Part shown: positions 1 to 64,000 of the stretch, piece after piece
Numbering within the stretch: position 1 is the first letter of the stretch
How the letters are laid out: every line of letters begins with the position of its first letter
Source of the DNA: an uncultured Bdellovibrionales bacterium
GTDB lineage: Bacteria > Bdellovibrionota > Bdellovibrionia > Bdellovibrionales > Bdellovibrionaceae
DNA: 64,000 nucleotides
Assembly: GCA_903926205.1 (NCBI GenBank)
Contig: CAIYID010000049.1
Span: 1-64,000 of the forward strand
Direction of reading: 5' to 3'
Program-made: the position numbers and the translations under genes
Notes under the pieces: generated by a model
The model's database searches: none
What the model was told of the DNA's origin: nothing
The model's input: the letters and a program-made list of their open reading frames with translations, nothing else

Positions 1-144
1 TCTAGAATAAAACCCACAAGCAACAACGAGTGTCCGATTTTCAGATGCACGTGGGTTTGAGTTTGATGAACACGAACATTCTGGCTTCATATGCCAAAAT
101 ATCAGCAAGCTCTAAGCCATCACCATGTTAGGGGGCCAGTTGAG

Positions 145-828
145 CTAGTTCTTAAAACAATCCGAAAGGTCCAACCAGATTTTCTTATTGGCGAGTTTTC
201 TTTCGAACAAATACTTCACCCAGTCCGTTTTTTTGCGAAAAAACTTAGTCAACCGTCCTGCAAAAATAGCAGGAGCCACTCCCCGACCAATTTGGTCTTT
301 TGGAGGACGAAGTGCCGTTAACATCTCTGGTCCGAAATAACTTGCCCCCAATAACCGATCTTTCTCTCCCAGTTCTCCAATAATAAGTGCCTTTGGCACT
401 TGCCCTGCGATGGTCTGCGACAAGGGTGCGGAGTTTTTATTCTCTGTAGGTTGCCCCGCTGCAAAGACCACCAAGCGACCTGCCGCTTGTGCTTTTTTTA
501 AAGCCTCTACGAGCACCTGATTGGCCTGGCTCACTTTTTCATTGAAATTCACAAAAATCACTGTCGCCTCTTGCGACGAAAGCTCCAATTGATGCGCAAA
601 AGCTTCGTCCATGATAAAATTTCCTTGAGCGTCATAGCTCGAGTAGTTTTTCACTACGCAATCAGAACAACCTTGAATCTCTGCCTGCAGAATAGGCGCA
701 ATTCGTGTTTCAAAGTCAATCTTCTTTGACTGGTCAAAGACCCCTAAAATGATCTGAGCCGAACTTGTTGAAGTTTCGGCAAGTAACATCTCTGCACACA
801 AGGAGATCATAATAAAAAATAACTTCAT
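145..828 (-). CDS. Secreted protein resembling a catalytically dead subtilase (S8) domain
   Basis: A 227-residue protein with an N-terminal signal peptide (about residues 1-17). The ATG at 828 has a GGAG box 7 nt upstream. I do not recognise it as a named family. The order of motifs resembles a short subtilase: a first strand ending ILGVFDQ (about residue 28) where subtilases have the Asp motif, a central GRLVVFAAGQ (about 116) like the VVVAAAGN segment, KALIIGELG (about 146) like the VIxVGA strand, and GRGVAPAIFAG (about 182) where the Ser motif GTSxAAPHVAG should be. No HGTxVA His motif is visible and the Ser motif has no Ser, so I infer a non-proteolytic pseudo-subtilase. This is pattern reading only. 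Otherwise it is a hypothetical secreted protein. It is transcribed away from the PLD gene that starts at 915. Confidence 0.5.
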   Translation of the reverse strand: MKLFFIMISLCAEMLLAETSTSSAQIILGVFDQSKKIDFETRIAPILQAEIQGCSDCVVKNYSSYDAQGNFIMDEAFAHQLELSSQEATVIFVNFNEKVSQANQVLVEALKKAQAAGRLVVFAAGQPTENKNSAPLSQTIAGQVPKALIIGELGEKDRLLGASYFGPEMLTALRPPKDQIGRGVAPAIFAGRLTKFFRKKTDWVKYLFERKLANKKIWLDLSDCFKN

Positions 829-914
829 TTTGGCGCTCCAAACCTTTAAAATTTATTTGAACCTGAAGAGGCTCGAATGTCGATGATCGTGTTTTTACAA
901 TTGGATTTTTGCTC

Positions 915-2093
915 ATGATGTCAAGCTCCTCAGAACTTATACCCACTGATATTTCGCTTATTTTTTCGGGCGATGAATATTTTGTACATCTCATTGAGCA
1001 AATCAACAACGCTCACAGCAATATCTTTATCGAAAGTTATATTTTTAACTTAGACCCCATTGGACTTAAAATTTTAAATTCCTTAGAATCCGCTCGTCGC
1101 CGGGGAGTCCACGTTCGCCTGCTTGTGGATGGAATTGGTAGCTATAATTGGCTTCATCGATTGCATGCAGAATGTGCTTCACGAAATATTTCTTTTCGAA
1201 TTTATCATCCACTTCCTTTTGGTATTGATTTTTGGTACCATATTTCATGGAATCGTTTGAACCGACTCTTGTGGTTTTTCAGACGCATCAATAAGCGCAA
1301 TCATCGAAAAATTGCCCTTTTTGATGAACAAGTCGTCATGATGGGTTCTTTCAATATTTCTCAAGTCCATAGTGAAACTTATCTTGGCAACAAAGCTTGG
1401 CGCGATAGCGGTCTTATTGCCAAAAATTTTTCCACTAACTCGGATCTTAAAATTTTACAAAAAGCCTTTAATGAAACCTGGACAACCTCTCGCTATTTCC
1501 GTCGAACCAATCTTCGTTCCTTCATTCGTTTTGGACGAGCCTTTAAAATAGTACGCTCTAGATTTCGTCTCAACAGTCGTACTTACTGGAGATTTCATCT
1601 GCTCCGTGAACTCAATGCCAAGCTCATACACGCCCAAACTCGCATTTGGATCACGAATGCCTATTTTTTACCTCGAAAAAGTATTTTAAGAAATTTGCGA
1701 AAAGTCGCGGCAAAGGGAATCTCTGTGCAGCTTCTTTTACCTGAAGTCACTGACGTCTGGTTCGTACGGGAGGCCTCACGTTCTCTCTATGAAAGACTTC
1801 TTGAAAGTGGTGTGCGAATTTTCGAATATCAAAATCGAGTCCTGCATGCCAAGACTTTGATTGTGGATGATTGGGCCACCGTTGGCTCACATAATTTAAA
1901 TCATCGCAGTTTTAATCATGATTTGGAGGCTGAGGCCGTTATCACTGAACCATCGTTGATCAATATTCTCACTGAGCAATGGAAAAAAGACATCAAAAAT
2001 AGTCGAGAAATTACCCTTGAAGAGCTTGGCCACATCACTTTTCCGCGAAAAATTTTGGCAAGAATACTTTATTGGTTTAGGTTTTGGATATGA
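915..2093 (+). CDS. Phospholipase D-like / cardiolipin synthase-type protein
   Basis: About 392 residues with two HKD motifs, the signature of the phospholipase D superfamily: HRKIALFD followed by GSFN in the first half, and HAKTLIVD followed by GSHNLN in the second. This two-domain layout fits bacterial cardiolipin synthases (ClsB/ClsC-like), which transfer phosphatidyl groups at the inner membrane. No N-terminal transmembrane pair is present, so it is closer to ClsB than ClsA; a nuclease-type PLD cannot be excluded. Tandem ATGs at 915 and 918 are preferred over a TTG at 909. The ribosome-binding site is weak. The stop overlaps the next start as ATGA, suggesting translational coupling with the exonuclease/phosphatase-like gene. 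Confidence 0.85.
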   Translation: MMSSSSELIPTDISLIFSGDEYFVHLIEQINNAHSNIFIESYIFNLDPIGLKILNSLESARRRGVHVRLLVDGIGSYNWLHRLHAECASRNISFRIYHPLPFGIDFWYHISWNRLNRLLWFFRRINKRNHRKIALFDEQVVMMGSFNISQVHSETYLGNKAWRDSGLIAKNFSTNSDLKILQKAFNETWTTSRYFRRTNLRSFIRFGRAFKIVRSRFRLNSRTYWRFHLLRELNAKLIHAQTRIWITNAYFLPRKSILRNLRKVAAKGISVQLLLPEVTDVWFVREASRSLYERLLESGVRIFEYQNRVLHAKTLIVDDWATVGSHNLNHRSFNHDLEAEAVITEPSLINILTEQWKKDIKNSREITLEELGHITFPRKILARILYWFRFWI

Positions 2094-2836
2094 AATTAAA
2101 AATACTTTCCATGAACATTCACAAAGGTTTTTCGATTTTCAACAATCGGTTCACCTTGCATGAATTGAAAGAAGCTTTGCAAGAAACTGATGCAGATCTT
2201 GTTTTTTTACAAGAGGTTGTTGGAGAAAACCTTAAACTCAGTAAAAAAATTCCACACTGGCCTGGAACCAATCATTGCGAGTTTTTATCTGCCAACAAAT
2301 GGCCCTATCATGTCTACGGGAAAAATGCCACTTACCACCAACGCCATCATGGCAATGCTATTTTAAGCCGCTTTCCCATTGTATTCGCTGAGAATATTCC
2401 TCTCAGTAATTATAAACTGGAACAAAGGGGACTTCTTCATTGCGCCGTTAAAATTCCAGCCTTGGATGTTCCTTTGCATTTATTCAACGTCCATTTAGAT
2501 TTGACTCATTTTAGTCGAAAAAAACAGTTACAAAAAATCATCGCGCGGGCGCACTCCCACGTTCCGGCAAAAACGCCCCTTATTCTGGCCGGTGATTTTA
2601 ATGATTGGTCTAAGCAAGCCTCTCCTACCTTGTGGCAATCACTGGAACTAAAAGAGTCTTCAAAAACTCATGCCGGAGATTATCAGCGGTCCTTCCCAAA
2701 TTTTTTCCCCATCCTAAGACTAGATCGACTTTACTATCGACATCTAAAAATTATTTTAGCCGAGACCTGGCAACATGCACCATGGAGTAATTTATCCGAT
2801 CATCTTCCCTTAGTTATCGAATTTGAGATAGAATAA
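2090..2836 (+). CDS. Endonuclease/exonuclease/phosphatase family protein
   Basis: About 248 residues spanning one EEP domain. Visible hallmarks in order are SMNIHKG at the N terminus, VFLQEV with the metal-binding Glu, HGNAILSRFPI, FNVHLDL, ILAGDFNDW and the terminal SDHLPLVIEF. These are the metal and phosphate-binding motifs of the fold shared by exonuclease III, DNase I and phosphodiesterases. There is no signal peptide, so it is cytoplasmic. The ATG at 2090 overlaps the previous stop (ATGA) and is preferred over an in-frame TTG at 2084. Pairing a PLD with an EEP protein recurs in bacteria and suggests lipid or nucleic-acid phosphodiester processing, but the substrate cannot be read from sequence. 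Confidence 0.85.
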   Translation: MKLKILSMNIHKGFSIFNNRFTLHELKEALQETDADLVFLQEVVGENLKLSKKIPHWPGTNHCEFLSANKWPYHVYGKNATYHQRHHGNAILSRFPIVFAENIPLSNYKLEQRGLLHCAVKIPALDVPLHLFNVHLDLTHFSRKKQLQKIIARAHSHVPAKTPLILAGDFNDWSKQASPTLWQSLELKESSKTHAGDYQRSFPNFFPILRLDRLYYRHLKIILAETWQHAPWSNLSDHLPLVIEFEIE

Positions 2837-2860
2837 AGCTTTACCGGAGAGTCAGCAGCT

Positions 2861-3460
2861 ATGAATAAAATAAAAATTGTTGTCACTGGCGGTCCTTCAG
2901 GTGGAAAAACAACTTTAGTTGAAGTCTTGCAAAAGGACCTGGCGGGAAAAGTGAATATTGTACCGGAGTCCGCTTCAATTCTCTACCGAGGTGGTTTTCC
3001 ACGCAAAGCGACGGCCCTTGGAAAAATCCATGCCCAAAGAGCTATTTGTTTTGTTCAAAGAGAACTTGAGGATCTGATTACAGCAGAAAACAAGGTTCAA
3101 GCCATCGTTTGTGACAGAGGCTCTCTGGACTCCATTGCCTATTGGCCTGGTGACATTGATGACTTTTTCGCCAGTCTTAAAACCAACAAACAAGCAGAAC
3201 TTGACCGTTATCAATGGGTGATTCATTTAGACACTGCGGGCTCAAGCTCCTTCGATATCACCAACCCTATACGCATTGAAAATTATAAAGAAGCCCTTGA
3301 GCTCAATGATCTTATTAAACAAGCTTGGGCTGGGCACCCGCAAAGAATCATCATTGGCCATGCGGAGAATTTCCTCGAAAAAATTCGCAAAGCCAAACAG
3401 GTCGTCACAATGATTTTAGAAGGTCATGATTACAAAACAATCATTGCGACTTTATTTTAG
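2861..3460 (+). CDS. P-loop NTPase, AAA_28/NadR-kinase-like
   Basis: A 199-residue single-domain P-loop protein. Walker A is GGPSGGKTT at residues 10-18. A conserved VPESASILYRGGFP follows, then QRAICFVQRELE and VCDRGSLDSIAYWP, the pattern of the AAA_28 family of NadR- and thymidylate-kinase-like ATPases. These act as small-molecule kinases or signalling NTPases. No partner domain is fused and the substrate is unknown. It lies 24 nt after the EEP gene and probably ends that operon. Its TAG stop overlaps the convergent stop of the receiver-DUF4388 gene by four bases. A GGAGAG box precedes the ATG. Confidence 0.8.
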   Translation: MNKIKIVVTGGPSGGKTTLVEVLQKDLAGKVNIVPESASILYRGGFPRKATALGKIHAQRAICFVQRELEDLITAENKVQAIVCDRGSLDSIAYWPGDIDDFFASLKTNKQAELDRYQWVIHLDTAGSSSFDITNPIRIENYKEALELNDLIKQAWAGHPQRIIIGHAENFLEKIRKAKQVVTMILEGHDYKTIIATLF

Positions 3461-5403
3461 GATTTTTTTCTAAAAATTGAACCGAAAACATCTTTTAAAT
3501 CTTTATTGAACATATCGCCCTTTTTCTGATTGGCCATTCCTGCAAGAACTGTCATTTCTCGACGAGCAACAATCATTGTGGGATCCAACGACATCGCCTT
3601 GGCAAAAAGCTTATGAGCCGCAGAAAAGTCACCACGAGCTTTAGCTAAAAGCCCCTGGACGAAGCTATAAATAGCGTCAAATTTCTCTTCCGGTGGTATT
3701 TGGATCATTTCCATTTCTACTTCTGTGATTATTTTTTCTTTGTGAATCGAATCCATCATTCCTAGTCTTGCCCAAGACAGATAAATTCGAAGTTTTTCAA
3801 ATTTAGGATCCACGTCTTGGACCTGATGAAGTAAATCTAAGGCCACTTTAAAGGAGCTTTTTTGTAGATGATTTTTCGCTTCTTCGAATTGTTGAGTGGT
3901 CTGCATTTTTTGAACCACTTCCACTTTAGCCATTTCGTCTTTCAATTTTTCAGTTTTTCCACTCTTTACAAATTCAAAAGCATGCAAAGCTAAATTGGTT
4001 AATTGCTGATACAAACTAAATAATACTTTTTCATTGGGCGATGGCGCTCTCCCAAGAAATCGAGAAAATTTTTGGATCACCAATTCAGGAACATCATGCT
4101 GATCTCCCACCATCTGTGTAATCAAATCGAAAATCTCAACTTTATTGAGACCATTAAATTGTGCATATATTTTATTTAACTGGTTCATTCGATCCTGCGA
4201 AGTTAAATCAGATTTCGCGGATGAGAAAACCAAAAGACCGCTTGTAAGTAAATAGTGCAAGGCTTTGTAAAAAGGCTCTTCTATAAATTTTCTTGAATCC
4301 AATATTTGCGACAAGGAGGCCCCGGAGCTCAGTGCATTAAACAGATTTGGTAAAGTTTGAACAAGTGGGGACAAAAGTGCGGGATGATTTTCTCTGAATG
4401 ATGGCGTTTTTTCCAAAGAATAGATCATCCATTGCACATAATGAGCCCTTAACCACTGAACCGAAATTTTAGAGGCAATCCAGTCATGTAGAAACTCTGC
4501 GAACTCCTCAGGCTCAATGTAGGGCTTGGTGAGTTCGACTTTGGTTTCTACCAGATTCACCGCAATTTTTTTATCAACAATCGTTTTGGATAATCGAATA
4601 TTCATTTGAAATGACAAAGCCATATCGAGAGCATGAGGGCTAACCATAAAACTTTTCGTCAATTTTTCACCAAATTTCTTCTGAGATTTATCTTTGACTA
4701 CGGACAACAAATCATCTGGATGCAGGTAACCTTTGTCCACCAATAATTTCCCGATGTAAGTTTCCTTGTCTGGAATATCTACGTTGGTAATATTTCCATT
4801 TGATAAGCTGAGGCCAAAAACCTCTCCCACAGTAGTGACTAAATTTAAATGACCAGAAAATTGAGATTCAACTAAAAGACTATAAATAAACGGCAAATCA
4901 AAACCATGTATTTCATCCAAAGCTTCAAGAGCTTTACGTTTATCCCTAGCAGACACTTTTTCTTGACTAAACATTTGATAGAGTCTCATTCGTGGATTGG
5001 TCGAAATTCCAGGATCAGAAGGTCGGCTAACTGGTTTTTCTACCAACGAAAGCAACTGCGAAAGATCAAAGGGCTTCTTCAAAAAATATTTTCCAGCGGT
5101 TGTGCGCAGCGAGTCTTTGATAAAAGAGGGGTCTACAAAAATTCCACTCATCAAAATAACTTCCAATATTTCTGTCGGAAATTTTGACCGTATTGACTCG
5201 ACGAATTCCACCCCGCTCATCTCAGGTAGTAAGCAATCAATCACTAATACGCCAATAGGTTTTAACGCCAACAACTCTCGCGCATCATTAGGATTCGTTG
5301 TGGTATAAGCCACAAAACCCTCCCGTTCGAAGGCGGCTTTCAATGCTGCCGACAAGGTTCGGTCATCTTCAAAAATAAGCACCTGGTTTCGAAAATTGTC
5401 CAA
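3457..5403 (-). CDS. Response regulator with DUF4388 domain and TPR-like C terminus
   Basis: 648 residues. Residues 7-125 are a CheY-like receiver: acidic pair in FEDD, phospho-acceptor Asp in VLVIDCLLPEMSG, and the Lys of FLKKPF. A DUF4388/PatA-type region follows (about 165-400), beginning HGFDLPFIYSLLVESQFSG and containing IGKLLVDKGYL, a signature common in Myxococcota and Bdellovibrionota signalling proteins. The C terminus (about 530-620) has paired helices resembling tetratricopeptide repeats. No DNA-binding or enzymatic output domain is seen, so output is probably by protein interaction. The start is TTG with GGAGG 5 nt upstream. A GCCGATAA box and a TAAGTTTAG motif lie just upstream. 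No kinase is adjacent in the same operon. Confidence 0.82.
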   Translation of the reverse strand: MDNFRNQVLIFEDDRTLSAALKAAFEREGFVAYTTTNPNDARELLALKPIGVLVIDCLLPEMSGVEFVESIRSKFPTEILEVILMSGIFVDPSFIKDSLRTTAGKYFLKKPFDLSQLLSLVEKPVSRPSDPGISTNPRMRLYQMFSQEKVSARDKRKALEALDEIHGFDLPFIYSLLVESQFSGHLNLVTTVGEVFGLSLSNGNITNVDIPDKETYIGKLLVDKGYLHPDDLLSVVKDKSQKKFGEKLTKSFMVSPHALDMALSFQMNIRLSKTIVDKKIAVNLVETKVELTKPYIEPEEFAEFLHDWIASKISVQWLRAHYVQWMIYSLEKTPSFRENHPALLSPLVQTLPNLFNALSSGASLSQILDSRKFIEEPFYKALHYLLTSGLLVFSSAKSDLTSQDRMNQLNKIYAQFNGLNKVEIFDLITQMVGDQHDVPELVIQKFSRFLGRAPSPNEKVLFSLYQQLTNLALHAFEFVKSGKTEKLKDEMAKVEVVQKMQTTQQFEEAKNHLQKSSFKVALDLLHQVQDVDPKFEKLRIYLSWARLGMMDSIHKEKIITEVEMEMIQIPPEEKFDAIYSFVQGLLAKARGDFSAAHKLFAKAMSLDPTMIVARREMTVLAGMANQKKGDMFNKDLKDVFGSIFRKKS

Positions 5404-5420
5404 AAGCCCTCCGATGATTC

Positions 5421-5428
5421 TTATCGGC
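5421..5428 (-). promoter_or_regulatory. Sigma-28-like -10 box (GCCGATAA) before the receiver-DUF4388 gene
   Basis: Read on the minus strand this is exactly GCCGATAA, the consensus -10 of FliA (sigma-28) promoters, 18 nt before the TTG start. The expected TAAAGTTT-like -35 is not at the right distance; a TAAGTTT lies 17 nt upstream instead of 11. The box also overlaps a small inverted repeat, CCGAT-N7-ATCGG. Promoter function is an inference. Confidence 0.3.
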
Positions 5429-5435
5429 CATTTAA

Positions 5436-5456
5436 GGTGAGGACTAAACTTAGACC
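5436..5456 (-). promoter_or_regulatory. TAAGTTTAG motif copy 1 (upstream of receiver-DUF4388 gene)
   Basis: Minus-strand sequence GGTCTAAGTTTAGTCC occurs 38-53 nt before the start of the receiver-DUF4388 gene. The same core occurs upstream of the CheY-like gene and once more on the plus strand near 5514. It may be an operator or an upstream promoter element shared by this cluster. Confidence 0.4.
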
Positions 5457-5513
5457 TTCTATTACTTTTAGATTTTACTGAGATTAAATTGTTTTTATTT
5501 CGAACTAGATATT

Positions 5514-5544
5514 GGTTTAGGTTTAGCCGGACTTAATTCCAGAG
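5514..5544 (+). promoter_or_regulatory. TAAGTTTAG-related motif copy 2, intergenic
   Basis: A 31-nt plus-strand segment starting GGTTTAGGTTTAG and ending AATTCCAGAG. It matches the segment upstream of the CheY-like gene (8661-8691, minus strand) at 23 of 31 positions without gaps, including ten identical bases at the end. It sits between the STAS and receiver-DUF4388 genes and points towards the end of the STAS gene. Function unknown. Confidence 0.35.
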
Positions 5545-5614
5545 CTTCGCTTAACACCGTTCTTACCGGATTCATCTCTGCCGTCGACTTATGGCTTCAT
5601 GCGGTTTTACCCGA

Positions 5615-6085
5615 TTACTTCGTTATGAATTTAAAGTACTTGGACTCAACAACGTCGATCTCCATCTCCTGACCAGCGGAATCTTTGATTCCAGCGGGAG
5701 GAACGACAGACGATTCAGAATATTCTTTTCCCAGAGTGAAAAGAACATTCTTTTCTTCACCTGATTCCTCAGAATAGTAGGGAACGTAAAAGCTTAAGAC
5801 CTTTGCTCCTGCTGGCAAAAACCCTTGAACCATATTGATTTGATCCACAATGATTTTCGGGCAAAGGAGATAGCTCACCTGAGCTCCTATGGCTGATCTT
5901 ATCCATTTAATCCACTCACGAATCCCACAGGAATTAATACTTTTCACATTTTCTAAATTTAATTCAATGCTGCTCGCTCCTACAAGACTATACAAGTTGA
6001 AGTCGACATCTTCATCAAGCACACCCGTAACTTTGACTTTAAAATTGCGATCTGTTTTTTCAATGTTGATTTCATGCTTACTCAT
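5615..6085 (-). CDS. STAS-domain protein (anti-sigma antagonist-like)
   Basis: About 156 residues. The N-terminal 100 residues fit a STAS fold: an opening strand FKVKVTGVLDE, then SIELNLENVKSINSCGIREW, which aligns with the conserved strand-loop that holds the phosphorylatable Ser in SpoIIAA-type antagonists. Here the usual DSSG reads NSCG, so the first Ser is kept but the Asp is Asn. The last 50 residues are not recognised. The ATG at 6085 has GGAGG at the ideal 5-nt spacing and is preferred over a GTG at 6091. It is divergent from the CheA-like kinase and may serve the same signalling pathway. Confidence 0.7.
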   Translation of the reverse strand: MSKHEINIEKTDRNFKVKVTGVLDEDVDFNLYSLVGASSIELNLENVKSINSCGIREWIKWIRSAIGAQVSYLLCPKIIVDQINMVQGFLPAGAKVLSFYVPYYSEESGEEKNVLFTLGKEYSESSVVPPAGIKDSAGQEMEIDVVESKYFKFITK

Positions 6086-6160
6086 ACTCACCTCCGGAGC
6101 TCATCGCCCTATTATGAGATATCAATGAACTCTTTGTGTAGTCCTACCCTTGGATCAATA

Positions 6161-6200
6161 GACTTAAGTCCATAATGTTATTACGGCGAGCTGCCGATAA
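6161..6200 (+). promoter_or_regulatory. Candidate sigma-28 promoter and palindrome before the CheA-like gene
   Basis: GCCGATAA at 6193-6200 matches the FliA -10 consensus. TAATGTTA at 6173-6180 matches the TAAAGTTT -35 at six of eight positions, with a 12-nt gap (consensus 11). Directly upstream, 6161-6170 is a perfect 10-bp palindrome, GACTTAAGTC. The ATG of the CheA-like gene is 36 nt after the -10. The motif match is direct; promoter function is inferred. Confidence 0.45.
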
Positions 6201-6235
6201 GCATTGAGATAGAGACCTGAGGAGCACCGTTCATC

Positions 6236-8170
6236 ATGAGCAAAAAAATTGAGCAAAAAATATTTGAAGCTCTGCTCGAGCCCGTCTTTCTGATTGATTC
6301 AGAAAAAAAAGTTCTCTATTGCAATGAAGCGGCGGCCACGATCTGTGACTTATCTCTTAGAAAAATTCAACGTGCTCAGCTAACCTTAGATCAGATTTTC
6401 AATTTTCAAGAGCCTGTTCAGTGTTTGAATGAATTAAAGACCGTTTCTGAGTCAACTCCTTATCAAGAGATAGCTTTTCAAACTCACTCAAGAAAAGCGG
6501 GCAAGATTCAAATTACGCTACAAGCCTTTGATTCAAATGAACACCAAGCGTCGTGGCTTGTTTATTTTCGTGATGTCACTTTAGAAGAAACTCTACAGAG
6601 TAAATACCGAACTGAACTTGACCAAAAAGAACACGTCATTAACGATCTTCGCTCCGCGCAAGCTGAATTGAAAAATTACTCTGAAAATTTAGAAAAAATG
6701 GTGGTTGATCGAACCCTCGAAATTTCAAAATTGAATCAAACCATGGCAGCGCTGCTCGACAGTCTCAGTCAAGGGTTTTTGCTTTTTGACAAACAGGGTG
6801 ACTGCCTTGATGTGTATTCAAAAGCTTGCCTGAATACGATTCAAACCGTCCCCGTCGGGAAAAAAATTTGGGAGGTGTTAGGCCTCAAAGAAAAAGAAAC
6901 CCCAGGATTTCAAAAATGGATGAAAGCTGTATATGCCGAAATGTTGCCTTTTGAAGATCTAGCACCACTCGCACCACAAACATTTCCAAATAGTGAGGGA
7001 AAATACATTCAGTTGGAATACTATCCGTTAAAAAATAAAGAAAACGTAACGGTCGGAATTGTCGTCGTTGCTTCTGACCTCACTCAGTTGATTGAAGCAA
7101 AAAATATAGCTGAATCAGAACGTGCTCATGCCAAAATGATTTTACATTTAGTTAAAAATAAATTTCAATTTGAAAGTTTTCTGCGCGAGGCTCAAGAAAT
7201 TTTACAGAAACTCAATGAGGTTTCTCAAACCGACCCCTTTGATGCCGATGGTGAATTTCGTTTGCTCCACACCCTAAAAGGTGGAGCGGCGATGTTTTCA
7301 ATCAAATCTGTGGTAGAGCTTTGTCATTCAACAGAAACAGCACTCACTGAGTGGAAAGCTGATCCCATCGATACTAAATTTGAGAATTTGAAAGATCTTT
7401 CCGAAAAAGTCTCATTGCAATTTTCTCAATTTTTAAAAGACAATCAGGATATTATTGGCACTCCAGAAAAATCAAAGCAACGACGAGTGGAGCTTTCTGC
7501 GCAGGCACTGCAATCCTTTATTTCTTCATCGCAAATGCCCCAAGCTCAGAAAAATAAATTCACTGAAGAATTTTTAATGGAGCCCGTCCGTCATTTTGTC
7601 GCTCACTATAATGAGGTCATTCAGCAGATTTCTCATTCTGAAGGTAAATCAGTTTTTCCGCTGGAAATCAACAATACCAGTATCAAGCTGCTTCCAGAAC
7701 ATTATGAGCAACTGTTCAGCACTCTTATACACGCCTACCGCAATGCCGTCGATCATGGAATTGAAACCCCAGAGGCAAGAGAATCCCTTGGTAAAAATCC
7801 GACAGGAAAAATCCAAACGACTTTTATTCTCGAAAATTCCCACGATGGCGAATGGCTCAGAATTGAAATTAAAGATGATGGTAGCGGAATCTCTCCAGAA
7901 AAAATCCGCGCCCGCTTAACTGCCAAAAATATTTCTTGTGCGCAGGAATCTGACTTTGAAGTGATTCAACATGTCTTTGATTCCCAATTTTCCACTAAGG
8001 AAATGATCACACAAACTTCCGGCCGTGGAGTGGGGATGGATGCCATTCTTTTTGCTGCTAAGCAATTGGGAGGAACAGCTTGGGTGGATTCCACTGTCGG
8101 TCAAGGAAGCACTCTGACCGTCAGAGTCCCTTATCTCTCACAAACTTCCTTGTTAAGTAAAGTCTCTTAA
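6236..8170 (+). CDS. CheA-like histidine kinase with PAS, Hpt and HATPase domains, no CheW domain
   Basis: 644 residues without a signal peptide or membrane segments. Order: PAS (about 5-115), coiled coil (about 120-175), a second PAS (about 175-290), an Hpt domain with the phospho-acceptor His in LLHTLKGGA (about 343), a linker, then a CheA-type ATPase with RNAVDHGIE (N box), KDDGSGI and TSGRGVGMDA (G boxes) up to about 635. The protein ends right after the ATPase, so the CheW-like P5 coupling domain of true CheA is missing. Input is therefore probably cytoplasmic through PAS rather than through chemoreceptor arrays. The ATG at 6236 has TGAGGAG upstream. The nearest partner is the CheY-like protein encoded convergently at 8220-8627. 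Confidence 0.85.
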   Translation: MSKKIEQKIFEALLEPVFLIDSEKKVLYCNEAAATICDLSLRKIQRAQLTLDQIFNFQEPVQCLNELKTVSESTPYQEIAFQTHSRKAGKIQITLQAFDSNEHQASWLVYFRDVTLEETLQSKYRTELDQKEHVINDLRSAQAELKNYSENLEKMVVDRTLEISKLNQTMAALLDSLSQGFLLFDKQGDCLDVYSKACLNTIQTVPVGKKIWEVLGLKEKETPGFQKWMKAVYAEMLPFEDLAPLAPQTFPNSEGKYIQLEYYPLKNKENVTVGIVVVASDLTQLIEAKNIAESERAHAKMILHLVKNKFQFESFLREAQEILQKLNEVSQTDPFDADGEFRLLHTLKGGAAMFSIKSVVELCHSTETALTEWKADPIDTKFENLKDLSEKVSLQFSQFLKDNQDIIGTPEKSKQRRVELSAQALQSFISSSQMPQAQKNKFTEEFLMEPVRHFVAHYNEVIQQISHSEGKSVFPLEINNTSIKLLPEHYEQLFSTLIHAYRNAVDHGIETPEARESLGKNPTGKIQTTFILENSHDGEWLRIEIKDDGSGISPEKIRARLTAKNISCAQESDFEVIQHVFDSQFSTKEMITQTSGRGVGMDAILFAAKQLGGTAWVDSTVGQGSTLTVRVPYLSQTSLLSKVS

Positions 8171-8219
8171 AAACTTTTAAAAAACAAACTAGCTAAGCAC
8201 TGCTGAACTTTTTTTCTAC

Positions 8220-8627
8220 TTATTTTTTCTGATGTTTGGCCCAAGCTGACTTCATTTTTTCTTCAAAGGCTTTACCTGCAAAAGGTTTAACCACATATTG
8301 AGAAACTCCGGCTAAAATAGCTTCAGTGACTTGATCTCGCTCTGATTCAGAAGTGAGTAAAACAAAAGGCAGATTCGCCCAATGCTCCGTCGCCCTGACT
8401 TGCTTCAAAAACTCGAGTCCCGACATTTTTGGCATATTCCAATCAGAAATAATCATTTTCACTTTATCGGGACCGTCTTCATGTTGGATGAGGAGATTCA
8501 GAGCTTGCTCTCCATTTTCTGCTTCCAAAATTTTCTTAAATCCCAAGGCTCTTAGTTGTGTCTTTACTAAATCTCGAATGGTCGGCATGTCGTCAGCGAC
8601 TAGAATTTTAATTTCTGTTGGAATCAT
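8220..8627 (-). CDS. CheY-like single-domain response regulator
   Basis: 135 residues consisting only of a receiver domain. The acidic pocket is in LVADD (about residue 12), the phospho-acceptor Asp in IISDWNMPKMSG (about 60), the conserved Thr in LLTSE and the Lys in VKPF. In length and motifs it is closest to CheY, which acts by binding a target after phosphorylation. It has an AGAGGT ribosome-binding site before the ATG. Convergent with the CheA-like kinase, which is the plausible phosphate donor. The upstream region carries the TAAGTTTAG motif at 8661-8691. It may instead serve a flagellar or pilus motility system encoded elsewhere. Confidence 0.9.
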   Translation of the reverse strand: MIPTEIKILVADDMPTIRDLVKTQLRALGFKKILEAENGEQALNLLIQHEDGPDKVKMIISDWNMPKMSGLEFLKQVRATEHWANLPFVLLTSESERDQVTEAILAGVSQYVVKPFAGKAFEEKMKSAWAKHQKK

Positions 8628-8660
8628 ACGGACCTCTTTTATCCAGTCTGAAGAGGAAAC

Positions 8661-8691
8661 CTCTGGAATTCAATAAGGCCTAAACTTAACC
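8661..8691 (-). promoter_or_regulatory. TAAGTTTAG motif copy 3 (upstream of CheY-like gene)
   Basis: Minus-strand segment that begins GGTTAAGTTTAGGCC and ends AATTCCAGAG, 34-64 nt before the CheY-like ATG. It is closely related to the segments at 5436-5456 and 5514-5544, which lie in the same gene cluster. A regulatory role is inferred from repetition and position. Confidence 0.4.
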
Positions 8692-8707
8692 TAGCTTTTC
8701 GTCGGGA

Positions 8708-9571
8708 TCAGTTCGCATACTGGGCCGCCCAAATATAATCAGCTCGTTCTCCATACTGATTGGAAGGCTGTAATTCCTGACTGACCTGCTCAGAAGTTAA
8801 TCCATTTAAATTGACCAGGGAAAATTTCGTCACTGAATTCGCGCCACGAGCCTTCAATCGGTCGGGAAGCCCCCCACCATATTGAACATGAAATTCGCCG
8901 ACAATGATCACCAAAACTTGCTCTGGATGTTGGCTTAAAAATAAATTCGCCCTCCAAGACATGGTGTCATCCCAAGTGCTTTGAGCGGCAAAATAGTTAT
9001 CCAAAGCTGCTGGATTTGGTAAATGGTCCCCCATAATGTCTTTAAAACGCTCTTTGTAGCCAAGATTTCCTTGTGTAAAACCAGACGGCATCAAGGAAAG
9101 CTCTAGATCCGTCAGCGAGGCCAATCCAGTTTTTGCTATTTTTCCGGTCAGACTCAGTGGAGCATTTAAAGCCACAACATATTCTTCTCCGAGTTTTGGA
9201 AAAAGAACTTGTTGCCGGTAGGAAGTAAAAGGAAAGCCATGGCCCCATTTGATGTTCTTCAAAAAATCAGACTCTGACAAAGTTCCCGAACGATATTCAT
9301 TCACAAAGGCTTGTCCCGGGTATTCAAAAAACTCCATCCCGAGACTCACTTTTAATCCCTTTTTCCGAAGAGCTTCCATCAATTGCAGCTGAAACACTGG
9401 TTGAGCCGTTGTGCCATGCTGCTCCCCTAAAACCACAATATCTCCTGGTCGAACGCTTGAAAGTGCCTGTTGCAGGCTCACGGGGTCCAAATTGCGCCCA
9501 TTCAGTAGCTGATCTGCAGCCAAAGATTGCAGAGAGAAGAAAACCAACAGCAACAAAACACTCTTTTTCAT
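8708..9571 (-). CDS. ChaN-like (DUF399) secreted protein, Tiki/TraB superfamily
   Basis: About 287 residues with a signal peptide (MKKSVLLLL to the AAD cleavage region). Conserved motifs of the ChaN/Cofac_haem_bdg family are clear: VVLGEQHGT (about 45), [11 protein letters not shown] (about 78) and [14 protein letters not shown] near residue 235. ChaN of Campylobacter is an iron-regulated lipoprotein that binds haem; superfamily relatives include Tiki proteases and EreA esterases. This copy has no lipobox Cys and is probably periplasmic. The ATG at 9571 follows a G-rich ribosome-binding site and gives a proper signal peptide, so it is preferred over an in-frame start at 9613. Divergent from rpmG. 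Confidence 0.8.
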
Positions 9572-9686
9572 GAATCCCCCCAGAAAAGCCCTCTCTTCCC
9601 ATAATTTACGCAAAATGTCTATTGAGTTTGGGCGCGTTTTTTGCTATCCCTACCCTCCTATTTACATCAATACAGCGAGGCTGGAT

Positions 9687-9866
9687 ATGGCAAAAAAGAG
9701 CGGACGAATCATTGTAACTTTGGAGTGCACAGAAGCTAAGGCAGAAGGAAAGCCCGTTTCTCGCTACACAACAACAAAAAATAAAACCAAAACTCCCGGT
9801 CGGATGGAGAAGAAAAAATACAATCCGAACCTAAAACGTCACACTGTTCATAGAGAAACTAAGTAG
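9687..9866 (+). CDS. rpmG: 50S ribosomal protein L33
   Basis: 59 residues: [18 protein letters not shown] at the N terminus and [21 protein letters not shown] at the C terminus, the signature of bL33. Only one Cys is present, so this is a zinc-free (C-minus) form. The ATG at 9687 has GCGAGG about 7 nt upstream. A longer reading frame from 9570 is not needed because family similarity begins at MAKK. The stop overlaps the GTG of dcd. Ribosomal protein L33, component of the large subunit near the E site. Confidence 0.95.
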
Positions 9867-10402
9867 TGATTCTCACTGATCAGGAAATTCTAAATGCAAT
9901 GGAAAAAGGGGATATTAAAGTATCCCCTTTTCATCGTGATTGTTTAGGATCAAATTCCTATGACGTCCATTTAGGATCTACCTTGGCGACCTACACAGAC
10001 CAAGTTCTGGATGCCAAGAAACACAATCAGATTAAATCATTTGAAATTCCGTCAGAGGGTTTTATTCTTGAACCAAATTTTTTATATTTGGGTGTGACTC
10101 AAGAATACACGGAGACCTTAAAACACGTTCCCTTTCTTGAGGGAAAATCTTCGGTTGGTCGCCTTGGAATTGATATTCACGCAACGGCAGGAAAAGGTGA
10201 TATCGGATTTTGCAATTATTGGACATTAGAAATTTCCGTAAAACAACCCGTTCGAGTTTACAGTGGAATGCCAATTGGTCAGCTCATCTATTTTGAAGTC
10301 AAGGGTGAGATTCTGACTCCCTACAATAAAAAGTCCAGCGCTAAATATAATGAAAAAGTAGCTTATCCTGTCGAATCTATGATGTGGAAAAATCAATTCT
10401 AA
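9866..10402 (+). CDS. dcd: dCTP deaminase
   Basis: 178 residues, the usual length. The sequence follows the Dcd/dUTPase trimeric fold: MILTDQEIL, SNSYDVHLG, EGKSSVGRLGIDIHATAG with the phosphate-binding SS and R, then GDIGFCNYWTLEISV with the catalytic Glu, and MPIGQLIYFE. The enzyme converts dCTP to dUTP for thymidylate synthesis; whether it also hydrolyses dUTP cannot be read. The GTG start overlaps the TAG of rpmG by one base (TAGTG), so translation is probably coupled; no strong Shine-Dalgarno is seen. Confidence 0.93.
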   Translation: MILTDQEILNAMEKGDIKVSPFHRDCLGSNSYDVHLGSTLATYTDQVLDAKKHNQIKSFEIPSEGFILEPNFLYLGVTQEYTETLKHVPFLEGKSSVGRLGIDIHATAGKGDIGFCNYWTLEISVKQPVRVYSGMPIGQLIYFEVKGEILTPYNKKSSAKYNEKVAYPVESMMWKNQF

Positions 10403-10460
10403 TCCTTTTTAAAAAAGTCAGACTTTCATTTTAGAAAATCCAACCAAAAAATTTAAAAGA

Positions 10461-13400
10461 TTATTCTTCGCTATCAGAGAAAAAAGAGCTTCCCATGGGC
10501 GTCTGAACTACCGGCAAGATAGAAAAATCTAAGGACGGAGCCCCTTCTGTTTGATTGATAAATCCCGGAGGTGGATCAAAGGGGCGAGCACTTTTGTTTG
10601 AACATTTTTTTCCGCCACCACTGAGAACATCCGCGATCGAACCAAAGAGATCGGATAAATTACCTCGATCGACATGGGCATTAATTTTCTTATTCCACCA
10701 GATTTTCCAAATATAACTAATTAAATCTGTAAAACCACAAGGGATCGTGCCTTTTATCGCAATATAATAAAAGGCGGCTCGATTGATAACGTCTATATTT
10801 GTACCGCTAAATTTGCTCAGCAATCCCCTATAAATAGGGTAAGCCATTTTAACTTCTTCATCCGTCAAGAATCCGTCTTTATCAGTATCGAATCGCTGGA
10901 AGGTCGACTCAGCATACTGAAACACATGCGGGAGTAAGTTTAAATCTGATCGTGTAGCGGTATTATCTGCTGTCGGCACCCAGCCCGTCGACTTCAAGAA
11001 ATCAAAAGTAATATAATGAAAAACTTCGGGGGTCGCTTTCGTCATATAGACAGACAAATCAGGCATGGAGCTAAAAATTGTCGTAAAGTTTTTACGATAA
11101 AAATCGATGACACAGTCAACTTTCAGTCTCGTTTCTATGTCGCTAGCACCAACTTTCGCCACACATTGGTCGCCCAAGGCTTTTACCACCATACCATTTA
11201 AGGTGAGTCCACTCATAATCATTGTGAACAATTGTGAACCTTCCGCTAAGTTCAAATAATCATTTCCATCCGCAGCTGGTGTGAAAAGATTAGCTTCCAT
11301 AAAACGATTCTTAGCAAAAACTATATTGTTCGGTTCGACCAAGCCCATTGCCACAATAACTGATTTTACGTCCGTGTAGAGGGCATTCATTTCATCGAGA
11401 GTTACGCCACGAGCCGGATCAATCGCGCGATCCAAGTCACCCGCATAGCCATGAATAACCAAACGAGCCAGCAATCTTGCAAAGTTAAGATTTCCCGCTG
11501 AGTGTAAATCATAATTTCGATTATTTTTTCCCAAATAAAGACGCCCCTGCGGATCCAAAACAAAAGAGGGAGAAATACTCACAATTCGTTGCAACTCGGC
11601 CGCGCCAACAAGAGGAACTGACTCCAATATTTTAAGTAATTGAACGCCTGATAATTCTTTCTTTCCAGCATCAGTAAAGACCTTGGACAACAAGTGTTGC
11701 GTCGAACTCCAGATTCCAAGCTCATTCTGGAGATAAGTAATATTATCTTTCGAAAATCCAGTTGGTTTGTGGCCCGATAAGCGCAGCTTTGGATCATAAA
11801 TTATTTTTTGAGTGACGGCCGTCACCGCCATATTCATGGATTCAGGAGTTAAATCGCCTGGCAAAATTCCGGCCGACTTTAAGGAAAGAATTAAATTTGT
11901 TAATTCCAGATTTGAAATCTCTCCGGAGCTTGGAACTCCACGAACAGGATTTTGGGTGACTCGGAAATTAATTAATTGAGTCAAAACCCCCATTAAATTT
12001 TTTATAAGAAGATCAGCACTTTCTAATCCTGGACCAGAGTCCGCGCTTCGTGGATTCACGAAATAATAGTAATATAATCCTTGCTCGACAAAATGGGCCG
12101 TAAAACCAAAAACGTCAGGCCATTTTGCTTTTTGAATCACAGAAGTCTGATCATTCAAAACGATCTGTTTTGCCGAAGTGAGCGTCGGCACAAATTTTCT
12201 AATTTGCCCAAGGATACCCAGTTTTGAATCAGGTCCCGACAACAAGGCTTCAATATCTTCGAGAAGCCGCGAAAAATCTTTGAGGTCATAGTCCGTTTCA
12301 AGAATACTTCCCAATAATAAGGTCGATTGATAGAGCGTATCCGAAGCACCCCGGAAATACTTTTGAGCCTCAGCCTCACTCATTGTTGAAGGCTGCCAAT
12401 TCAAAGACAATACTTTTACAATGGAAATTACATTTTCCATAATGGTTCGGAAAACCACGACTTTTGTTTTTCCTCGATCAAAATCTTCTGGAGTCCATCG
12501 CTCTGCCGACCCTGCAAAAATCAAAACTTTGATTTTCATGACCTGTTCAACAAAATCTGAATTAAAATGCACTTCGGGAAAAACACCAGTGAAGGCAACT
12601 AAAATATCTTGAAGTTCCTGTTTGGAAAAAACGGACCCGGGTTTTTCACGAACCATATCCTCTAAATAGGAGAAAAGATCTGTCACTGAATCAGAAAAAT
12701 AAGCCCATTGTGGTTCCGCATCATCGGATTTCTGAATATAGTAGAAATAGCGCAGATACTGAATGTAACCTCGTGACAATAAAATACTTAAACGTCGCCA
12801 TTCATTGGCCTTAATTAAAGCCGGATTTCCGCCAGCCAGTGCCCCCTTCAGTTTACTAACCAAGGGAAGTCCATGATCAAGAGTATCCAACCACGGCCAA
12901 TGAACATTATAGAGAGCTTCAATTTCATGGAGCAGTCCTGCCAGATTAGCAATCGCGTAAGTTTGATCATCTCCTGATATTAACTCTGCCAAAGATTTAA
13001 CGGCGTCTTGAATAGCAAGGTTTGAGTCTTCAAAATACTGCAAATTTTCCTGTAAATTGCCTGAAGAATTGAGCTGCCAATTCCTAGTATAAACCTTCAT
13101 ATAAGGCAAAATTTTCATACTCACTGATTTCATTTTTTCAGCAAAATGAATCAAGCGAAGAAGTTCAGCACGAGTGATTCGATCATTCGTACCTCCAACA
13201 AACAATTGTTTAAGATTCATCACTTGCAACAATAGTTTGTCGGACAACTTCAAATCTTTAAAAAAATAAGTTTCAAAAAAAGTTGCCAATTCCCGTCCGG
13301 TGAACTGATCACGATTGGCACCACGAACTTTCTTTTCAAAAACGGAAATAGCACTTCCAAAACAATCCCAAGTGGCGTTCACCTCAGTCGTGGAAGCAGA

Positions 13401-13583
13401 ACCAGTCATAAATCTTTGCATTGTCGGCAAAACATCGGCCAAACACTGAGTCTGAAAACCTATATATGGGTTCGGGCTTTCTAGAATCGCTGGTGTTTTA
13501 TTAAAAATTTGATCACAACCAGTCAATAAGCTTATCGCCAAAAGCCCACTCACCACTAATTTAAAAGATAATCTAAAAAACAT
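10461..13583 (-). CDS. Very large lipoprotein with EF-hand and EF-hand-like motifs
   Basis: About 1040 residues. The N terminus is a lipoprotein signal with lipobox LLTGC. One canonical EF-hand loop, DTDKDGFLTDEE, is encoded at 10854-10889 (about residue 899) and has all calcium-ligand positions. Shorter look-alikes of the exiting helix occur at roughly 92 (FTGREL), 134 (ITRAEL), 317 (FSKQEL), 555 (ISNLEL), 642 (LSGVQL) and 726 (VTLDEM), suggesting a chain of decayed EF-hand-type helix pairs. I do not recognise a named family. The ATG at 13583 has GGTGG 8 nt upstream and lies inside the end of the upstream porin-like gene (11-nt overlap), so the two are probably co-translated and act together at the outer membrane. 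Confidence 0.75.
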   Translation of the reverse strand: MFFRLSFKLVVSGLLAISLLTGCDQIFNKTPAILESPNPYIGFQTQCLADVLPTMQRFMTGSASTTEVNATWDCFGSAISVFEKKVRGANRDQFTGRELATFFETYFFKDLKLSDKLLLQVMNLKQLFVGGTNDRITRAELLRLIHFAEKMKSVSMKILPYMKVYTRNWQLNSSGNLQENLQYFEDSNLAIQDAVKSLAELISGDDQTYAIANLAGLLHEIEALYNVHWPWLDTLDHGLPLVSKLKGALAGGNPALIKANEWRRLSILLSRGYIQYLRYFYYIQKSDDAEPQWAYFSDSVTDLFSYLEDMVREKPGSVFSKQELQDILVAFTGVFPEVHFNSDFVEQVMKIKVLIFAGSAERWTPEDFDRGKTKVVVFRTIMENVISIVKVLSLNWQPSTMSEAEAQKYFRGASDTLYQSTLLLGSILETDYDLKDFSRLLEDIEALLSGPDSKLGILGQIRKFVPTLTSAKQIVLNDQTSVIQKAKWPDVFGFTAHFVEQGLYYYYFVNPRSADSGPGLESADLLIKNLMGVLTQLINFRVTQNPVRGVPSSGEISNLELTNLILSLKSAGILPGDLTPESMNMAVTAVTQKIIYDPKLRLSGHKPTGFSKDNITYLQNELGIWSSTQHLLSKVFTDAGKKELSGVQLLKILESVPLVGAAELQRIVSISPSFVLDPQGRLYLGKNNRNYDLHSAGNLNFARLLARLVIHGYAGDLDRAIDPARGVTLDEMNALYTDVKSVIVAMGLVEPNNIVFAKNRFMEANLFTPAADGNDYLNLAEGSQLFTMIMSGLTLNGMVVKALGDQCVAKVGASDIETRLKVDCVIDFYRKNFTTIFSSMPDLSVYMTKATPEVFHYITFDFLKSTGWVPTADNTATRSDLNLLPHVFQYAESTFQRFDTDKDGFLTDEEVKMAYPIYRGLLSKFSGTNIDVINRAAFYYIAIKGTIPCGFTDLISYIWKIWWNKKINAHVDRGNLSDLFGSIADVLSGGGKKCSNKSARPFDPPPGFINQTEGAPSLDFSILPVVQTPMGSSFFSDSEE

Positions 13584-15063
13584 AGTTAAACCCACCATAA
13601 ATACGGTCATTGGTTCTGAATTGATTTATAAATCGAGGATCTTTATTATTCGCAGTGACATCATCTGGAGATAAAATATCGACTCCCGCATTAAAGGTCC
13701 AACGCCGAGTCCAATCCAAATCGAATTCCGTTCCGTAAACATTTCCCTTTTGATCAAAATCTCTTAAGGCTTTTATTTTACTTACTAGTCGCTTCCCTTT
13801 AAGAGATGAAATTATCTTTGTTTTTACGGAAAAAGCGTTGGTGAACATTGTTTGATAGGGCAAAATAGAATTGTGATAAACTCCAGAGCTATCTTTGTCC
13901 ACAGTGAGTTCTTCAAGAACACGAAGGTAATCCATTGAAAAATCAATTTTCTCAGTCATGGCTTTAGTTTTAATCGTCGAGTTCAAATGAGCTGCATAAA
14001 TTTTCAAAGCACCGGGTTGTTGTTGCCACCAATCCGTCGAAGAATCATTGGTCGGAAAATTGGACACCGGATTTTCTTCAAGGTATGAAACAGAAAAACC
14101 GCCAGAGTCATAGTTAAAACCAAGATCTCCGCCAATAGTTTTCGCATAGGCGACAACAGGAACCACCTGAACCTGAGTATTTCCTCCCAAAACCAAATTT
14201 GCATCGTATTTCACCTGCAAAGTGTTAATTGGTTTATAACCGTAATTAGCGCTAACCCAAACCCCGGCCTTGGCAGAGTCCGCCCAACGCAAACGAATCC
14301 CACTTCCTGGATTATTAACCAATCTTCCTAGTTCTGGAACAGAGAGGGAGTAGACAAACTGTGTCGGCTGTTGAAGAATGTTTCCAGTGGAAGCAGGTTG
14401 TTGATACCAACGACTACTGCCCACCAAACTCCCATTTTCTTCACGAATCGGAGGAGACATCGTCGGAATAAAAATCGGCGACCCAAACAAGAGCCAATCA
14501 AAATGGCCCTCAGTTTGTTGATAAAATATTCCCGTGAGGCCCTGATCCACTGGTAACAAAGGATCATCGATTTTAAATAAAGGTTCCCATAAGCCCAACT
14601 GCCAATCTTTATCGACTTGACTCCAAAATTCCAATCGGCGCCCTAAAGAGATTTGTCCTTGCCCCTGATTAAAAGTCATTGCTGTAAACATTTGCTGAAC
14701 TGAAAAATAAGAATATTCCCAGTCAAAATATTTTCCCACCGTCACGTCGAGTTTGCTGTGACTGAAGGTGTTTTCCGTATCTAGAAGAAAATTAACCTCA
14801 CCGTTAATACTTTGATTCAGCTTTTCACCACCAGAAATTGGTGAAGGATAATAGGCCGCTTGCGTTTTTGCAAAACCACCCACTTGAGTCGTACGCCCTG
14901 ATGAGGTCGAAGGAAGATTCACAGAACTTTGACTGGGATTTAATTGGCTTAGGGGTACAGAATTTTCTTGAGCGAAAGAATTAGAACTCAAAATTTGGAT
15001 TAACCCAACAAAAAGAGTGAGCGCAGTCCAGGATAGGCGTTGGCCAAGCTTGATGAGTCTCAC
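13573..15063 (-). CDS. Outer-membrane beta-barrel (porin-like) protein
   Basis: About 496 residues. Signal peptide ending SNSFAQ, then a Ser/Pro-rich linker, then alternating polar/aromatic strands typical of a barrel (WEYSYFSVQQMF, WQLGLWEPLF, FSVSYLEENP, WTFNAGVDIL) and a terminal Phe (YGGFNYVF), the outer-membrane insertion signal. No specific family is recognised. The GTG at 15063 has GGAAGGTG upstream and gives a clean signal peptide; a TTG at 15078 is less likely. First gene of a two-gene unit with the EF-hand lipoprotein, with a sigma-70-like promoter at 15106-15134. Confidence 0.75.
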   Translation of the reverse strand: MRLIKLGQRLSWTALTLFVGLIQILSSNSFAQENSVPLSQLNPSQSSVNLPSTSSGRTTQVGGFAKTQAAYYPSPISGGEKLNQSINGEVNFLLDTENTFSHSKLDVTVGKYFDWEYSYFSVQQMFTAMTFNQGQGQISLGRRLEFWSQVDKDWQLGLWEPLFKIDDPLLPVDQGLTGIFYQQTEGHFDWLLFGSPIFIPTMSPPIREENGSLVGSSRWYQQPASTGNILQQPTQFVYSLSVPELGRLVNNPGSGIRLRWADSAKAGVWVSANYGYKPINTLQVKYDANLVLGGNTQVQVVPVVAYAKTIGGDLGFNYDSGGFSVSYLEENPVSNFPTNDSSTDWWQQQPGALKIYAAHLNSTIKTKAMTEKIDFSMDYLRVLEELTVDKDSSGVYHNSILPYQTMFTNAFSVKTKIISSLKGKRLVSKIKALRDFDQKGNVYGTEFDLDWTRRWTFNAGVDILSPDDVTANNKDPRFINQFRTNDRIYGGFNYVF

Positions 15064-15105
15064 TAATTCACCTTCCAAGGGGAAAATTACTGTTATTGCA
15101 GGGGC

Positions 15106-15134
15106 ATAAAATCCAAAAAACCAATTGACGTCAA
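15106..15134 (-). promoter_or_regulatory. Candidate sigma-70 promoter for the porin/EF-hand lipoprotein operon
   Basis: On the minus strand TTGACG (15129-15134) and TTTTAT (15106-15111) are separated by 17 nt, about 43 nt before the GTG start. The -35 lies within a perfect 10-bp palindrome, TTGACGTCAA, which could also be an operator. The -10 matches consensus at only four of six positions. Confidence 0.4.
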
Positions 15135-15289
15135 CAATTTGGTTTAAAGAATTAGAGTTTATGCACCAGAATCAATATAACTCACTTCATGCACAAATAT
15201 TGAACAAATTTCTCATGAAATAAGAACAATTTGGCCTATAGCCAAGTGGACTTGATTGAGGGCTGGGAGTGACTTTTTTTACTCATTTT

Positions 15290-16696
15290 TTATTCGTCGT
15301 CGAGCTCTTCGTCATCAATGAGACCCAGATTGTACTTTTCCACCCGATATCTCATGGAACGAAAAGTAATATGCAACAACTTCGCGGCTTTTTTCTTCAC
15401 GCCACCCGCCGTATGAATCGCTTTGACGATTAACTCTTTCTCTATCTGACCGATGATTTTATCAAGCTCAATGCCTTCTGTTCCAATCTCTATCTCTTGG
15501 CTTGATGCTAGTTTGCGTCCTACAGGCGTGTTCACAAAAGGAGGTAAACTCTCTGGCAAAATGGTAGCACCACTCTCTAATGCCACGGTTCTTTCGATGA
15601 TATTTTCCAACTCCCGTACGTTTCCGGGGTACTCGTATTTTTTCATCACTTCCATGGCTTCAAGACTAATACCATTCACATTTTTATTCAGACGTTCATT
15701 GTACTTTTTCAAAAAGTGAGTCGCGAGTAAAGGAATGTCTTCTTTGCGCTCACGCAAGGCTGGCGTACGAATATTAATCACGTTCAACCGATAGTACAAA
15801 TCCTGACGAAAAGTTCCTTGCTTCACCATATCTTCAAGATTGCGATTGGTGGCCGCAATGATACGCACTTCGACTTTGATATCTTCCGTAGCTCCCACTC
15901 GGCGGATCACGCGCTCTTGAATAGCACGAAGAAGTTTCACTTGAATCGTGACAGGCAACTCACCGATCTCATCCAAAAATAAAGATCCGCCATCGGCCAC
16001 TTCAAATAAACCCGGCTTATCAAAAACGGCGCTAGTGAAGGAGCCTTTTTTATGACCAAACATTTCCGATTCCATCAATTGCTCAGGAATAGCACCACAG
16101 TTGATCGTAACAAAGGGACGATCTTTCAGTGGGCCATTGAAGTGAATAGCTTTAGCCACGACCTCTTTACCGGTACCGCTCTCTCCCGTCACCAAAACAT
16201 TGGTAGGAGCTTGGCTCACTCTTTTAATTAAATCAAAAATTCGATGCATGGCTTCGGAGTTACCCACCATATTTTGGAAGGTGTACTCTTTTTGCATTTC
16301 TTTTTTCAAAACACGGTTTTCAACTTCTAAGTTTTTAGAGCGTAGAGCATTCGCTACATTGAGACGAACCTCATCGATTTTGAATGGCTTCGTCAGATAA
16401 TCGTAGGCACCCATTTTCATGGCTTCAACTGCGTTCTCCGCAGTACCAAATGCGGTGATCATCATGAAAACAGTTTCCGGATAATTGTCTTTCACAAATT
16501 TCAACAATTCAATACCCGTCACATGAGGCATTTGTAAATCCGAAATAACCATATCGAAAGTTTTTTTACCTAAAACATCCTTCGCCACAGCACCATCTTC
16601 TGCTGTAGTGATCTCATAGCCTTCTTTTTTCAGCATAATTTCTAGGAATTCGCGAATCGAATCCTCATCATCAACAACTAAAATTCTCGGTTTCAT
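15290..16696 (-). CDS. pilR: Sigma-54-dependent response regulator, PilR-like
   Basis: 468 residues. Receiver (1-120: VVDDE, phospho-acceptor MVISDLQMP, YLTKPF), AAA+ sigma-54 activator domain (about 143-375: Walker A GESGTGKE, Walker B SLFLDEIGE, arginine finger region), and a C-terminal Fis-type helix-turn-helix (KKKAAKLLHITFRSMRYRVEKY). The sigma-54 contact loop reads GSFTSA instead of GAFTGA or GSFTGA. By family and position it activates pilin transcription in response to PilS. It is last in the pilB-to-pilR run, 46 nt after pilS. The pilin gene itself is not in the window. Confidence 0.85.
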   Translation of the reverse strand: MKPRILVVDDEDSIREFLEIMLKKEGYEITTAEDGAVAKDVLGKKTFDMVISDLQMPHVTGIELLKFVKDNYPETVFMMITAFGTAENAVEAMKMGAYDYLTKPFKIDEVRLNVANALRSKNLEVENRVLKKEMQKEYTFQNMVGNSEAMHRIFDLIKRVSQAPTNVLVTGESGTGKEVVAKAIHFNGPLKDRPFVTINCGAIPEQLMESEMFGHKKGSFTSAVFDKPGLFEVADGGSLFLDEIGELPVTIQVKLLRAIQERVIRRVGATEDIKVEVRIIAATNRNLEDMVKQGTFRQDLYYRLNVINIRTPALRERKEDIPLLATHFLKKYNERLNKNVNGISLEAMEVMKKYEYPGNVRELENIIERTVALESGATILPESLPPFVNTPVGRKLASSQEIEIGTEGIELDKIIGQIEKELIVKAIHTAGGVKKKAAKLLHITFRSMRYRVEKYNLGLIDDEELDDE

Positions 16697-16742
16697 GAAG
16701 GAATCCCCTTTTTATCTATTGTGGGTTCCCCTTGGCTTCTTT

Positions 16743-18362
16743 TCAACTTTTTCTTGAGCCAGTCTTAATCGGAAAGCGAAATATAAATTCGGTCCCTTGA
16801 TTTTTTTTAGAATCGACAGAAATATTTGCTTCGTGAGCTTGGAGAATTTTGAAGGTAATAGCAAGACCTAAGCCTGTACCAGATCGTCCTTTGGTCGTGT
16901 AGAAAGGCTCGAAAAGTCGAGTTTTCGTTTCTTCACTCATACCACTACCATTATCTCTAATACGAACGACCACTTCTAATCCGATAACTTTTGCTGAAAT
17001 TTGCAGTTCAGGATTTTCTGTTGTTGCAAGAGCCTGAAAGGCATTGATAATAACATTTAAAAAGGCCTGCAGAAGTTTGTCTTGGGAGCCACGAATCTCT
17101 GGCAGAATCTCCAGGTCCGTGTGTAAAAGAACATCATTGCGTAAATTTTTATCATTTTTTACAATCTCAAGAACGTTTTTCAAAATAAGATCTAACCGAA
17201 TCGGATCCACAGAAATTTTTTCCGGTTTAGCATAGTCCTTAAATTCCCCAATCAAACGTCCAAGTCGAGCGATCTCCCGGTGTGTGTTATGAATGAGTTT
17301 TTTGTCTGTTTCATCTTCAATTTTAATTTTTGGCTCAAGAAACTGAATATTCGCGCTCACGGCAGCCAATGGATTTCCCAATTCATGAGCTATACCTGAG
17401 GCTAGACCTCCGATAGCAGCCAACTTTTGCTGGTGTAAAATTGTGAGTTCCAATCGACGCACTTCTGTCACATCCTCGAGCATCACCAAAAAATCTGAAC
17501 TCTCGGTTTTTTGAGAGATAACTTGAATTTGCAAAATGAGGTTATCTCCGTCTCGGCGTAATGGAAGTTCCGTTTTAAACGAAGTTGCCGCACCGGTGTG
17601 CGCAGAGGAAAACCATTTTTTAAATTCCATGGCAAAATCAGGCAATAAAAGATGAAGATTTTCCCCTTCCATGGACTCTTTCTTAAAAATTTGCAAAGCC
17701 CCAGGATTTGCTGTCAGCACAATCCCCTCCTGTGTGACGGAAAGTAAGCCAGAAGGAATCGTCTGCACAATGGATTCATTGAGAGCTCGCAGGTCACTCA
17801 AGGAAATTCCCTGATATTCAAGTTGCTCGGCCAACATGCCTGAAATCCAAGCCAGACAAAAGAAAGCCACATTATATAAAATAAGAGTGAAAAAAAATGT
17901 CATCGCCTTCATTTCAGGTCCTAACAACGAAACCGTACTGAAGGATAAAGAACAAATCGCTGCAAGCAAAAGAGCACCACGAGTTTGAAAGATCAAGGCC
18001 ATCAGCAAAATTTCAATCAAGAAAATAAAAAGAAATAATGAAACATTGAGTTCTGATTTGTAAAGTAAGGTGGCTATCAATAAAACATCAAAAAAGAATG
18101 AATAAAAAAGCCAGCGACCATTTTCGAACAGTTTCTCCAGTCGAATAAGACCAATTAAATTGACCAGAATTCCCAGAGCCGAAACACAATAAAATTGCCA
18201 ATAAAAGTCCCAGTTAAAAAATGTCGACTGACTCAAATGCACCAGTAAAGCGAGTCCAAACAAGAGCACAAAAACACCCACGCGTAAGCTCTGAATGATT
18301 AATCTCATCTTATTAAGTGGGCCTTTTGATTTTGTTACTAGCAAATGAGAATCAGAAGTCAT
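16743..18362 (-). CDS. pilS: Membrane sensor histidine kinase, PilS-like
   Basis: About 539 residues. Five or six transmembrane segments (about 25-185), a PAS domain (about 205-320), HisKA with the phospho-acceptor in GIAHELGNPLAAV, and HATPase with NVIINAFQAL, DNGSGM and GRSGTGLGLA. This is the PilS architecture. The ATG at 18362 is 13 nt after the pilC stop and has TAAGGTG upstream; a longer frame into pilC is rejected because it adds residues read from pilC. Placed between pilC and pilR, it is the expected partner kinase of PilR. Confidence 0.85.
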   Translation of the reverse strand: MTSDSHLLVTKSKGPLNKMRLIIQSLRVGVFVLLFGLALLVHLSQSTFFNWDFYWQFYCVSALGILVNLIGLIRLEKLFENGRWLFYSFFFDVLLIATLLYKSELNVSLFLFIFLIEILLMALIFQTRGALLLAAICSLSFSTVSLLGPEMKAMTFFFTLILYNVAFFCLAWISGMLAEQLEYQGISLSDLRALNESIVQTIPSGLLSVTQEGIVLTANPGALQIFKKESMEGENLHLLLPDFAMEFKKWFSSAHTGAATSFKTELPLRRDGDNLILQIQVISQKTESSDFLVMLEDVTEVRRLELTILHQQKLAAIGGLASGIAHELGNPLAAVSANIQFLEPKIKIEDETDKKLIHNTHREIARLGRLIGEFKDYAKPEKISVDPIRLDLILKNVLEIVKNDKNLRNDVLLHTDLEILPEIRGSQDKLLQAFLNVIINAFQALATTENPELQISAKVIGLEVVVRIRDNGSGMSEETKTRLFEPFYTTKGRSGTGLGLAITFKILQAHEANISVDSKKNQGTEFIFRFPIKTGSRKS

Positions 18363-18375
18363 CGTTTCAGACACC

Positions 18376-19596
18376 TTATTGGCTACCCAAAGAGGCCATG
18401 TCGAAAATTGGAAGATACATGGCGAGAACAAGCACGGCAATGACTCCGCCCAAACCCACCATCAATATTGGATCAATCATCGAAGTCATTGCTTTGACTG
18501 CAACCTCTATGTCATCTTCGTAAAAATCTGCAATTTTTCCAAACATTGCATCCAAAGTTCCTGATTTTTCTCCAATAGAAATCATTTGCGACACCATGTC
18601 CGGAATGGCCTTTTCTTTTGATAAAGGAAAGGCCAATGGACGACCTGCCGTCACAAATTCTTTCGAACGTAAAAGTGCTTCTTCAATCACTACATTTCCC
18701 GAAGTGCGAGAAGCAATGTCCAAAGCATCAATGACTCCCACTCCGGATCTTAAGAGAGTTTCTAAGGTTCGCGACATTCGAGCCACTGCGGCCTTTTGAA
18801 CCACATCACCAATCACTGGCATCCCGATTAAAAGTTTGTCCAATTCTTTTTTTCCTTCAGGTGTTTTAATGTAGGTATAAATAAAATAACCACCACTGAA
18901 AATCCCTATTATTAAAATTTGATACTTTGTTACTAAAAAATTACTCAGATTCACAACCATTTGCGTAAGCATCGGTAAGGCTTTGCCACTACTGATATAC
19001 ATCTCTTGGAATTTTGGAATAATGAACACCAACATACCTGTAATCACCAAAATCGCGACGAAAATGATTGCCGCAGGATAAACCATCGCCCCTTTGACTT
19101 GGCCTTTGATTCTTTGTGATTTCTCCATATAAATAGACAATCGATCTAATATTCCATCCAAAATACCAGCTTCCTCGCCAGCACGAACCATATTCACGTA
19201 CAATCGATCAAAAATTCCCGGATAAACCGCCATCGATTCACCCAAACGTTTTCCACCTTCGATCGATTCACGAACTCTACCCGTGACCTCTTTCAGTATG
19301 GGATTCCGGCTACCGTCTTCAAGAATTTTTATCGCTTCCACAATCGGGACACCCGCATTCACAAGTGTTGAAAATTGACGTGTAAAAATTTGCAATTCTT
19401 TTGAACTAATTTTTTTACTCGCGTTGACATTAACAGAGGGTTTCGCTTTTCCAACTTTCCCTATCAGAGCAAGCCGCACGGGGGTCAGGTCCTGGGTTCG
19501 AAGTTTAACGCGTGCTTCGCTTTCATTCGCAGCGTCGATCTGACCCACTTGAACTTTTCCACTCGCATTTTTCGCTTGATAAGCAAATTTTGGCAT
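18376..19596 (-). CDS. pilC: Type IV pilus inner-membrane platform protein PilC
   Basis: 406 residues, normal length. Two T2SF domains: ELQIFTRQFSTLVNAGVPI and a second copy near RMSRTLETLLRSGVGVIDAL, each followed by hydrophobic segments (VYPAAIIFVAILVITGMLVF; GGYFIY; PILMVGLGGVIAVLVLAMYLPIF). PilC couples the cytoplasmic assembly ATPases to pilin addition in the inner membrane. It starts 3 nt after the PilT-like gene and is followed by pilS. Confidence 0.95.
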   Translation of the reverse strand: MPKFAYQAKNASGKVQVGQIDAANESEARVKLRTQDLTPVRLALIGKVGKAKPSVNVNASKKISSKELQIFTRQFSTLVNAGVPIVEAIKILEDGSRNPILKEVTGRVRESIEGGKRLGESMAVYPGIFDRLYVNMVRAGEEAGILDGILDRLSIYMEKSQRIKGQVKGAMVYPAAIIFVAILVITGMLVFIIPKFQEMYISSGKALPMLTQMVVNLSNFLVTKYQILIIGIFSGGYFIYTYIKTPEGKKELDKLLIGMPVIGDVVQKAAVARMSRTLETLLRSGVGVIDALDIASRTSGNVVIEEALLRSKEFVTAGRPLAFPLSKEKAIPDMVSQMISIGEKSGTLDAMFGKIADFYEDDIEVAVKAMTSMIDPILMVGLGGVIAVLVLAMYLPIFDMASLGSQ

Positions 19597-19598
19597 CG

Positions 19599-20642
19599 CT
19601 AAAATCCAACTTTTTCCAACATTTGGTCAAGTTCTTCGGGACGCGGACTTTCTGCAAACCCGGCTTTGACATCAATTTTTCTTTTCATCATTAAGTTCAT
19701 TAAACATTGGTTGAGCGTTCTCATTCCGGCTTTTTCACCAACTGCACTCATTAGATCTTCAACAATTTCCCATTGATTATCGATGACGGCTTTGCGTATA
19801 TCCTTAGTGAACAATAAAAGTTCATAGGCGGCCTGCATGCCTTTCTCTATAGCTGGAACCAGACGCACGTTCAAAACTAACTGAGTCACTTCCGCAAGCC
19901 TTCTTCTCCCGATGTCGGTAGAGGTTTCTAATTTTTCGGAGAGCCTCTCGATTGCCACTTGCACAGTTGCGAAAGGCAATGTCATCAACACTCGCACTCC
20001 CATTTCACCAATATTAATTGCTTGCCTCCAAGCTTGGACTCGATGACTGTCAATCACCACAAAATCAAAGCCACGTAGCAACTGATGAGACATCGCTAAA
20101 CTCTCGATCGGAAATATTTGCCAGAGCCCAGTCACTGAACCCTCAGCATATTCCTCAGGCTGATCTGTAAAAACCGCGATAGATCGTCGTTGTTCTTCAC
20201 TCGCTTCTTTAGCAAAAAGCTGTACAAGAGTGGTCCTCCCTGATCGACGAGGACCTGTAATTATATTTACACCAACTGATTTTTTAAACACTTCTAAAAC
20301 GGCTGGTGGCAAAGCAAAATCGGATAATTGCACGTGAGCGTTCTTCCAAGAAAAATAGACATTGAATCCTTGATCAGATCGCGTGAACACATAATGAAAA
20401 CGTTTTTCTTTAATTTGCAGACTTCCGCTAATCATTCCCTTTTCAAGCAATTCAATTCTTTCCTCATCGCTCAGCAAAGCAAGAGTTTGCTCGCGTACAA
20501 ACGCCGGAGAAAATTCTTCTTCCATTAATGGATGCCAGCCTTTGCGCGTCCGCACCATCGGCCGCTGTGCGCTGATTAAGCGCAGCTCACTCGAATTTGC
20601 CTTCTCTGCGTCCTGCAGAATATCTAGTAAATTGATCATCAT
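19599..20642 (-). CDS. Degenerate PilT-like protein, probably inactive as an ATPase
   Basis: 347 residues, the length of PilT, with its C-terminal pattern (GMRTLNQCLMNLMMKRKID, where PilT has the helix after AIRNLI). The ATPase motifs are broken: Walker A reads GPRRSGRTT (residues 130-138) with Arg for the catalytic Lys; the Asp box reads FTDQPEEY instead of IEDPIEF; the Walker B/GE region is FDFVVIDSHR rather than DVILVGEMRD; and the His box TLHT is TLPF. It overlaps the pilB stop as ATGA and precedes pilC, exactly where retraction ATPases sit. I infer a regulatory or structural subunit that binds PilC or PilB/PilT hexamers rather than a motor. Confidence 0.8.
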   Translation of the reverse strand: MMINLLDILQDAEKANSSELRLISAQRPMVRTRKGWHPLMEEEFSPAFVREQTLALLSDEERIELLEKGMISGSLQIKEKRFHYVFTRSDQGFNVYFSWKNAHVQLSDFALPPAVLEVFKKSVGVNIITGPRRSGRTTLVQLFAKEASEEQRRSIAVFTDQPEEYAEGSVTGLWQIFPIESLAMSHQLLRGFDFVVIDSHRVQAWRQAINIGEMGVRVLMTLPFATVQVAIERLSEKLETSTDIGRRRLAEVTQLVLNVRLVPAIEKGMQAAYELLLFTKDIRKAVIDNQWEIVEDLMSAVGEKAGMRTLNQCLMNLMMKRKIDVKAGFAESPRPEELDQMLEKVGF

Positions 20643-22324
20643 GAATCCTTTACTGAAGCATTAACGACTTCCTCAATTGTTGTTTCTCCACGCTTTAACT
20701 TCAAAAGTGCCGCTCTCCGCAAGGTCCGCATTCCCTCGGCACGGGCCATGTTTCGAATATCTGCAGCACTCGCACCATTTAAAACAAGTTCCTTAATTTT
20801 TTCTGACATTTTCATCACTTCAAAAATTGCGATTCGTCCTTTGATTCCTGTGTTTGAGCAAGCATGACAGCCTCGGCCTTTGAAGAGGCGATACTCTCCT
20901 ACTTCTTTTGGCTCAACTCCGATTTCGATCAAGGCTTTAGGAACGACTTCGACAGGAGCTTTACATTCCTCACAGAGGCGTCCTACCAACCGCTGCGCAA
21001 CGATCAGAGTCAAAGTGCTAGTCACAATATATCCAGCCACCCCCATCTCCATCAAACGAGAAACTGTTTGCGGAGCATCGTTGGTGTGCAAAGTACTCAC
21101 CACCAAGTGACCAGTGGATGCGGCTTTCATCGCAATTTCTGCAGTTTCTAAATCCCGGATCTCCCCCACCATGATAATATCTGGATCCTGACGAAGAAAA
21201 CTGCGAAGTGCAACCGCAAAATTCAGATCAATATCTGGGTTCATTTGGACTTGATTAATTCCCTCAAAGTTATACTCCACCGGATCTTCCGCCGTAGAAA
21301 TATTGACATCTGGCCGGTTCAAATCCACCAGCGCCGAATAAATAGTTGTCGTTTTTCCAGAACCCGTTGGCCCTGTGATCAACACAAGTCCTTGAGGCAT
21401 ATGAATCGCGTCTTTCAATTGGTACAAATCATCAGGTTCCATTCCTAATTTTGTCATGTCTAATTGCAAATTTGATTTATCCAAAAGACGCATAACTACT
21501 TTTTCACCCCAAATGGTGGGAAGCACGGACACCCGAAAATCCATGTCTTTGCCGCCGCGATATTTAATTTTTATACGACCATCTTGAGGGCGGCGTTTCT
21601 CTGCGATATCGAGTTTAGCCATAATTTTAATCCGACTCGCAATGGCAGCGCTGGAAGCGGACGGTTGAGAAGTCGCTTCAAGCATAACGCCATCAATACG
21701 AAAACGTACTCGGAAACGTTTTTCATAAGGCTCAAAGTGAATATCGGAAGCTTTTTTTCGAATCGCATCTGTTAAAATCGCATTCACAAATTTGATGATG
21801 GGACCTTCATCGCCATCAGAATCGGCATCGATTGATTCAACGCTGATTTGAATATCATCGCCGCCATCTTCCTCCGTGTCCTTAATAATCTTTCCGATAT
21901 CGGCGCCAAAATATTTATCAATAGCAGCGGCTATCGCAGTTTCAGTGGCCACCACGGCTTGAATTTTGGAACGAGCAAGAAATCGCAAATCATCTCGAAT
22001 AAATATATTTCCGGGGTCTGAAAAGGCGACCACCAATGTTTGTCCCACTTTTTGTACCGGTAATATCAAATGCTTTTCACATACTTCTCGTGGCACCGAC
22101 TGCGCCACTCCTGGCTGAATCGCAAAATTATTCAGATCAATACTTGGAACTTGATAAAAAGTTTCAAGGGCTTTCAACACTTGAGATTCTTTAACTAAAC
22201 CTTGTTGAATTAGTACTTGAGTGAGTTTATGACCAGAACGTTGAGATTCATCAATGGCTTTGACCATAGCTTCGGGTCTAACCAGTCCTTGTTTTACTAG
22301 AATTTCACCAATTTTCACTGCCAT
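20639..22324 (-). CDS. pilB: Type IV pilus assembly ATPase PilB
   Basis: About 561 residues. N-terminal MshEN/T2SSE-N domain (KIGEILVKQGLV and following), then the secretion ATPase: Asp box TAEDPVEY, Walker A GPTGSGKTTT, Walker B IIMVGEIRDLETAEIAM, His box TLHTNDA, and a tetracysteine zinc site (CEEC and CHAC). All active-site motifs are intact. PilB powers pilus extension. The ATG at 22324 matches the family start; a GTG at 22348 is possible. It follows the AroE-like gene with a short gap and overlaps the PilT-like gene by ATGA. Confidence 0.96.
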   Translation of the reverse strand: MAVKIGEILVKQGLVRPEAMVKAIDESQRSGHKLTQVLIQQGLVKESQVLKALETFYQVPSIDLNNFAIQPGVAQSVPREVCEKHLILPVQKVGQTLVVAFSDPGNIFIRDDLRFLARSKIQAVVATETAIAAAIDKYFGADIGKIIKDTEEDGGDDIQISVESIDADSDGDEGPIIKFVNAILTDAIRKKASDIHFEPYEKRFRVRFRIDGVMLEATSQPSASSAAIASRIKIMAKLDIAEKRRPQDGRIKIKYRGGKDMDFRVSVLPTIWGEKVVMRLLDKSNLQLDMTKLGMEPDDLYQLKDAIHMPQGLVLITGPTGSGKTTTIYSALVDLNRPDVNISTAEDPVEYNFEGINQVQMNPDIDLNFAVALRSFLRQDPDIIMVGEIRDLETAEIAMKAASTGHLVVSTLHTNDAPQTVSRLMEMGVAGYIVTSTLTLIVAQRLVGRLCEECKAPVEVVPKALIEIGVEPKEVGEYRLFKGRGCHACSNTGIKGRIAIFEVMKMSEKIKELVLNGASAADIRNMARAEGMRTLRRAALLKLKRGETTIEEVVNASVKDS

Positions 22325-22340
22325 GAAGGAATTGTAACCT

Positions 22341-23231
22341 TCAATCACTCCCTTTTGTTACTGGACCTTCGGCGAGTTTTTCAACTGAAACACTCTGTTG
22401 AACATATTCAAACCACTTCTGCTCAAACTCTTGCAATGAAATCTTCAGCGGCCCGAGCATTCGACTCAAAATTTTCCAATCAGCTCTTGCTTGCAGAGCG
22501 TGGCCAAATAAGACACGTAAACCAACATGAAGAGCTTCGTCCATCACGGGATTACTCACTTGATCGCTCTGAGTATCCACAACCAGTCCCGCACCAAAAA
22601 TAAAATTTAAGTAAGTAAGATCTTCTTTCAACTCCTGGTGGTCGACGAGGCTCGCCGTATTAATCAAAATCGTGCCATCATTTTTTTGCAGAGTCAGGTC
22701 CATGTTAGGTAAAAAGTTAAATTCAGTATCAAAATAAAGTCGTTTGAAAACATCTGAAAGAGCGTCTGAATTTTCTATTCTCTCTAAAACTAAATTAATT
22801 TTTCGATAACCCAATTGGACTAAAACGGACATTCCAATTCGCATGAACGCGCCCTCACCAGTAATATAAGCTGAGGCCGAAGTATCTAAATTGTCTGCAG
22901 CCGCGACAATGCTCTCGTGCAAGATTTCACGATAAAAACATTCAGACCACCAATTTCCCTTCTTATCTTTAAACACACTATCTAAGCATTGAATTTCTGT
23001 TATTCTTCGAGGAACACCATTAATCAATTGTAAAATATTTGATGAATTCGCTCGATCCACAATAATCCCGTCGGAAAATTTTAAAATTTCTTTCCACTGT
23101 GGGCGTAAGGTTTCCAAATTCAAATCAACATTGATCAGTTCCGCCTCGGCAAATTCTGGAACGGTTTGACTCCAAAATTTTTGTGGCAAATCATCTGGTT
23201 TTGCGGCGATCAAATGAATTCTTTTTTTCAT
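22341..23231 (-). CDS. AroE-fold (shikimate dehydrogenase-like) protein lacking catalytic residues
   Basis: 296 residues, not assigned to a named family. The middle reads like the Rossmann half of shikimate dehydrogenase: SAYITGEGAFMRIGMSVL in place of the GAGGA nucleotide loop, a strand-helix KINLVLERIENSDALSDVF, ILINTASL like the INATP strand, and an end MDEALHVGLRVLFGHALQ resembling the terminal helix GLGMLVxQA. The catalytic Lys and the NTDG Asp of AroE are not found, and the glycine loop is altered. I infer a cofactor-binding relic or pseudoenzyme. It overlaps ribF by ATGA and precedes pilB, so it is co-expressed with both. Confidence 0.5.
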   Translation of the reverse strand: MKKRIHLIAAKPDDLPQKFWSQTVPEFAEAELINVDLNLETLRPQWKEILKFSDGIIVDRANSSNILQLINGVPRRITEIQCLDSVFKDKKGNWWSECFYREILHESIVAAADNLDTSASAYITGEGAFMRIGMSVLVQLGYRKINLVLERIENSDALSDVFKRLYFDTEFNFLPNMDLTLQKNDGTILINTASLVDHQELKEDLTYLNFIFGAGLVVDTQSDQVSNPVMDEALHVGLRVLFGHALQARADWKILSRMLGPLKISLQEFEQKWFEYVQQSVSVEKLAEGPVTKGSD

Positions 23232-24157
23232 TTGAAAAACTCCTTTGCCAAGACTGAGTCTTTCTGAATTTGACTCTTCAATTCTTCAAGAGAACTGAAT
23301 TTTTTCTCTTCTCGAAGAAACTTCAAAAATTCCAATTTCAATTTTTCCTGATATATTTGCCGATCAAAGTTAAAAATATGAGTTTCAACTTTTACTTGAG
23401 CGTCCGTACTCACGGTCGGATTAATTCCAACATTTGTGACTGAAGGAAAGCTCTCTCCGCCCAGTTCTACTCGAGTGCAATAAACACCTTTTTTTAAACT
23501 GGGATTCAAATTCAAACTCAGATTGGCCGTCGGAAATCCAATGGCAGAGCCGCGCTTCGCCCCATGAATCACTTTACCGCAAAGACTGTAGGGCCGACCT
23601 AAAAAACGATTGGCCTTCTCTATGTTTCCAGATGAAAGAGATTCTCGTACACTTGAAGTAGAAACCACTTCGAAGTCCAGAGAAAAAGGAGGTACGATTT
23701 GAAGCTCAATTTTATTTTTTAAACAAAATTCTTCGAGCAATTTTCGCTGCCCAGATCGATTTTTTCCAAAACCAAAATCGTAACCAACGACTAATTGCCG
23801 AGGTTGAAATTTATTTAAAATAAAATCGTTAAGAAATTCTTCTGCTGAAAGATTTTGGAATTCCGTCGTGAACGGCTGAAGAAAGACACCACGAAATCCA
23901 AGCTTCCTCATTTGCTCTCGTTGATCTTCCAAGGAAAATAATCGCGAGTGATTCAACTGAGGATTTAGGACGGCAACAGGATGGGGATCAAAGGTCAGAG
24001 CCACACTTTGTCCCCCATGAGCCTGAGACCAAGCTAAAGAAGCTTGTAAAAGCTGCTGATGCCCCAAATGAATTCCATCAAAATTTCCAATGGTCAGCGA
24101 CAGGGGCCCTAGATCCGTTGGCAGCTGTTTAAGCTCAGAAATATAAAAAAAATTCAT
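23228..24157 (-). CDS. ribF: Bifunctional riboflavin kinase / FAD synthetase
   Basis: 309 residues, typical length. N-terminal nucleotidyltransferase domain with TIGNFDGIHLGHQQLL (the HxGH motif), VGYDFGFGKNRSG and the STSSVRESL motif; C-terminal riboflavin kinase domain with GKVIHGAKRGSAIGFPTANL and KKGVYCTRVEL, VTNVGINPTV and the Glu of VETHIF. It makes FMN and then FAD from riboflavin. First gene of the run that continues through the AroE-like gene into pilB; the 89-nt gap to the divergent CHASE2 kinase should hold both promoters. Confidence 0.95.
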   Translation of the reverse strand: MNFFYISELKQLPTDLGPLSLTIGNFDGIHLGHQQLLQASLAWSQAHGGQSVALTFDPHPVAVLNPQLNHSRLFSLEDQREQMRKLGFRGVFLQPFTTEFQNLSAEEFLNDFILNKFQPRQLVVGYDFGFGKNRSGQRKLLEEFCLKNKIELQIVPPFSLDFEVVSTSSVRESLSSGNIEKANRFLGRPYSLCGKVIHGAKRGSAIGFPTANLSLNLNPSLKKGVYCTRVELGGESFPSVTNVGINPTVSTDAQVKVETHIFNFDRQIYQEKLKLEFLKFLREEKKFSSLEELKSQIQKDSVLAKEFFK

Positions 24158-24246
24158 CCTTATGACTTCCCTATTTCAACTTAATTTAACCGAGCCAACA
24201 CTTTAAAAACACTTGAATTTTCAAAGAGAGTTGATATGGTGCGGCG

Positions 24247-26148
24247 ATGATCGTCAACAATCAACCAACTGACTCCATTTTTTCGCGATTTCTGAGTCAC
24301 GGCTTTCGCTTATTGAGCATTGGTTTTAGACGCCTGGCTCGTCGACGTGGTTTTATTTGGCGAGGTTTCCTCAGCTTCTCAATTGGATCTCTGATGTTCT
24401 TCAGTGACGAAGTCGGTTCTTTTGACACTCGTTTTCAAGTCCGTGGAAATCAAAAAAATTCCGAACAAATTGTCATTCTCAATATCTTTCGTTCGGATGT
24501 TGCGGGCTCCATTAATATGAGAGGCCTGCGCGCCCGTCATGAAATTGGGGATGTCACGGACACTTTCTATTGGAATCGCGAGCTCTGGACTGATCTTCTA
24601 AAAAAAGTCTTAGCCGCTAATCCTCGAAAAATTGGTGTGACACTATTTTTTCCAGATTCCGTGGTTTCAAAAAAAATAAAGGCAGAAGACTTTCCTCTGT
24701 TTTATGATTCTAAAATCACTTGGGCGGCGCTCACCGGCCCTAATGAACGACCAGAATATCCGGCTTTTGCAAAATCAGATCACAGCAATGTGGGCTCGAT
24801 CGAGCTTTTAAGAGACCAAGACGGCGTGATCCGTCGATTCTCCCAGCCCACGGGCGAGATCGAACCGATGGTGCAAATTCTTTCTGAAAACACGAGTCCA
24901 CTTTCCCGTGGGCTTTCACTTATCAATTACCGTGGTGATAACACGGTCTTCACAGAGATGAGCGTCAACGAACTTTTAAGTGACGATTTCCCAATCAGTT
25001 CCTTGAAAGATAAAATTATACTTATCGGCGGAGAGCAACTGAGCTCGAGCCAATATATGACACCGCTCGGTTCCGGCAGTCGACAATCCGTTCTAGCACA
25101 AATGACAAATCATTTACTTGAACACCGCACTATCCATCGTGCCGCCTCCATTGTTTATCTTTCTCTACTCTTGATTTTGATGTCGATCACTGCTTTTGTC
25201 ATGGCCCAATATCCACAAACTGTGGCCCTTTTCTTCATTCTTTGGATTGCGACAGTTTGGTCTGCGCTCTCCGTTTGGGTTTTCGATAGTTTTTGTTTTT
25301 GGCTTCCGATCAATTCCGCTTTAGGTACTGTTTTTTCTTGTTATCTGATTTTCTTAGGCTATCAGGCCAACTACATAGAACGAAAACACTTTCGTCTCCA
25401 ACAACAACAAAAATATTTACAGGAATTAGAACAACTAAAAAATAATTTTGTTTCTTTAATCAGTCATGACTTGAAAACTCCCATCGCAAAAATTCAAGCC
25501 ATTCTTGATCGTTTGGTTCTTAAAAAATTAGACTCAGAAATCCAAAGTGATTTACAAACGCTCAGACAAAGTAATGAAGAACTCAATCGCTACATTCAAT
25601 CCGTACTAAGAATGTTGCGGGTTGAATCTCGTGACTTTCGCTTAAATATCGAAGTCGGAGACGTCAATGAACTTATTAATGATGCCGTGATTCAATTGGC
25701 CCCCTTGGCCACGGAAAAAGGCATTCGAATAGAAACAGAATTAGAGCCAATGTTTTCTTCCGAGTTCGATCAAACCCTGATTCGGGAAGTGATCGTTAAT
25801 CTTTTAGAAAATGCGATAAAGTACACACCCGTGGACGGAAAAGTTATTTTAAAATCATCTGAAAAAAACGGTTTTGTCGAAGTGGATGTGATTGATACAG
25901 GCGAAGGAATTCCTGAAGAAGAAATGCCGCAGATCTTCGGAAAATTCGTTCGAGGCAAAGATCAAGACCTGCGCACAAAAGGCACAGGTTTGGGCTTGTA
26001 TCTTGTTAAATTTTTTATCGAGCTGCATGGTGGGCAAATTCACCTAGAGAGCAGAATCGGTTTAGGAACAAAAGCTTGCTTCACGCTCCCCGTAGAGCAA
26101 GAAAAAAATAAAAGTGGAACTCTTGAGTTAGGAAAGGTGAAGGCATGA
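24247..26148 (+). CDS. CHASE2-domain sensor histidine kinase
   Basis: 633 residues. An N-terminal basic segment and one membrane span lead to a periplasmic CHASE2 domain (about 55-290: FFSDEVGSFDTRFQVRG, IGVTLFFPD, then IILIGG), three transmembrane segments (about 298-375), a coiled coil, HisKA (SLISHDLKTPIAKI, His about 408) and HATPase (NLLENAIKYT, DTGEGI, KGTGLGLYL). Such kinases sense an unknown extracytoplasmic signal. Its stop overlaps the start of the sigma-54 activator (ATGA), identifying that protein as its cognate regulator. Confidence 0.93.
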   Translation: MIVNNQPTDSIFSRFLSHGFRLLSIGFRRLARRRGFIWRGFLSFSIGSLMFFSDEVGSFDTRFQVRGNQKNSEQIVILNIFRSDVAGSINMRGLRARHEIGDVTDTFYWNRELWTDLLKKVLAANPRKIGVTLFFPDSVVSKKIKAEDFPLFYDSKITWAALTGPNERPEYPAFAKSDHSNVGSIELLRDQDGVIRRFSQPTGEIEPMVQILSENTSPLSRGLSLINYRGDNTVFTEMSVNELLSDDFPISSLKDKIILIGGEQLSSSQYMTPLGSGSRQSVLAQMTNHLLEHRTIHRAASIVYLSLLLILMSITAFVMAQYPQTVALFFILWIATVWSALSVWVFDSFCFWLPINSALGTVFSCYLIFLGYQANYIERKHFRLQQQQKYLQELEQLKNNFVSLISHDLKTPIAKIQAILDRLVLKKLDSEIQSDLQTLRQSNEELNRYIQSVLRMLRVESRDFRLNIEVGDVNELINDAVIQLAPLATEKGIRIETELEPMFSSEFDQTLIREVIVNLLENAIKYTPVDGKVILKSSEKNGFVEVDVIDTGEGIPEEEMPQIFGKFVRGKDQDLRTKGTGLGLYLVKFFIELHGGQIHLESRIGLGTKACFTLPVEQEKNKSGTLELGKVKA

Positions 26149-27599
26149 AACCCTCTTTGAAAGTATTGATCGTCGACGATGAGGCGGAGTTGCGAAAAAG
26201 CCTTGCAAGTATTCTTACCAGTTCAATAACAGATTTAGATTTTGAAATCGAAGAAGCCAGTAACGGCAAAGAGGCCGTCACTAAAATCATCGCCGGCGAT
26301 CATGACCTCGTTTTGATGGATGTACGCATGCCTGAAATGAACGGGCTTGAAGCTTTAGCAAAAATCAAAGCTCATACTCCTTCTACTTTTGTGGTTATCG
26401 TGACTGCCCATAGTAATTTGCAAGACGCCGTTGTCGCCATCAAAGAAGGCGCCTACGATTATGTGGAAAAACCTGTGCAAGCACAAAGATTGACAGAAAT
26501 CGTTCGCAAAAGTCTTGAAGCGAAAGAAATGGTCTCAAGTTTGGCACTTTCCAATCCTATTTTTGATGATGATGTTGATAGTGAGTTTGTCGGCCGCTCC
26601 CAAAAAATGAGGGAAGTTTTTGACCTTATTTATCGACTTTGCAAAGTCGACACGACGGTTCTTGTTCGTGGAGAGAACGGCACCGGAAAAGAACTAGTTG
26701 CGCGGGCCATTCATTTTAACTCGCCCAGAAAATCAGGCTCCTTTGTCGCGATTAATTGTGGCGCCATTCCTGATCAGCTGATGGAGAGCGAACTTTTTGG
26801 ACACGAAAAAGGTTCCTTCACCGGAGCTATCGATCGAAAAATTGGTAAATTTCAACTAGCCATCAATGGCACTTTATTTTTGGATGAAATCGGAGAGCTC
26901 AAACCAGACATGCAGGTCAAACTCTTACGCGTCCTTCAAGAGAAAAAATTTATGCCCGTTGGCGGAAATCGCGAAGTAAAAACCAATGCTCGAATTATCG
27001 CTGCGACCAATAGAAATCTAGAAAAAATGATCGAAGATTTACAATTTCGAGAAGATCTTTTTTATCGCTTAAATGTTATGCCAATTTTTCTTCCTCCCTT
27101 ACGCGAACGCTCAGATGATATTCCTGCGTTAGTTCAAACTTTTATCAAAAAATTTGCCAAAGCCATGAACTCTAAAATATCTGGCATCGCACCTGAGGCT
27201 CTGCAGATTTTAAAAAATTATCGCTGGCCAGGAAATATACGAGAATTGGAAAACTCCATCGAACGCGCCTTTATTTTAGAAACTTCTCAAAATATTAGTG
27301 CGGAAAGCTTGCCAGAAGTGATTCGGAAAAGCGCAACAGAATCTGTTCGTGGTGCGACAATGGCGCCTTCTGCTATCGATCAAAAATCTGGATCGACGAA
27401 TCAAAATACGACACAAAAAGGCCTAGATTATGAATCTTTTAAAGAGCAGGCCGAGCGAGATTTCGTTATCAGCGCGCTTAAAGCCAATAAAGGACGCATC
27501 AACCAAACAGTGGCCCGTGCAAATATTCCAAAAAACACTTTGTTGCGTAAAATTAAAAAATACTCAATCAACGTGAAGGATTATACAGATTCGGATTGA
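26145..27599 (+). CDS. NtrC-family sigma-54-dependent response regulator
   Basis: 484 residues: receiver (1-125; VDDE, VLMDVRMPEMNG, YVEKPV), AAA+ activator (about 150-385; Walker A GENGTGKE, contact loop GSFTGA, Walker B TLFLDEIGE), and a C-terminal Fis-type helix-turn-helix (GRINQTVARANIPKNTLLRKI). The sigma-54 contact loop is of a normal form, unlike the PilR-like protein here. Partner of the CHASE2 kinase. Target genes are unknown. Its 3' end overlaps the convergent heptosyltransferase gene by 32 nt. Confidence 0.93.
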   Translation: MKPSLKVLIVDDEAELRKSLASILTSSITDLDFEIEEASNGKEAVTKIIAGDHDLVLMDVRMPEMNGLEALAKIKAHTPSTFVVIVTAHSNLQDAVVAIKEGAYDYVEKPVQAQRLTEIVRKSLEAKEMVSSLALSNPIFDDDVDSEFVGRSQKMREVFDLIYRLCKVDTTVLVRGENGTGKELVARAIHFNSPRKSGSFVAINCGAIPDQLMESELFGHEKGSFTGAIDRKIGKFQLAINGTLFLDEIGELKPDMQVKLLRVLQEKKFMPVGGNREVKTNARIIAATNRNLEKMIEDLQFREDLFYRLNVMPIFLPPLRERSDDIPALVQTFIKKFAKAMNSKISGIAPEALQILKNYRWPGNIRELENSIERAFILETSQNISAESLPEVIRKSATESVRGATMAPSAIDQKSGSTNQNTTQKGLDYESFKEQAERDFVISALKANKGRINQTVARANIPKNTLLRKIKKYSINVKDYTDSD

Positions 27600-28671
27600 G
27601 CTTTTGAATCGCCGAAATTACTTTTTCGGCGGAAAGCTCTTTCATACAAGCATGAGTTCCCAATGGACATTTTTTATGTCCATGTTTTCCACAGGGACGA
27701 CAAGGCATTCCCTCAACTTCTATCACTTGAGCGTAAGAATTCCATGGACGGTAGCCTAAGGATAAAACCGTAGGACCAAAAATTGACAAAGTTGGAATTT
27801 CCGCAACGGATGCCAAATGCTGTCCACCACTGTCATTCGAAATGACTAGTTCACAATTCTTCAACACGGAAAGCGTTTGAATTAAATTTGTCTGACCAAC
27901 GAGATTTTTTATCGCTGGTACGGCTTGTTCAATTTGGGCGGCCAAGGATTTTTCAGCGACGCCACCTAATAAAACAACTTGTAGATTTTGAGAGCAAAAA
28001 AAACGGCCTATTTGAATAAAGCCCTCAAGGGTCCATTGTTTTGTGGGCCAAACACTCCCGGGAAAAATCGCAATCGTTTTCGTGACACAGTTTAAGCCAA
28101 GAAATTCACCTGCCTGCGAAGGAATCTGCTCGGTGCTTGTCATTTTCGCCCACTCCGGAACCTCACCCAATCGATCAATTGAATTGTTTTCAGAATATTT
28201 TTTCAATTTTTCAGCGATCTTGCCTGAATCCTGACTCAGCAAAGATAGTTGCCGAAGTGCATCTGGAAGGTTTTTATCGCGTGGTTGATAAACATCGAAA
28301 AAAAGAAAACTCCACCAATTTTTATATCCAATTTTAAGCTTAGACTTTAGTTCCTTCACAAAAAGGGCTGAACGTAAAGATTGATGTGGGCAAAAAATTC
28401 TTTCGAATTGAATACTCTGAACTTGGACTCTGATTTTTTGGTAGGACTCAGAGTCTCTTTTTTTTATTTCATAATAAAAATCAATCAGACCTAATTGCTT
28501 TAATAGTGCGCCTAATCCTTCTCGGCAGACCAAATGTAATTCATGTTCTGGCCAGTGCTCACGAATATTTTTTAGCAAAGGAATACTTAAAAGGAGGTCT
28601 CCGAGGAAAGCCGTTTGGACAACAAGAATTGATTTTGCGGACTTTGAATTTGTTGTCTTTGTTGATGCCAC
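27568..28671 (-). CDS. waaF: ADP-heptose:LPS heptosyltransferase II-like (GT9)
   Basis: 367 residues. GT9 family: N-terminal ILVVQTAFLGDLLLSIPLL with the catalytic-type GD, IFPGSVWPTKQW in the C-terminal lobe, VISNDSGGQHLASVAEIP, LSIFGPT and a terminal Cys-containing stretch (CRPCGKHGHKKCP) typical of WaaF. It transfers heptose to the LPS inner core at the cytoplasmic face of the inner membrane. The GTG at 28671 has AAAGGA about 9 nt upstream and lies inside the end of the preceding GT9 gene (85-nt overlap in another frame). Sugar specificity is by homology only. Confidence 0.87.
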   Translation of the reverse strand: MASTKTTNSKSAKSILVVQTAFLGDLLLSIPLLKNIREHWPEHELHLVCREGLGALLKQLGLIDFYYEIKKRDSESYQKIRVQVQSIQFERIFCPHQSLRSALFVKELKSKLKIGYKNWWSFLFFDVYQPRDKNLPDALRQLSLLSQDSGKIAEKLKKYSENNSIDRLGEVPEWAKMTSTEQIPSQAGEFLGLNCVTKTIAIFPGSVWPTKQWTLEGFIQIGRFFCSQNLQVVLLGGVAEKSLAAQIEQAVPAIKNLVGQTNLIQTLSVLKNCELVISNDSGGQHLASVAEIPTLSIFGPTVLSLGYRPWNSYAQVIEVEGMPCRPCGKHGHKKCPLGTHACMKELSAEKVISAIQKLNPNLYNPSR

Positions 28672-29774
28672 TGAGAAATTCCTTTATCAAGGGCTGAGTG
28701 AATTTGCTGAAAACTCACTCGATCGTAACACATCAGTTCTTTTTCGCAAACTCTCTTCCAACAAGGTCCACAGTCAACCTGAGCTAAAATTTTCTCTCCA
28801 CGATCATACAAATCAATTTCCTGAGCACAGGTAGGACCAAACCAAGCAATGACATACTTTTTGCGAGCAATGGCCAGATGCATCCCTAAACTATCGCCAC
28901 TGACCACCATATCGCAAGCGTCCACGGAGACAAGCCCATCTCTCAGCCCGGCTTGTGTCGGACTCTGTTGCACTGGCAGATTTTCGCCAATCAAACGATT
29001 TCGCTCTGAGTCCTCTGGACCACCCAATAAGACAAGATTGTTATAGCCACGTTTTTGCCAATCTGAAATCAAAGATCTTTGAAAATCCACAGTCCATTTT
29101 TTTGCAGGTATCACGGAACTTGCACCGGTATTAAGACCAAGTATCGGCTGAGTCAAATCACTTCGCCAGAGAGCACTTCGAACTGATGAAAGTTTTTGTT
29201 CGGCCTCACTGAGCGGAAGAGAATACTCGTCTCTCAGGTAGGGTCCAAGATTCAAGGCCTCATGAACCAATTGCGCTTCAGATTTTTTGTTTTTAAAAAA
29301 TTTTTTCTCATCACTCAGACCAATTTCCCATAATTCAACGGCCGCTTTTGACGCCGGTAAAATTGCGCCAGAGTGAGGGTCCATCTGAAACCCCTCCACT
29401 TGATCAACAGAGAGTTTTTTTAAAACTCCCGCTGCCTTTCTTGATTTATCAACAATGAGGGCAATTTCAAAGTCCCAAGCGGCAAGCTCCAATAAATCAT
29501 TTTCCTTGGTAGAATAAACAAAATCGATCAAAGGATGCCCTTGAAGAAGCTGATGAGCCGGGCTGTCTGTGACCCAAAATAATCGACAGCCTGGGTAGCG
29601 ACGATGAATCGCCATCAATAAGCTCGTGCTGCGAACAACAGAACCTAAAGCCCCTAAATGAATGAGCAAAATATTGAGTGAGGGAAGGCTCTTCTGAGAA
29701 CACGAATCGTCGCAATGACTGGATTTACCACAAGGTTTGTAACCGTTAAAGTGTCGACATTGAAGAACTGGCAT
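28587..29774 (-). CDS. GT9-family glycosyltransferase with N-terminal Cys cluster
   Basis: 395 residues. An N-terminal CRHFNGYKPC, followed by two more Cys within 12 residues, precedes the GT9 domain and suggests a metal-binding knuckle. The GT9 start reads LLIHLGALGSVVRSTSLL, where relatives and the neighbouring WaaF have GD: the conserved Asp that acts as catalytic base in WaaC-type enzymes is Ser here. The C-terminal nucleotide-sugar lobe is recognisable (GLNTGASSVIPAKKW, VVSGDSLGMHLAIA, AWFGPT). It may be a divergent or inactive glycosyltransferase of the LPS core. Located between the DUF3108 lipoprotein and waaF in the envelope run. Confidence 0.75.
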   Translation of the reverse strand: MPVLQCRHFNGYKPCGKSSHCDDSCSQKSLPSLNILLIHLGALGSVVRSTSLLMAIHRRYPGCRLFWVTDSPAHQLLQGHPLIDFVYSTKENDLLELAAWDFEIALIVDKSRKAAGVLKKLSVDQVEGFQMDPHSGAILPASKAAVELWEIGLSDEKKFFKNKKSEAQLVHEALNLGPYLRDEYSLPLSEAEQKLSSVRSALWRSDLTQPILGLNTGASSVIPAKKWTVDFQRSLISDWQKRGYNNLVLLGGPEDSERNRLIGENLPVQQSPTQAGLRDGLVSVDACDMVVSGDSLGMHLAIARKKYVIAWFGPTCAQEIDLYDRGEKILAQVDCGPCWKRVCEKELMCYDRVSFQQIHSALDKGISQWHQQRQQIQSPQNQFLLSKRLSSETSF

Positions 29775-29839
29775 GGCTTCATTCTAGCACTAAAGGCAGA
29801 TCTGAAAAATACGACCTTAGTAGGGGAATGGTACTGTCT

Positions 29840-30949
29840 TTAATCGATTCCTGGTTTAATTTCGTCTGCCTCTAAAACCAAGGTACCTATTTTAATTTTA
29901 CCCTCAATTTTAATGATGTATTTTCGATCATCATCACTGAGCCAGACAAAAATATCGCCCATAGGTTTTGCGACACCACGAAGTTGCACTTGTGGATTCA
30001 AAACTATCGTGTCGAATTCACCCGCATCAACTTTAATTTTCTCTTTACGAATTGCTTTCGCGTGGAAAACTAAATTTTGACCATCGTCCGCCACGCGAAA
30101 AGCGTGCTCGGTACCCACTTCCCAAGAAAATACTCGCATATACTGTACGGCACTGAATACATTCTGGGTGTAATCAGGAGCTTCCCATTGTAATTTTTTT
30201 TCCTGCTCACCGTCTTTTTCAGTCACCTTTTTTTCCCAATAGGTGACCTGTCCCTTGTTGCGGTCAAAAAGATAGCGGGCCTCTCGAAGTTGTTTTGATT
30301 CCCGAACATGCAAGGTGAAAACACTGGGAATAAGAGTTTCATAATCGATCAAATTAACCACATAATCATCCAAGGTATAAATCGAAGAAAAAATTGATTT
30401 CGTTTCTGCTGACATTTGAAATTGATAAGATTTTCGCCCATTCACTTCCACAAATGGCTTCATTTCCATCGTGAGAGCACCCGCTGTCATGCCCAAATAA
30501 GTTACGGAATAAACAATTTTCTCATTCACGCGAAAGGGATCTTTCAAAGGGCGGCGACCAATGAAACCCTGCTCCCCTTCAAGCTCTGGCTCATGTTGAG
30601 TGCTCACAACCGGCTTAAGCACTTCCTCATGAATAATTTTCTTTTTCTTTTTTTTCTGACTCTCTTTAGGTTCACTTGGTAATTTTTTTTGCGGTTCGAT
30701 ACTTCCAATTTTACTCTGAGTTGGACTTACCGGTGTCGCGGAAGGAACCTCCACTGGAACTCCGGAAGAAACCACCGGAGAAACCACGGGAGTCACAATT
30801 TTTACTTGCTGATCAAATTCGTCAATTTTCTTTAAATGCTCAACCTTTTCATATTTCAATAATTGGTTCGCACAACCGGCGAATAACAAAACAGCAAAAA
30901 CGCTTTTTAAAATTTTTCTTGTGAACTGACTAAAAAATATTTTCTTCAT
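29840..30949 (-). CDS. DUF3108-domain lipoprotein
   Basis: 369 residues. Lipoprotein signal with lipobox LLFAGC, a Pro/Ser/Val-rich linker and a Lys-rich stretch (about 50-115), then a DUF3108 domain (about 135-365) opening with DPFRVNEKIVYSVTYLGMTAG and containing SIFSSIYTLDDYV. DUF3108 proteins are outer-membrane or periplasmic beta-rich proteins found near LPS genes; no activity is established to my knowledge. The ATG overlaps the lpxL stop (ATGA), so it is translationally coupled to lipid A acylation. Confidence 0.85.
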   Translation of the reverse strand: MKKIFFSQFTRKILKSVFAVLLFAGCANQLLKYEKVEHLKKIDEFDQQVKIVTPVVSPVVSSGVPVEVPSATPVSPTQSKIGSIEPQKKLPSEPKESQKKKKKKIIHEEVLKPVVSTQHEPELEGEQGFIGRRPLKDPFRVNEKIVYSVTYLGMTAGALTMEMKPFVEVNGRKSYQFQMSAETKSIFSSIYTLDDYVVNLIDYETLIPSVFTLHVRESKQLREARYLFDRNKGQVTYWEKKVTEKDGEQEKKLQWEAPDYTQNVFSAVQYMRVFSWEVGTEHAFRVADDGQNLVFHAKAIRKEKIKVDAGEFDTIVLNPQVQLRGVAKPMGDIFVWLSDDDRKYIIKIEGKIKIGTLVLEADEIKPGID

Positions 30950-31824
30950 TTAAAAAGTTTCCATCTTCGGTGCACCCACATCCACTGTTCAGGATGACGA
31001 ATGACTAATTCTTGAACTTTATCATTAAATTTTTGAGTCATAACCTGAATTTGCAATTCACGATCTTCAATTTTTTCCACGAAGACTTCGGGTTCAAAAA
31101 CCACATGAGTATTTAGCTTTTCGTCACGGTAAGTATAAACTGGAATGACCGGCGCGCCCGTGCGGCTCGCAAAAAGCGCTAGACCTTTGGCGGTACCCGT
31201 CTTTTTTCCAAAGAAGGTGGTTTCAATTCCAAAAGGTTTTCCCATGAATTGATCAATCACAAAAACGATGGACTCGTTCTTACGACAAGCAGCCAAAATT
31301 TCAAAGGCAATTTTAGACCCGTGAGGATCAATGAACTGCGCTCCTTGTGCGCCTCGTATGCCAAACCATATTTCGTTAGCAATTTGGTTAGAAAATTTCT
31401 TCGTGATCAAATGAGCCGGAATACCCTTCATCGCAATCGAAGAAATTCCCATGTCGCCATTTCCGATATGAAGGCTCAACATCAGAACGCCTTTTTTCTT
31501 TTTTAAGGCGGCCTCGTAATTTTCTTCACCATGAAAAAATATTTTTTTGCCAATATCTGCTTTCGAAAGCATCGGCAAAACTAAAAACTCTGGCAGGCTA
31601 TAACATAAATAGCGCATGCTTTTTCGAGCAATTTCATATTTTTTTTCTGCCGACCAGTCTGGAAAGGCAATCGTTAAATTTCGTAAAATGGTGTAACGAC
31701 GCAAACGGAGAACATCAAACCAGAGCCAAGCCAAAAAAACGCCAAAACTCCAGCGAACGGATTGGGGAACAATCCATGCACAAAAACTAATTATTTTTAC
31801 GAACCACTTGATCCAAAGACGCAT
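30946..31824 (-). CDS. lpxL: Lipid A acyltransferase, LpxL/HtrB family
   Basis: About 292 residues. N-terminal membrane anchor, then LSLHIGNGDMG with the HxxxxD catalytic pair, FVIDQFMGKPFGIETTFFGKKTG, and HPEQWMWVHRRWK at the end, all typical of Kdo-dependent lipid A late acyltransferases that add a secondary acyl chain. The ATG at 31824 has GAGGA 5 nt upstream and is preferred over TTG at 31836. It overlaps the 3' end of lpxK by 38 nt in another frame. Only one such acyltransferase is present here, so which position it acylates cannot be told. Confidence 0.9.
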   Translation of the reverse strand: MRLWIKWFVKIISFCAWIVPQSVRWSFGVFLAWLWFDVLRLRRYTILRNLTIAFPDWSAEKKYEIARKSMRYLCYSLPEFLVLPMLSKADIGKKIFFHGEENYEAALKKKKGVLMLSLHIGNGDMGISSIAMKGIPAHLITKKFSNQIANEIWFGIRGAQGAQFIDPHGSKIAFEILAACRKNESIVFVIDQFMGKPFGIETTFFGKKTGTAKGLALFASRTGAPVIPVYTYRDEKLNTHVVFEPEVFVEKIEDRELQIQVMTQKFNDKVQELVIRHPEQWMWVHRRWKLFK

Positions 31825-32824
31825 AAAATTCCTCAACAGGTCCCAAAAAATGAGTTTTCAATTGCAGCACTCGAAATTCAGAGCTTTCACCGACTAAATT
31901 TTTTACTTTTACCCAATCTTTTTCTGTCAAAAGCAAGACATCGGCACCAACTTCTTTTTTTTGCCTCAATAGTCGATCGATTTCTTGCTCTGTATAAATA
32001 TGATGATCTGGAAATGAAACAAAATCCAGCAATTGGTAAAGAGTGTCCTGCTGAATGCTTGTTTTAAAACTTTCTGGTCGAGCCAAACCCGCAAAAGCCA
32101 TCGCTTTGAGTCCTGCCTCTTCCATTTCACCCGCTAAACGATAAGCGACTTCAAGAATCTTTAAGTTAGCGGGTAACTTTGACTTAATCTGCTCAATTTT
32201 TTCTTCCTTAGCCAAATTGGTCTTTGTCAAAAGCACAAAGTCTGCCCTCGCCAAAGAACTCAAAGCTTCCCGCGCCCGACCTTTAGGCAAGAGCTCGTAA
32301 TCTTCATCAGGAACCGTTGCATCCAATAGCACTAAATCTAGATCTCGAAAAAGTGCGCGATGTTGAAATCCATCGTCCATAAGAATCACATCCGGCTTCA
32401 TTTGAGTTTCCGCTTGCTCAGCCGCTTTCCATTTTCGAGGACCAACAAAAACACCGACCTCCGGATTTGTGGAAGCTAACAAAGTCGGTTCATCACCATA
32501 AAACTGTGCTGCAAATTTTTTTTCGGGTTCGACCTTGGCTGTGCCTCGCAACTGGGCCTTATAATTTCGCCCTACCACTGCCGTTCGAACCAATTTTTCT
32601 TTATAATAATCTATGATCATTTGAGTGATCGGCGTCTTTCCGGTTCCACCCACCGTGAGATTTCCAATACTCACTACGGGAGTTTTTAATTTCAAAGAAT
32701 CCGCAAAACCCGCTTCATAAAGAAAATTTTTTAAATCAGAAGCCGAACCATAAAGGTGGCTCATGGCGGTTAAACCCAAAGTTTTCAGATCAAAAGATGT
32801 TGAGTCACTTGAGCCCAAATTCAA
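31787..32824 (-). CDS. lpxK: Tetraacyldisaccharide 4'-kinase
   Basis: 345 residues. Signature VVSIGNLTVGGTGKTPI with the P-loop, VGRNYKAQ, DEPTLLA, VILMDDGFQHR, and KGRAREALSSLARAD. LpxK phosphorylates the 4' position of the lipid A disaccharide at the inner membrane. No ATG fits the family N terminus; TTG at 32824 or 32818 after an AGGG box is the likely start. It follows lpxB by 5 nt. Bdellovibrio lipid A is reported to carry mannose instead of phosphate, so an intact lpxK is noteworthy if this is a Bdellovibrio relative. Confidence 0.93.
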   Translation of the reverse strand: MNLGSSDSTSFDLKTLGLTAMSHLYGSASDLKNFLYEAGFADSLKLKTPVVSIGNLTVGGTGKTPITQMIIDYYKEKLVRTAVVGRNYKAQLRGTAKVEPEKKFAAQFYGDEPTLLASTNPEVGVFVGPRKWKAAEQAETQMKPDVILMDDGFQHRALFRDLDLVLLDATVPDEDYELLPKGRAREALSSLARADFVLLTKTNLAKEEKIEQIKSKLPANLKILEVAYRLAGEMEEAGLKAMAFAGLARPESFKTSIQQDTLYQLLDFVSFPDHHIYTEQEIDRLLRQKKEVGADVLLLTEKDWVKVKNLVGESSEFRVLQLKTHFLGPVEEFYASLDQVVRKNN

Positions 32825-32829
32825 CCACC

Positions 32830-33972
32830 CTAGCTAAAATAGACGTCCACGGCCTTAGCTACTCGGGAGGTCGCGCCCTTAGCTCCCAGCCGACCTTGCA
32901 ATTGGCTGAGCTCCCATCGTACCGAATCCGAATAGGCTTTGTCTTGTAGATATTTTTTCATTTCTAATGTTAGAGCCCCAGCTCCCACCTGAATTCGCTC
33001 AGGAACGACCTCTCGGCCCAAGATCAAATTTGGTAGACCGACCAATTTAACTCTGTAAGCCAAGATTTTTGCCAAAACGTAGGTGGTCCACTTCACATTG
33101 TACATGATCACCATGGGTTTATGTAACAGTCCGACCAACAATGTGGCCGTGCCAGAAGCGGCCAAAACAAAATCACATAAGCAAATCATCTCTGGTGGTT
33201 CATCTTTCAGTAAAACATAGGAAAATGAAAATTGCGGTGGAATCAATTCCTGAATTTGCTCTTTCGTTAAAGTGGGAGCCACTAAAATTGCAAATTTCAA
33301 ATTTGAAAATTCCGTCGACAAATTTTGCGCCACTTGCATTTGTAAAACCAAGTGCTGACGAATTTCTCCTCGACGACTTCCGGGCATCAAGCCAATCACT
33401 GTGTCTTCGGATTTAATTCCGAATTTACTTCTTCGTTCCTTCAAATACTGAGGATTTAGATACTTGTCAGAAATTTCATCCAAAAGAGGATGCCCGACAA
33501 ACTCCACGGAGACATCTTCGGATTTGTAAAAATCCACTTCGAAGGGAAAAAGAACTAATACTTTTTCACAATATTTTTTTATTTTTTTCACTCGTCCTTT
33601 TCGCCAAGCCCAGACTTGAGGCGAAATATAATAAACCACCGGAATTCCCGCAGCATGAAGCTTTTTTGCGAGCATCAAATTAAAATCAGGATAATCCATC
33701 ACAATAGCGACTTTGGGTTTCCGCCGAAGGGATTCTTCCACCAAGCGATTAAATACGGATTTCAGATGACCATAATGTTCGATGATTTCCGCAAGGCCCA
33801 CCACGGCCATTTCTTCGGCTTTGCCAATGCGTTCAAAGCCCAAATCCTCCATGGCTTGGGTGCCAACACCAAAGGCTTTGATATTTTTTTTCTCTGATTT
33901 CCATTGTTCCAGAAGCCGAAGAGCAAAAAGGGCACTGCTCGCTTCGGCGGCGACAATCAAAACTTCATTCAT
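32830..33972 (-). CDS. lpxB: Lipid-A-disaccharide synthase
   Basis: 380 residues. GT19 family: VGLAEIIEHYGHL, VMDYPDFNLMLA with the conserved Asp, YYISPQVWAWRKGRVKKI, FVGHPLLD, GLMPGSRRGEI and ASGTATL. It condenses UDP-diacylglucosamine (or the 2,3-diamino analogue) with lipid X. The N-terminal loop that reads GExSGD in most LpxB is AEASSA here. The ATG overlaps the stop of the oxidoreductase gene (ATGA). Confidence 0.93.
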   Translation of the reverse strand: MNEVLIVAAEASSALFALRLLEQWKSEKKNIKAFGVGTQAMEDLGFERIGKAEEMAVVGLAEIIEHYGHLKSVFNRLVEESLRRKPKVAIVMDYPDFNLMLAKKLHAAGIPVVYYISPQVWAWRKGRVKKIKKYCEKVLVLFPFEVDFYKSEDVSVEFVGHPLLDEISDKYLNPQYLKERRSKFGIKSEDTVIGLMPGSRRGEIRQHLVLQMQVAQNLSTEFSNLKFAILVAPTLTKEQIQELIPPQFSFSYVLLKDEPPEMICLCDFVLAASGTATLLVGLLHKPMVIMYNVKWTTYVLAKILAYRVKLVGLPNLILGREVVPERIQVGAGALTLEMKKYLQDKAYSDSVRWELSQLQGRLGAKGATSRVAKAVDVYFS

Positions 33973-34925
33973 TGATTTAGACCGAATTTGTTTGTCGCCA
34001 CTTTTGCGATCACCTGTTCAACAATACGAAGAGCCCGTCGTCCATCTTCGCCTGTGATCGCTGAGGGAGCTTGATTCAGAACGGCTTGAAAATAAGCCTC
34101 TGTTTCAAGCTTCAAGTTATCGCCCTTACCACAATTTTTCACTTCAATTTTTAAACCCAGATCAGGAGTTGTCGGACTCAACAGAGACCAATCTCCTGTT
34201 TGAAAATTCACTTCATGGCAACAAGAGGCTTCAATCACTTTTAAAACTCTGGTCATCTGTGGTGCCATTCGCGAAACCGAAATATGCGCCGTGGCCCCTG
34301 AGGAAAAATGCAAATCTGCATTCGCCCAGTCCAAGGTTTTTGACAAAAGAGCTCCACCTTCGGCCCGAATCACCTGACAAGAGGAGGAATCTAAACTCAG
34401 CGCCAAATCAATATCATGAATCATCAAATCATGAACAACACTCACCTCTGCCCCGCGAGATTTATAGGGAGCATGTCTTTGCAAATCCATATGCGATATT
34501 TTTTTAATTTCAGATTTCATGGCTTGAAAAGCAGGATTAAAACGCTCGCTGTGCCCCACGCAAAGCGTGAGTTTCTTGGCCTTGGCCATGGCGACCAAAG
34601 TTTCAGCTTCTACCGTGGTCACCGTCATAGGCTTTTCCACATTCACATGAATGCCATTTTCTAAAAATAATTTTGCCATTTCAAAATGAGAAGAAGTCAC
34701 CGTTGCAATGCTCACAAGGTCGACTTTTCCAATAAGTTCTTGAGGATCGAAAAAGGCTGTAACTCCAAGATCACTTGCCACTTTTTTTGCTTGTTCAGCA
34801 TTCACATCACAGACACCAACAAACTCAATTTGGTTCTGAAAGCGGTTTTGGCAAAGGTCCCGGTATTTTTGTCCATGAAAAGTTCCAAGATACCCGACTC
34901 CGATGACCGCGCCCCGTAACTTCAT
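33969..34925 (-). CDS. gnnA: Gfo/Idh/MocA oxidoreductase, GnnA-like (UDP-GlcNAc 3-dehydrogenase candidate)
   Basis: About 318 residues. N-terminal NAD-binding loop GAVIGVGYLGTFHG, then VSIATVTSSHFEMA, NVEKPMTV with the conserved EKP, GHSERFNPA and VHDLMIHDIDLAL. It sits between lpxA and lpxB, both overlapped by ATGA. In Acidithiobacillus GnnA of this family oxidises UDP-GlcNAc, and the aminotransferase GnnB completes UDP-2,3-diamino-GlcNAc, which LpxA then acylates. Bdellovibrio lipid A is known to contain 2,3-diamino-glucose, which supports GnnA. No gnnB is in the window. The ATG at 34925 matches the Rossmann start; an extension to 34994 is rejected. Confidence 0.75.
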   Translation of the reverse strand: MKLRGAVIGVGYLGTFHGQKYRDLCQNRFQNQIEFVGVCDVNAEQAKKVASDLGVTAFFDPQELIGKVDLVSIATVTSSHFEMAKLFLENGIHVNVEKPMTVTTVEAETLVAMAKAKKLTLCVGHSERFNPAFQAMKSEIKKISHMDLQRHAPYKSRGAEVSVVHDLMIHDIDLALSLDSSSCQVIRAEGGALLSKTLDWANADLHFSSGATAHISVSRMAPQMTRVLKVIEASCCHEVNFQTGDWSLLSPTTPDLGLKIEVKNCGKGDNLKLETEAYFQAVLNQAPSAITGEDGRRALRIVEQVIAKVATNKFGLNQ

Positions 34926-35707
34926 CGCGCTATTCCTCGTTGAGAGGAACGAATAAAATCGATCATGTGCTGAATATTTGGAGTCATCGTGCATTCCTTT
35001 TGAATGCGTTCAATACCCTCATCAACCGTGGCGGAGCCCATCACCATAATTCGTACGGCTCTGTGAATATTATCAACTTCTTCTTTGGAAAATCCATTAC
35101 GAAGGAGCCCCACTTTATTTGTGGCTCGACCAATCGCGGGATCACCTTCAGCTCGACAAAAAGGAATCACATCTTTACGAACAACCGATCCACCTGCGAT
35201 AAACGCAAATCTTCCGACCTTGCTAAATTGATTGAAGCCACAGACTCCACCAATCACGACATGATCTTCCAAAATCGTGTGCCCACCGAGATGCGTGTTG
35301 TTCGCAATAATCACATGATCACTAATTTTGCAGTCATGGCCGATGTGAGTGTAAGCCATGAAATAACCATGACTACCAATAGTAGTTTCATGATCACCCT
35401 TTGTTGTCGCGATATTCGCGGTAGAGAATTCCCGGAATTTATTATGATCGCCAATTTTTAAACGAGTGCGCTCATTTTTATAGCCCACATCCTGAGGCGG
35501 GCCACCAATGGTCGCCCCGGGAGAGAAATGATTGAACTGGCCGATTTCAACCTCACCAAATCGATAGCCGATGGTATTGTGACCCTCAATATAAGTTCCG
35601 CGGCCAATTTTAACCTTACCTTGTATTAAACAATAAGGTCCAATTTCCACATCATCTTCAATGTGGACATCTCCGTCGATCACTGTGGTGGGATGAATTT
35701 TTGCCAT
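34922..35707 (-). CDS. lpxA: UDP-N-acetylglucosamine (or diamino analogue) acyltransferase
   Basis: 261 residues, family length. Left-handed beta-helix hexapeptides through residue 190 (IEDDVEIGPYCLIQG and so on), then the helical tail ending SSQRGIAR. The catalytic His is kept in YTHIGHDC (E. coli His125 with His122), and the position of His144 is present in THLGGHTI. The position of E. coli His160 is Asn (VCGFNQF versus AVHQF). LpxA performs the first acylation of lipid A synthesis. An AGGA box precedes the ATG. lpxD and fabZ, usual neighbours between skp and lpxA, are absent. Confidence 0.93.
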   Translation of the reverse strand: MAKIHPTTVIDGDVHIEDDVEIGPYCLIQGKVKIGRGTYIEGHNTIGYRFGEVEIGQFNHFSPGATIGGPPQDVGYKNERTRLKIGDHNKFREFSTANIATTKGDHETTIGSHGYFMAYTHIGHDCKISDHVIIANNTHLGGHTILEDHVVIGGVCGFNQFSKVGRFAFIAGGSVVRKDVIPFCRAEGDPAIGRATNKVGLLRNGFSKEEVDNIHRAVRIMVMGSATVDEGIERIQKECTMTPNIQHMIDFIRSSQRGIAR

Positions 35708-35761
35708 ATTAGTTCCTAATGAGGCCTGTCAAAAAAATCAAAAGGCCTGCTAAGCTAATGC

Positions 35762-36262
35762 CTATTTTTCTTTTTCGTAGGCGGACACAACATCTTCAGT
35801 CAAATCAGCCTCTTTTTGAGCAAAAAGAACATTTTGACCATTTTTCTCAATGACTAAAGAGAAGCCTTTATCATGAGCCACTTTTTCAATCACTTTTTTC
35901 ATTTTTTCAAGAATAGGATCAACGAGATCTTTTTCTTTCTTCTGAATTTCTTGCTGATTTTCAGCCACGTTCTTTTGGAATTTCATCATCTCTTCTTGAA
36001 GTTCCATTTGTTTTTTTCCAAGAACTTCTTCTGAAAGAACTGATTTTTTCTTCTCTAGGTCTTGCCCCATTTTTTCGATATCAGCTTTTTTCTTATCAAG
36101 AACGTCTTTGCGCTTTTTAAACTCTCCATCCAACTGTTCTTTGGCTTTTTTGCCAGAGCCAGTGGCTTGAATTGCTTTCTGAACGTCCACATATCCAACT
36201 TTTGAATCTGCGGCCATGGCAGAAACCGACATCAACAGGATCGAAATAATAATTCTTTTCAC
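35762..36262 (-). CDS. skp: Periplasmic chaperone Skp/OmpH
   Basis: 166 residues. Signal peptide ending AMAAD, the conserved KVGYVDVQKAIQ start, then a long Lys/Glu-rich coiled coil (about 40-130) and the closing strand FSLVIEKNGQNVLFA. Skp trimers carry unfolded outer-membrane proteins across the periplasm to BamA, whose gene lies 23 nt upstream. Start is GTG with AGGAGG 4 nt away. Confidence 0.92.
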   Translation of the reverse strand: MKRIIISILLMSVSAMAADSKVGYVDVQKAIQATGSGKKAKEQLDGEFKKRKDVLDKKKADIEKMGQDLEKKKSVLSEEVLGKKQMELQEEMMKFQKNVAENQQEIQKKEKDLVDPILEKMKKVIEKVAHDKGFSLVIEKNGQNVLFAQKEADLTEDVVSAYEKEK

Positions 36263-36285
36263 AAAACCTCCTTAGGTTTAATTCA

Positions 36286-38769
36286 TTAAAACGGCGCCCC
36301 AATCGAGAACTGAAACTCGACTGGATCTGGCGAAAGTGGGTTATTCACTAAAGGGAAACCCCACTCAAATCGTAAAGGACCAATCGGAGAGAACCATCGA
36401 AACCCAAAACCCATGTCAGCATAGACATTGTCTGCAGTGAGCACGTCTTCAGCGACACCCACATCATAAAAAAGCACACCTTTAATTCCGGCTTCAGCAA
36501 TCAAAGGAAATTCCAATTCTGATTGGCCAAGGGCTTGCTGAGTTCCACCAATGGAACGATTCGCTTGGATTTTTAAATCTTGCGGAGAAATTCCTGGCTG
36601 AATGCTTGGCCAAACGCCAGCGACATAATTAGAATAAGTGTACTTACCAACTTTGGCAAAACGATAACCTCGTAAAGTGTAGGGACCACCAAGAAGGAAT
36701 TTTTGGTTGAAGGGCACCGGCTGGTCTGAGTTACTTGTGATAGCAGAGTAAGAAAGATTATTTCGCCAAACGACTTCCCAAAAAGCTTTTTTAAAGAAAC
36801 GGAAGGAGGCACTCCCTTTCGTATAATCCAAGGATCCACCAATGCCCGCATACTCTAAGGACGTCGAACCATAAATGCCGTCGGAGGGATTCATCCGATC
36901 ATTTCGTTTATCGTATTCCATCTGTATCGTCATAGAACCTGTATCACCGCTCACACTGTCGACCGGAAACAACTTAGGATCTGTGATCACATAACTAACA
37001 CCATTCAAATCACTCATGGAGAGGTTACCAAGAATAGTTTTGTCGTAGCGATACCTTAAAGTTAAAGATAAAAACTCACTGATCGGATGCCCAACACGAA
37101 GGGCTCCACCCTCAATCAATTCGGTATAGTCATAACGATTGGATTGGGATTGATACAAATCAAAGCCCAAACTCCAATCCGTGTCGTAAGCATGAGGCTC
37201 CGTGAAATTCACAAAATAAGTCGTATAAAGATTACTGTAATTGATCCCAACTCCCATTTTTTGGCCAGTGCCAAGGAAGTTGGATTGCTGAACTTGCCCT
37301 TGTAAACTGAAGCCTGTGGCACTTCCGTAACCTGCACCCAATTGAATGCTTCCGGTGTTACGCTCTTTCACCACGACATCGATATTTAAGAGATCTGGTT
37401 TATCAGGAGGAGTTGAAGTCTTGAAGGTCACATCCTCAAAGAAACCTAAACGCTGAACCGCTTCTTGTGACTGACGTTTGCGTGTTTCGTGGTAAAGCTC
37501 ACCCTCAAAAATTTTCAATTCCCGACGAACCACTTTGTCACGAGTCTTTGAGTTTCCAACCACATTGATTTGTCCGAAGTAAACTTTATTACCTTTATCG
37601 AATTCGTAAGTGATATCGACTTTTCGTTCTTTTTCATTGATTCGAGTTCGTGGAATCACGTTGGCAAAAGCGTAACCGAGGTCTCCGTACTTCGCTTGCA
37701 ATTCACCCAAATCTTTTTGAAGAGTGTCGTAGGAAAAAACTTTTTGGCGATTGATCTTGATCGCAGAACTCAACTCGTCTCGAGAAAACAAGAGATCTCC
37801 GGCGAAGTCGATATCGCCCACATCGAACTGTTCACCCTCTTCAACCCGAATCGTGATGTAGATACTTTTCTTATCTGGAGTCACATAAACCTGAGGACGA
37901 TCAATTTTTATTTGGACATAGCCTTCGTTAAAATAAATATAACGAAGCAAAGTCACGTCTCGATCAAAAGCATCTTGCTTGTAGGCACCAGAACCACTGA
38001 TAAAACTAAAAAATCCGCCTTCAGCTGTTAAAAGTCGGGCTTTTAAAAATCCATCTTTCAGTTTTTCATTACCTAAGAAAGTGATCTTTCTTACTTTGAC
38101 CTTATCATTTTCACTGATTTCAAAATTAATTTTAACGGTCTCATCTTTTTTAACGTCTTCAATTTTAGGTTCAATCTTTGCGAGGAAATAGCCCTTGTCT
38201 TCATAGAGCTTCTGAATTTTTTCAGTCGCATCATGAATTTTACTCATGTTCAAAATCTCATAAGCTTTTAAGCCTGAGGCCTCGAGGAGCTCCTCGGTTT
38301 TTAATTCATTGGCTCCAATAAAATTAATTTCCGCGATGGAAGGCTTTTCAACTAAGATATAAGTCAAAGTGCATTGAGAGCCTTCGATCTTACGATCCAC
38401 TTTGATATCGTAAAAATAACCGGTTTTAAATAAAGCCAACACATCTTCTTTGATAATGGAGTCAGAATATTTCTCACCGACTTTTGCTTTCACATGACTG
38501 AGAACGGCATCGTTTTCAATTTTGTGATTCCCTTGAATTTCAATTTTTGAAATTTTGTATTCAACAGCAGGATTGATTATCTCGTTGCTGAAATTATTTT
38601 TAACAGAACTTTTTGATGCATTTTTTTGTTCCGTTTTTTTGTCTGTTTTTGCATGAGCAAAATCGGCGTTAAATAACACCAACGAAAATAGAAGAATCGA
38701 TCGCAGACAAAAAAATCTCCGAGCGAGGACAATGATGTTTAACACGGCAGCGTTGCACTTGTATCGCAA
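36286..38769 (-). CDS. bamA: Outer-membrane protein assembly factor BamA
   Basis: 827 residues. Signal peptide ending FAHAK, a Lys/Asn-rich linker, five POTRA domains (about 70-425; YKISKIEIQGNHKIENDAVLSH opens the first as seen in pieces), and a 16-stranded barrel with the FLLGGPYTLRGYRFAKVG segment containing the VRGF/Y-type motif and a terminal Phe (FQFSIGAPF). BamA folds and inserts beta-barrels. No ATG is available at the N terminus: TTG at 38769 with GGGA upstream, or GTG at 38745, are candidates. Followed by skp as in most Gram-negatives. Confidence 0.95.
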   Translation of the reverse strand: MRYKCNAAVLNIIVLARRFFCLRSILLFSLVLFNADFAHAKTDKKTEQKNASKSSVKNNFSNEIINPAVEYKISKIEIQGNHKIENDAVLSHVKAKVGEKYSDSIIKEDVLALFKTGYFYDIKVDRKIEGSQCTLTYILVEKPSIAEINFIGANELKTEELLEASGLKAYEILNMSKIHDATEKIQKLYEDKGYFLAKIEPKIEDVKKDETVKINFEISENDKVKVRKITFLGNEKLKDGFLKARLLTAEGGFFSFISGSGAYKQDAFDRDVTLLRYIYFNEGYVQIKIDRPQVYVTPDKKSIYITIRVEEGEQFDVGDIDFAGDLLFSRDELSSAIKINRQKVFSYDTLQKDLGELQAKYGDLGYAFANVIPRTRINEKERKVDITYEFDKGNKVYFGQINVVGNSKTRDKVVRRELKIFEGELYHETRKRQSQEAVQRLGFFEDVTFKTSTPPDKPDLLNIDVVVKERNTGSIQLGAGYGSATGFSLQGQVQQSNFLGTGQKMGVGINYSNLYTTYFVNFTEPHAYDTDWSLGFDLYQSQSNRYDYTELIEGGALRVGHPISEFLSLTLRYRYDKTILGNLSMSDLNGVSYVITDPKLFPVDSVSGDTGSMTIQMEYDKRNDRMNPSDGIYGSTSLEYAGIGGSLDYTKGSASFRFFKKAFWEVVWRNNLSYSAITSNSDQPVPFNQKFLLGGPYTLRGYRFAKVGKYTYSNYVAGVWPSIQPGISPQDLKIQANRSIGGTQQALGQSELEFPLIAEAGIKGVLFYDVGVAEDVLTADNVYADMGFGFRWFSPIGPLRFEWGFPLVNNPLSPDPVEFQFSIGAPF

Positions 38770-38851
38770 TTTAAATTTTCCCAGTTTTATTAACTACTTA
38801 AAATAAATTCTTAAGAAGACTAACAAGACCAAAGTCGGAAGTCAAATCAGA

Positions 38852-39604
38852 TTAAACTGTCTTTGCCCATTGACCATCAGTCATGCGCAACACTCTTGAA
38901 AATTTGCCTGCGAATTGGGCATCATGAGTGACCGCAATCATCGTCAGACCACGTTCTTCCTTAAGCTGAAAAAATAAATTTTGAATGATCAAACTATTCT
39001 GAGAATCTAAGTTTCCTGTTGGCTCATCGGCGAATAAAATTTCTGGCTCTCTCACTAAGGCACGAGCAATTGCAACGCGTTGCAACTCGCCTCCTGAAAG
39101 TTGATTTGGGAAATGATGCGACCGCTCAGCCAAACCCACACGCTCGATACTCACATAAGCTCGCTCTGAAGCTTCCGCTGGTTTCATTCCTGAAATTCGC
39201 AATGGCATCATGACATTTTCGAGTGCCGTGAACTCGGCCAGCAAATGATGAAATTGAAATACAAATCCCATTTTTGAATTACGAAATTGAGCCAACTCAT
39301 CTTCCGATTTTTCGAAAAGATTTTCCCCATGAAATTCCACTTGCCCTGAGTCCGGGCGATCCAAAGTTCCTAAAATATGAAGGAGAGTTGACTTTCCAGC
39401 GCCCGACGAACCAACGATACAAAGAGATTCTCCTTTTGTCACTTCTACCGACAAACCTTTGAGGATAGGTAAAAAGCCCGCGCCCTGCGAATACGATTTC
39501 GTGATATTTTTAGCACTTAAAATAATTGGCTGACGAAGATTTCGGTCGATGTCTCGGCCAAAGCCTCGTTCACTGCCAATATCATTGCCATTCTGATTAA
39601 TCAT
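38852..39604 (-). CDS. lolD: Lipoprotein-releasing system ATP-binding protein
   Basis: 250 residues. ABC ATPase with Walker [11 protein letters not shown] loop VFQFHHLL, signature [15 protein letters not shown], Walker [14 protein letters not shown] and switch His in AVTHD. FQFHHLLxEF is a LolD hallmark. With the LolC/E membrane subunit it extracts lipoproteins from the inner membrane. The ATG overlaps the end of lolC by 8 nt. It carries a 25-residue N-terminal extension before the ABC core. Confidence 0.92.
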
Positions 39605-40847
39605 GGCGAAGTCCCTCCACCGCCGTCATTTGTGCCGCTTTTCTCGCTGGTGCCCATGTCGCCAAATAACAAATTAACAATGTTGCTACCGCGATAGACA
39701 ACAAATCTATTCCTCGTAGTTGTACTTCAATGCGATCCACTTTATAAACACTCGCCGGTAAAATTGAAAATTGATTTTCCAAAATAGTAAAACCGAAACA
39801 CAGAATAAAGCCAAAAACCAATCCTAAAGTGCAACCGAGACCACCTAAAAGCACCCCTTGAATACTGAAAATTCGAGCTAATTTTTTTTGACTAACACCG
39901 AGAGCTTTTAAAATTCCAATCTCTGGATAAGAGCGAACCACATTGATATACAAGGAGCTGGCTACATTAAAAGCGGCCGCCACCACGATCACGAAGATCA
40001 CAAAAAAGATCACGACCTTTTCAATTTTGACCGCCTCAAAAAGATTTTCATTGATGTCTCTCCAGTCTCGCACTCGAAAATCATGTCCTAAATTATGGGA
40101 CAGTCGCATCGAGGCCTCTCTCGCTGATTGCGGGTGCCGCAACTTCAACAAAAAGCCAGAGTAACGAGAGCCGATCTCTGCTAAATCCTGAGCCGCATGC
40201 AAAGACGTGAACATCCAACGCTGATCATAATCATATTTACCCAAGTCCAGAACTCCCGCCACTCGAAAATGACCAATACGTCGTTGAAATTGACTCACAT
40301 CCAAATCTGTATTGATGGGCACCACCAAGCGAAGCTCATCCCCGGGTTTTAAGCCAAAATCCTTGGCAATCCCCTTGCCAATTAAAATTTGCGGAAGACC
40401 ATCCGCCGTCGTTTTTAGTCCAAAATCCCCAGCTTTAATTCGAGATTTCAAATTCAAAACCTCACCAATTTTTTCTTCATCCACGCCTTGAAGGAATACT
40501 CCGCTGAGTTTTCCCTTGTGCGCAAGCACGGCTTCCGTCACAAAAAAACGACTTAGATTTTCTATATCAGGTTCAATGTTTTTAATTCGCTCAATGAGCG
40601 ACTCTGTCGATTGAGGTTCGGAGTTCATCTTATAAATTTGAATATGGCCTGAGACATCAGAAATATTTTTTTGCAAGGTCGATTCAAAACCGCTAATAAC
40701 GGCCATCGAAACCACCAAAGAGGCCACGCCTAAAATCAAACCGACCAGAGAAATCCATCCTGTCGTCGAAAGAATTTTTCGACGATTAGAAAATAACATC
40801 TTCGTGGCGATCCACAAAGTGGTTGATTGCTTCAACCATTGAATCAC
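39597..40847 (-). CDS. lolC: Lipoprotein-releasing system transmembrane protein LolC/LolE
   Basis: 416 residues. One N-terminal transmembrane segment (WISLVGLILGVASLVVSMAV), a periplasmic MacB-PCD domain (about 45-265), then three transmembrane segments (about 275-400) and a conserved tail [21 protein letters not shown]. Only one LolC/E gene is present next to lolD, so it may act as a homodimer (LolF-like), as in organisms with a single gene. Its start overlaps the prfB stop by ATGA. Confidence 0.9.
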   Translation of the reverse strand: MIQWLKQSTTLWIATKMLFSNRRKILSTTGWISLVGLILGVASLVVSMAVISGFESTLQKNISDVSGHIQIYKMNSEPQSTESLIERIKNIEPDIENLSRFFVTEAVLAHKGKLSGVFLQGVDEEKIGEVLNLKSRIKAGDFGLKTTADGLPQILIGKGIAKDFGLKPGDELRLVVPINTDLDVSQFQRRIGHFRVAGVLDLGKYDYDQRWMFTSLHAAQDLAEIGSRYSGFLLKLRHPQSAREASMRLSHNLGHDFRVRDWRDINENLFEAVKIEKVVIFFVIFVIVVAAAFNVASSLYINVVRSYPEIGILKALGVSQKKLARIFSIQGVLLGGLGCTLGLVFGFILCFGFTILENQFSILPASVYKVDRIEVQLRGIDLLSIAVATLLICYLATWAPARKAAQMTAVEGLRHD

Positions 40848-41990
40848 GTTTTTACCTCAGTGCTTGCTCCGCTTTTACTACTTGCGGAGGCCTTGAGGTA
40901 AGCCATAATAAAACCATCTAACTCACCATTTAAAACATCATGTGACTGGCTGGTTTCATAATCGGTTCGATGATCTTTCACCATCTGATAAGGATGTAAA
41001 ACATAAGAGCGAATTTGCGAGCCCCACTCATTGGCGAGCTTCGAAGACTCCACTTGATCTCTTTCTTTACGACGTTTTTCCAATTCTCGTTCATAGAGTG
41101 CCGCCTTCAGCATCTTCATCGCCTTGGCGCGATTCTGTACTTGGGAACGTTCCATTTGACACGCCACCACCACTCCCGAGGGAATGTGCCGCATTCGAAC
41201 AGCGGAATCCGTTTTATTCACGTGCTGACCACCGGCTCCGCTAGAACGATAGGTTTGCACTTCGATGTCTGCCGGGTTCACTTCGATATCAATATCTTCA
41301 TCCACTTCTGGCCAAGAATAAACCGAAGCAAAACTGGTGTGCCTTCGTGCATTGGCATCAAAAGGCGAAATTCGTACCAAGCGATGCACTCCGCTTTCGG
41401 CTTTCAGATAGCCGTAAGCATAGGGCCCCTCAATCAAAAGGGTGACTGACTTGATGCCCGCACCTTCTCCTTCACTCATCTCCAAAACTTCTACTTTGTA
41501 GCCATGTTGATCAGCGTAGCGCATGTACATTCGCATAAGAATACCGGCCCAATCACAGGCTTCAGTTCCGCCAGCGCCGGAATTGATCGAAATGTAAGCC
41601 GAGTTAACATCCATTTCTCCATTCAAAATTCTTTTTACTTCAAGGTCATTACCGGCCTTAACAAGATTTGCGACTTCTATTTTTGCTTCGTCAAAGGTGG
41701 CTTCATCATTGGCCTCGATAGCCATATCCATCAAAACCTTAGAGTCTTGTAGGCGCTGATGAAAAGTTTCAAATTCTAATATGGTTTTTTCGAGAAAGGA
41801 TTTTTCTTTATTTAAGGATTGGAGCTTTACCGGATCACCCCAGATCGCTGGATTTTCCGCTGACAAAGCCAGCTCTTCCAAACGTCTTTTTTTGGCACCT
41901 AAGTCAAAGATACCCCCGGAGCTCATCCGACAATTTCGAAAGCTCCTGAATTTTTTTATTCACATCATAGGTTTCAGCGGCAATAGCCAT
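40844..41990 (-). CDS. prfB: Peptide chain release factor 2, expressed by programmed +1 frameshift
   Basis: About 381 codons read through a shift. The first reading frame starts at ATG 41990 (GAGGGA box upstream), encodes 28 codons ending ELRGYL and meets a TGA at 41904-41906. The rest continues in the +1 frame with FDLGAKKRRLEELA, the conserved class I release-factor core, GGQ in RSSGAGGQHVNKT, and SPFDANARRHTSF; the SPF tripeptide that RF2 uses to read UGA is present. The slippery site CTT TGA C with an upstream CGGGGG is the classic autoregulatory RF2 frameshift. An ORF caller sees only the downstream part from 41926. Co-transcribed with ybeY and lolC. Confidence 0.95.
41903..41918 (-). 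promoter_or_regulatory. prfB programmed +1 frameshift site
   Basis: Minus-strand CGGGGGTATCTTTGAC. The GGGGG acts as an internal Shine-Dalgarno, CTT is the slippery codon, TGA the poor stop and C the base after it, matching the E. coli RF2 site at every position except the first base. Low RF2 stalls termination at TGA and lets the ribosome slip forward. Confidence 0.93.
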
Positions 41991-42019
41991 ATAAATTCCC
42001 TCAATTCGAAGAATTTCGA

Positions 42020-42478
42020 CTATTTCACGGATTCTGTAAATCTGTCAAACAGGAGAAAAACTTTATCTTGAAGGCTCAGCATGAGTTTTTCTTCGCGGTG
42101 ATTTTTTTCGTGATCGTACCCCAGTAAATGCAAAACGCCATGCGTGAGCAAGTAGGCCAATTCTTCATTGAAGCTTAAATCATGTTCTTTTGCTTGGCGA
42201 ATAAGAACCGGCCAGCAAAGAACCAAGTCCCCTAATTCAGTCCGGCCGTCGCCAGAAAAACTTAAAATATCCGTGGCATAATCTTTTTGCCGGTAATGCA
42301 AATTTAGTTTTCGAGCTTTGGCTCTTTCAATGAGCACTATGGTGACATGACTGTTTTTTAAAAGTTTATACTGATGAACTTTTAAACGTGTTAATTCTTT
42401 TTCTATAAAACTCATCCAATTTTCAATAAATTTTTTTGGACAGCGTGATTGAGTTTCGTTGATAATTGTGATCGTCAT
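42020..42478 (-). CDS. ybeY: Endoribonuclease YbeY
   Basis: 152 residues. The zinc site HGVLHLLGYDH is complete, preceded by the TDILSFSG and LGDLVLCWP motifs. YbeY acts in 16S rRNA 3' maturation and ribosome quality control. Its ATG overlaps the pgpH-like stop (42475-42478). The pairing with a 7TM-HD protein matches the arrangement in many bacteria. Confidence 0.93.
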   Translation of the reverse strand: MTITIINETQSRCPKKFIENWMSFIEKELTRLKVHQYKLLKNSHVTIVLIERAKARKLNLHYRQKDYATDILSFSGDGRTELGDLVLCWPVLIRQAKEHDLSFNEELAYLLTHGVLHLLGYDHEKNHREEKLMLSLQDKVFLLFDRFTESVK

Positions 42479-44907
42479 GTTTTATTTGTGGAAAAGAGTG
42501 GAATCGCTGGCGAGTCCGAAGCTCCTCCACCGGCATGGCGTGGATAATCAATTCTTTGATGATAAATACCAAGCAAAATTCGAGAGAACGCGGTCTCAAC
42601 TTTAGATAAATCCCGTAAAGTTAAATTGCAATCATCCAGCTGGCCATCCATAAATTTTCTTTGTATAATATTGCGGACAATGTTTTGCAAACGAACGGGG
42701 GTCGGCTCATCCAAAGACCTCGCGGCGGCTTCGATAGAATCCGCGAGCATGCAAAGTGCGGCTTCCCGAAACTGCGGTTTGGGACCAGGATAACGAAATT
42801 CGTCCTCGCTCACTTCCAGACCATCTTCTGCTTTTTGATCGATTGCTTTATTGAAGAAAAAGGAAATCAGAGTGGTTCCATGATGCTGAATAATTCCATC
42901 GATGATCGGCTGACCGAGTTTGTATTTCATTCCTAGCTCCACGCCATCTTTCACGTGCGCTACTAATAAGGTACGACTCATGTAAGGGGAAATATGATCG
43001 TGGGGATTATTTCCGGATTTTTGATTTTCGATAAAATAATTTGAATGCTCCATCTTACCAATGTCGTGATAATAACACATGACTTTCCCAAGGAGAGGAT
43101 TCGCGCCAATCTCTTCAGCGGCTGCTTCCACCATGCTTCCCACCATCATTGAATGATGATAAGTGCCCGGTGCTTTAACGATCATGTCTTTTAAGAGGGG
43201 ATGATTGAGATTCGACAGTTCCAGAAGCTTGACGTCAGTCGTGTAGTTAAAAATACTTTCCAAAGCGGGAATACACATCATCGCCACCATGGAAGAAATA
43301 ATTCCACCTAAAAATCCAGCGGGAATTCCCACTAAAAGTTCGTTCAAGAAATTTTCTTGCTCCACATGAGCCAACGTAATCACCAAAGCGACGACTAAGG
43401 CATTGACTAAGCCCGTGCGAATTCCTGCAATGTAAATATCATTTCGTTTTTTGCAAGAGTACACTCCGCGAGCCGCCGCAATGCCGCCAGCCAAAGTCAC
43501 TAACATGAATGGAAAGTTAAGCTCTCCCATCATGCCCATCACGATGGCCGTGAATGCTGTGAAGAGCCACACCACTTCACCCGACTGAATCACCAGTCCG
43601 ACCAGCATTGGGCCTGCTGCCACTGGCGCAGCGTAAAGAAAAACCGATGAAGGCATAAAACTACCAAATTTGGAAACAAAAGCGTTCTCTGTAAAAAACC
43701 AAAATATTTTTACAACCGCGACACTCACAAGAAGCACCGTGCCCATCGTGATCACATCTTTTTGATCCACTTTCACGCGCACGCCGGAGAACCTTCGCAG
43801 ATATTGAAAAAAAACAGAGATGATCGCTAAAAAGAAAAGTCCCATCGCGACTGTGACAATGTCTTTACGCCGATCGGAACGGCGAATCTCAATCTCTTTA
43901 AGTAGTGCCATGTGAAAAGGCTGAATGACTGAATCCCGATTGATGATGGTCTGATTTTTCTTCACTGTAATCATGATCGGCAAAACGGACTCGCGGGCCG
44001 ATTGACGCCGAGAGGCCATTTCTTGTTTATTCATCGTAAGGTTAGGATAAATCACAAGTCTAGCCAAAGCTAAAATATTCGCCTTATCGTGCTCCGCCAA
44101 TTTGGCCATGCCGGAGAGATCTTGCAATTGAAAATTCTCCGTCATCGATGAATCCATGAGATCTTTTTTCTGCAAGGCCACTTCTCTACCGCGAGCATTT
44201 TTTTGTACCACTCGCGCGATGATCGCGGACCTAGCGCTTGGAACGTTACGATCTATACCATCCACGATTTTGAATTCATACCACTGAGATAAATTACGAA
44301 TAATGACGTTTTCAATTCGTGCACTAAACTTCATGGAGGTCAGCCATTCAAAAAGATAATCAGGAATCACCACGCCTAAGTCTTTGTCGAATTCACCTTT
44401 GTGAATAAAAAATTCTTTTACTTTTTCTTCTTTGGCAAAATTTGATTTCGGCCAATGGGCAGAAAGGATTTCTACCCGCATCAGTCGGAACGCACGATAA
44501 ACATTCGACGAAGTTCTTTCAAAAACACTCGGATCATAATCAAAAATCAAAGGGATTTCGTTTTCGGCTCGAATGCGTTTCTCTTCACTCGTGACTTCGT
44601 CCACCATTTCAAAGGCCACCGGAGACTTCACTTCCGTTTTAGCAATATCTCCCACTTGATAATGGGTGGTGCTATGAAATTCAAAAGCCAACAAGTAAGA
44701 CAAAATCACCGAATAAAGAAGTACGAAAGCAAAACGTTGAATTTGTAATTTATCTTCAATCACTAAGATGGCGCGCCCGATGAAGGTTCGCTCGAAACCA
44801 CTGTGGTGAACCCAATCCAAAAAGCTCATCCGATGATCGGTGTATTTTTCCCGTCGATGAGTTTCCGTCCCACTACCAGACGGCTTAAAGGGTGATTTTT
44901 TTTGCAT
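42475..44907 (-). CDS. 7TM-HD phosphodiesterase, PgpH-like (HDIG family)
   Basis: About 810 residues. A cytoplasmic basic N terminus, one transmembrane segment (AFVLLYSVILSYLLAF), a large extracytoplasmic 7TMR-HDED domain (about 80-350), a bundle of about seven transmembrane segments (360-560), then an HD domain with HHSMMVGSMVEAAA and YYHDIGKM (about 590-790). Homologues in Firmicutes hydrolyse c-di-AMP; the nucleotide used here is unknown. The ATG at 44907 has AGGAAG 6 nt upstream; an ATG at 44937 in the same frame is possible. Divergent from mazG and first gene of the envelope run. Confidence 0.88.
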   Translation of the reverse strand: MQKKSPFKPSGSGTETHRREKYTDHRMSFLDWVHHSGFERTFIGRAILVIEDKLQIQRFAFVLLYSVILSYLLAFEFHSTTHYQVGDIAKTEVKSPVAFEMVDEVTSEEKRIRAENEIPLIFDYDPSVFERTSSNVYRAFRLMRVEILSAHWPKSNFAKEEKVKEFFIHKGEFDKDLGVVIPDYLFEWLTSMKFSARIENVIIRNLSQWYEFKIVDGIDRNVPSARSAIIARVVQKNARGREVALQKKDLMDSSMTENFQLQDLSGMAKLAEHDKANILALARLVIYPNLTMNKQEMASRRQSARESVLPIMITVKKNQTIINRDSVIQPFHMALLKEIEIRRSDRRKDIVTVAMGLFFLAIISVFFQYLRRFSGVRVKVDQKDVITMGTVLLVSVAVVKIFWFFTENAFVSKFGSFMPSSVFLYAAPVAAGPMLVGLVIQSGEVVWLFTAFTAIVMGMMGELNFPFMLVTLAGGIAAARGVYSCKKRNDIYIAGIRTGLVNALVVALVITLAHVEQENFLNELLVGIPAGFLGGIISSMVAMMCIPALESIFNYTTDVKLLELSNLNHPLLKDMIVKAPGTYHHSMMVGSMVEAAAEEIGANPLLGKVMCYYHDIGKMEHSNYFIENQKSGNNPHDHISPYMSRTLLVAHVKDGVELGMKYKLGQPIIDGIIQHHGTTLISFFFNKAIDQKAEDGLEVSEDEFRYPGPKPQFREAALCMLADSIEAAARSLDEPTPVRLQNIVRNIIQRKFMDGQLDDCNLTLRDLSKVETAFSRILLGIYHQRIDYPRHAGGGASDSPAIPLFSTNKT

Positions 44908-44991
44908 CTCGGACTTCCTTGTTCCTTTTTCTGCCATCCCCTCATCGGAATTTTGCTGAAAAAGGTGAACATTCCTGCTAACTCTAGACCT

Positions 44992-45798
44992 ATGAATAAA
45001 ACTCTAGCGAATTTCAAGACCGTGGTCGAGGTTGTTGCGAAGCTTCGTGGTCCCGAGGGCTGCCCTTGGGATAAACAACAGACTCAGAAATCATTGACTC
45101 AATACATAATTGAAGAGGCTTTTGAGCTGGCCGAAGCCATTGAAAGCGGCTCCCAGCAAGACATTCAAGAAGAATTGGGTGATTTTCTCTTTCAGGTGAT
45201 TTTGCAGGCTCAAGTGGCGCAAGATGAAGGTCATTTTGATTTGAGCGCAGTGCTTCATGGTTTGGCGGAAAAACTCATTTATCGACACCCCCACGTCTTT
45301 GGAGTCGAAGAACAAAAATCCTCAGAAAAAAAAGAGCTCACTGAAATTTGGCAAAATTGGCATAAATTGAAATCTCAAGAAGCCATAAATAAAGGCCTCG
45401 GAGCCAAACCTATTTTCACTCATCCAAAAAATTTACCCAGCTTGCAGGTCTCTTCAAAAATTGGCCGCAAAACAGAATCCTATCGTTTTGACTGGAGCAC
45501 GCCTGAAGAGGTCATGGCAAAAGTGGAAGAAGAAATTGAAGAAGTGCGTGAAACTTTCGCGAACGGCACTCCTCACGAAAAAGAACATGAAATTGGTGAT
45601 CTGCTTTTTAGTGTGGCTCAACTGGCGCGACATTTAAAAATAGATCCCGAAGCGGCCTTGCGTGAAGCCAATCGCCGCTTCGAGCGAAGGTTCACGAAAG
45701 TCCTCGAACTTTCACAAAAATCCCAAGAGGATTTTGCGGCCACTTCTTTGGCGGAGAAAGAACAACTCTGGCAAGAAGCAAAAAAGCAGACGATCTAA
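44992..45798 (+). CDS. mazG: Nucleoside triphosphate pyrophosphohydrolase MazG
   Basis: 268 residues with two MazG domains. The first starts LRGPEGCPWDKQQT and has IIEEAFELAEAI plus EELGDFLFQV (EExxE and ExxD metal sites); the second has VEEEIEEVRET and EIGDLLFSVAQLAR. It removes non-canonical or excess NTPs. The ATG at 44992 is the family start; a longer frame from 44902 overlaps pgpH and is not needed. Its 3' end meets a degenerate kinase gene on the other strand. Confidence 0.93.
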   Translation: MNKTLANFKTVVEVVAKLRGPEGCPWDKQQTQKSLTQYIIEEAFELAEAIESGSQQDIQEELGDFLFQVILQAQVAQDEGHFDLSAVLHGLAEKLIYRHPHVFGVEEQKSSEKKELTEIWQNWHKLKSQEAINKGLGAKPIFTHPKNLPSLQVSSKIGRKTESYRFDWSTPEEVMAKVEEEIEEVRETFANGTPHEKEHEIGDLLFSVAQLARHLKIDPEAALREANRRFERRFTKVLELSQKSQEDFAATSLAEKEQLWQEAKKQTI

Positions 45799-45804
45799 AC
45801 TCAA

Positions 45805-46034
45805 GCCTCCGACGGAGTCCCATCACCACAGCCAGCGGAGAGTTTAACTCATGAGCAATTTCCGCTGCAAGGGTGCCAATGGAAGCAAGCTTTGCTGATT
45901 GCAAGAGCTGTTGTTGTCAACGGCCGCGCTCCCGACTGAGTTCCTTTGACAATAAAGCGATCGTCAATGACAATCACTTTATATTTTGTGGTCGCGGCAT
46001 TGATAACGGAAAGCTCACTCACCAGTCGTCTCAT
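45805..46034 (-). pseudogene. Remnant of a receiver/histidine kinase gene
   Basis: Minus strand. A short frame from 46034 reads TTKYKVIVIDD, like the opening strand of a receiver, then breaks up. In another frame the text continues LLSKELSRERGR, a TGA, then LLQSAKLASIGTLAAEIA and HELNSPLAVVMG, an unmistakable HisKA H box. The text stops matching at about 45810, next to the mazG stop. The receiver body and the whole ATPase domain are missing. It looks like a gene with an internal deletion, a frameshift and a 3' truncation. It overlaps the end of the intact receiver-HisKA gene. Confidence 0.7.
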
Positions 46035-46641
46035 TTAATGAAACTTCTGCCTTTTGCAAAATCTCTTTAGATTTATTTACGACATCAGCAATTTGCCAAA
46101 GACTCTGTTCAAGGTTTGAAAATTCGGAGTCAGTACCGTATTTCACATTCAATTGACTTAAAGTTCCAAGAGCCACTGTCAGAGGATTATTAATTTCGTG
46201 AGCCAGGGTTCTCAGCATGGCGTTTGTCGCTTCCAATTCTTTGGCTCGTGAAAGGAGTCTTGACTGAACGGCCATTGTCAAATGGATCTGGATTCTTCTT
46301 AAGGCAATGTCAAATTGAATGGGTTTTGTGATGTAGTCATTGGCTCCTAAATTCAGCGATTCCACAACATCCGAAGCATCAGATTTTGATGTCACCATAA
46401 TAACAGGCAACTTAATTTCTGGATATTTCATGCGAATCAGTTGAAGCAATTGATTGCCATCAAAGCCTGGCATCATAATATCGAGCAAAACCAAATCCGG
46501 TTTTTCCGTTGCAATCACTTTCATGCAAGAGGTGGCGTCACCGAGTTCCGTGACGCTGTATTCGTTGAGTTCCAGCATCGCTCTTATTAATTCACGATCC
46601 ACTTCGTTATCGTCTATAATCAGAATTTTGACAGGGGTCAT
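46015..46641 (-). CDS. Receiver domain fused to a HisKA-like domain, no ATPase
   Basis: About 208 residues. Receiver (1-120: IIDDNEVD, phospho-acceptor LVLLDIMMPGFDG, DYITKPI), a helical linker (LLSRAKELEATNAML) and an H box RTLAHEINNPLTVALG followed by a second helix, then stop. The catalytic HATPase domain is absent. It could act as a phospho-transfer or dimerisation module driven by the large hybrid kinase, or be a truncated hybrid. The ATG at 46641 has GGAGG 5 nt upstream and overlaps the kinase stop as ATGA; an ATG at 46653 is less likely. Confidence 0.85.
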   Translation of the reverse strand: MTPVKILIIDDNEVDRELIRAMLELNEYSVTELGDATSCMKVIATEKPDLVLLDIMMPGFDGNQLLQLIRMKYPEIKLPVIMVTSKSDASDVVESLNLGANDYITKPIQFDIALRRIQIHLTMAVQSRLLSRAKELEATNAMLRTLAHEINNPLTVALGTLSQLNVKYGTDSEFSNLEQSLWQIADVVNKSKEILQKAEVSLNETTGE

Positions 46642-49600
46642 AATTTCCTCCATTTCTCAAGTTGTTCTTGTAAACGAGCAAACGCGACTTTCAATTCAGG
46701 CATCAGTGCACCCACGCCAGCGAGATCTCCCGCATGGGCTAAACGTTCCATTTTTTCTGCCACCACTCGCAGTTGCTCACCAGACAGATTGCTCGCAGAG
46801 CCCTTGATCGTGTGAGCGGTGATTTCCACATTTTTTATAATTCCAGAAACAAGTTGCGTTTGCAAATCTTTGATCCGAATCGGTGCATCTTTCAAAAACA
46901 CATCAATAATACGATGTGCGATGCTTTGAGAACCGCGCAAACGATAAAGAAAGGTTTGAGAATCAAAGACAGTCAAGTCCGTCGTGATTTCTTGCGCCTT
47001 AGCGAGAGGAGAAAGTCCTTCCTCCGAAGGAAGAGCCTCCTGAGAACGTAGTGGCAACCATTTTTTCAAACAATTCTCAAAATGATTTAACGCCATCGGC
47101 TTCGCGATGTAGTCATTCATGCCAACCTCGAGGCATTTTTGTCGGTCTCCATCCAGAGCATTCGCGGTCATCGCAATGATCGGAATCCGGTGATTTTTTA
47201 CAGCTGAATGATGATTACGAATAATTCGTGTGGTTTCATAGCCATCCATTTCTGGCATCTGGATATCCATTAAAACCAAATCATATTCTTTCTCAATCAA
47301 GCTCCTAATGGCCTCATGACCATGACTAACGACATCTGCGCTAAAGCCCAAGATTTCAAGAATTCCTATAGCGACTTGTTGATTGGTTTCATTATCTTCA
47401 ACAAGCAATATTCGCGCAGAGCTTTTAAACATTTCTCGTGTCGTGTCTTTTGTTATCAGGGAAGACTCCGCTTCCAACTTCGAAGGATTTTGCCCAAAGA
47501 GCAGTGCCAAACAATCAAAAAGATCACTATAACCAACCGGCTTAGGCAAGTAAGCGCTAATACCAACTTCATCTGCTTTCTTTGCCTCCCCTCGCATCGG
47601 TCCAGAGGTCATCAGCATAAGAGAAATCTGTTTTAAAGATTCCTGACTCTTCATTTTTCTTGCGAGTTCAAATCCATCCATCCCTGGCATCTCGATATCA
47701 ATAATAGCTGCCGCAAAGGGATTCTTGGCTTCGTAAGCACGCTGAGCTTGCAATAATGCCATCGGGCCGTCAGAGGCTTCTTCTACGATCAGGCCCCAGG
47801 CCTTGAGTTGTACAATTAATATTTCGCGATTCGTTTTGTTATCATCAACAATCAAAATATGTTTCCCGGCAAGTTCCGCAAAAACAGCTGGACGCGCCGG
47901 AACTGATTTTTGCTTGAGCAGCCGGGCCGTGAACCAAAACTCCGAGCCTTGACCTTGAAGGCTTTCGACACCCACGCTTCCACCCATCATTTCAGCGAGC
48001 TGCTTAGAAATCGCCAGACCCAGTCCCGTACCTCCATATTTGCGAGTGGTGCTCGAATCAGCTTGAGAGAATTTTTCAAATAACCGATTCATCCGATCTG
48101 CAGGAATTCCGATCCCGGTGTCTTTGACTGAGAATTTGAGGAGAGCCTCCGTCGGAGTCTCCTCCACAACTTTCACTCGCACCACGACCTCCCCACTCAC
48201 GGTGAATTTTATCGAGTTACTAACTAAATTATTTAAAATTTGGCGTAGTCGATGATGATCTCCCTGCAAATAAACCGGCGTCGAAGGCTCTGCCGCATAA
48301 GAAAATTCCAAACCCTTGTCCTGAGCGCGAATCGCATGCTGTGGCGCGAATCCATCCAACAGTGCTTGCAGATTAAAGTCAATGGACTCTAAATTGAGTT
48401 TATTGGCTTCGATCTTAGAAAAATCAAGAATTTCATTGATCAACTCCAATAAAGATTCACCGCTTGACTTCACTGTTTCTGCAAAACGGCGCTGAGCTTT
48501 GTTTAATTGAGTGTCCAACAAAAGCTGAGTCATCCCAATAACCCCGTTAAGAGGCGTGCGAATTTCATGACTCATATTCGCAAGAAATTCACTCTTGGCG
48601 CGATTTCCTTGCTGGGCCTGTTCACGAGCCTCGATAAGAGCGGCTTCATTACGTTTTTGTTCAGAGATATCAACAAATGACCAAATGACTTCATTACTCC
48701 CAGAGTACAAGAGCGCACCCGTGATATCGAACCATTTTAAAGAGCCATCTTTGCACTTAAATTGCACCGGTGCACGATAGGTTTCACCCGCTTGAATCAG
48801 TGGATATGCGGCGGCTCCTAGAGCAACAAAGGCCTCTTCGCTTGGATAGATCATCCGTACTGATTGATTGACAAACTCCGCTTCCGAATAGCCAATCATT
48901 CTAAAAAAGGCTTCATTCGCCCATCTCACAATGCGATTGTCAAAAACACAGATACCGACGACGCTACTTTGCACAACCGCATTTCTCTCTGCGAGGGTTG
49001 CTTCAAGTTGGCTTTCGATTTTCTTTCGTTCAGTGATGTCTTGAGCAACACCGATCACTTGCTTACAAGCACCTACTAAAATGGGCGGAAATGATCGGTC
49101 GTGAACCCACCGAACTCGACCATCTGGGTGAATAACACGGTAAGTTTCATCATAAGTTCCATCGCTTTGCTTCGCAAAAGCCGTCAGAACTCTTTCTCGG
49201 TCTTCCAGATGAATCGCGTCGATAAATGATCTCGGATTTTCATAAACACTTTGACAACTTAAGCCCCATATTTTTTCGTAGGCAGGACTCACATAAAAGA
49301 TCTTTTGTTTTTCTAAATCCGTCATCCAGAACACTTCATCGATCATCGTTGCCATCTGCTCAAAGCGAAAAGTGGCTTCACGCTGCTCAGTCACATCCAG
49401 GGCAATAGTGAAAAACCCTGCCACAACTCCAGCCACAAAATCCGGCTCGTAATAAACTTGAAAACGCCGAACTGAGCCCCCAAAAGCAGGCATTTCTGCT
49501 TCATAATTGGCTCTATTACCAGCGAGAGCCGCTTCTGCATAAGACTTCTGGAGGTCAAACGAAGAGCCTAGAACATCAACAAGACTCATCCCTCGCACCT

Positions 49601-51473
49601 GCTCGGCGGTTTTACCAAAACGCTCTACGAACTGGTCGTTTGCCATCACGTTGATCAGATTTCGATCCCAATAGGATATCCTTGCAGGAATGCCATTAAT
49701 GAGTCTTTTGAACTGTTGGTCTTTTTCGTACTTCTCAGTGATGTCATAAATATAGCCATGAAAAAGAACAGCGCCATCAGGCTCTTTTTCTGGAGAGGCA
49801 TTGGCATGGAGCATGCGGATCGTGCCCTCCGGAAACTTCACCCGGTATTCACTTTCCCAAGGGGTTAAATTTTGAATTGAGGCCTTAATTGAAGCTGTCA
49901 CACCGGCGATATCCTCTGGATGAATATTCTTAAGCACAGCGGTGGCATCTTCCCTGACTTCTTCCGGACTCACTCGAAAAATATCTCGAATGCCTTCACT
50001 TGAAAAAGGAAAACAAGAACTACCATCCGTGCGTGAGCGGAATTGATAAACCATGCCGGGTACACGGGCAGTAATCTTTTGAAGACGCCCGAGCGATTCT
50101 TGCTGTATGGCCTGACTCTGCTTCCGGTCGGTGATATCAATACATGAGCCGATATAGCCTAAAAAGCCGCCTGTGCTGTCAAAACGAGGAACACCATGAT
50201 CCATGAGCCAGCGATACTCACCATCCGCTCGACGAAGGCGATACTCGATAGAGAATTCTTTCCGAGCATCGAAGGATGTCACATAGACATCGAGACATCG
50301 CTGTAAATCGTCGGGATGAACGCCCTCGGTCCAACCGTTGCCCACTTCTTGCTCATGACTTCGACCCGTAAAATCGAACCATACTTTGTTAAACCAAGTA
50401 CACAACTTGTCCAGTCCTGCCACCCAAATCAATACGGGAGCTGTATCGGCCATGATCTTGAATCGGGCTTCGCTCTCCTTAAGTGCCGCTTCGATGGCGC
50501 GAACTTCCGTCACATCTTCGATCACTGAAATCATGCAGCTTTCGCCGTCTTCAAGGAACTTCACAGACCGACTTGAGACCGCGGCGTGGATAATTTTGCC
50601 GGATTTATGAATATATCTTTTTTGGAAACGCTTGAGTTCACCAATCTCTTTTGGAAAGCGCTGGATGATTTCAAATGTGCTTTGCACGTCTTCGGGATGG
50701 GTCACATCCAGAACCGTCATTTGCTTGAGTTCTTTTTCCGTATAACCCAAAAGTTCTAGGTAGGCTGAATTGGCGGAAATAAAACGATAATTTGAGTCAA
50801 TTTGAATAATCCCTAGTGGCGAATTTTCGAAGATCGCTCTAAACCGCGCTTCTGTTGCATTGGCGTTATCTAAGGCTGTTTTTAGTGTTTTGTTATGTTC
50901 CAAAGCCGATCGTTCGGCCTGCTTCAAACTGGTGATGTCACGAACAACGGCAAAAAAACCTGAAACTTTGTTGTCCACGTGTAAATCCGGAATATAGTGA
51001 ACTTGCACGTCTCTTAGAACAGTCGTTTTATTGACGATATAGGGAAGGGTAATTTCAAAATCCTGTGTTTCACCCTTCAAGGCTTTTTCCATAAAGGGCT
51101 TAGCCCGAAGAAAGGCCATCTCACCCAGTACTTCCGACATGGCTTTGCCAAGAATCTCCTTTGCGTTCACATTAAACCAGGCCTCATAAGCTGGATTTGC
51201 ATACTGATATCGATAATCAACATCAACGTAGCTCACAAGATCAGGCAGCGTGCCTAATATATTATCGAGAAAACGTTCCCTCTTTTGGACTTCCTCCGTT
51301 TTTTGCCTGACTTGATTGGCAAGCGAAATGTTTTTCTCGAATATCGAAAAGGCTCCGGTGTCGGCGACATAACTTCGTTCAATGCGCTCCATTAAAGCCC
51401 GATTAATTTTTTCCAATCTAGCAATTGTCGCTTCGAGTGCCGCTCGATCGAGCTCAGAGTTGTTATTTGCCAA
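46638..51473 (-). CDS. Giant multi-PAS hybrid histidine kinase with two receivers and Hpt
   Basis: 1611 residues, soluble. After an N-terminal coiled coil come seven PAS-type domains (starting about 70, 210, 335, 465, 590, 710 and 845). Then HisKA (FLANMSHEIRTPLNGVIGMT), HATPase (NNLVSNSIKFT, DTGIGIP, YGGTGLGLAIS), receiver 1 (HILIVDDN, AAIIDIEMPGMDG), receiver 2 (ILLVEDN, LVLMDIQMPEMDG, MTANA, DYIAKPM) and a C-terminal Hpt with the His in ITAHTIKGSASNL. This is a BarA/ArcB-like phosphorelay with unusually long sensory input. Start is TTG at 51473, 8-10 nt inside the end of the old FIST frame. Its likely phospho-acceptor is the receiver-HisKA protein. Confidence 0.93.
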   Translation of the reverse strand: MANNNSELDRAALEATIARLEKINRALMERIERSYVADTGAFSIFEKNISLANQVRQKTEEVQKRERFLDNILGTLPDLVSYVDVDYRYQYANPAYEAWFNVNAKEILGKAMSEVLGEMAFLRAKPFMEKALKGETQDFEITLPYIVNKTTVLRDVQVHYIPDLHVDNKVSGFFAVVRDITSLKQAERSALEHNKTLKTALDNANATEARFRAIFENSPLGIIQIDSNYRFISANSAYLELLGYTEKELKQMTVLDVTHPEDVQSTFEIIQRFPKEIGELKRFQKRYIHKSGKIIHAAVSSRSVKFLEDGESCMISVIEDVTEVRAIEAALKESEARFKIMADTAPVLIWVAGLDKLCTWFNKVWFDFTGRSHEQEVGNGWTEGVHPDDLQRCLDVYVTSFDARKEFSIEYRLRRADGEYRWLMDHGVPRFDSTGGFLGYIGSCIDITDRKQSQAIQQESLGRLQKITARVPGMVYQFRSRTDGSSCFPFSSEGIRDIFRVSPEEVREDATAVLKNIHPEDIAGVTASIKASIQNLTPWESEYRVKFPEGTIRMLHANASPEKEPDGAVLFHGYIYDITEKYEKDQQFKRLINGIPARISYWDRNLINVMANDQFVERFGKTAEQVRGMSLVDVLGSSFDLQKSYAEAALAGNRANYEAEMPAFGGSVRRFQVYYEPDFVAGVVAGFFTIALDVTEQREATFRFEQMATMIDEVFWMTDLEKQKIFYVSPAYEKIWGLSCQSVYENPRSFIDAIHLEDRERVLTAFAKQSDGTYDETYRVIHPDGRVRWVHDRSFPPILVGACKQVIGVAQDITERKKIESQLEATLAERNAVVQSSVVGICVFDNRIVRWANEAFFRMIGYSEAEFVNQSVRMIYPSEEAFVALGAAAYPLIQAGETYRAPVQFKCKDGSLKWFDITGALLYSGSNEVIWSFVDISEQKRNEAALIEAREQAQQGNRAKSEFLANMSHEIRTPLNGVIGMTQLLLDTQLNKAQRRFAETVKSSGESLLELINEILDFSKIEANKLNLESIDFNLQALLDGFAPQHAIRAQDKGLEFSYAAEPSTPVYLQGDHHRLRQILNNLVSNSIKFTVSGEVVVRVKVVEETPTEALLKFSVKDTGIGIPADRMNRLFEKFSQADSSTTRKYGGTGLGLAISKQLAEMMGGSVGVESLQGQGSEFWFTARLLKQKSVPARPAVFAELAGKHILIVDDNKTNREILIVQLKAWGLIVEEASDGPMALLQAQRAYEAKNPFAAAIIDIEMPGMDGFELARKMKSQESLKQISLMLMTSGPMRGEAKKADEVGISAYLPKPVGYSDLFDCLALLFGQNPSKLEAESSLITKDTTREMFKSSARILLVEDNETNQQVAIGILEILGFSADVVSHGHEAIRSLIEKEYDLVLMDIQMPEMDGYETTRIIRNHHSAVKNHRIPIIAMTANALDGDRQKCLEVGMNDYIAKPMALNHFENCLKKWLPLRSQEALPSEEGLSPLAKAQEITTDLTVFDSQTFLYRLRGSQSIAHRIIDVFLKDAPIRIKDLQTQLVSGIIKNVEITAHTIKGSASNLSGEQLRVVAEKMERLAHAGDLAGVGALMPELKVAFARLQEQLEKWRKL

Positions 51474-51839
51474 AAGCCACCCCCGTCATCGTCTGATTAA
51501 TGTGAAGGGAGCCAAATTGTTCTCCGTAAGTATGAAAACCAACCTGTCTCCGGCGGAGCCTCCCAGCAAAGGAATACTCTTAAATCCCTGCTGGGCTCGT
51601 TCAATATATTGATCAGTGAAACCCTCCGGCCCGATCTCACCCGCCGGCGTGCAGCCATACACTTTGTTACCGAGTATCTGTGGAATTTTTAAAGCAAGAA
51701 TTTCACGATCGAATGAAGGTGAAATAAAACAAATCGAAAATTTAGCCTCTTTTGGTTTGGTCGTCTCTGCCAATTCCGCTAACGCGCGATCAATGTTCTG
51801 GCGTCGGGTCGTCTCCCGAAAAATTCCTGGGTTCTTCAT
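51463..51839 (-). pseudogene. Decayed FIST-domain sensor gene
   Basis: From ATG 51839 (GAGGA box) the frame encodes a FIST_N-like stretch, with AKFSICFISPSFDREILALK and NKVYGCTPAGEIGPEGF. It then jumps to IPLLGGSAGDRL, a motif normally found some 40 residues later, and shortly hits a stop at 51486. In the next frame the text continues VGFHTYGEQFGSLHINQTMT and VAFGK, which is the far C terminus of a FIST_C domain. Roughly 200 or more residues are therefore missing and the reading frame is shifted. FIST proteins are small-ligand sensors often encoded with kinases. The ancestral stop (51463-51465) overlaps the kinase TTG, so the two were coupled. An upstream TTG at 51941 is possible. Confidence 0.7.
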
Positions 51840-51967
51840 ATATTCCTCTTCAACACAGAATAACTGAACCCCGACTGTTTCGGTATAAGAGGAGTTATTT
51901 ATAGCCTTATACCTAGCCGCCTTGAGCTCGTTCAACTTCAAACTTTTTCGACCTCACTTCGCGCTCA

Positions 51968-52026
51968 AGGTCGAGATGAGTGTCGAATTCTAGGTCGATC
52001 TCGAGGTCTAAATGAGGGTCAATTCT
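51968..52026. repeat. Imperfect 24-bp direct repeat at the ykgJ-type gene 3' end
   Basis: AGGTCGAGATGAGTGTCGAA at 51968 is repeated in altered form at 52004-52026 (AGGTCTAAATGAGGGTCAAT), about 20 of 23 matches and 36 nt apart, with a partial third AGGTCGA between. The second copy contains the stop of the YkgJ-type gene. It resembles an unstable microrepeat. Confidence 0.5.
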
Positions 52027-52505
52027 TCCACACGCTCTTCCTCATTTCGTGGGCACCAATCTTCGCGGCGTAACGGCGCCATACCATGCCGAGCGCGAGC
52101 CTCGTCGCAGCGAGGATTTTTGTGTCCCTTGCCAGTTGTTCGTTGCTCATTAATCATCGAGTCATTGCGATTCAACAGTTCACTCGAGGGCTCACTTGAG
52201 GGCTCACTTGAGGGCTCACTTGAGGGTTCATAAGAGGCCTGAAAATTTCGGCAGGTGCTGGAACGCAAATGATAAATTTCGCAGGTCACTTGCTTTCCCA
52301 CTCTTCCCGCTAGTGCAACACAAGCCGGTCGATGTTTTTCCTGAGTGCCCTTCATGATTTTTTTTTCTCGTGCAGAGTGATTACAAAGTGCCGCAGGGAC
52401 AGAGGTCTCTGTTGCAGGAAATTCCACTCGAAAAGACGCACAGCAAGCACCGCAGAGTTGACAGGGATGCCGTTTCTTTTCCTCAATCTTCATTACCTGA
52501 ACCAT
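52008..52505 (-). CDS. YkgJ-family Cys-cluster protein with internal repeat insertion
   Basis: 165 residues. CQLCGACCASFRVEFP at the N terminus, RPACVALAGRVGKQVTCEIY and SSTCRNFQAS match the YkgJ (UPF0153) family, whose conserved Cys probably bind zinc or iron. The family's end, NPRCDEARARHGMAPL, appears only after an insertion of about 40 residues made of four PSSE repeats and a low-complexity tail. The insertion comes from a 12-bp tandem repeat at 52179-52226 and keeps the frame. ATGs at 52505 and 52493 are both possible. Function of the family is not established. Confidence 0.85.
   Translation of the reverse strand: MVQVMKIEEKKRHPCQLCGACCASFRVEFPATETSVPAALCNHSAREKKIMKGTQEKHRPACVALAGRVGKQVTCEIYHLRSSTCRNFQASYEPSSEPSSEPSSEPSSELLNRNDSMINEQRTTGKGHKNPRCDEARARHGMAPLRREDWCPRNEEERVEELTLI
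52179..52226. repeat. 12-bp tandem repeat inside the YkgJ-type gene
   Basis: Four consecutive units of CTCACTTGAGGG (first unit TTCACTCGAGGG), followed by a decayed fifth. Read on the minus strand each unit encodes PSSE. Unit length is a multiple of three, so copy-number change keeps the frame. Confidence 0.9.
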
Positions 52506-52794
52506 AATTTAATTGTTTTAGAAATTAACAAAATCCTCAAGAAAAACTCATTGAGGTCCAGGACTCTTTTTTCTATGATCGCTTGATGGAAACCCGAGAG
52601 TCTCCTTCAGTCACAATCCCAATAACTAAAATAACTGGCCAAATATGGAGCGAGTTCTTGCTTCAGCGGAAAGAGACTGGAAATCGCGCTGGAATGAATT
52701 CACTTCAATTTTAATCAACAAAGAATATTTTCAAATTTTATTCAGTATTTTTCTTAATAGTTTGCTATGAAATTATTTTCCGCTAAAAAATAGA
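52506..52794. other. Intergenic region with no convincing gene
   Basis: A 289-nt AT-rich stretch between the YkgJ-type gene and a beta-barrel gene. A 43-codon plus-strand frame at 52586-52717 starts METRESPSVT and has no ribosome-binding site or recognisable motif. I see no structured RNA or clear terminator. Confidence 0.5.
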
Positions 52795-53520
52795 CTAAAA
52801 AACATTAGAGAACAAAGCTTGAAGATAATAGATTTGTTCCGTCAGCGAATCTAAGTTGGTATTTTGAATGGTCGTTTGATAACCAAATTCTAAATTCAAA
52901 AGATTATTTCCTACCATTCGCTCCCAACGGAGCAAAAATAAAAAAGAATTTCCGTCATTCACGTTATAATTACTCCGGTGCATACCTAAAAGATAATCAC
53001 CCGACAAACCAACTCCAAAACGATTTTTAGACGAATTTTCAAAAATTCTTCGATAAATTTGAAACCTGAAGTAATCGACAAAAAATTTATCAATACCCCT
53101 CACATTGATCGTGTCCACATCAAAAAAGGCGCGTTCTTTCACTCCCAGATGAATCGAATACTCAAAGAGATTAAGCCCCTCATTATTATTACCAATTCCT
53201 AAATTTAGATCTGAATAAATATTCTGCCTAAAATTGATGTTGGCCGTGGGATCGTTGTAGTACTGCACTTGCGACAATTCTTGCTTCGCTAAAATGGCCC
53301 AGCCGGTATGAAAATTCTCTCTTTCTTGAAATCCAAAACCAAGATTTGTCTGCGACAAAAGTGTTCCTTGATTCCGCGAATTATAATTCTGACCTGCTGT
53401 TTGAGAGTAGAAAATACTAACAAAGGGCTCGATATAAAAAAAGTCTTGGGCTGGAGCGTAGACTGAAAGGCCCAGATTCACCACGAAAAGACAGCTCAAA
53501 AATAAAAAAACTCGATGCAT
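52795..53520 (-). CDS. Small outer-membrane beta-barrel protein, unknown family
   Basis: About 241 residues. Signal peptide (HRVFLFLSCLFVV to YAPAQ), then alternating strands rich in aromatic and Asn residues (FYIEPFVSIFYSQ, TNLGFGFQ, LFEYSIHLGV, LNLEFGYQTT) and a terminal Phe in ALFSNVF, typical of an 8-12-stranded barrel. No named family recognised. The ATG at 53520 gives a proper signal peptide; a TTG at 53544 is less likely. It lies downstream of the two lectin-like lipoprotein genes on the same strand, 100 nt away, and may be co-expressed with them. Confidence 0.7.
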   Translation of the reverse strand: MHRVFLFLSCLFVVNLGLSVYAPAQDFFYIEPFVSIFYSQTAGQNYNSRNQGTLLSQTNLGFGFQERENFHTGWAILAKQELSQVQYYNDPTANINFRQNIYSDLNLGIGNNNEGLNLFEYSIHLGVKERAFFDVDTINVRGIDKFFVDYFRFQIYRRIFENSSKNRFGVGLSGDYLLGMHRSNYNVNDGNSFLFLLRWERMVGNNLLNLEFGYQTTIQNTNLDSLTEQIYYLQALFSNVF

Positions 53521-53620
53521 AGAGATAGATTTTAAATTTTCCAAGCAAAATTATTATCTCTAACTCAAGAAAAAAGTCAGTAAGAAAGGCTCTAGGTCCA
53601 GCAAAACCATCTAGCAATGC

Positions 53621-55006
53621 TTAAGGATTAATCGTTCCCCCATTATTGATGATGGGATTATTCACAAAAAATCCATTCTTATTAAAAGTCCCGCCACTGT
53701 TCACAGTGATTGAATTTCCTCCAAAAACCATCGTGGCAAAAGAAAAATTGGAATATGTTTGAGTGCACTTTTGGCCCCCTGTTGCGGCTGTGATTCCTAA
53801 ATAACCAGCACCTCCTCCACCCAATATGTTGGAAATTGAATCGGGCAAGGTGTAGGTCAAATTTCCTGTCGTGACCAAAGTGAGCGTGTCTTGCAATGAA
53901 TAAGTCACAACATGCGTGCTGGCACTATACGAAAACAGAATTTGCACAGGATTTCCCGGATTGATGATTCCATCTACATTCGTCCACGCTGTGGGGGTAA
54001 CTCCATTGACACCAATTCCCACTTGTCTACTATGCGTGCTGAAGTTAAATGCATCAATACAGAGGGCCACAGAATGAGTGATCCCTCGATACCCAAAACC
54101 ATTTCCAACGGCCCCGATGGCACTGGTTCCACCAGGTGAATTTTGAATAATTAAACAGGAACCGTCTGCATTCATATCACCGCTGAGTTGATATGCGACT
54201 GACAGTAAAAAATCCCCTGTCCCATCCACCTTGTTTTTGAAATACGCGTAAGTGCTCTCCCAAAGTGTATTGTCCGTGACCATCAATGTTCCGCTATTCA
54301 TCGTAGGAATAAAAGTGGCCCTCGCATCGGTTTCTCCAAAAACCCAATTGGCAGAATTTGAAAAATCAATCGTTGGTAAGTTAAGGGATAAAACCCCACC
54401 ATTATTGATCACCACAGACCCACGACCTAGCGCTAAGGTGTTGGTTGGCACTAAAGTTCCGGCATTGATCGTCGTTCCACCAGTGTAGGTATTGATCCCC
54501 GAAAGTGTCGTCGTTGCAAAATTATTAATACTGAGCGCACTCGTCCCAGCTAAGACGCTGCTAATTTCAGCGGAAGTAGAACCTCTGATAATGGAACTCG
54601 AATCCAAATTAAGAATTCCTCCAGATAAAAAATAAGTTCCACTTCCTGGCGTAACAAAATCCATTCCCGCCGTCGCTACAGTCCCGCTGACCGTGACCAC
54701 ACCCGCAGCGCCATTATTACTACCAAAACAGGCGATGCTTCCAGAGCCTCCCCATTGAGTCAAAGTTGCACCTGAGGAAAGAGTCCAATTCGATGTGGTA
54801 TTTGTATCCCAAGTTCCAGTACCATCAAGTGATATAGTATCTAAAGCCGCAGCCAAATCCCATTGGTATTCCCCAGGTAAACAACTCACCACCGCCGCCG
54901 CGCCAGGAAAAGAAGATGCAGTTCCTCCAATAGGATTGGAGCAACCAAGACTTGCTCCAATCATTAAGAGTAAGAAAGCAATACCCCCATTTTCCAAAGT
55001 TCTCAC
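53621..55006 (-). CDS. Surface lipoprotein with autotransporter-type repeat and legume-lectin-like region (copy 1)
   Basis: 461 residues. Lipobox in MIGASLGCSNP. The first half holds beta-helix text: TWDTNTTSNWTLSSGA, then TTLSGINTYTGGTTINAGTL, a clear autotransporter-associated beta-strand (PATR) repeat. The second half (about 225-420) resembles an L-type lectin: DGSCLIIQNS, GFGYRGITHSVALCIDAFN, VGIGVNGV, VQILFSYSASTHVVTYSL and AGYLGITAATGG, the last like the VGFSAATG strand of legume lectins. No autotransporter beta-barrel is present. GTG start with AAAGGTG upstream. A close paralogue lies immediately upstream. I infer a surface carbohydrate-binding or adhesion role. Confidence 0.75.
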   Translation of the reverse strand: MRTLENGGIAFLLLMIGASLGCSNPIGGTASSFPGAAAVVSCLPGEYQWDLAAALDTISLDGTGTWDTNTTSNWTLSSGATLTQWGGSGSIACFGSNNGAAGVVTVSGTVATAGMDFVTPGSGTYFLSGGILNLDSSSIIRGSTSAEISSVLAGTSALSINNFATTTLSGINTYTGGTTINAGTLVPTNTLALGRGSVVINNGGVLSLNLPTIDFSNSANWVFGETDARATFIPTMNSGTLMVTDNTLWESTYAYFKNKVDGTGDFLLSVAYQLSGDMNADGSCLIIQNSPGGTSAIGAVGNGFGYRGITHSVALCIDAFNFSTHSRQVGIGVNGVTPTAWTNVDGIINPGNPVQILFSYSASTHVVTYSLQDTLTLVTTGNLTYTLPDSISNILGGGGAGYLGITAATGGQKCTQTYSNFSFATMVFGGNSITVNSGGTFNKNGFFVNNPIINNGGTINP

Positions 55007-55062
55007 TTTGAGACACCTTTCATTTTTTTATTTTATTTGCACATCATCTCATCGAAATTTGC

Positions 55063-56454
55063 TTAGGGATTAACCGTTCCACCATTATTAATAATGGAAT
55101 TACTGATAGTAAGCCCATTTTTATTAAAAATTCCTCCACTGTTGACAGTGATTGAATTTCCACCAAAGAGCATCGTTGCAAAAGAAAAATTGGAATAAGT
55201 TTGAGTGCATTTTGCACCACCTGTTGCGGCCGTGATTCCTAAATAGCCCGTGCCTGCTCCTCCCAGAATTGTAGAAAGGGAACTTGGTAAGGAGTAAGTC
55301 AAGGGACCTACCGTGCTTAAGGTCACCGTGTCTTGCAATGAGTAGGTCACCACATGGGTGGTCGCATTATAAGAAAACAGAATTTGTACGGGATTGCCAG
55401 CATTGATCTCTGCACTCGCATTGGTCCACGAGGCAGGAGTGACTCCATTAACGCCAATTCCCACTTGTTGAATTCTTGAGGAGGAATTCCAGACGTCGAT
55501 ACAGAGGGCAATTGAATTAGCAATCCCCCGATAACCAAGACCATTTCCCACCACCCCGATGGCACTGGTTCCTGACGCAGAATTTTGAAGAACTAAGCAG
55601 GAACCATCGGCGGCCTTGTCCCCACCAAGTTGATAAGTAACTGATAGAGAAAAATCACCCGTTCCATCCACCATGTTTTTAAAATAAGCGTAAGTGCTCT
55701 CCCAAAGTGTATTGTCCGTGACCATCAAGGTACCGCTACTCATCGTGGGAATAAAAGCGGCCCTCGCATCGGTTTCTCCAAAAACCCAATTGGCAGAATT
55801 TGAAAAATCAAAAGTTGGCAAATCAAGAGACAAAATTCCACTGCTGTTGATCACCACAGGTCCACGTCCCAAAGCCAGTGTCGTCGCGGCGCTGAGGGTT
55901 CCTGCATTGATGGTCGTGCCTCCGGTGTAAGTATTAATTCCCGAAAGCGTGGTCGTCGCTGTGTTATTAACACTCAAAGAACTATTCCCAGCCAAAACGC
56001 TGCTAATCTCAGCAGAAGATGCACCATTGATGACGGAATTAAGATCTAAATTGAGCACACCACCCGATAGAAGATAATTTCCACTTCCCGCTTTTACAAA
56101 ATCGATCCCTGCCGTCGCCACCGTTCCACTGACGGTCACCACTCCCGCCGCACCATTATTACTACCAAAACAAGCGAGGCTCCCCGTTCCGCCCCAAGTG
56201 ACCAAGGACGCTCCTGATGAAAGCGTCCAATTCGAAGTAGAGTTTGCATCCCAAGTTCCCGCGCCATCGGCCGGAGCCATTGAGGCCACCGCCGTATCCC
56301 AAACATATTCGCCAGGAGGACAACTCACCGCTGGTGTTGAGTCAGAAATGGAGCGATTCGAACTTTCAATTGGAGCCGAACAACCAGGCCCCACCCCTAA
56401 CATCAGGAGGATGAAAGAAAAACCAAGTTTTGCTTGTCTGAAACTCAACTTCAT
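55063..56454 (-). CDS. Surface lipoprotein with autotransporter-type repeat and legume-lectin-like region (copy 2)
   Basis: 463 residues, colinear with copy 1 along its whole length. Lipobox in LMLGVGPGCSAP. Same PATR repeat TTLSGINTYTGGTTINAGTL, same lectin-like motifs (DGSCLVLQNS, GLGYRGIANSIALCIDVWN, VQILFSYNATTHVVTYSL, TGYLGITAATGG) and the same end (INNGGTVNP). Near-identical DNA runs of more than 100 bp, for example about 55688-55810 against 54246-54368, point to recent duplication or gene conversion, while other stretches have diverged. ATG with GAGG upstream; first gene of the tandem pair. Confidence 0.75.
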   Translation of the reverse strand: MKLSFRQAKLGFSFILLMLGVGPGCSAPIESSNRSISDSTPAVSCPPGEYVWDTAVASMAPADGAGTWDANSTSNWTLSSGASLVTWGGTGSLACFGSNNGAAGVVTVSGTVATAGIDFVKAGSGNYLLSGGVLNLDLNSVINGASSAEISSVLAGNSSLSVNNTATTTLSGINTYTGGTTINAGTLSAATTLALGRGPVVINSSGILSLDLPTFDFSNSANWVFGETDARAAFIPTMSSGTLMVTDNTLWESTYAYFKNMVDGTGDFSLSVTYQLGGDKAADGSCLVLQNSASGTSAIGVVGNGLGYRGIANSIALCIDVWNSSSRIQQVGIGVNGVTPASWTNASAEINAGNPVQILFSYNATTHVVTYSLQDTVTLSTVGPLTYSLPSSLSTILGGAGTGYLGITAATGGAKCTQTYSNFSFATMLFGGNSITVNSGGIFNKNGLTISNSIINNGGTVNP

Positions 56455-56691
56455 ACACTACCTCAAGTTCCAATGTACAAATCCACTTACAGTGTAGCAA
56501 ATTGTTCGACAAAAAATGCAAGTTTTTGGTCTAGACAGCTATAGAATTTATTTAAAACTTAACTCTCGAAATGAATCGATCCTGCAGAATTAGAAATATC
56601 TCGATATGAGAAAAATCTTATTCTGCAACACGGCGTAAATTTCAGAGAGAATTTTTCGAAGAGACTCTTCAATATCTTTAACGCCGCCAGA

Positions 56692-57216
56692 CTAAAGACC
56701 TGGAGGTTCGTCCGTGTCGCCATCACCACGATCGGGGCCGTTATTGCCCTTCTGACTTTTCATCCACTTTTTGAGTAAATTTTGATGTTCTATTTCTTCA
56801 TTGCGTAATTCTTCAAAAAGACTTCGAACAGCTTCATCCTTCACAACGTTCAAAGCCTGAGAGTAAAACTCATGAGCCTTGAGCTCTCCTTCCAACGCGA
56901 CTTCCATTGCCTGAAGAGAAGACATAAAAGTACGAGGAGCACTTTGGCTCGGTGCTTCGACATCCCAAATCATATCTCGAGTCATTCGAGCCGGGGTGAC
57001 ACCAAATAATTTTTTTCGGAAAGCGACGAGCTGTTCTTTGTGTGCCAGCTCATATTTTGCCATGGTAAAAAAAACATCAGCGGCATCTCCCGTGTAACGA
57101 CTTCCAACCTGAGTGGTGAACTCTTCGTAACGTTCTTTGGCCTCATCTTCAATCATGATAGCCAAATCAACAGCATCCATCAGATCCAATTTTAAAAAAT
57201 CAATTTTTCCATTCAT
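56692..57216 (-). CDS. Ferritin-like (rubrerythrin-type) diiron protein
   Basis: 174 residues. A four-helix bundle with the diiron ligands AIMIEDEAKERYEEF, AKYELAHKEQL, MEVALEGELKAHEFY and LRNEEIEHQNLL (two ExxH motifs), matching the rubrerythrin/ferritin-like superfamily. No C-terminal rubredoxin domain. The tail is Gly/Asp-rich. It could detoxify peroxide or store iron. Encoded 33 nt after the hemerythrin gene on the same strand. Confidence 0.85.
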   Translation of the reverse strand: MNGKIDFLKLDLMDAVDLAIMIEDEAKERYEEFTTQVGSRYTGDAADVFFTMAKYELAHKEQLVAFRKKLFGVTPARMTRDMIWDVEAPSQSAPRTFMSSLQAMEVALEGELKAHEFYSQALNVVKDEAVRSLFEELRNEEIEHQNLLKKWMKSQKGNNGPDRGDGDTDEPPGL

Positions 57217-57249
57217 CGTTTTATCTCTTTCTTTATTACTTTATTGAAT

Positions 57250-57753
57250 TCAGCCGCCGAAGCCGGAGCTGACGACGTCGTCTCTCAGGAGTTCAGGATT
57301 AAGAAATTCCTTTTCCTCAGAAGCCATATCATCAGTGAGATTTCCTACAAGTTCTTTGATAATTTTAGTAATATTCTCTTGTTTTAAATTACTCAGCGCT
57401 TCAATCATCTCGCGCTGTTCCGAATGTTCTTTATTCATTTCGGCAAGACGCACTGGGCCCCAGGAATCCACTGTTTTTATCACCGGCCAAAGAATGGCTT
57501 CCTCATGCTGCAAATGCTCTCTAAAAGTTTTTTGAAAATTTCCAATGGCCTGTTTTAGCGCAGCCAAATCTTTTGAATTTGATAGTTTTTCCAAATCCTG
57601 CAGTTGTTTTCTGATGGCATTATGTTCATTGAGAATAATCTGACGGACCTCTGAAGGACGAGTTGGTACAATACCACTCGAATCCGATGAGTTTTTTGTC
57701 ACCACAAAAGGCCTCCATTCTCTAATCATTCTTGCTCGATTTTTACTCTTCAA
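57250..57753 (-). CDS. Hemerythrin HHE-domain protein
   Basis: 167 residues. Two HHE cation-binding repeats: LNEHNAIRKQL, FREHLQHEEAILWP and then MNKEHSEQREMI, MASEEKEFLNP; the last position has Glu where a His is common. Such proteins bind O2 or NO at a diiron centre, or repair iron-sulfur clusters. TTG start at 57753 with a GGGGGG box 5 nt upstream; an ATG at 57729 is possible. Divergent from korA. Confidence 0.85.
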   Translation of the reverse strand: MKSKNRARMIREWRPFVVTKNSSDSSGIVPTRPSEVRQIILNEHNAIRKQLQDLEKLSNSKDLAALKQAIGNFQKTFREHLQHEEAILWPVIKTVDSWGPVRLAEMNKEHSEQREMIEALSNLKQENITKIIKELVGNLTDDMASEEKEFLNPELLRDDVVSSGFGG

Positions 57754-57851
57754 GCTAACCCCCCTATTTTTTTAGTGTCACCAAAATATTTCTAAAAATA
57801 GACCTAGGCCTGTGGGTTGATTTTTGTATTATGGTTATTTTTTAGGCAAAT

Positions 57852-57885
57852 GTTTTGAGACAAAACGTCTCATTTTTCTTTTCTT
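57852..57885 (+). terminator. Hairpin with T-rich tail in the korA leader
   Basis: TGAGAC-AAAAC-GTCTCA (57856-57872) is followed by TTTTTCTTTTCTT. An alternative overlapping stem GTTTTG-AGA-CAAAAC (57852-57866) excludes it. No plus-strand gene lies upstream, so the structure would sit in the korA leader and could be an attenuator or operator. Confidence 0.35.
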
Positions 57886-57959
57886 ACTTCAAAAAAAATG
57901 TTCCACTCGCATACCCAGGGTTATAGAAATCTCACTGCCAAACAAATGGGGGCTTACCG

Positions 57960-59879
57960 ATGTCTGAACACAATACGTCAGCAACAAATGCTTACGGACA
58001 AGGTTCTATGAGTAAAACGACGTTAACAAATAAACAGGTGAAGGAAATCTCCAGTGCGGTTATCCGTTTTGCTGGTGATTCCGGAGATGGAATGCAACTG
58101 GTGGGAGATCAATTCACCAGCACATCAGCCCTTTCCGGCGAATACTTCGCAACTCTTCCTGATTATCCATCAGAAATTCGTGCTCCGGCGGGAACAATTT
58201 TTGGAGTGTCGGGCTTCCAAATTTGTATTGGATCAGAGGAAGTCTTTACGCCTGGAGATCGTTACGATGTTTTGGTGGCAATGAATCCTGCCGCACTGAA
58301 AAGCAACCTTGGCAATGTGGCCAAAGGTGGCGTGATTCTTGTGAACGAAGACGCTTTCACGACGAGAAATTTTGAAAAAGCGGGTTTTGCTTCTCATCCA
58401 TTGGACACTCCTGAAATGTCCAATTACAAACTTCTTCGTGTGCCAATGACAACACTCACTGGCAATGCCATTGAGCAACTTGGTCTCAGCTCAAAAGACG
58501 CTGATCGCTGCAAAAATTTCTTTTCTCTGGGAATTATCTATTGGCTCTTCAATCGAAATCCCGAGCATACCTTGAAGTGGATCAATAAAAAATTCGCAAA
58601 AAAAGAACTCTATTTGAAAGCCAATACGCTCACCTTTCATGCGGGCTTAAAATACGCCGCTGAAAATGAAATGCTGACTCAATCTTTCAAACTGAAAAAA
58701 TCAACAACGAAGGCAAAACCTGGCGCTTATCGCAATATCACTGGAAACCATGCGGCGGCTTTAGGTTTGATCGCAGCGTCTCAGAAATCAGGATTGAAAC
58801 TTTTCTTAGGAAGTTATCCTATCACTCCGGCGACTGATATTATGCATGAGTTGGTGAAACACCGTGACTACGCTACTATCTTGCAAGCGGAAGATGAGAT
58901 CGCGGCCATTGGTTCGGCTCTCGGCGCGGCTTTCGGTGGAGCCCTTGCCGCAACTACGACTTCGGGCCCAGGCTTTTCTTTAAAAAGTGAATTTATGAAT
59001 TTAGCAGTGATGGTTGAACTTCCTCTCATCATCGTTGACGTGCAACGAGGAGGTCCGTCCACTGGTCTTGCCACTAAAACGGAACAAGCGGATTTATTTC
59101 AAGCGCTCTGGGGACGTCACGGCGAATCTCCGATTGTGGTGATGGCGGCCTCTTCACCCAAAGATTGCTTTGATATCATGATTGAGGCTTCAAAAGTTGC
59201 GATCAAATACATGACTCCTGTTGTGGTCTTGAGCGAAGGCTACTTAGGCAATGGTTCGGAAGTTTGGAAAGTTCCAAGTTTGGATGAGCTTCCAAGCATT
59301 CCTGTGAAGTTTAGAACTGATCCTACTAACTTCCTTCCTTACGAGAGAGATCCTGTGACTCTCGCCCGCCCATGGGTGGTGCCTGGAACTCCAGGTCTTG
59401 AACATCGAATCGGGGGAATTGAAAAAGAAGATAAAACAGGAATTCTTTCCTTAGCACCCGAGAATCATGAAAAAATGGTTCACTTGCGCGCTCAAAAAAT
59501 CGCCAATGTGGCTAATGAAATTCCTCCAACAGAAGTTTATGGAGCTAAAGACGCGGAACTTTTGGTTTTGGGCTGGGGCAGCTCGGCGGGAGTGATTAAA
59601 CACGCCGTAAGAAAACTCAATCAAGAAGGTGTCAAAGTTGCTTGCGCGCATGTTCGCTATTTGAATCCAATGCCACCGGATTTATCTGGGCTCTTAAAGA
59701 AATACAAAAAAGTTTTGCTTCCTGAAAACAACTCGGGACAGCTTTGGTTCAAAATCAGAGGAGACTATTTAATTGATACCATCCCTCTGAATAAGATTCA
59801 GGGACAACCTTTCCGAATCGATGAAATTGAAAACAAAATTCGCAGCATCCTAGGATTGAATGTTGGAGGTCACTCATGA
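57960..59879 (+). CDS. korA: 2-oxoacid:ferredoxin oxidoreductase, alpha subunit (gamma-alpha fusion)
   Basis: 639 residues. Residues about 28-220 are the gamma-type domain (RFAGDSGDGMQLVGDQF) and 260-500 the alpha pyrimidine-binding domain (GSYPITPATDIMHEL, QAEDEIAAIGSALGAAFGG, TTTSGPGFSLKSEF, VDVQRGGPSTGLATKTEQ), the layout of KorA/OorA. With KorB it oxidises 2-oxoglutarate (or another 2-oxoacid) to the acyl-CoA and reduces ferredoxin. The enzyme class is oxygen-sensitive. ATG with a GGGGG box upstream; the stop overlaps korB by ATGA. Confidence 0.93.
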   Translation: MSEHNTSATNAYGQGSMSKTTLTNKQVKEISSAVIRFAGDSGDGMQLVGDQFTSTSALSGEYFATLPDYPSEIRAPAGTIFGVSGFQICIGSEEVFTPGDRYDVLVAMNPAALKSNLGNVAKGGVILVNEDAFTTRNFEKAGFASHPLDTPEMSNYKLLRVPMTTLTGNAIEQLGLSSKDADRCKNFFSLGIIYWLFNRNPEHTLKWINKKFAKKELYLKANTLTFHAGLKYAAENEMLTQSFKLKKSTTKAKPGAYRNITGNHAAALGLIAASQKSGLKLFLGSYPITPATDIMHELVKHRDYATILQAEDEIAAIGSALGAAFGGALAATTTSGPGFSLKSEFMNLAVMVELPLIIVDVQRGGPSTGLATKTEQADLFQALWGRHGESPIVVMAASSPKDCFDIMIEASKVAIKYMTPVVVLSEGYLGNGSEVWKVPSLDELPSIPVKFRTDPTNFLPYERDPVTLARPWVVPGTPGLEHRIGGIEKEDKTGILSLAPENHEKMVHLRAQKIANVANEIPPTEVYGAKDAELLVLGWGSSAGVIKHAVRKLNQEGVKVACAHVRYLNPMPPDLSGLLKKYKKVLLPENNSGQLWFKIRGDYLIDTIPLNKIQGQPFRIDEIENKIRSILGLNVGGHS

Positions 59880-60922
59880 GCAACACTGAAACGCCAAGCA
59901 CTGGCACCAAACTCACTCGAAAAGACTTCCTGAGCAGCTCAGAACCAAGATGGTGTTCAGGTTGTGGTTGCTACTCCACTCTTAATGCTGTTTATAAAAC
60001 TTTCGTGGCTTCAGGTTTGCCACGAGAACAGTTCGCTTTGATCTCGGGCATTGGCTGCTCTTCTCGACTACCTTATTACACGAACACTTATGGTTTTCAT
60101 ACCATTCATGGTCGAGCGCCCACGGTTGCAATGGGGCTTAAAATGGTCAAACCGGAACAAAGTGTTTGGATCACGACAGGTGATGGCGATTCTTTATCTA
60201 TTGGTGGAAATCACTTCATTCACTTAGCGAGAAAAAATCCGAACATCAAATTGCTTCTGTTTAATAATCAAATCTATGGTCTTACAAAAGGTCAAGTTTC
60301 GCCAACGAGCCCTCTGGGATCGACGACGAAAACAACTCCCTATGGTTCCATTGATCGGCCTCTTCATCCACTCACCGTGGCTTTGGGTGCCGGCGCCACT
60401 TTTGTTGCACGAGTACCAGATAATGATAACGACATGTTGTTCGCAGCAATGGAAGCGGCTCAAAAACACGAAGGCGTTGCGATCATTGAAATCCTTATCA
60501 ACTGCGTGATTTTCAATGATGGTGTTTATCAATCTCTGACGGATAAAGAGTCTCGTCCGGAGCGCACGATTAAGTTGGAAGCGGGAAAACCACTCCTATT
60601 CGGAAAAAATATGGATAAAGGTATTCGTCTTCGCAATGATGCTCGGCCAGAAGTGGTTCAGGTTGGTGAAGGTGGCGTTCCTCTTTCTGAGGTGTTAGTT
60701 CACGATCCTGCTAATCCTAATTCTGGCTACGCTTTCATGCTGGCAGAAATGGGTGGCAGCGAAATGCCAATGCCATTTGGAACTCTTCGCGCAATCAAAG
60801 ATCATGTTCATCGCCCTTACCAAGGTCAACCGACACCAGAGGCTTATCGTAAAGCCATGCTCGGTGGAAATGCTTGGGAAATTGCGGAAGACAGTTCGAT
60901 CCGAGTTTTGACTAGCGAATAA
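59876..60922 (+). CDS. korB: 2-oxoacid:ferredoxin oxidoreductase, beta subunit
   Basis: 348 residues. The thiamine-diphosphate motif GDGDSLSIGGNHF to LLLFNNQIYGLTKGQVSPTS is complete, preceded by WCSGCGCYST and ISGIGCSSR with conserved Cys. No extra 4Fe-4S ferredoxin domain. It overlaps korA by four bases and is followed 43 nt later by nuoA, so ferredoxin reduction and complex I are encoded together. Confidence 0.93.
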   Translation: MSNTETPSTGTKLTRKDFLSSSEPRWCSGCGCYSTLNAVYKTFVASGLPREQFALISGIGCSSRLPYYTNTYGFHTIHGRAPTVAMGLKMVKPEQSVWITTGDGDSLSIGGNHFIHLARKNPNIKLLLFNNQIYGLTKGQVSPTSPLGSTTKTTPYGSIDRPLHPLTVALGAGATFVARVPDNDNDMLFAAMEAAQKHEGVAIIEILINCVIFNDGVYQSLTDKESRPERTIKLEAGKPLLFGKNMDKGIRLRNDARPEVVQVGEGGVPLSEVLVHDPANPNSGYAFMLAEMGGSEMPMPFGTLRAIKDHVHRPYQGQPTPEAYRKAMLGGNAWEIAEDSSIRVLTSE

Positions 60923-60965
60923 TTATTTCACTTCACTGTTTAGCAGGCCCCAAAGGAGAACTTTT

Positions 60966-61316
60966 TTGGAATACATTTTTGTGCTTCCCATTATAGTCGT
61001 TGGCATTCTTCTGGTGTTCGGAAGTTTGCTGCTTTCACGCTTGCTGGCACCTCACAATCCCGGGCCGGTTAAAAATGATATTTACGAATGCGGAGAAAAA
61101 ACCATTGGCTCAGCATGGATTCAATTCAACGTCGGCTTTTATCTCTTTGGTTTAATTTTTTTAGTCTTCGACGTTGAAGCTGCCTTTTTATTTCCATGGG
61201 CCACGGTCATTCGGGAAACAGGATTGATGGGCCTCGCTGAAGTGATTGCCTTTGTGGTGATTCTTTTAATTGGCCTTGGCTATGCTTGGCGCAAAGGAGT
61301 TTTGGAATGGGTGTAA
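60966..61316 (+). CDS. nuoA: NADH-quinone oxidoreductase subunit A
   Basis: 116 residues with three transmembrane segments; motifs [19 protein letters not shown] and [12 protein letters not shown] are family hallmarks. Membrane-arm subunit of complex I. TTG start at 60966 with AAGGAG 7 nt upstream. Confidence 0.95.
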
Positions 61317-61951
61317 CTCCTCAACTGAGTAAAATCTCTCAACAGTCCCCGAGTGTTTTTGATCTTCACAGTGCCCATAAAAAAGAAGGCCCCGCTCTTT
61401 TAACGAGCATTGATGCTTTGGTGAATTGGGCGCGGTCGAACAGTTTATGGCCTCTCACTTTTGGAACCAGCTGCTGCGCTATTGAAGTGATGATGGCGGC
61501 AGGTGCGGCACATCATGATTTGGCACGATTTGGCGCTGAAGTCGCAAGACCCTCCCCTCGTCAGGCAGATCTTTTGGTTGTCGCAGGAACCATCGTTAAA
61601 AAAATGGCACCTCGTTTACGCACTCTTTATGATCAAATGGCAGAGCCAAAATATGTGATCGCAACTGGTGCCTGCGCGATTTCTGGTGGACCTTTTATCT
61701 ATGATTCTTACAGCACCGTGCGCGGGGCGCATGAAATCATTCCTGTCGATGTTTATGTTCCCGGCTGTCCACCTCGTCCGGAAGCTTTTTTCTATGGTTT
61801 ACTCACACTACAAAAAATGATTCGCGATGGAGAAAGTCTTCGACGCCCCGGCGTTCGCAAGGCGCCGGTGATGGCGGCTCTTCCTCCGGGAATCACCATG
61901 GAAGACCTTCGTGCCGAATTGATCAAAGGAGCAAAGGGAGCGACAACATGA
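61307..61951 (+). CDS. nuoB: NADH-quinone oxidoreductase subunit B
   Basis: 214 residues. Ligands of cluster N2 are present: [23 protein letters not shown] and [12 protein letters not shown]. The ATG at 61307 has AAGGAG 7 nt upstream and overlaps nuoA by 10 nt; a longer frame from 61286 is not needed. The tail after the PGCPPRP motif is somewhat long and Pro/Ala-rich. Confidence 0.95.
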
Positions 61952-62484
61952 CAACACCTCCGAATGACTCAACTCAGTCTTCAGCTCCTCAATCAACGCC
62001 AGCTGATGAACTAAAAGCGATTTTTCTGACTTGTCTTCTTGATTCTCTTATTGCCTTAGATTCTGGCGTGAAAGTGCGGGAAGATTCTTCCCTGATGTCA
62101 GTCAAGATTTCTGAAAGTGCTTTACTGAAAGTGATGACGCTTTTAAAGCAAGACTCAAGATTTGATTTTGATCAACTTCAATTTCACACGGTTTTAGATT
62201 GGCCGGAAGAACAACGAATGGAATGTCTCTATTTGCTGAACTCCACCAAAAAGAGCCAAGAATTATTGATTTCTGTTTCTGTTTCTAGAGAAAAGCCACA
62301 ACTGCCCTCAGTATCAAAACTTTGGGCCATTGCCGAATGGCAAGAACGCGAAGTTTACGATATGTTCGGCATCACTTATGAAAACCATCCGGATCTTCGA
62401 CGAATTTTTCTTGATGATGACTGGCAAGGCTTTCCTCTGAGAAAAGATTATCAAGATGAATTTATGCTGAGGAAACCATGGTAA
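61948..62484 (+). CDS. nuoC: NADH-quinone oxidoreductase subunit C
   Basis: 178 residues. The C-terminal [39 protein letters not shown] is the NuoC signature. Overlaps nuoB by ATGA and nuoD by 7 nt. Not fused to nuoD. Confidence 0.95.
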
Positions 62485-63656
62485 CAGTCGAAATAAAAAC
62501 AAAAATCTCTAGTCTCGACGAGCGCATCAACGCCATGGCTCTTCAGGGTGAAAGTCCCCTTGGTACGCAAGAATATTTTGTGAACATGGGTCCGCAACAT
62601 CCCTCCACTCATGGCGTGCTACGCCTCGTTTTGAAATTAGATGGTGAAACAGTTCGAGAGATCATTCCCGTGCTTGGCTATATTCATCGCGGGATGGAGA
62701 AAAAAGCCGAAACCCTTGGCTATCGCCAACAGGTGCATCTCACGGATCGTTTGGATTATCTGTGCTCGGTGATGAACAACTGGGTGGTTTCTGCAGTGGT
62801 GGAAAAAGCCGCTAAAATTGAAATCAATGATCGCATTCAAACCATTCGCACCATCTTCGCTGAATTACAGCGGGTCCAAAGTCATCTGCTTTGGTGGGGT
62901 GTTTTCGGAATGGATTTGGGAGCCTTCACTCCCTTTTTGTACGGTTTCCGAGATCGGGAAAAAATCACAAAAATCTTCGAGGAAACGATCGGCGCGCGCC
63001 TGACGATGAACTACATCCAACCCGGTGGTTTGATGTATGACATTCATCCTGACTTCGTCAAAGACGTGAAAGCCATGATCTCCTACATGAAACCCATGTT
63101 CAAAGAGTACGATGAATTGGTCTCTGGCAATATCATCATTCAAGAACGCTTAAAAAATGTGGGTATCCTTGACGCTCAGTCGGCGGTGGCGCTCGGGGCT
63201 TCGGGTCCGGTTCTCCGCGCGAGTGGCGTGGCGCACGATCTTCGAAAAATCAAACCCTACGGCGTCTATGAAAAAGTGGATTTTAGCATTCCTATTGGCA
63301 CTGTTGGTGATTGCTGGGATCGCTACTCTGTGCGCATGTTGGAGATGAGAGAGTCTCTAAAAATCATTGAACAGCTCATTGATAGCATTCCTGAAGGCAA
63401 ACATCTGACCATGAAACCTGGAGCAAAAATTCGCCCACCGGCGGGAATTTATTATGAGCAAATGGAAACCGCTCGAGGAATTTTTGGGGTTTTTCTTCAT
63501 TCTGATGGCAGTGAAAAGCCCTCTCGAGTTCATTATCGAACTCCTAATTTTCACAATCTTTGGTGTTTAACGAAGATCGCTCCCGGAGGACGAATTGGAG
63601 ATTTAGTCTCTATCATTTCATCTCTGGATGTGGTCGTTCCTGATATTGATCGGTAA
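62478..63656 (+). CDS. nuoD: NADH-quinone oxidoreductase subunit D
   Basis: 392 residues. [58 protein letters not shown] and the C-terminal [20 protein letters not shown] through DR are diagnostic of the 49-kDa subunit at the quinone site. ATG with GAGGA upstream. Confidence 0.96.
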
Positions 63657-63661
63657 GGAAT

Positions 63662-64000
63662 ATATGAGTGTAAGTTCAGTGAGCCAAGACATTGCAAGTC
63701 ATCTAGGAAGTGCACCTGAAATTTCAGCGGCCTATTTCGTCGCTGGCCTTCTCGGCACCGTGACCTTCTTAACTGTGATGGCACTTATTTTGATTTATGC
63801 AGAAAGAAAAGTGGCGGCTCATTTTCAATGTCGCCTAGGACCCATGCGAGTCGGCTGGCATGGCCTTCTTCAAAGCGTCGCTGACGCTTTGAAATTAATT
63901 TTGAAGGAAGATATCGTTCCTTATTCTGCTGATAAATTCTTGCATGCGCTGGCCCCTGTTTTTGCCGTGGTGGCGATGCTTCTTTCCCTGATTGCCATTC
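63662..64000 (+). CDS. nuoH: NADH-quinone oxidoreductase subunit H (partial, runs off the window)
   Basis: First 113 codons only. The frame reads [21 protein letters not shown], then [16 protein letters not shown], typical of NuoH after the first transmembrane segment. ATG at 63662 directly follows the nuoD stop; the AAGGAA box is unusually close. nuoE, F and G are not between D and H here. Confidence 0.95.

Follow-up and report, generated by a model that had tools for sequence, protein, structure and literature searches.

Between the pilB and pilC genes of an uncultured member of the Bdellovibrionaceae lies a gene, pilT1, whose product has the fold and descent of a PilT and, judged by its motifs, would be catalytically dead. 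It was found in a window of 64,000 nucleotides (contig CAIYID010000049.1 of assembly GCA_903926205.1) and is, by position and by a conserved tail, the orthologue of Bdellovibrio bacteriovorus PilT1. What is new here is the pattern of motif loss across the family, the evidence for at least four losses within the order, the strength of selection on the gene and the conservation of its C-terminus.

The pilT1 gene and its neighbours

In the window the gene order is pilB-pilT1-pilC, followed by pilS-like and pilR-like genes (Table 1). The preliminary description had located pilT1 correctly, without giving its strand, and had described it as full length, in frame and coupled to pilB by ATGA. The 347-codon ORF agrees with this in each respect, the pilT1 ATG (20642-20640) overlapping the pilB TGA (20641-20639). 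A frameshifted gene or pseudogene is rejected on the full-length frame together with the purifying selection described below.

Table 1. Positions of pilT1, its motifs and neighbouring genes in the window
Feature	Positions	Strand	Remarks
pilR-like sigma-54 response regulator	15290..16696	minus	domains read from translation
pilS-like sensor kinase	16743..18440	minus	next in cluster; translation read for domains; true start probably further in
pilC, platform protein	18376..19596	minus	start 2 nt past pilT1 stop
pilT1, PilT-fold protein without catalytic motifs	19599..20642	minus	347 aa
C-terminal helices, residues 301-347 (GMRTLNQ...KRKID...F..SP.PEELD..L.KVG)	19602..19742	minus	best-conserved family region; proposed docking part
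degraded AIRNLIRE motif, residues 281-288, DIRKAVID	19779..19802	minus	
degenerate His box, residues 215-226, GVRVLMTLPFAT	19965..20000	minus	both His lost
degenerate Walker B, residues 193-201, DFVVIDSHR	20040..20066	minus	without catalytic Glu
degenerate Asp box, residues 159-165, TDQPEEY	20148..20168	minus	
degenerate Walker A, residues 130-138, GPRRSGRTT	20229..20255	minus	Lys to Arg
pilB, intact extension ATPase (GPTGSGKTT)	20639..22348	minus	ATGA overlap with pilT1
296-aa ORF	22341..23231	minus	between ribF and pilB
sensor histidine kinase and sigma-54 response regulator	24247..27599	plus	divergent from ribF

The 296-aa ORF between ribF and pilB has no match in Pfam or the PDB and only a weak match to a shikimate dehydrogenase profile (20 bits). 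It holds the same position in genomes with canonical and with dead PilT, and some copies retain an AroE-like Rossmann motif (GAGAAAR, NTTPMG). It has the appearance of an ancient AroE-type pseudoenzyme next to that of PilT type. The kinase that diverges from ribF is a membrane protein (CHASE2-like by eye), and a similar sensor occupies the equivalent place at loci L147-L149. Elsewhere in the window's genome (G000:C78; L003) there is a second pair of GspE-like and PilC-like genes, adjacent to each other with no PilT between them, which is probably a type II secretion locus.

A PilT fold without catalytic motifs

The protein is assigned to PilT, by fold and by ancestry, because matches to the family profile, to PDB chains and to a structural model all lead to the same identification. 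The match to the TIGR01420 PilT/PilU profile is full length and scores 87 bits, below the curated cut-off of 319.1, and PDB PilT chains match residues 2-343 (E about 1e-18). A ColabFold (AF2) model computed with 13 aligned relatives (mean pLDDT 84, pTM 0.70) contains the full PilT fold, that is, an N-terminal PAS-like domain, a RecA core and C-terminal helices, and finds its best PDB match in Geobacter PilT4 chains (TM-score 0.72-0.76). The agreement of profile, PDB and fold rejects a chance likeness. Geobacter PilT4 (PDB 6ojx) and the canonical operon PilT of the order have the same fold and the same C-terminal tail (LNQ...SP.PDEL..L). However, the canonical operon PilT, encoded at the same locus, keeps all five catalytic residues, whereas window PilT1 has none of them.

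The preliminary description had stated that all four PilT motifs are altered, with Arg in Walker A, no Glu in Walker B and broken Asp and His boxes, and the alignment bears this out. In Walker A (ITGPRRSGRTT) the Lys is replaced by Arg at residue 136, giving GPRRSGRT in place of the GxxxxGK[S/T] expected under TIGR01420. The Asp box reads VFTDQPEEY against the canonical TxEDPIEY, Walker B reads FVVIDSHR against LLVGELRD, with Ser for the catalytic Glu, and the His box reads GVRVLMTLPFAT against GHLVFATLHTNS. None of the Walker B Glu, the Asp box and the His box that characterise PilT and PilU is present in window PilT1. To these four the degraded AIRNLIRE motif (DIRKAVID) adds a fifth. On these substitutions window PilT1 is predicted to be catalytically dead.

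PilU resembles window PilT1 in being an accessory PilT paralogue with a role other than simple retraction, but differs in having working Walker motifs and in forming a group of its own. The operon PilT, PilT2 and PilU fall into separate groups in a FastTree phylogeny, and identity with PilU is rejected since window PilT1 lies outside the PilU group and has lost the Walker motifs. The FastTree trees (PilT/PilT2/PilU and PilC) are without bootstrap and long branches meet in the PilT tree; they are used here only for groupings of the canonical clades and for the nesting of G117 and G028.

Relation to the PilT1 of Bdellovibrio bacteriovorus

A non-catalytic PilT, put forward as a distinct component of the machine in the preliminary description, is not new, because its B. 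bacteriovorus counterpart was described with mutants in 2014 and a regulatory or stabilising role proposed for it (PMC4237445). Chanyi and Koval (2014; PMC4237445) reported that pilT1 (Bd1510) lies between pilB and pilC, that Walker A is absent and the other functional motifs of PilT are missing, and that a separate, intact pilT2 (Bd3852) is present. The window shares with this system the locus pilB-pilT1-pilC-pilS-pilR, the lack of a functional Walker A and of the other motifs, and the separate PilT2. Bd1510 comes from another genus than the window and is likened to it by position and published description (PMC4237445); genus g7 of our sample is, by inference, probably Bdellovibrio. The two accounts diverge over Walker B, which is kept in Bd1510 according to the 2014 paper, whereas its Glu is missing from nearly all family members in our alignment. 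A literature search for PilT as a 'pseudo-ATPase' found no paper.

Both genes were deleted in that work (PMC4237445). Loss of pilT1 was tolerated during invasion, and its effects on predation were non-significant according to the authors. The proportion of biofilm remaining was 35.4% for the wild type, 27.9% for the pilT1 mutant, 92.5% for the pilT2 mutant and 50.2% for the double mutant (PMC4237445). Predation on biofilm was thus retained without pilT1 and lost without pilT2, with the double mutant in between. A PilU-like role in regulation or pilus stability, and regulation of proteases, were suggested for PilT1 (PMC4237445). A later transposon study found Bd3852 to be required for attachment (PMC6561027).

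Counts of piliated cells bear on whether PilT1 could be a structural or assembly factor, one that stabilises the pilus base or aids the assembly of PilB and PilC and leaves retraction untouched. Fewer pilT1-mutant cells were piliated under the electron microscope (8.2 vs 22.3%), a difference that the authors explained by shearing (PMC4237445), and the coupling of pilT1 to pilB and pilC is also in keeping with such a factor. However, immunofluorescence gave more piliated mutant cells rather than fewer (33.4 vs about 27%; PMC4237445), and a purely structural factor does not predict the relief of the pilT2 defect seen in the double mutant. We consider this explanation unlikely.

Loss of catalytic residues in the family and the order

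The family sample comprised 66 genomes, from which 61 operon copies were aligned; two copies (G001, G077) are incomplete because their contigs end within them. The named relatives are filed under Bdellovibrionaceae and Bdellovibrionales. Five key residues were scored: the Walker A Lys, the Asp-box Glu, the Walker B Glu and the two His. All five are present in each of the 13 canonical sequences of the order and in 0 of the 61 family orthologues, 36 of which keep none, 22 one and three two. Nearly all family members have lost the Walker B Glu and the His box, while the residue most often retained is the Walker A Lys (24/61). The preliminary description had proposed looking for orthologues at the same position with the same residues lost. 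Dead motifs at that position extend throughout the family, but loss of the same residues everywhere is rejected by the survival of this Lys. Loss of hydrolysis would thus be uniform and loss of nucleotide binding perhaps not, and some nucleotide binding may persist in the copies concerned.

This retention, and that of most of the loop Gly residues, would suit a signalling protein that senses ATP or another ligand, or that links the state of the pilus to PilS-PilR or to enzyme secretion. The position of pilS and pilR next in the cluster and the protease regulation suggested for B. bacteriovorus (PMC4237445) point the same way. Window PilT1 itself, however, is without the Walker A Lys, and we give a signalling role the least credence of the explanations considered here.

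Outside the family, in a wider sample of the order taken together with the first set, 64 operon PilTs have a readable catalytic core, 59 of them canonical and five dead (G027, G028, G094, G110, G117). Orthologues with intact Walker motifs had been named in the preliminary description as evidence that would count against it; copies with every residue canonical occur only outside the family, as the ancestral state (59/64). In the PilB tree the family is monophyletic (100/99), and the dead G028 groups with the canonical G026 and G032. In the PilC tree (FastTree) G117 is found with the canonical G122, G028 again with the canonical G026, and G027 with G110. By these placements the catalytic motifs were lost at least four times independently, on the family stem, in G028, in G117 and in the group of G027 and G110.

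The gene has also been reduced or removed. In genus g5 (G005, G023; L089, L090) pilB abuts pilC and pilT1 is wholly deleted, and in genera g2, g6 and g10 PilT1 is only 209-261 aa long, the N-terminal domain being missing. Because of this deletion and of the domain loss in several genera, pilT1 is not indispensable. The proposal of a distinct component of the pilus machine is accordingly weakened, one genus having dispensed with the gene and others retaining only a truncated form.

Selection on pilT1

In genus g7 (24 species used) pilT1 has a dN/dS of 0.023 (bootstrap 0.015-0.032; four independent close pairs), compared with 0.010 for PilB and 0.011 for PilC; over seven pairs the ratio is 0.035 and is roughly equal across the N-terminal, core and C-terminal parts. 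For the window's genus pN/pS is given instead of dN/dS because synonymous sites are saturated, and it stands at 0.30 (0.24-0.37), with one partial copy of 245 codons. The preliminary description had called the gene probably under selection and had proposed ratio tests for neutral decay. Both values uphold it: neutral decay is refuted for g7, the best-sampled genus, and is unlikely in the window's genus.

Across the family PilT1 changes fast, its branches being several times longer than those of PilT2 from the same genomes. Mean entropy is 1.48 bits over residues 301-347 and 2.3-2.8 bits elsewhere; canonical PilTs have 1.21 bits over the same C-terminal stretch and 0.75-0.94 in the core. To judge from these profiles, family-wide selection holds the C-terminus (the last 47 residues) and not the engine. 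Long branches, truncation in g2, g6 and g10 and deletion in g5 could mark a decaying relic, a functionless PilT1 that is on its way out by motif loss, domain loss and deletion. Set against this are the dN/dS and pN/pS values above, the open frames of those copies that lie wholly within their contigs, and the conservation of the C-terminus throughout the family. A relic is therefore a very unlikely explanation of PilT1, though a possible one for the truncated lineages g2, g6 and g10.

PilT2, PilU and a possible need for a partner

A separate intact PilT, for which the preliminary description had proposed a search, is present in the window's genome, where a single full-scoring PilT with intact motifs is encoded elsewhere (G000:C31, 474 bits); in the profile search no PilU-type protein of that genome scored above the cut-off. 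PilT2-type matches were found in 65 of the 66 family genomes, the exception (G055) being an incomplete draft (88% complete), and the motifs are intact in all nine in-family PilT2 sequences that were read. PilT2 is a second retraction ATPase and is older than the window's family. In each of the five genomes with dead PilT outside the family exactly one PilT exceeds the cut-off, and the profile search found no PilU-type match that does so. A further PilU-scoring match was obtained by the same search in eight of ten canonical-PilT genomes, and in six genomes the tree places such a match in the PilU group. In the window's genome and these five, a dead operon PilT coincides with the lack of a PilU-type match over the cut-off, an observation drawn from few lineages.

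In Vibrio cholerae, PilT with mutated Walker motifs still binds PilU and supports PilU-driven retraction (PMC6821130, PMC6762196). By this precedent PilT1 might be an adaptor, a dead PilT that PilT2 requires much as PilU requires PilT even when the latter is ATPase-mutated, and the presence of an active PilT-type ATPase in every examined genome with a dead operon PilT, G055 excepted, is compatible with such a dependence. However, deletion of pilT1 in B. bacteriovorus does not reproduce the pilT2 defect and alleviates it in part (PMC4237445), PilT2 occurs without PilT1 in genus g5, and PilT2 is not PilU, forming a group of its own in the tree. An adaptor of this kind is improbable.

A possible role at the pilus motor

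The reading that we favour, tentatively and at somewhat less than even chances, is drawn from the fold, the pattern of constraint and the published mutants: PilT1 would modulate the pilus motor without catalysis of its own, acting at PilC or at the PilB or PilT2 ring. It descends from the ordinary PilT encoded between pilB and pilC in the order. By its sequence, the operon copy lost ATP hydrolysis on the family stem, while in most genera selection preserved a PilT-like protein of full length. Such a protein would no longer pull. It would instead occupy the motor site at PilC, or touch the PilB or PilT2 ring, making contact through its conserved C-terminal helices, and would restrain or stabilise the pilus in opposition to PilT2. 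Restraint is proposed because the pilT2 defect is milder when pilT1 is deleted as well (PMC4237445), whereas an adaptor for PilT2 would lead one to expect the reverse.

That a dead PilT may act at all is suggested by the V. cholerae Walker mutant, which likewise lacks ATPase activity and functions through a partner ATPase (PMC6821130, PMC6762196). The likeness has its limits, since that protein is a laboratory mutant changed at one or two residues, whereas window PilT1 has lost all of its motifs naturally. In Pseudomonas, the R123D substitution in PilT indicates that PilC binding depends on the conformation of the ring (PMC6858323), and by analogy a dead PilT1 may fail to reach the conformation that binds PilC. 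The modulator reading is also made less secure by genus g5, which lives without the gene, by the lineages that live without the N-terminal domain, and by the modest size of the mutant effects. A more ambitious proposal, which we think has perhaps one chance in five, is that in Bdellovibrio-like predators the PilT of the operon became a non-catalytic subunit dedicated to the motor, which would sit on PilC as a ring or cap and gate the exchange between PilB and PilT2, and that this arose at least four times, each time in genomes with PilT2 kept and no PilU-type ATPase found.

The laboratory mutant, a dead PilT that still lets PilU retract pili, implies that PilT has a role beyond that of an ATPase. 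A PilT without its engine, held through most of the family and remade several times, would be evolution's version of that experiment. PilT1 may thus offer a natural separation of the pulling by PilT from its mere presence, in predators that need pili for attack.
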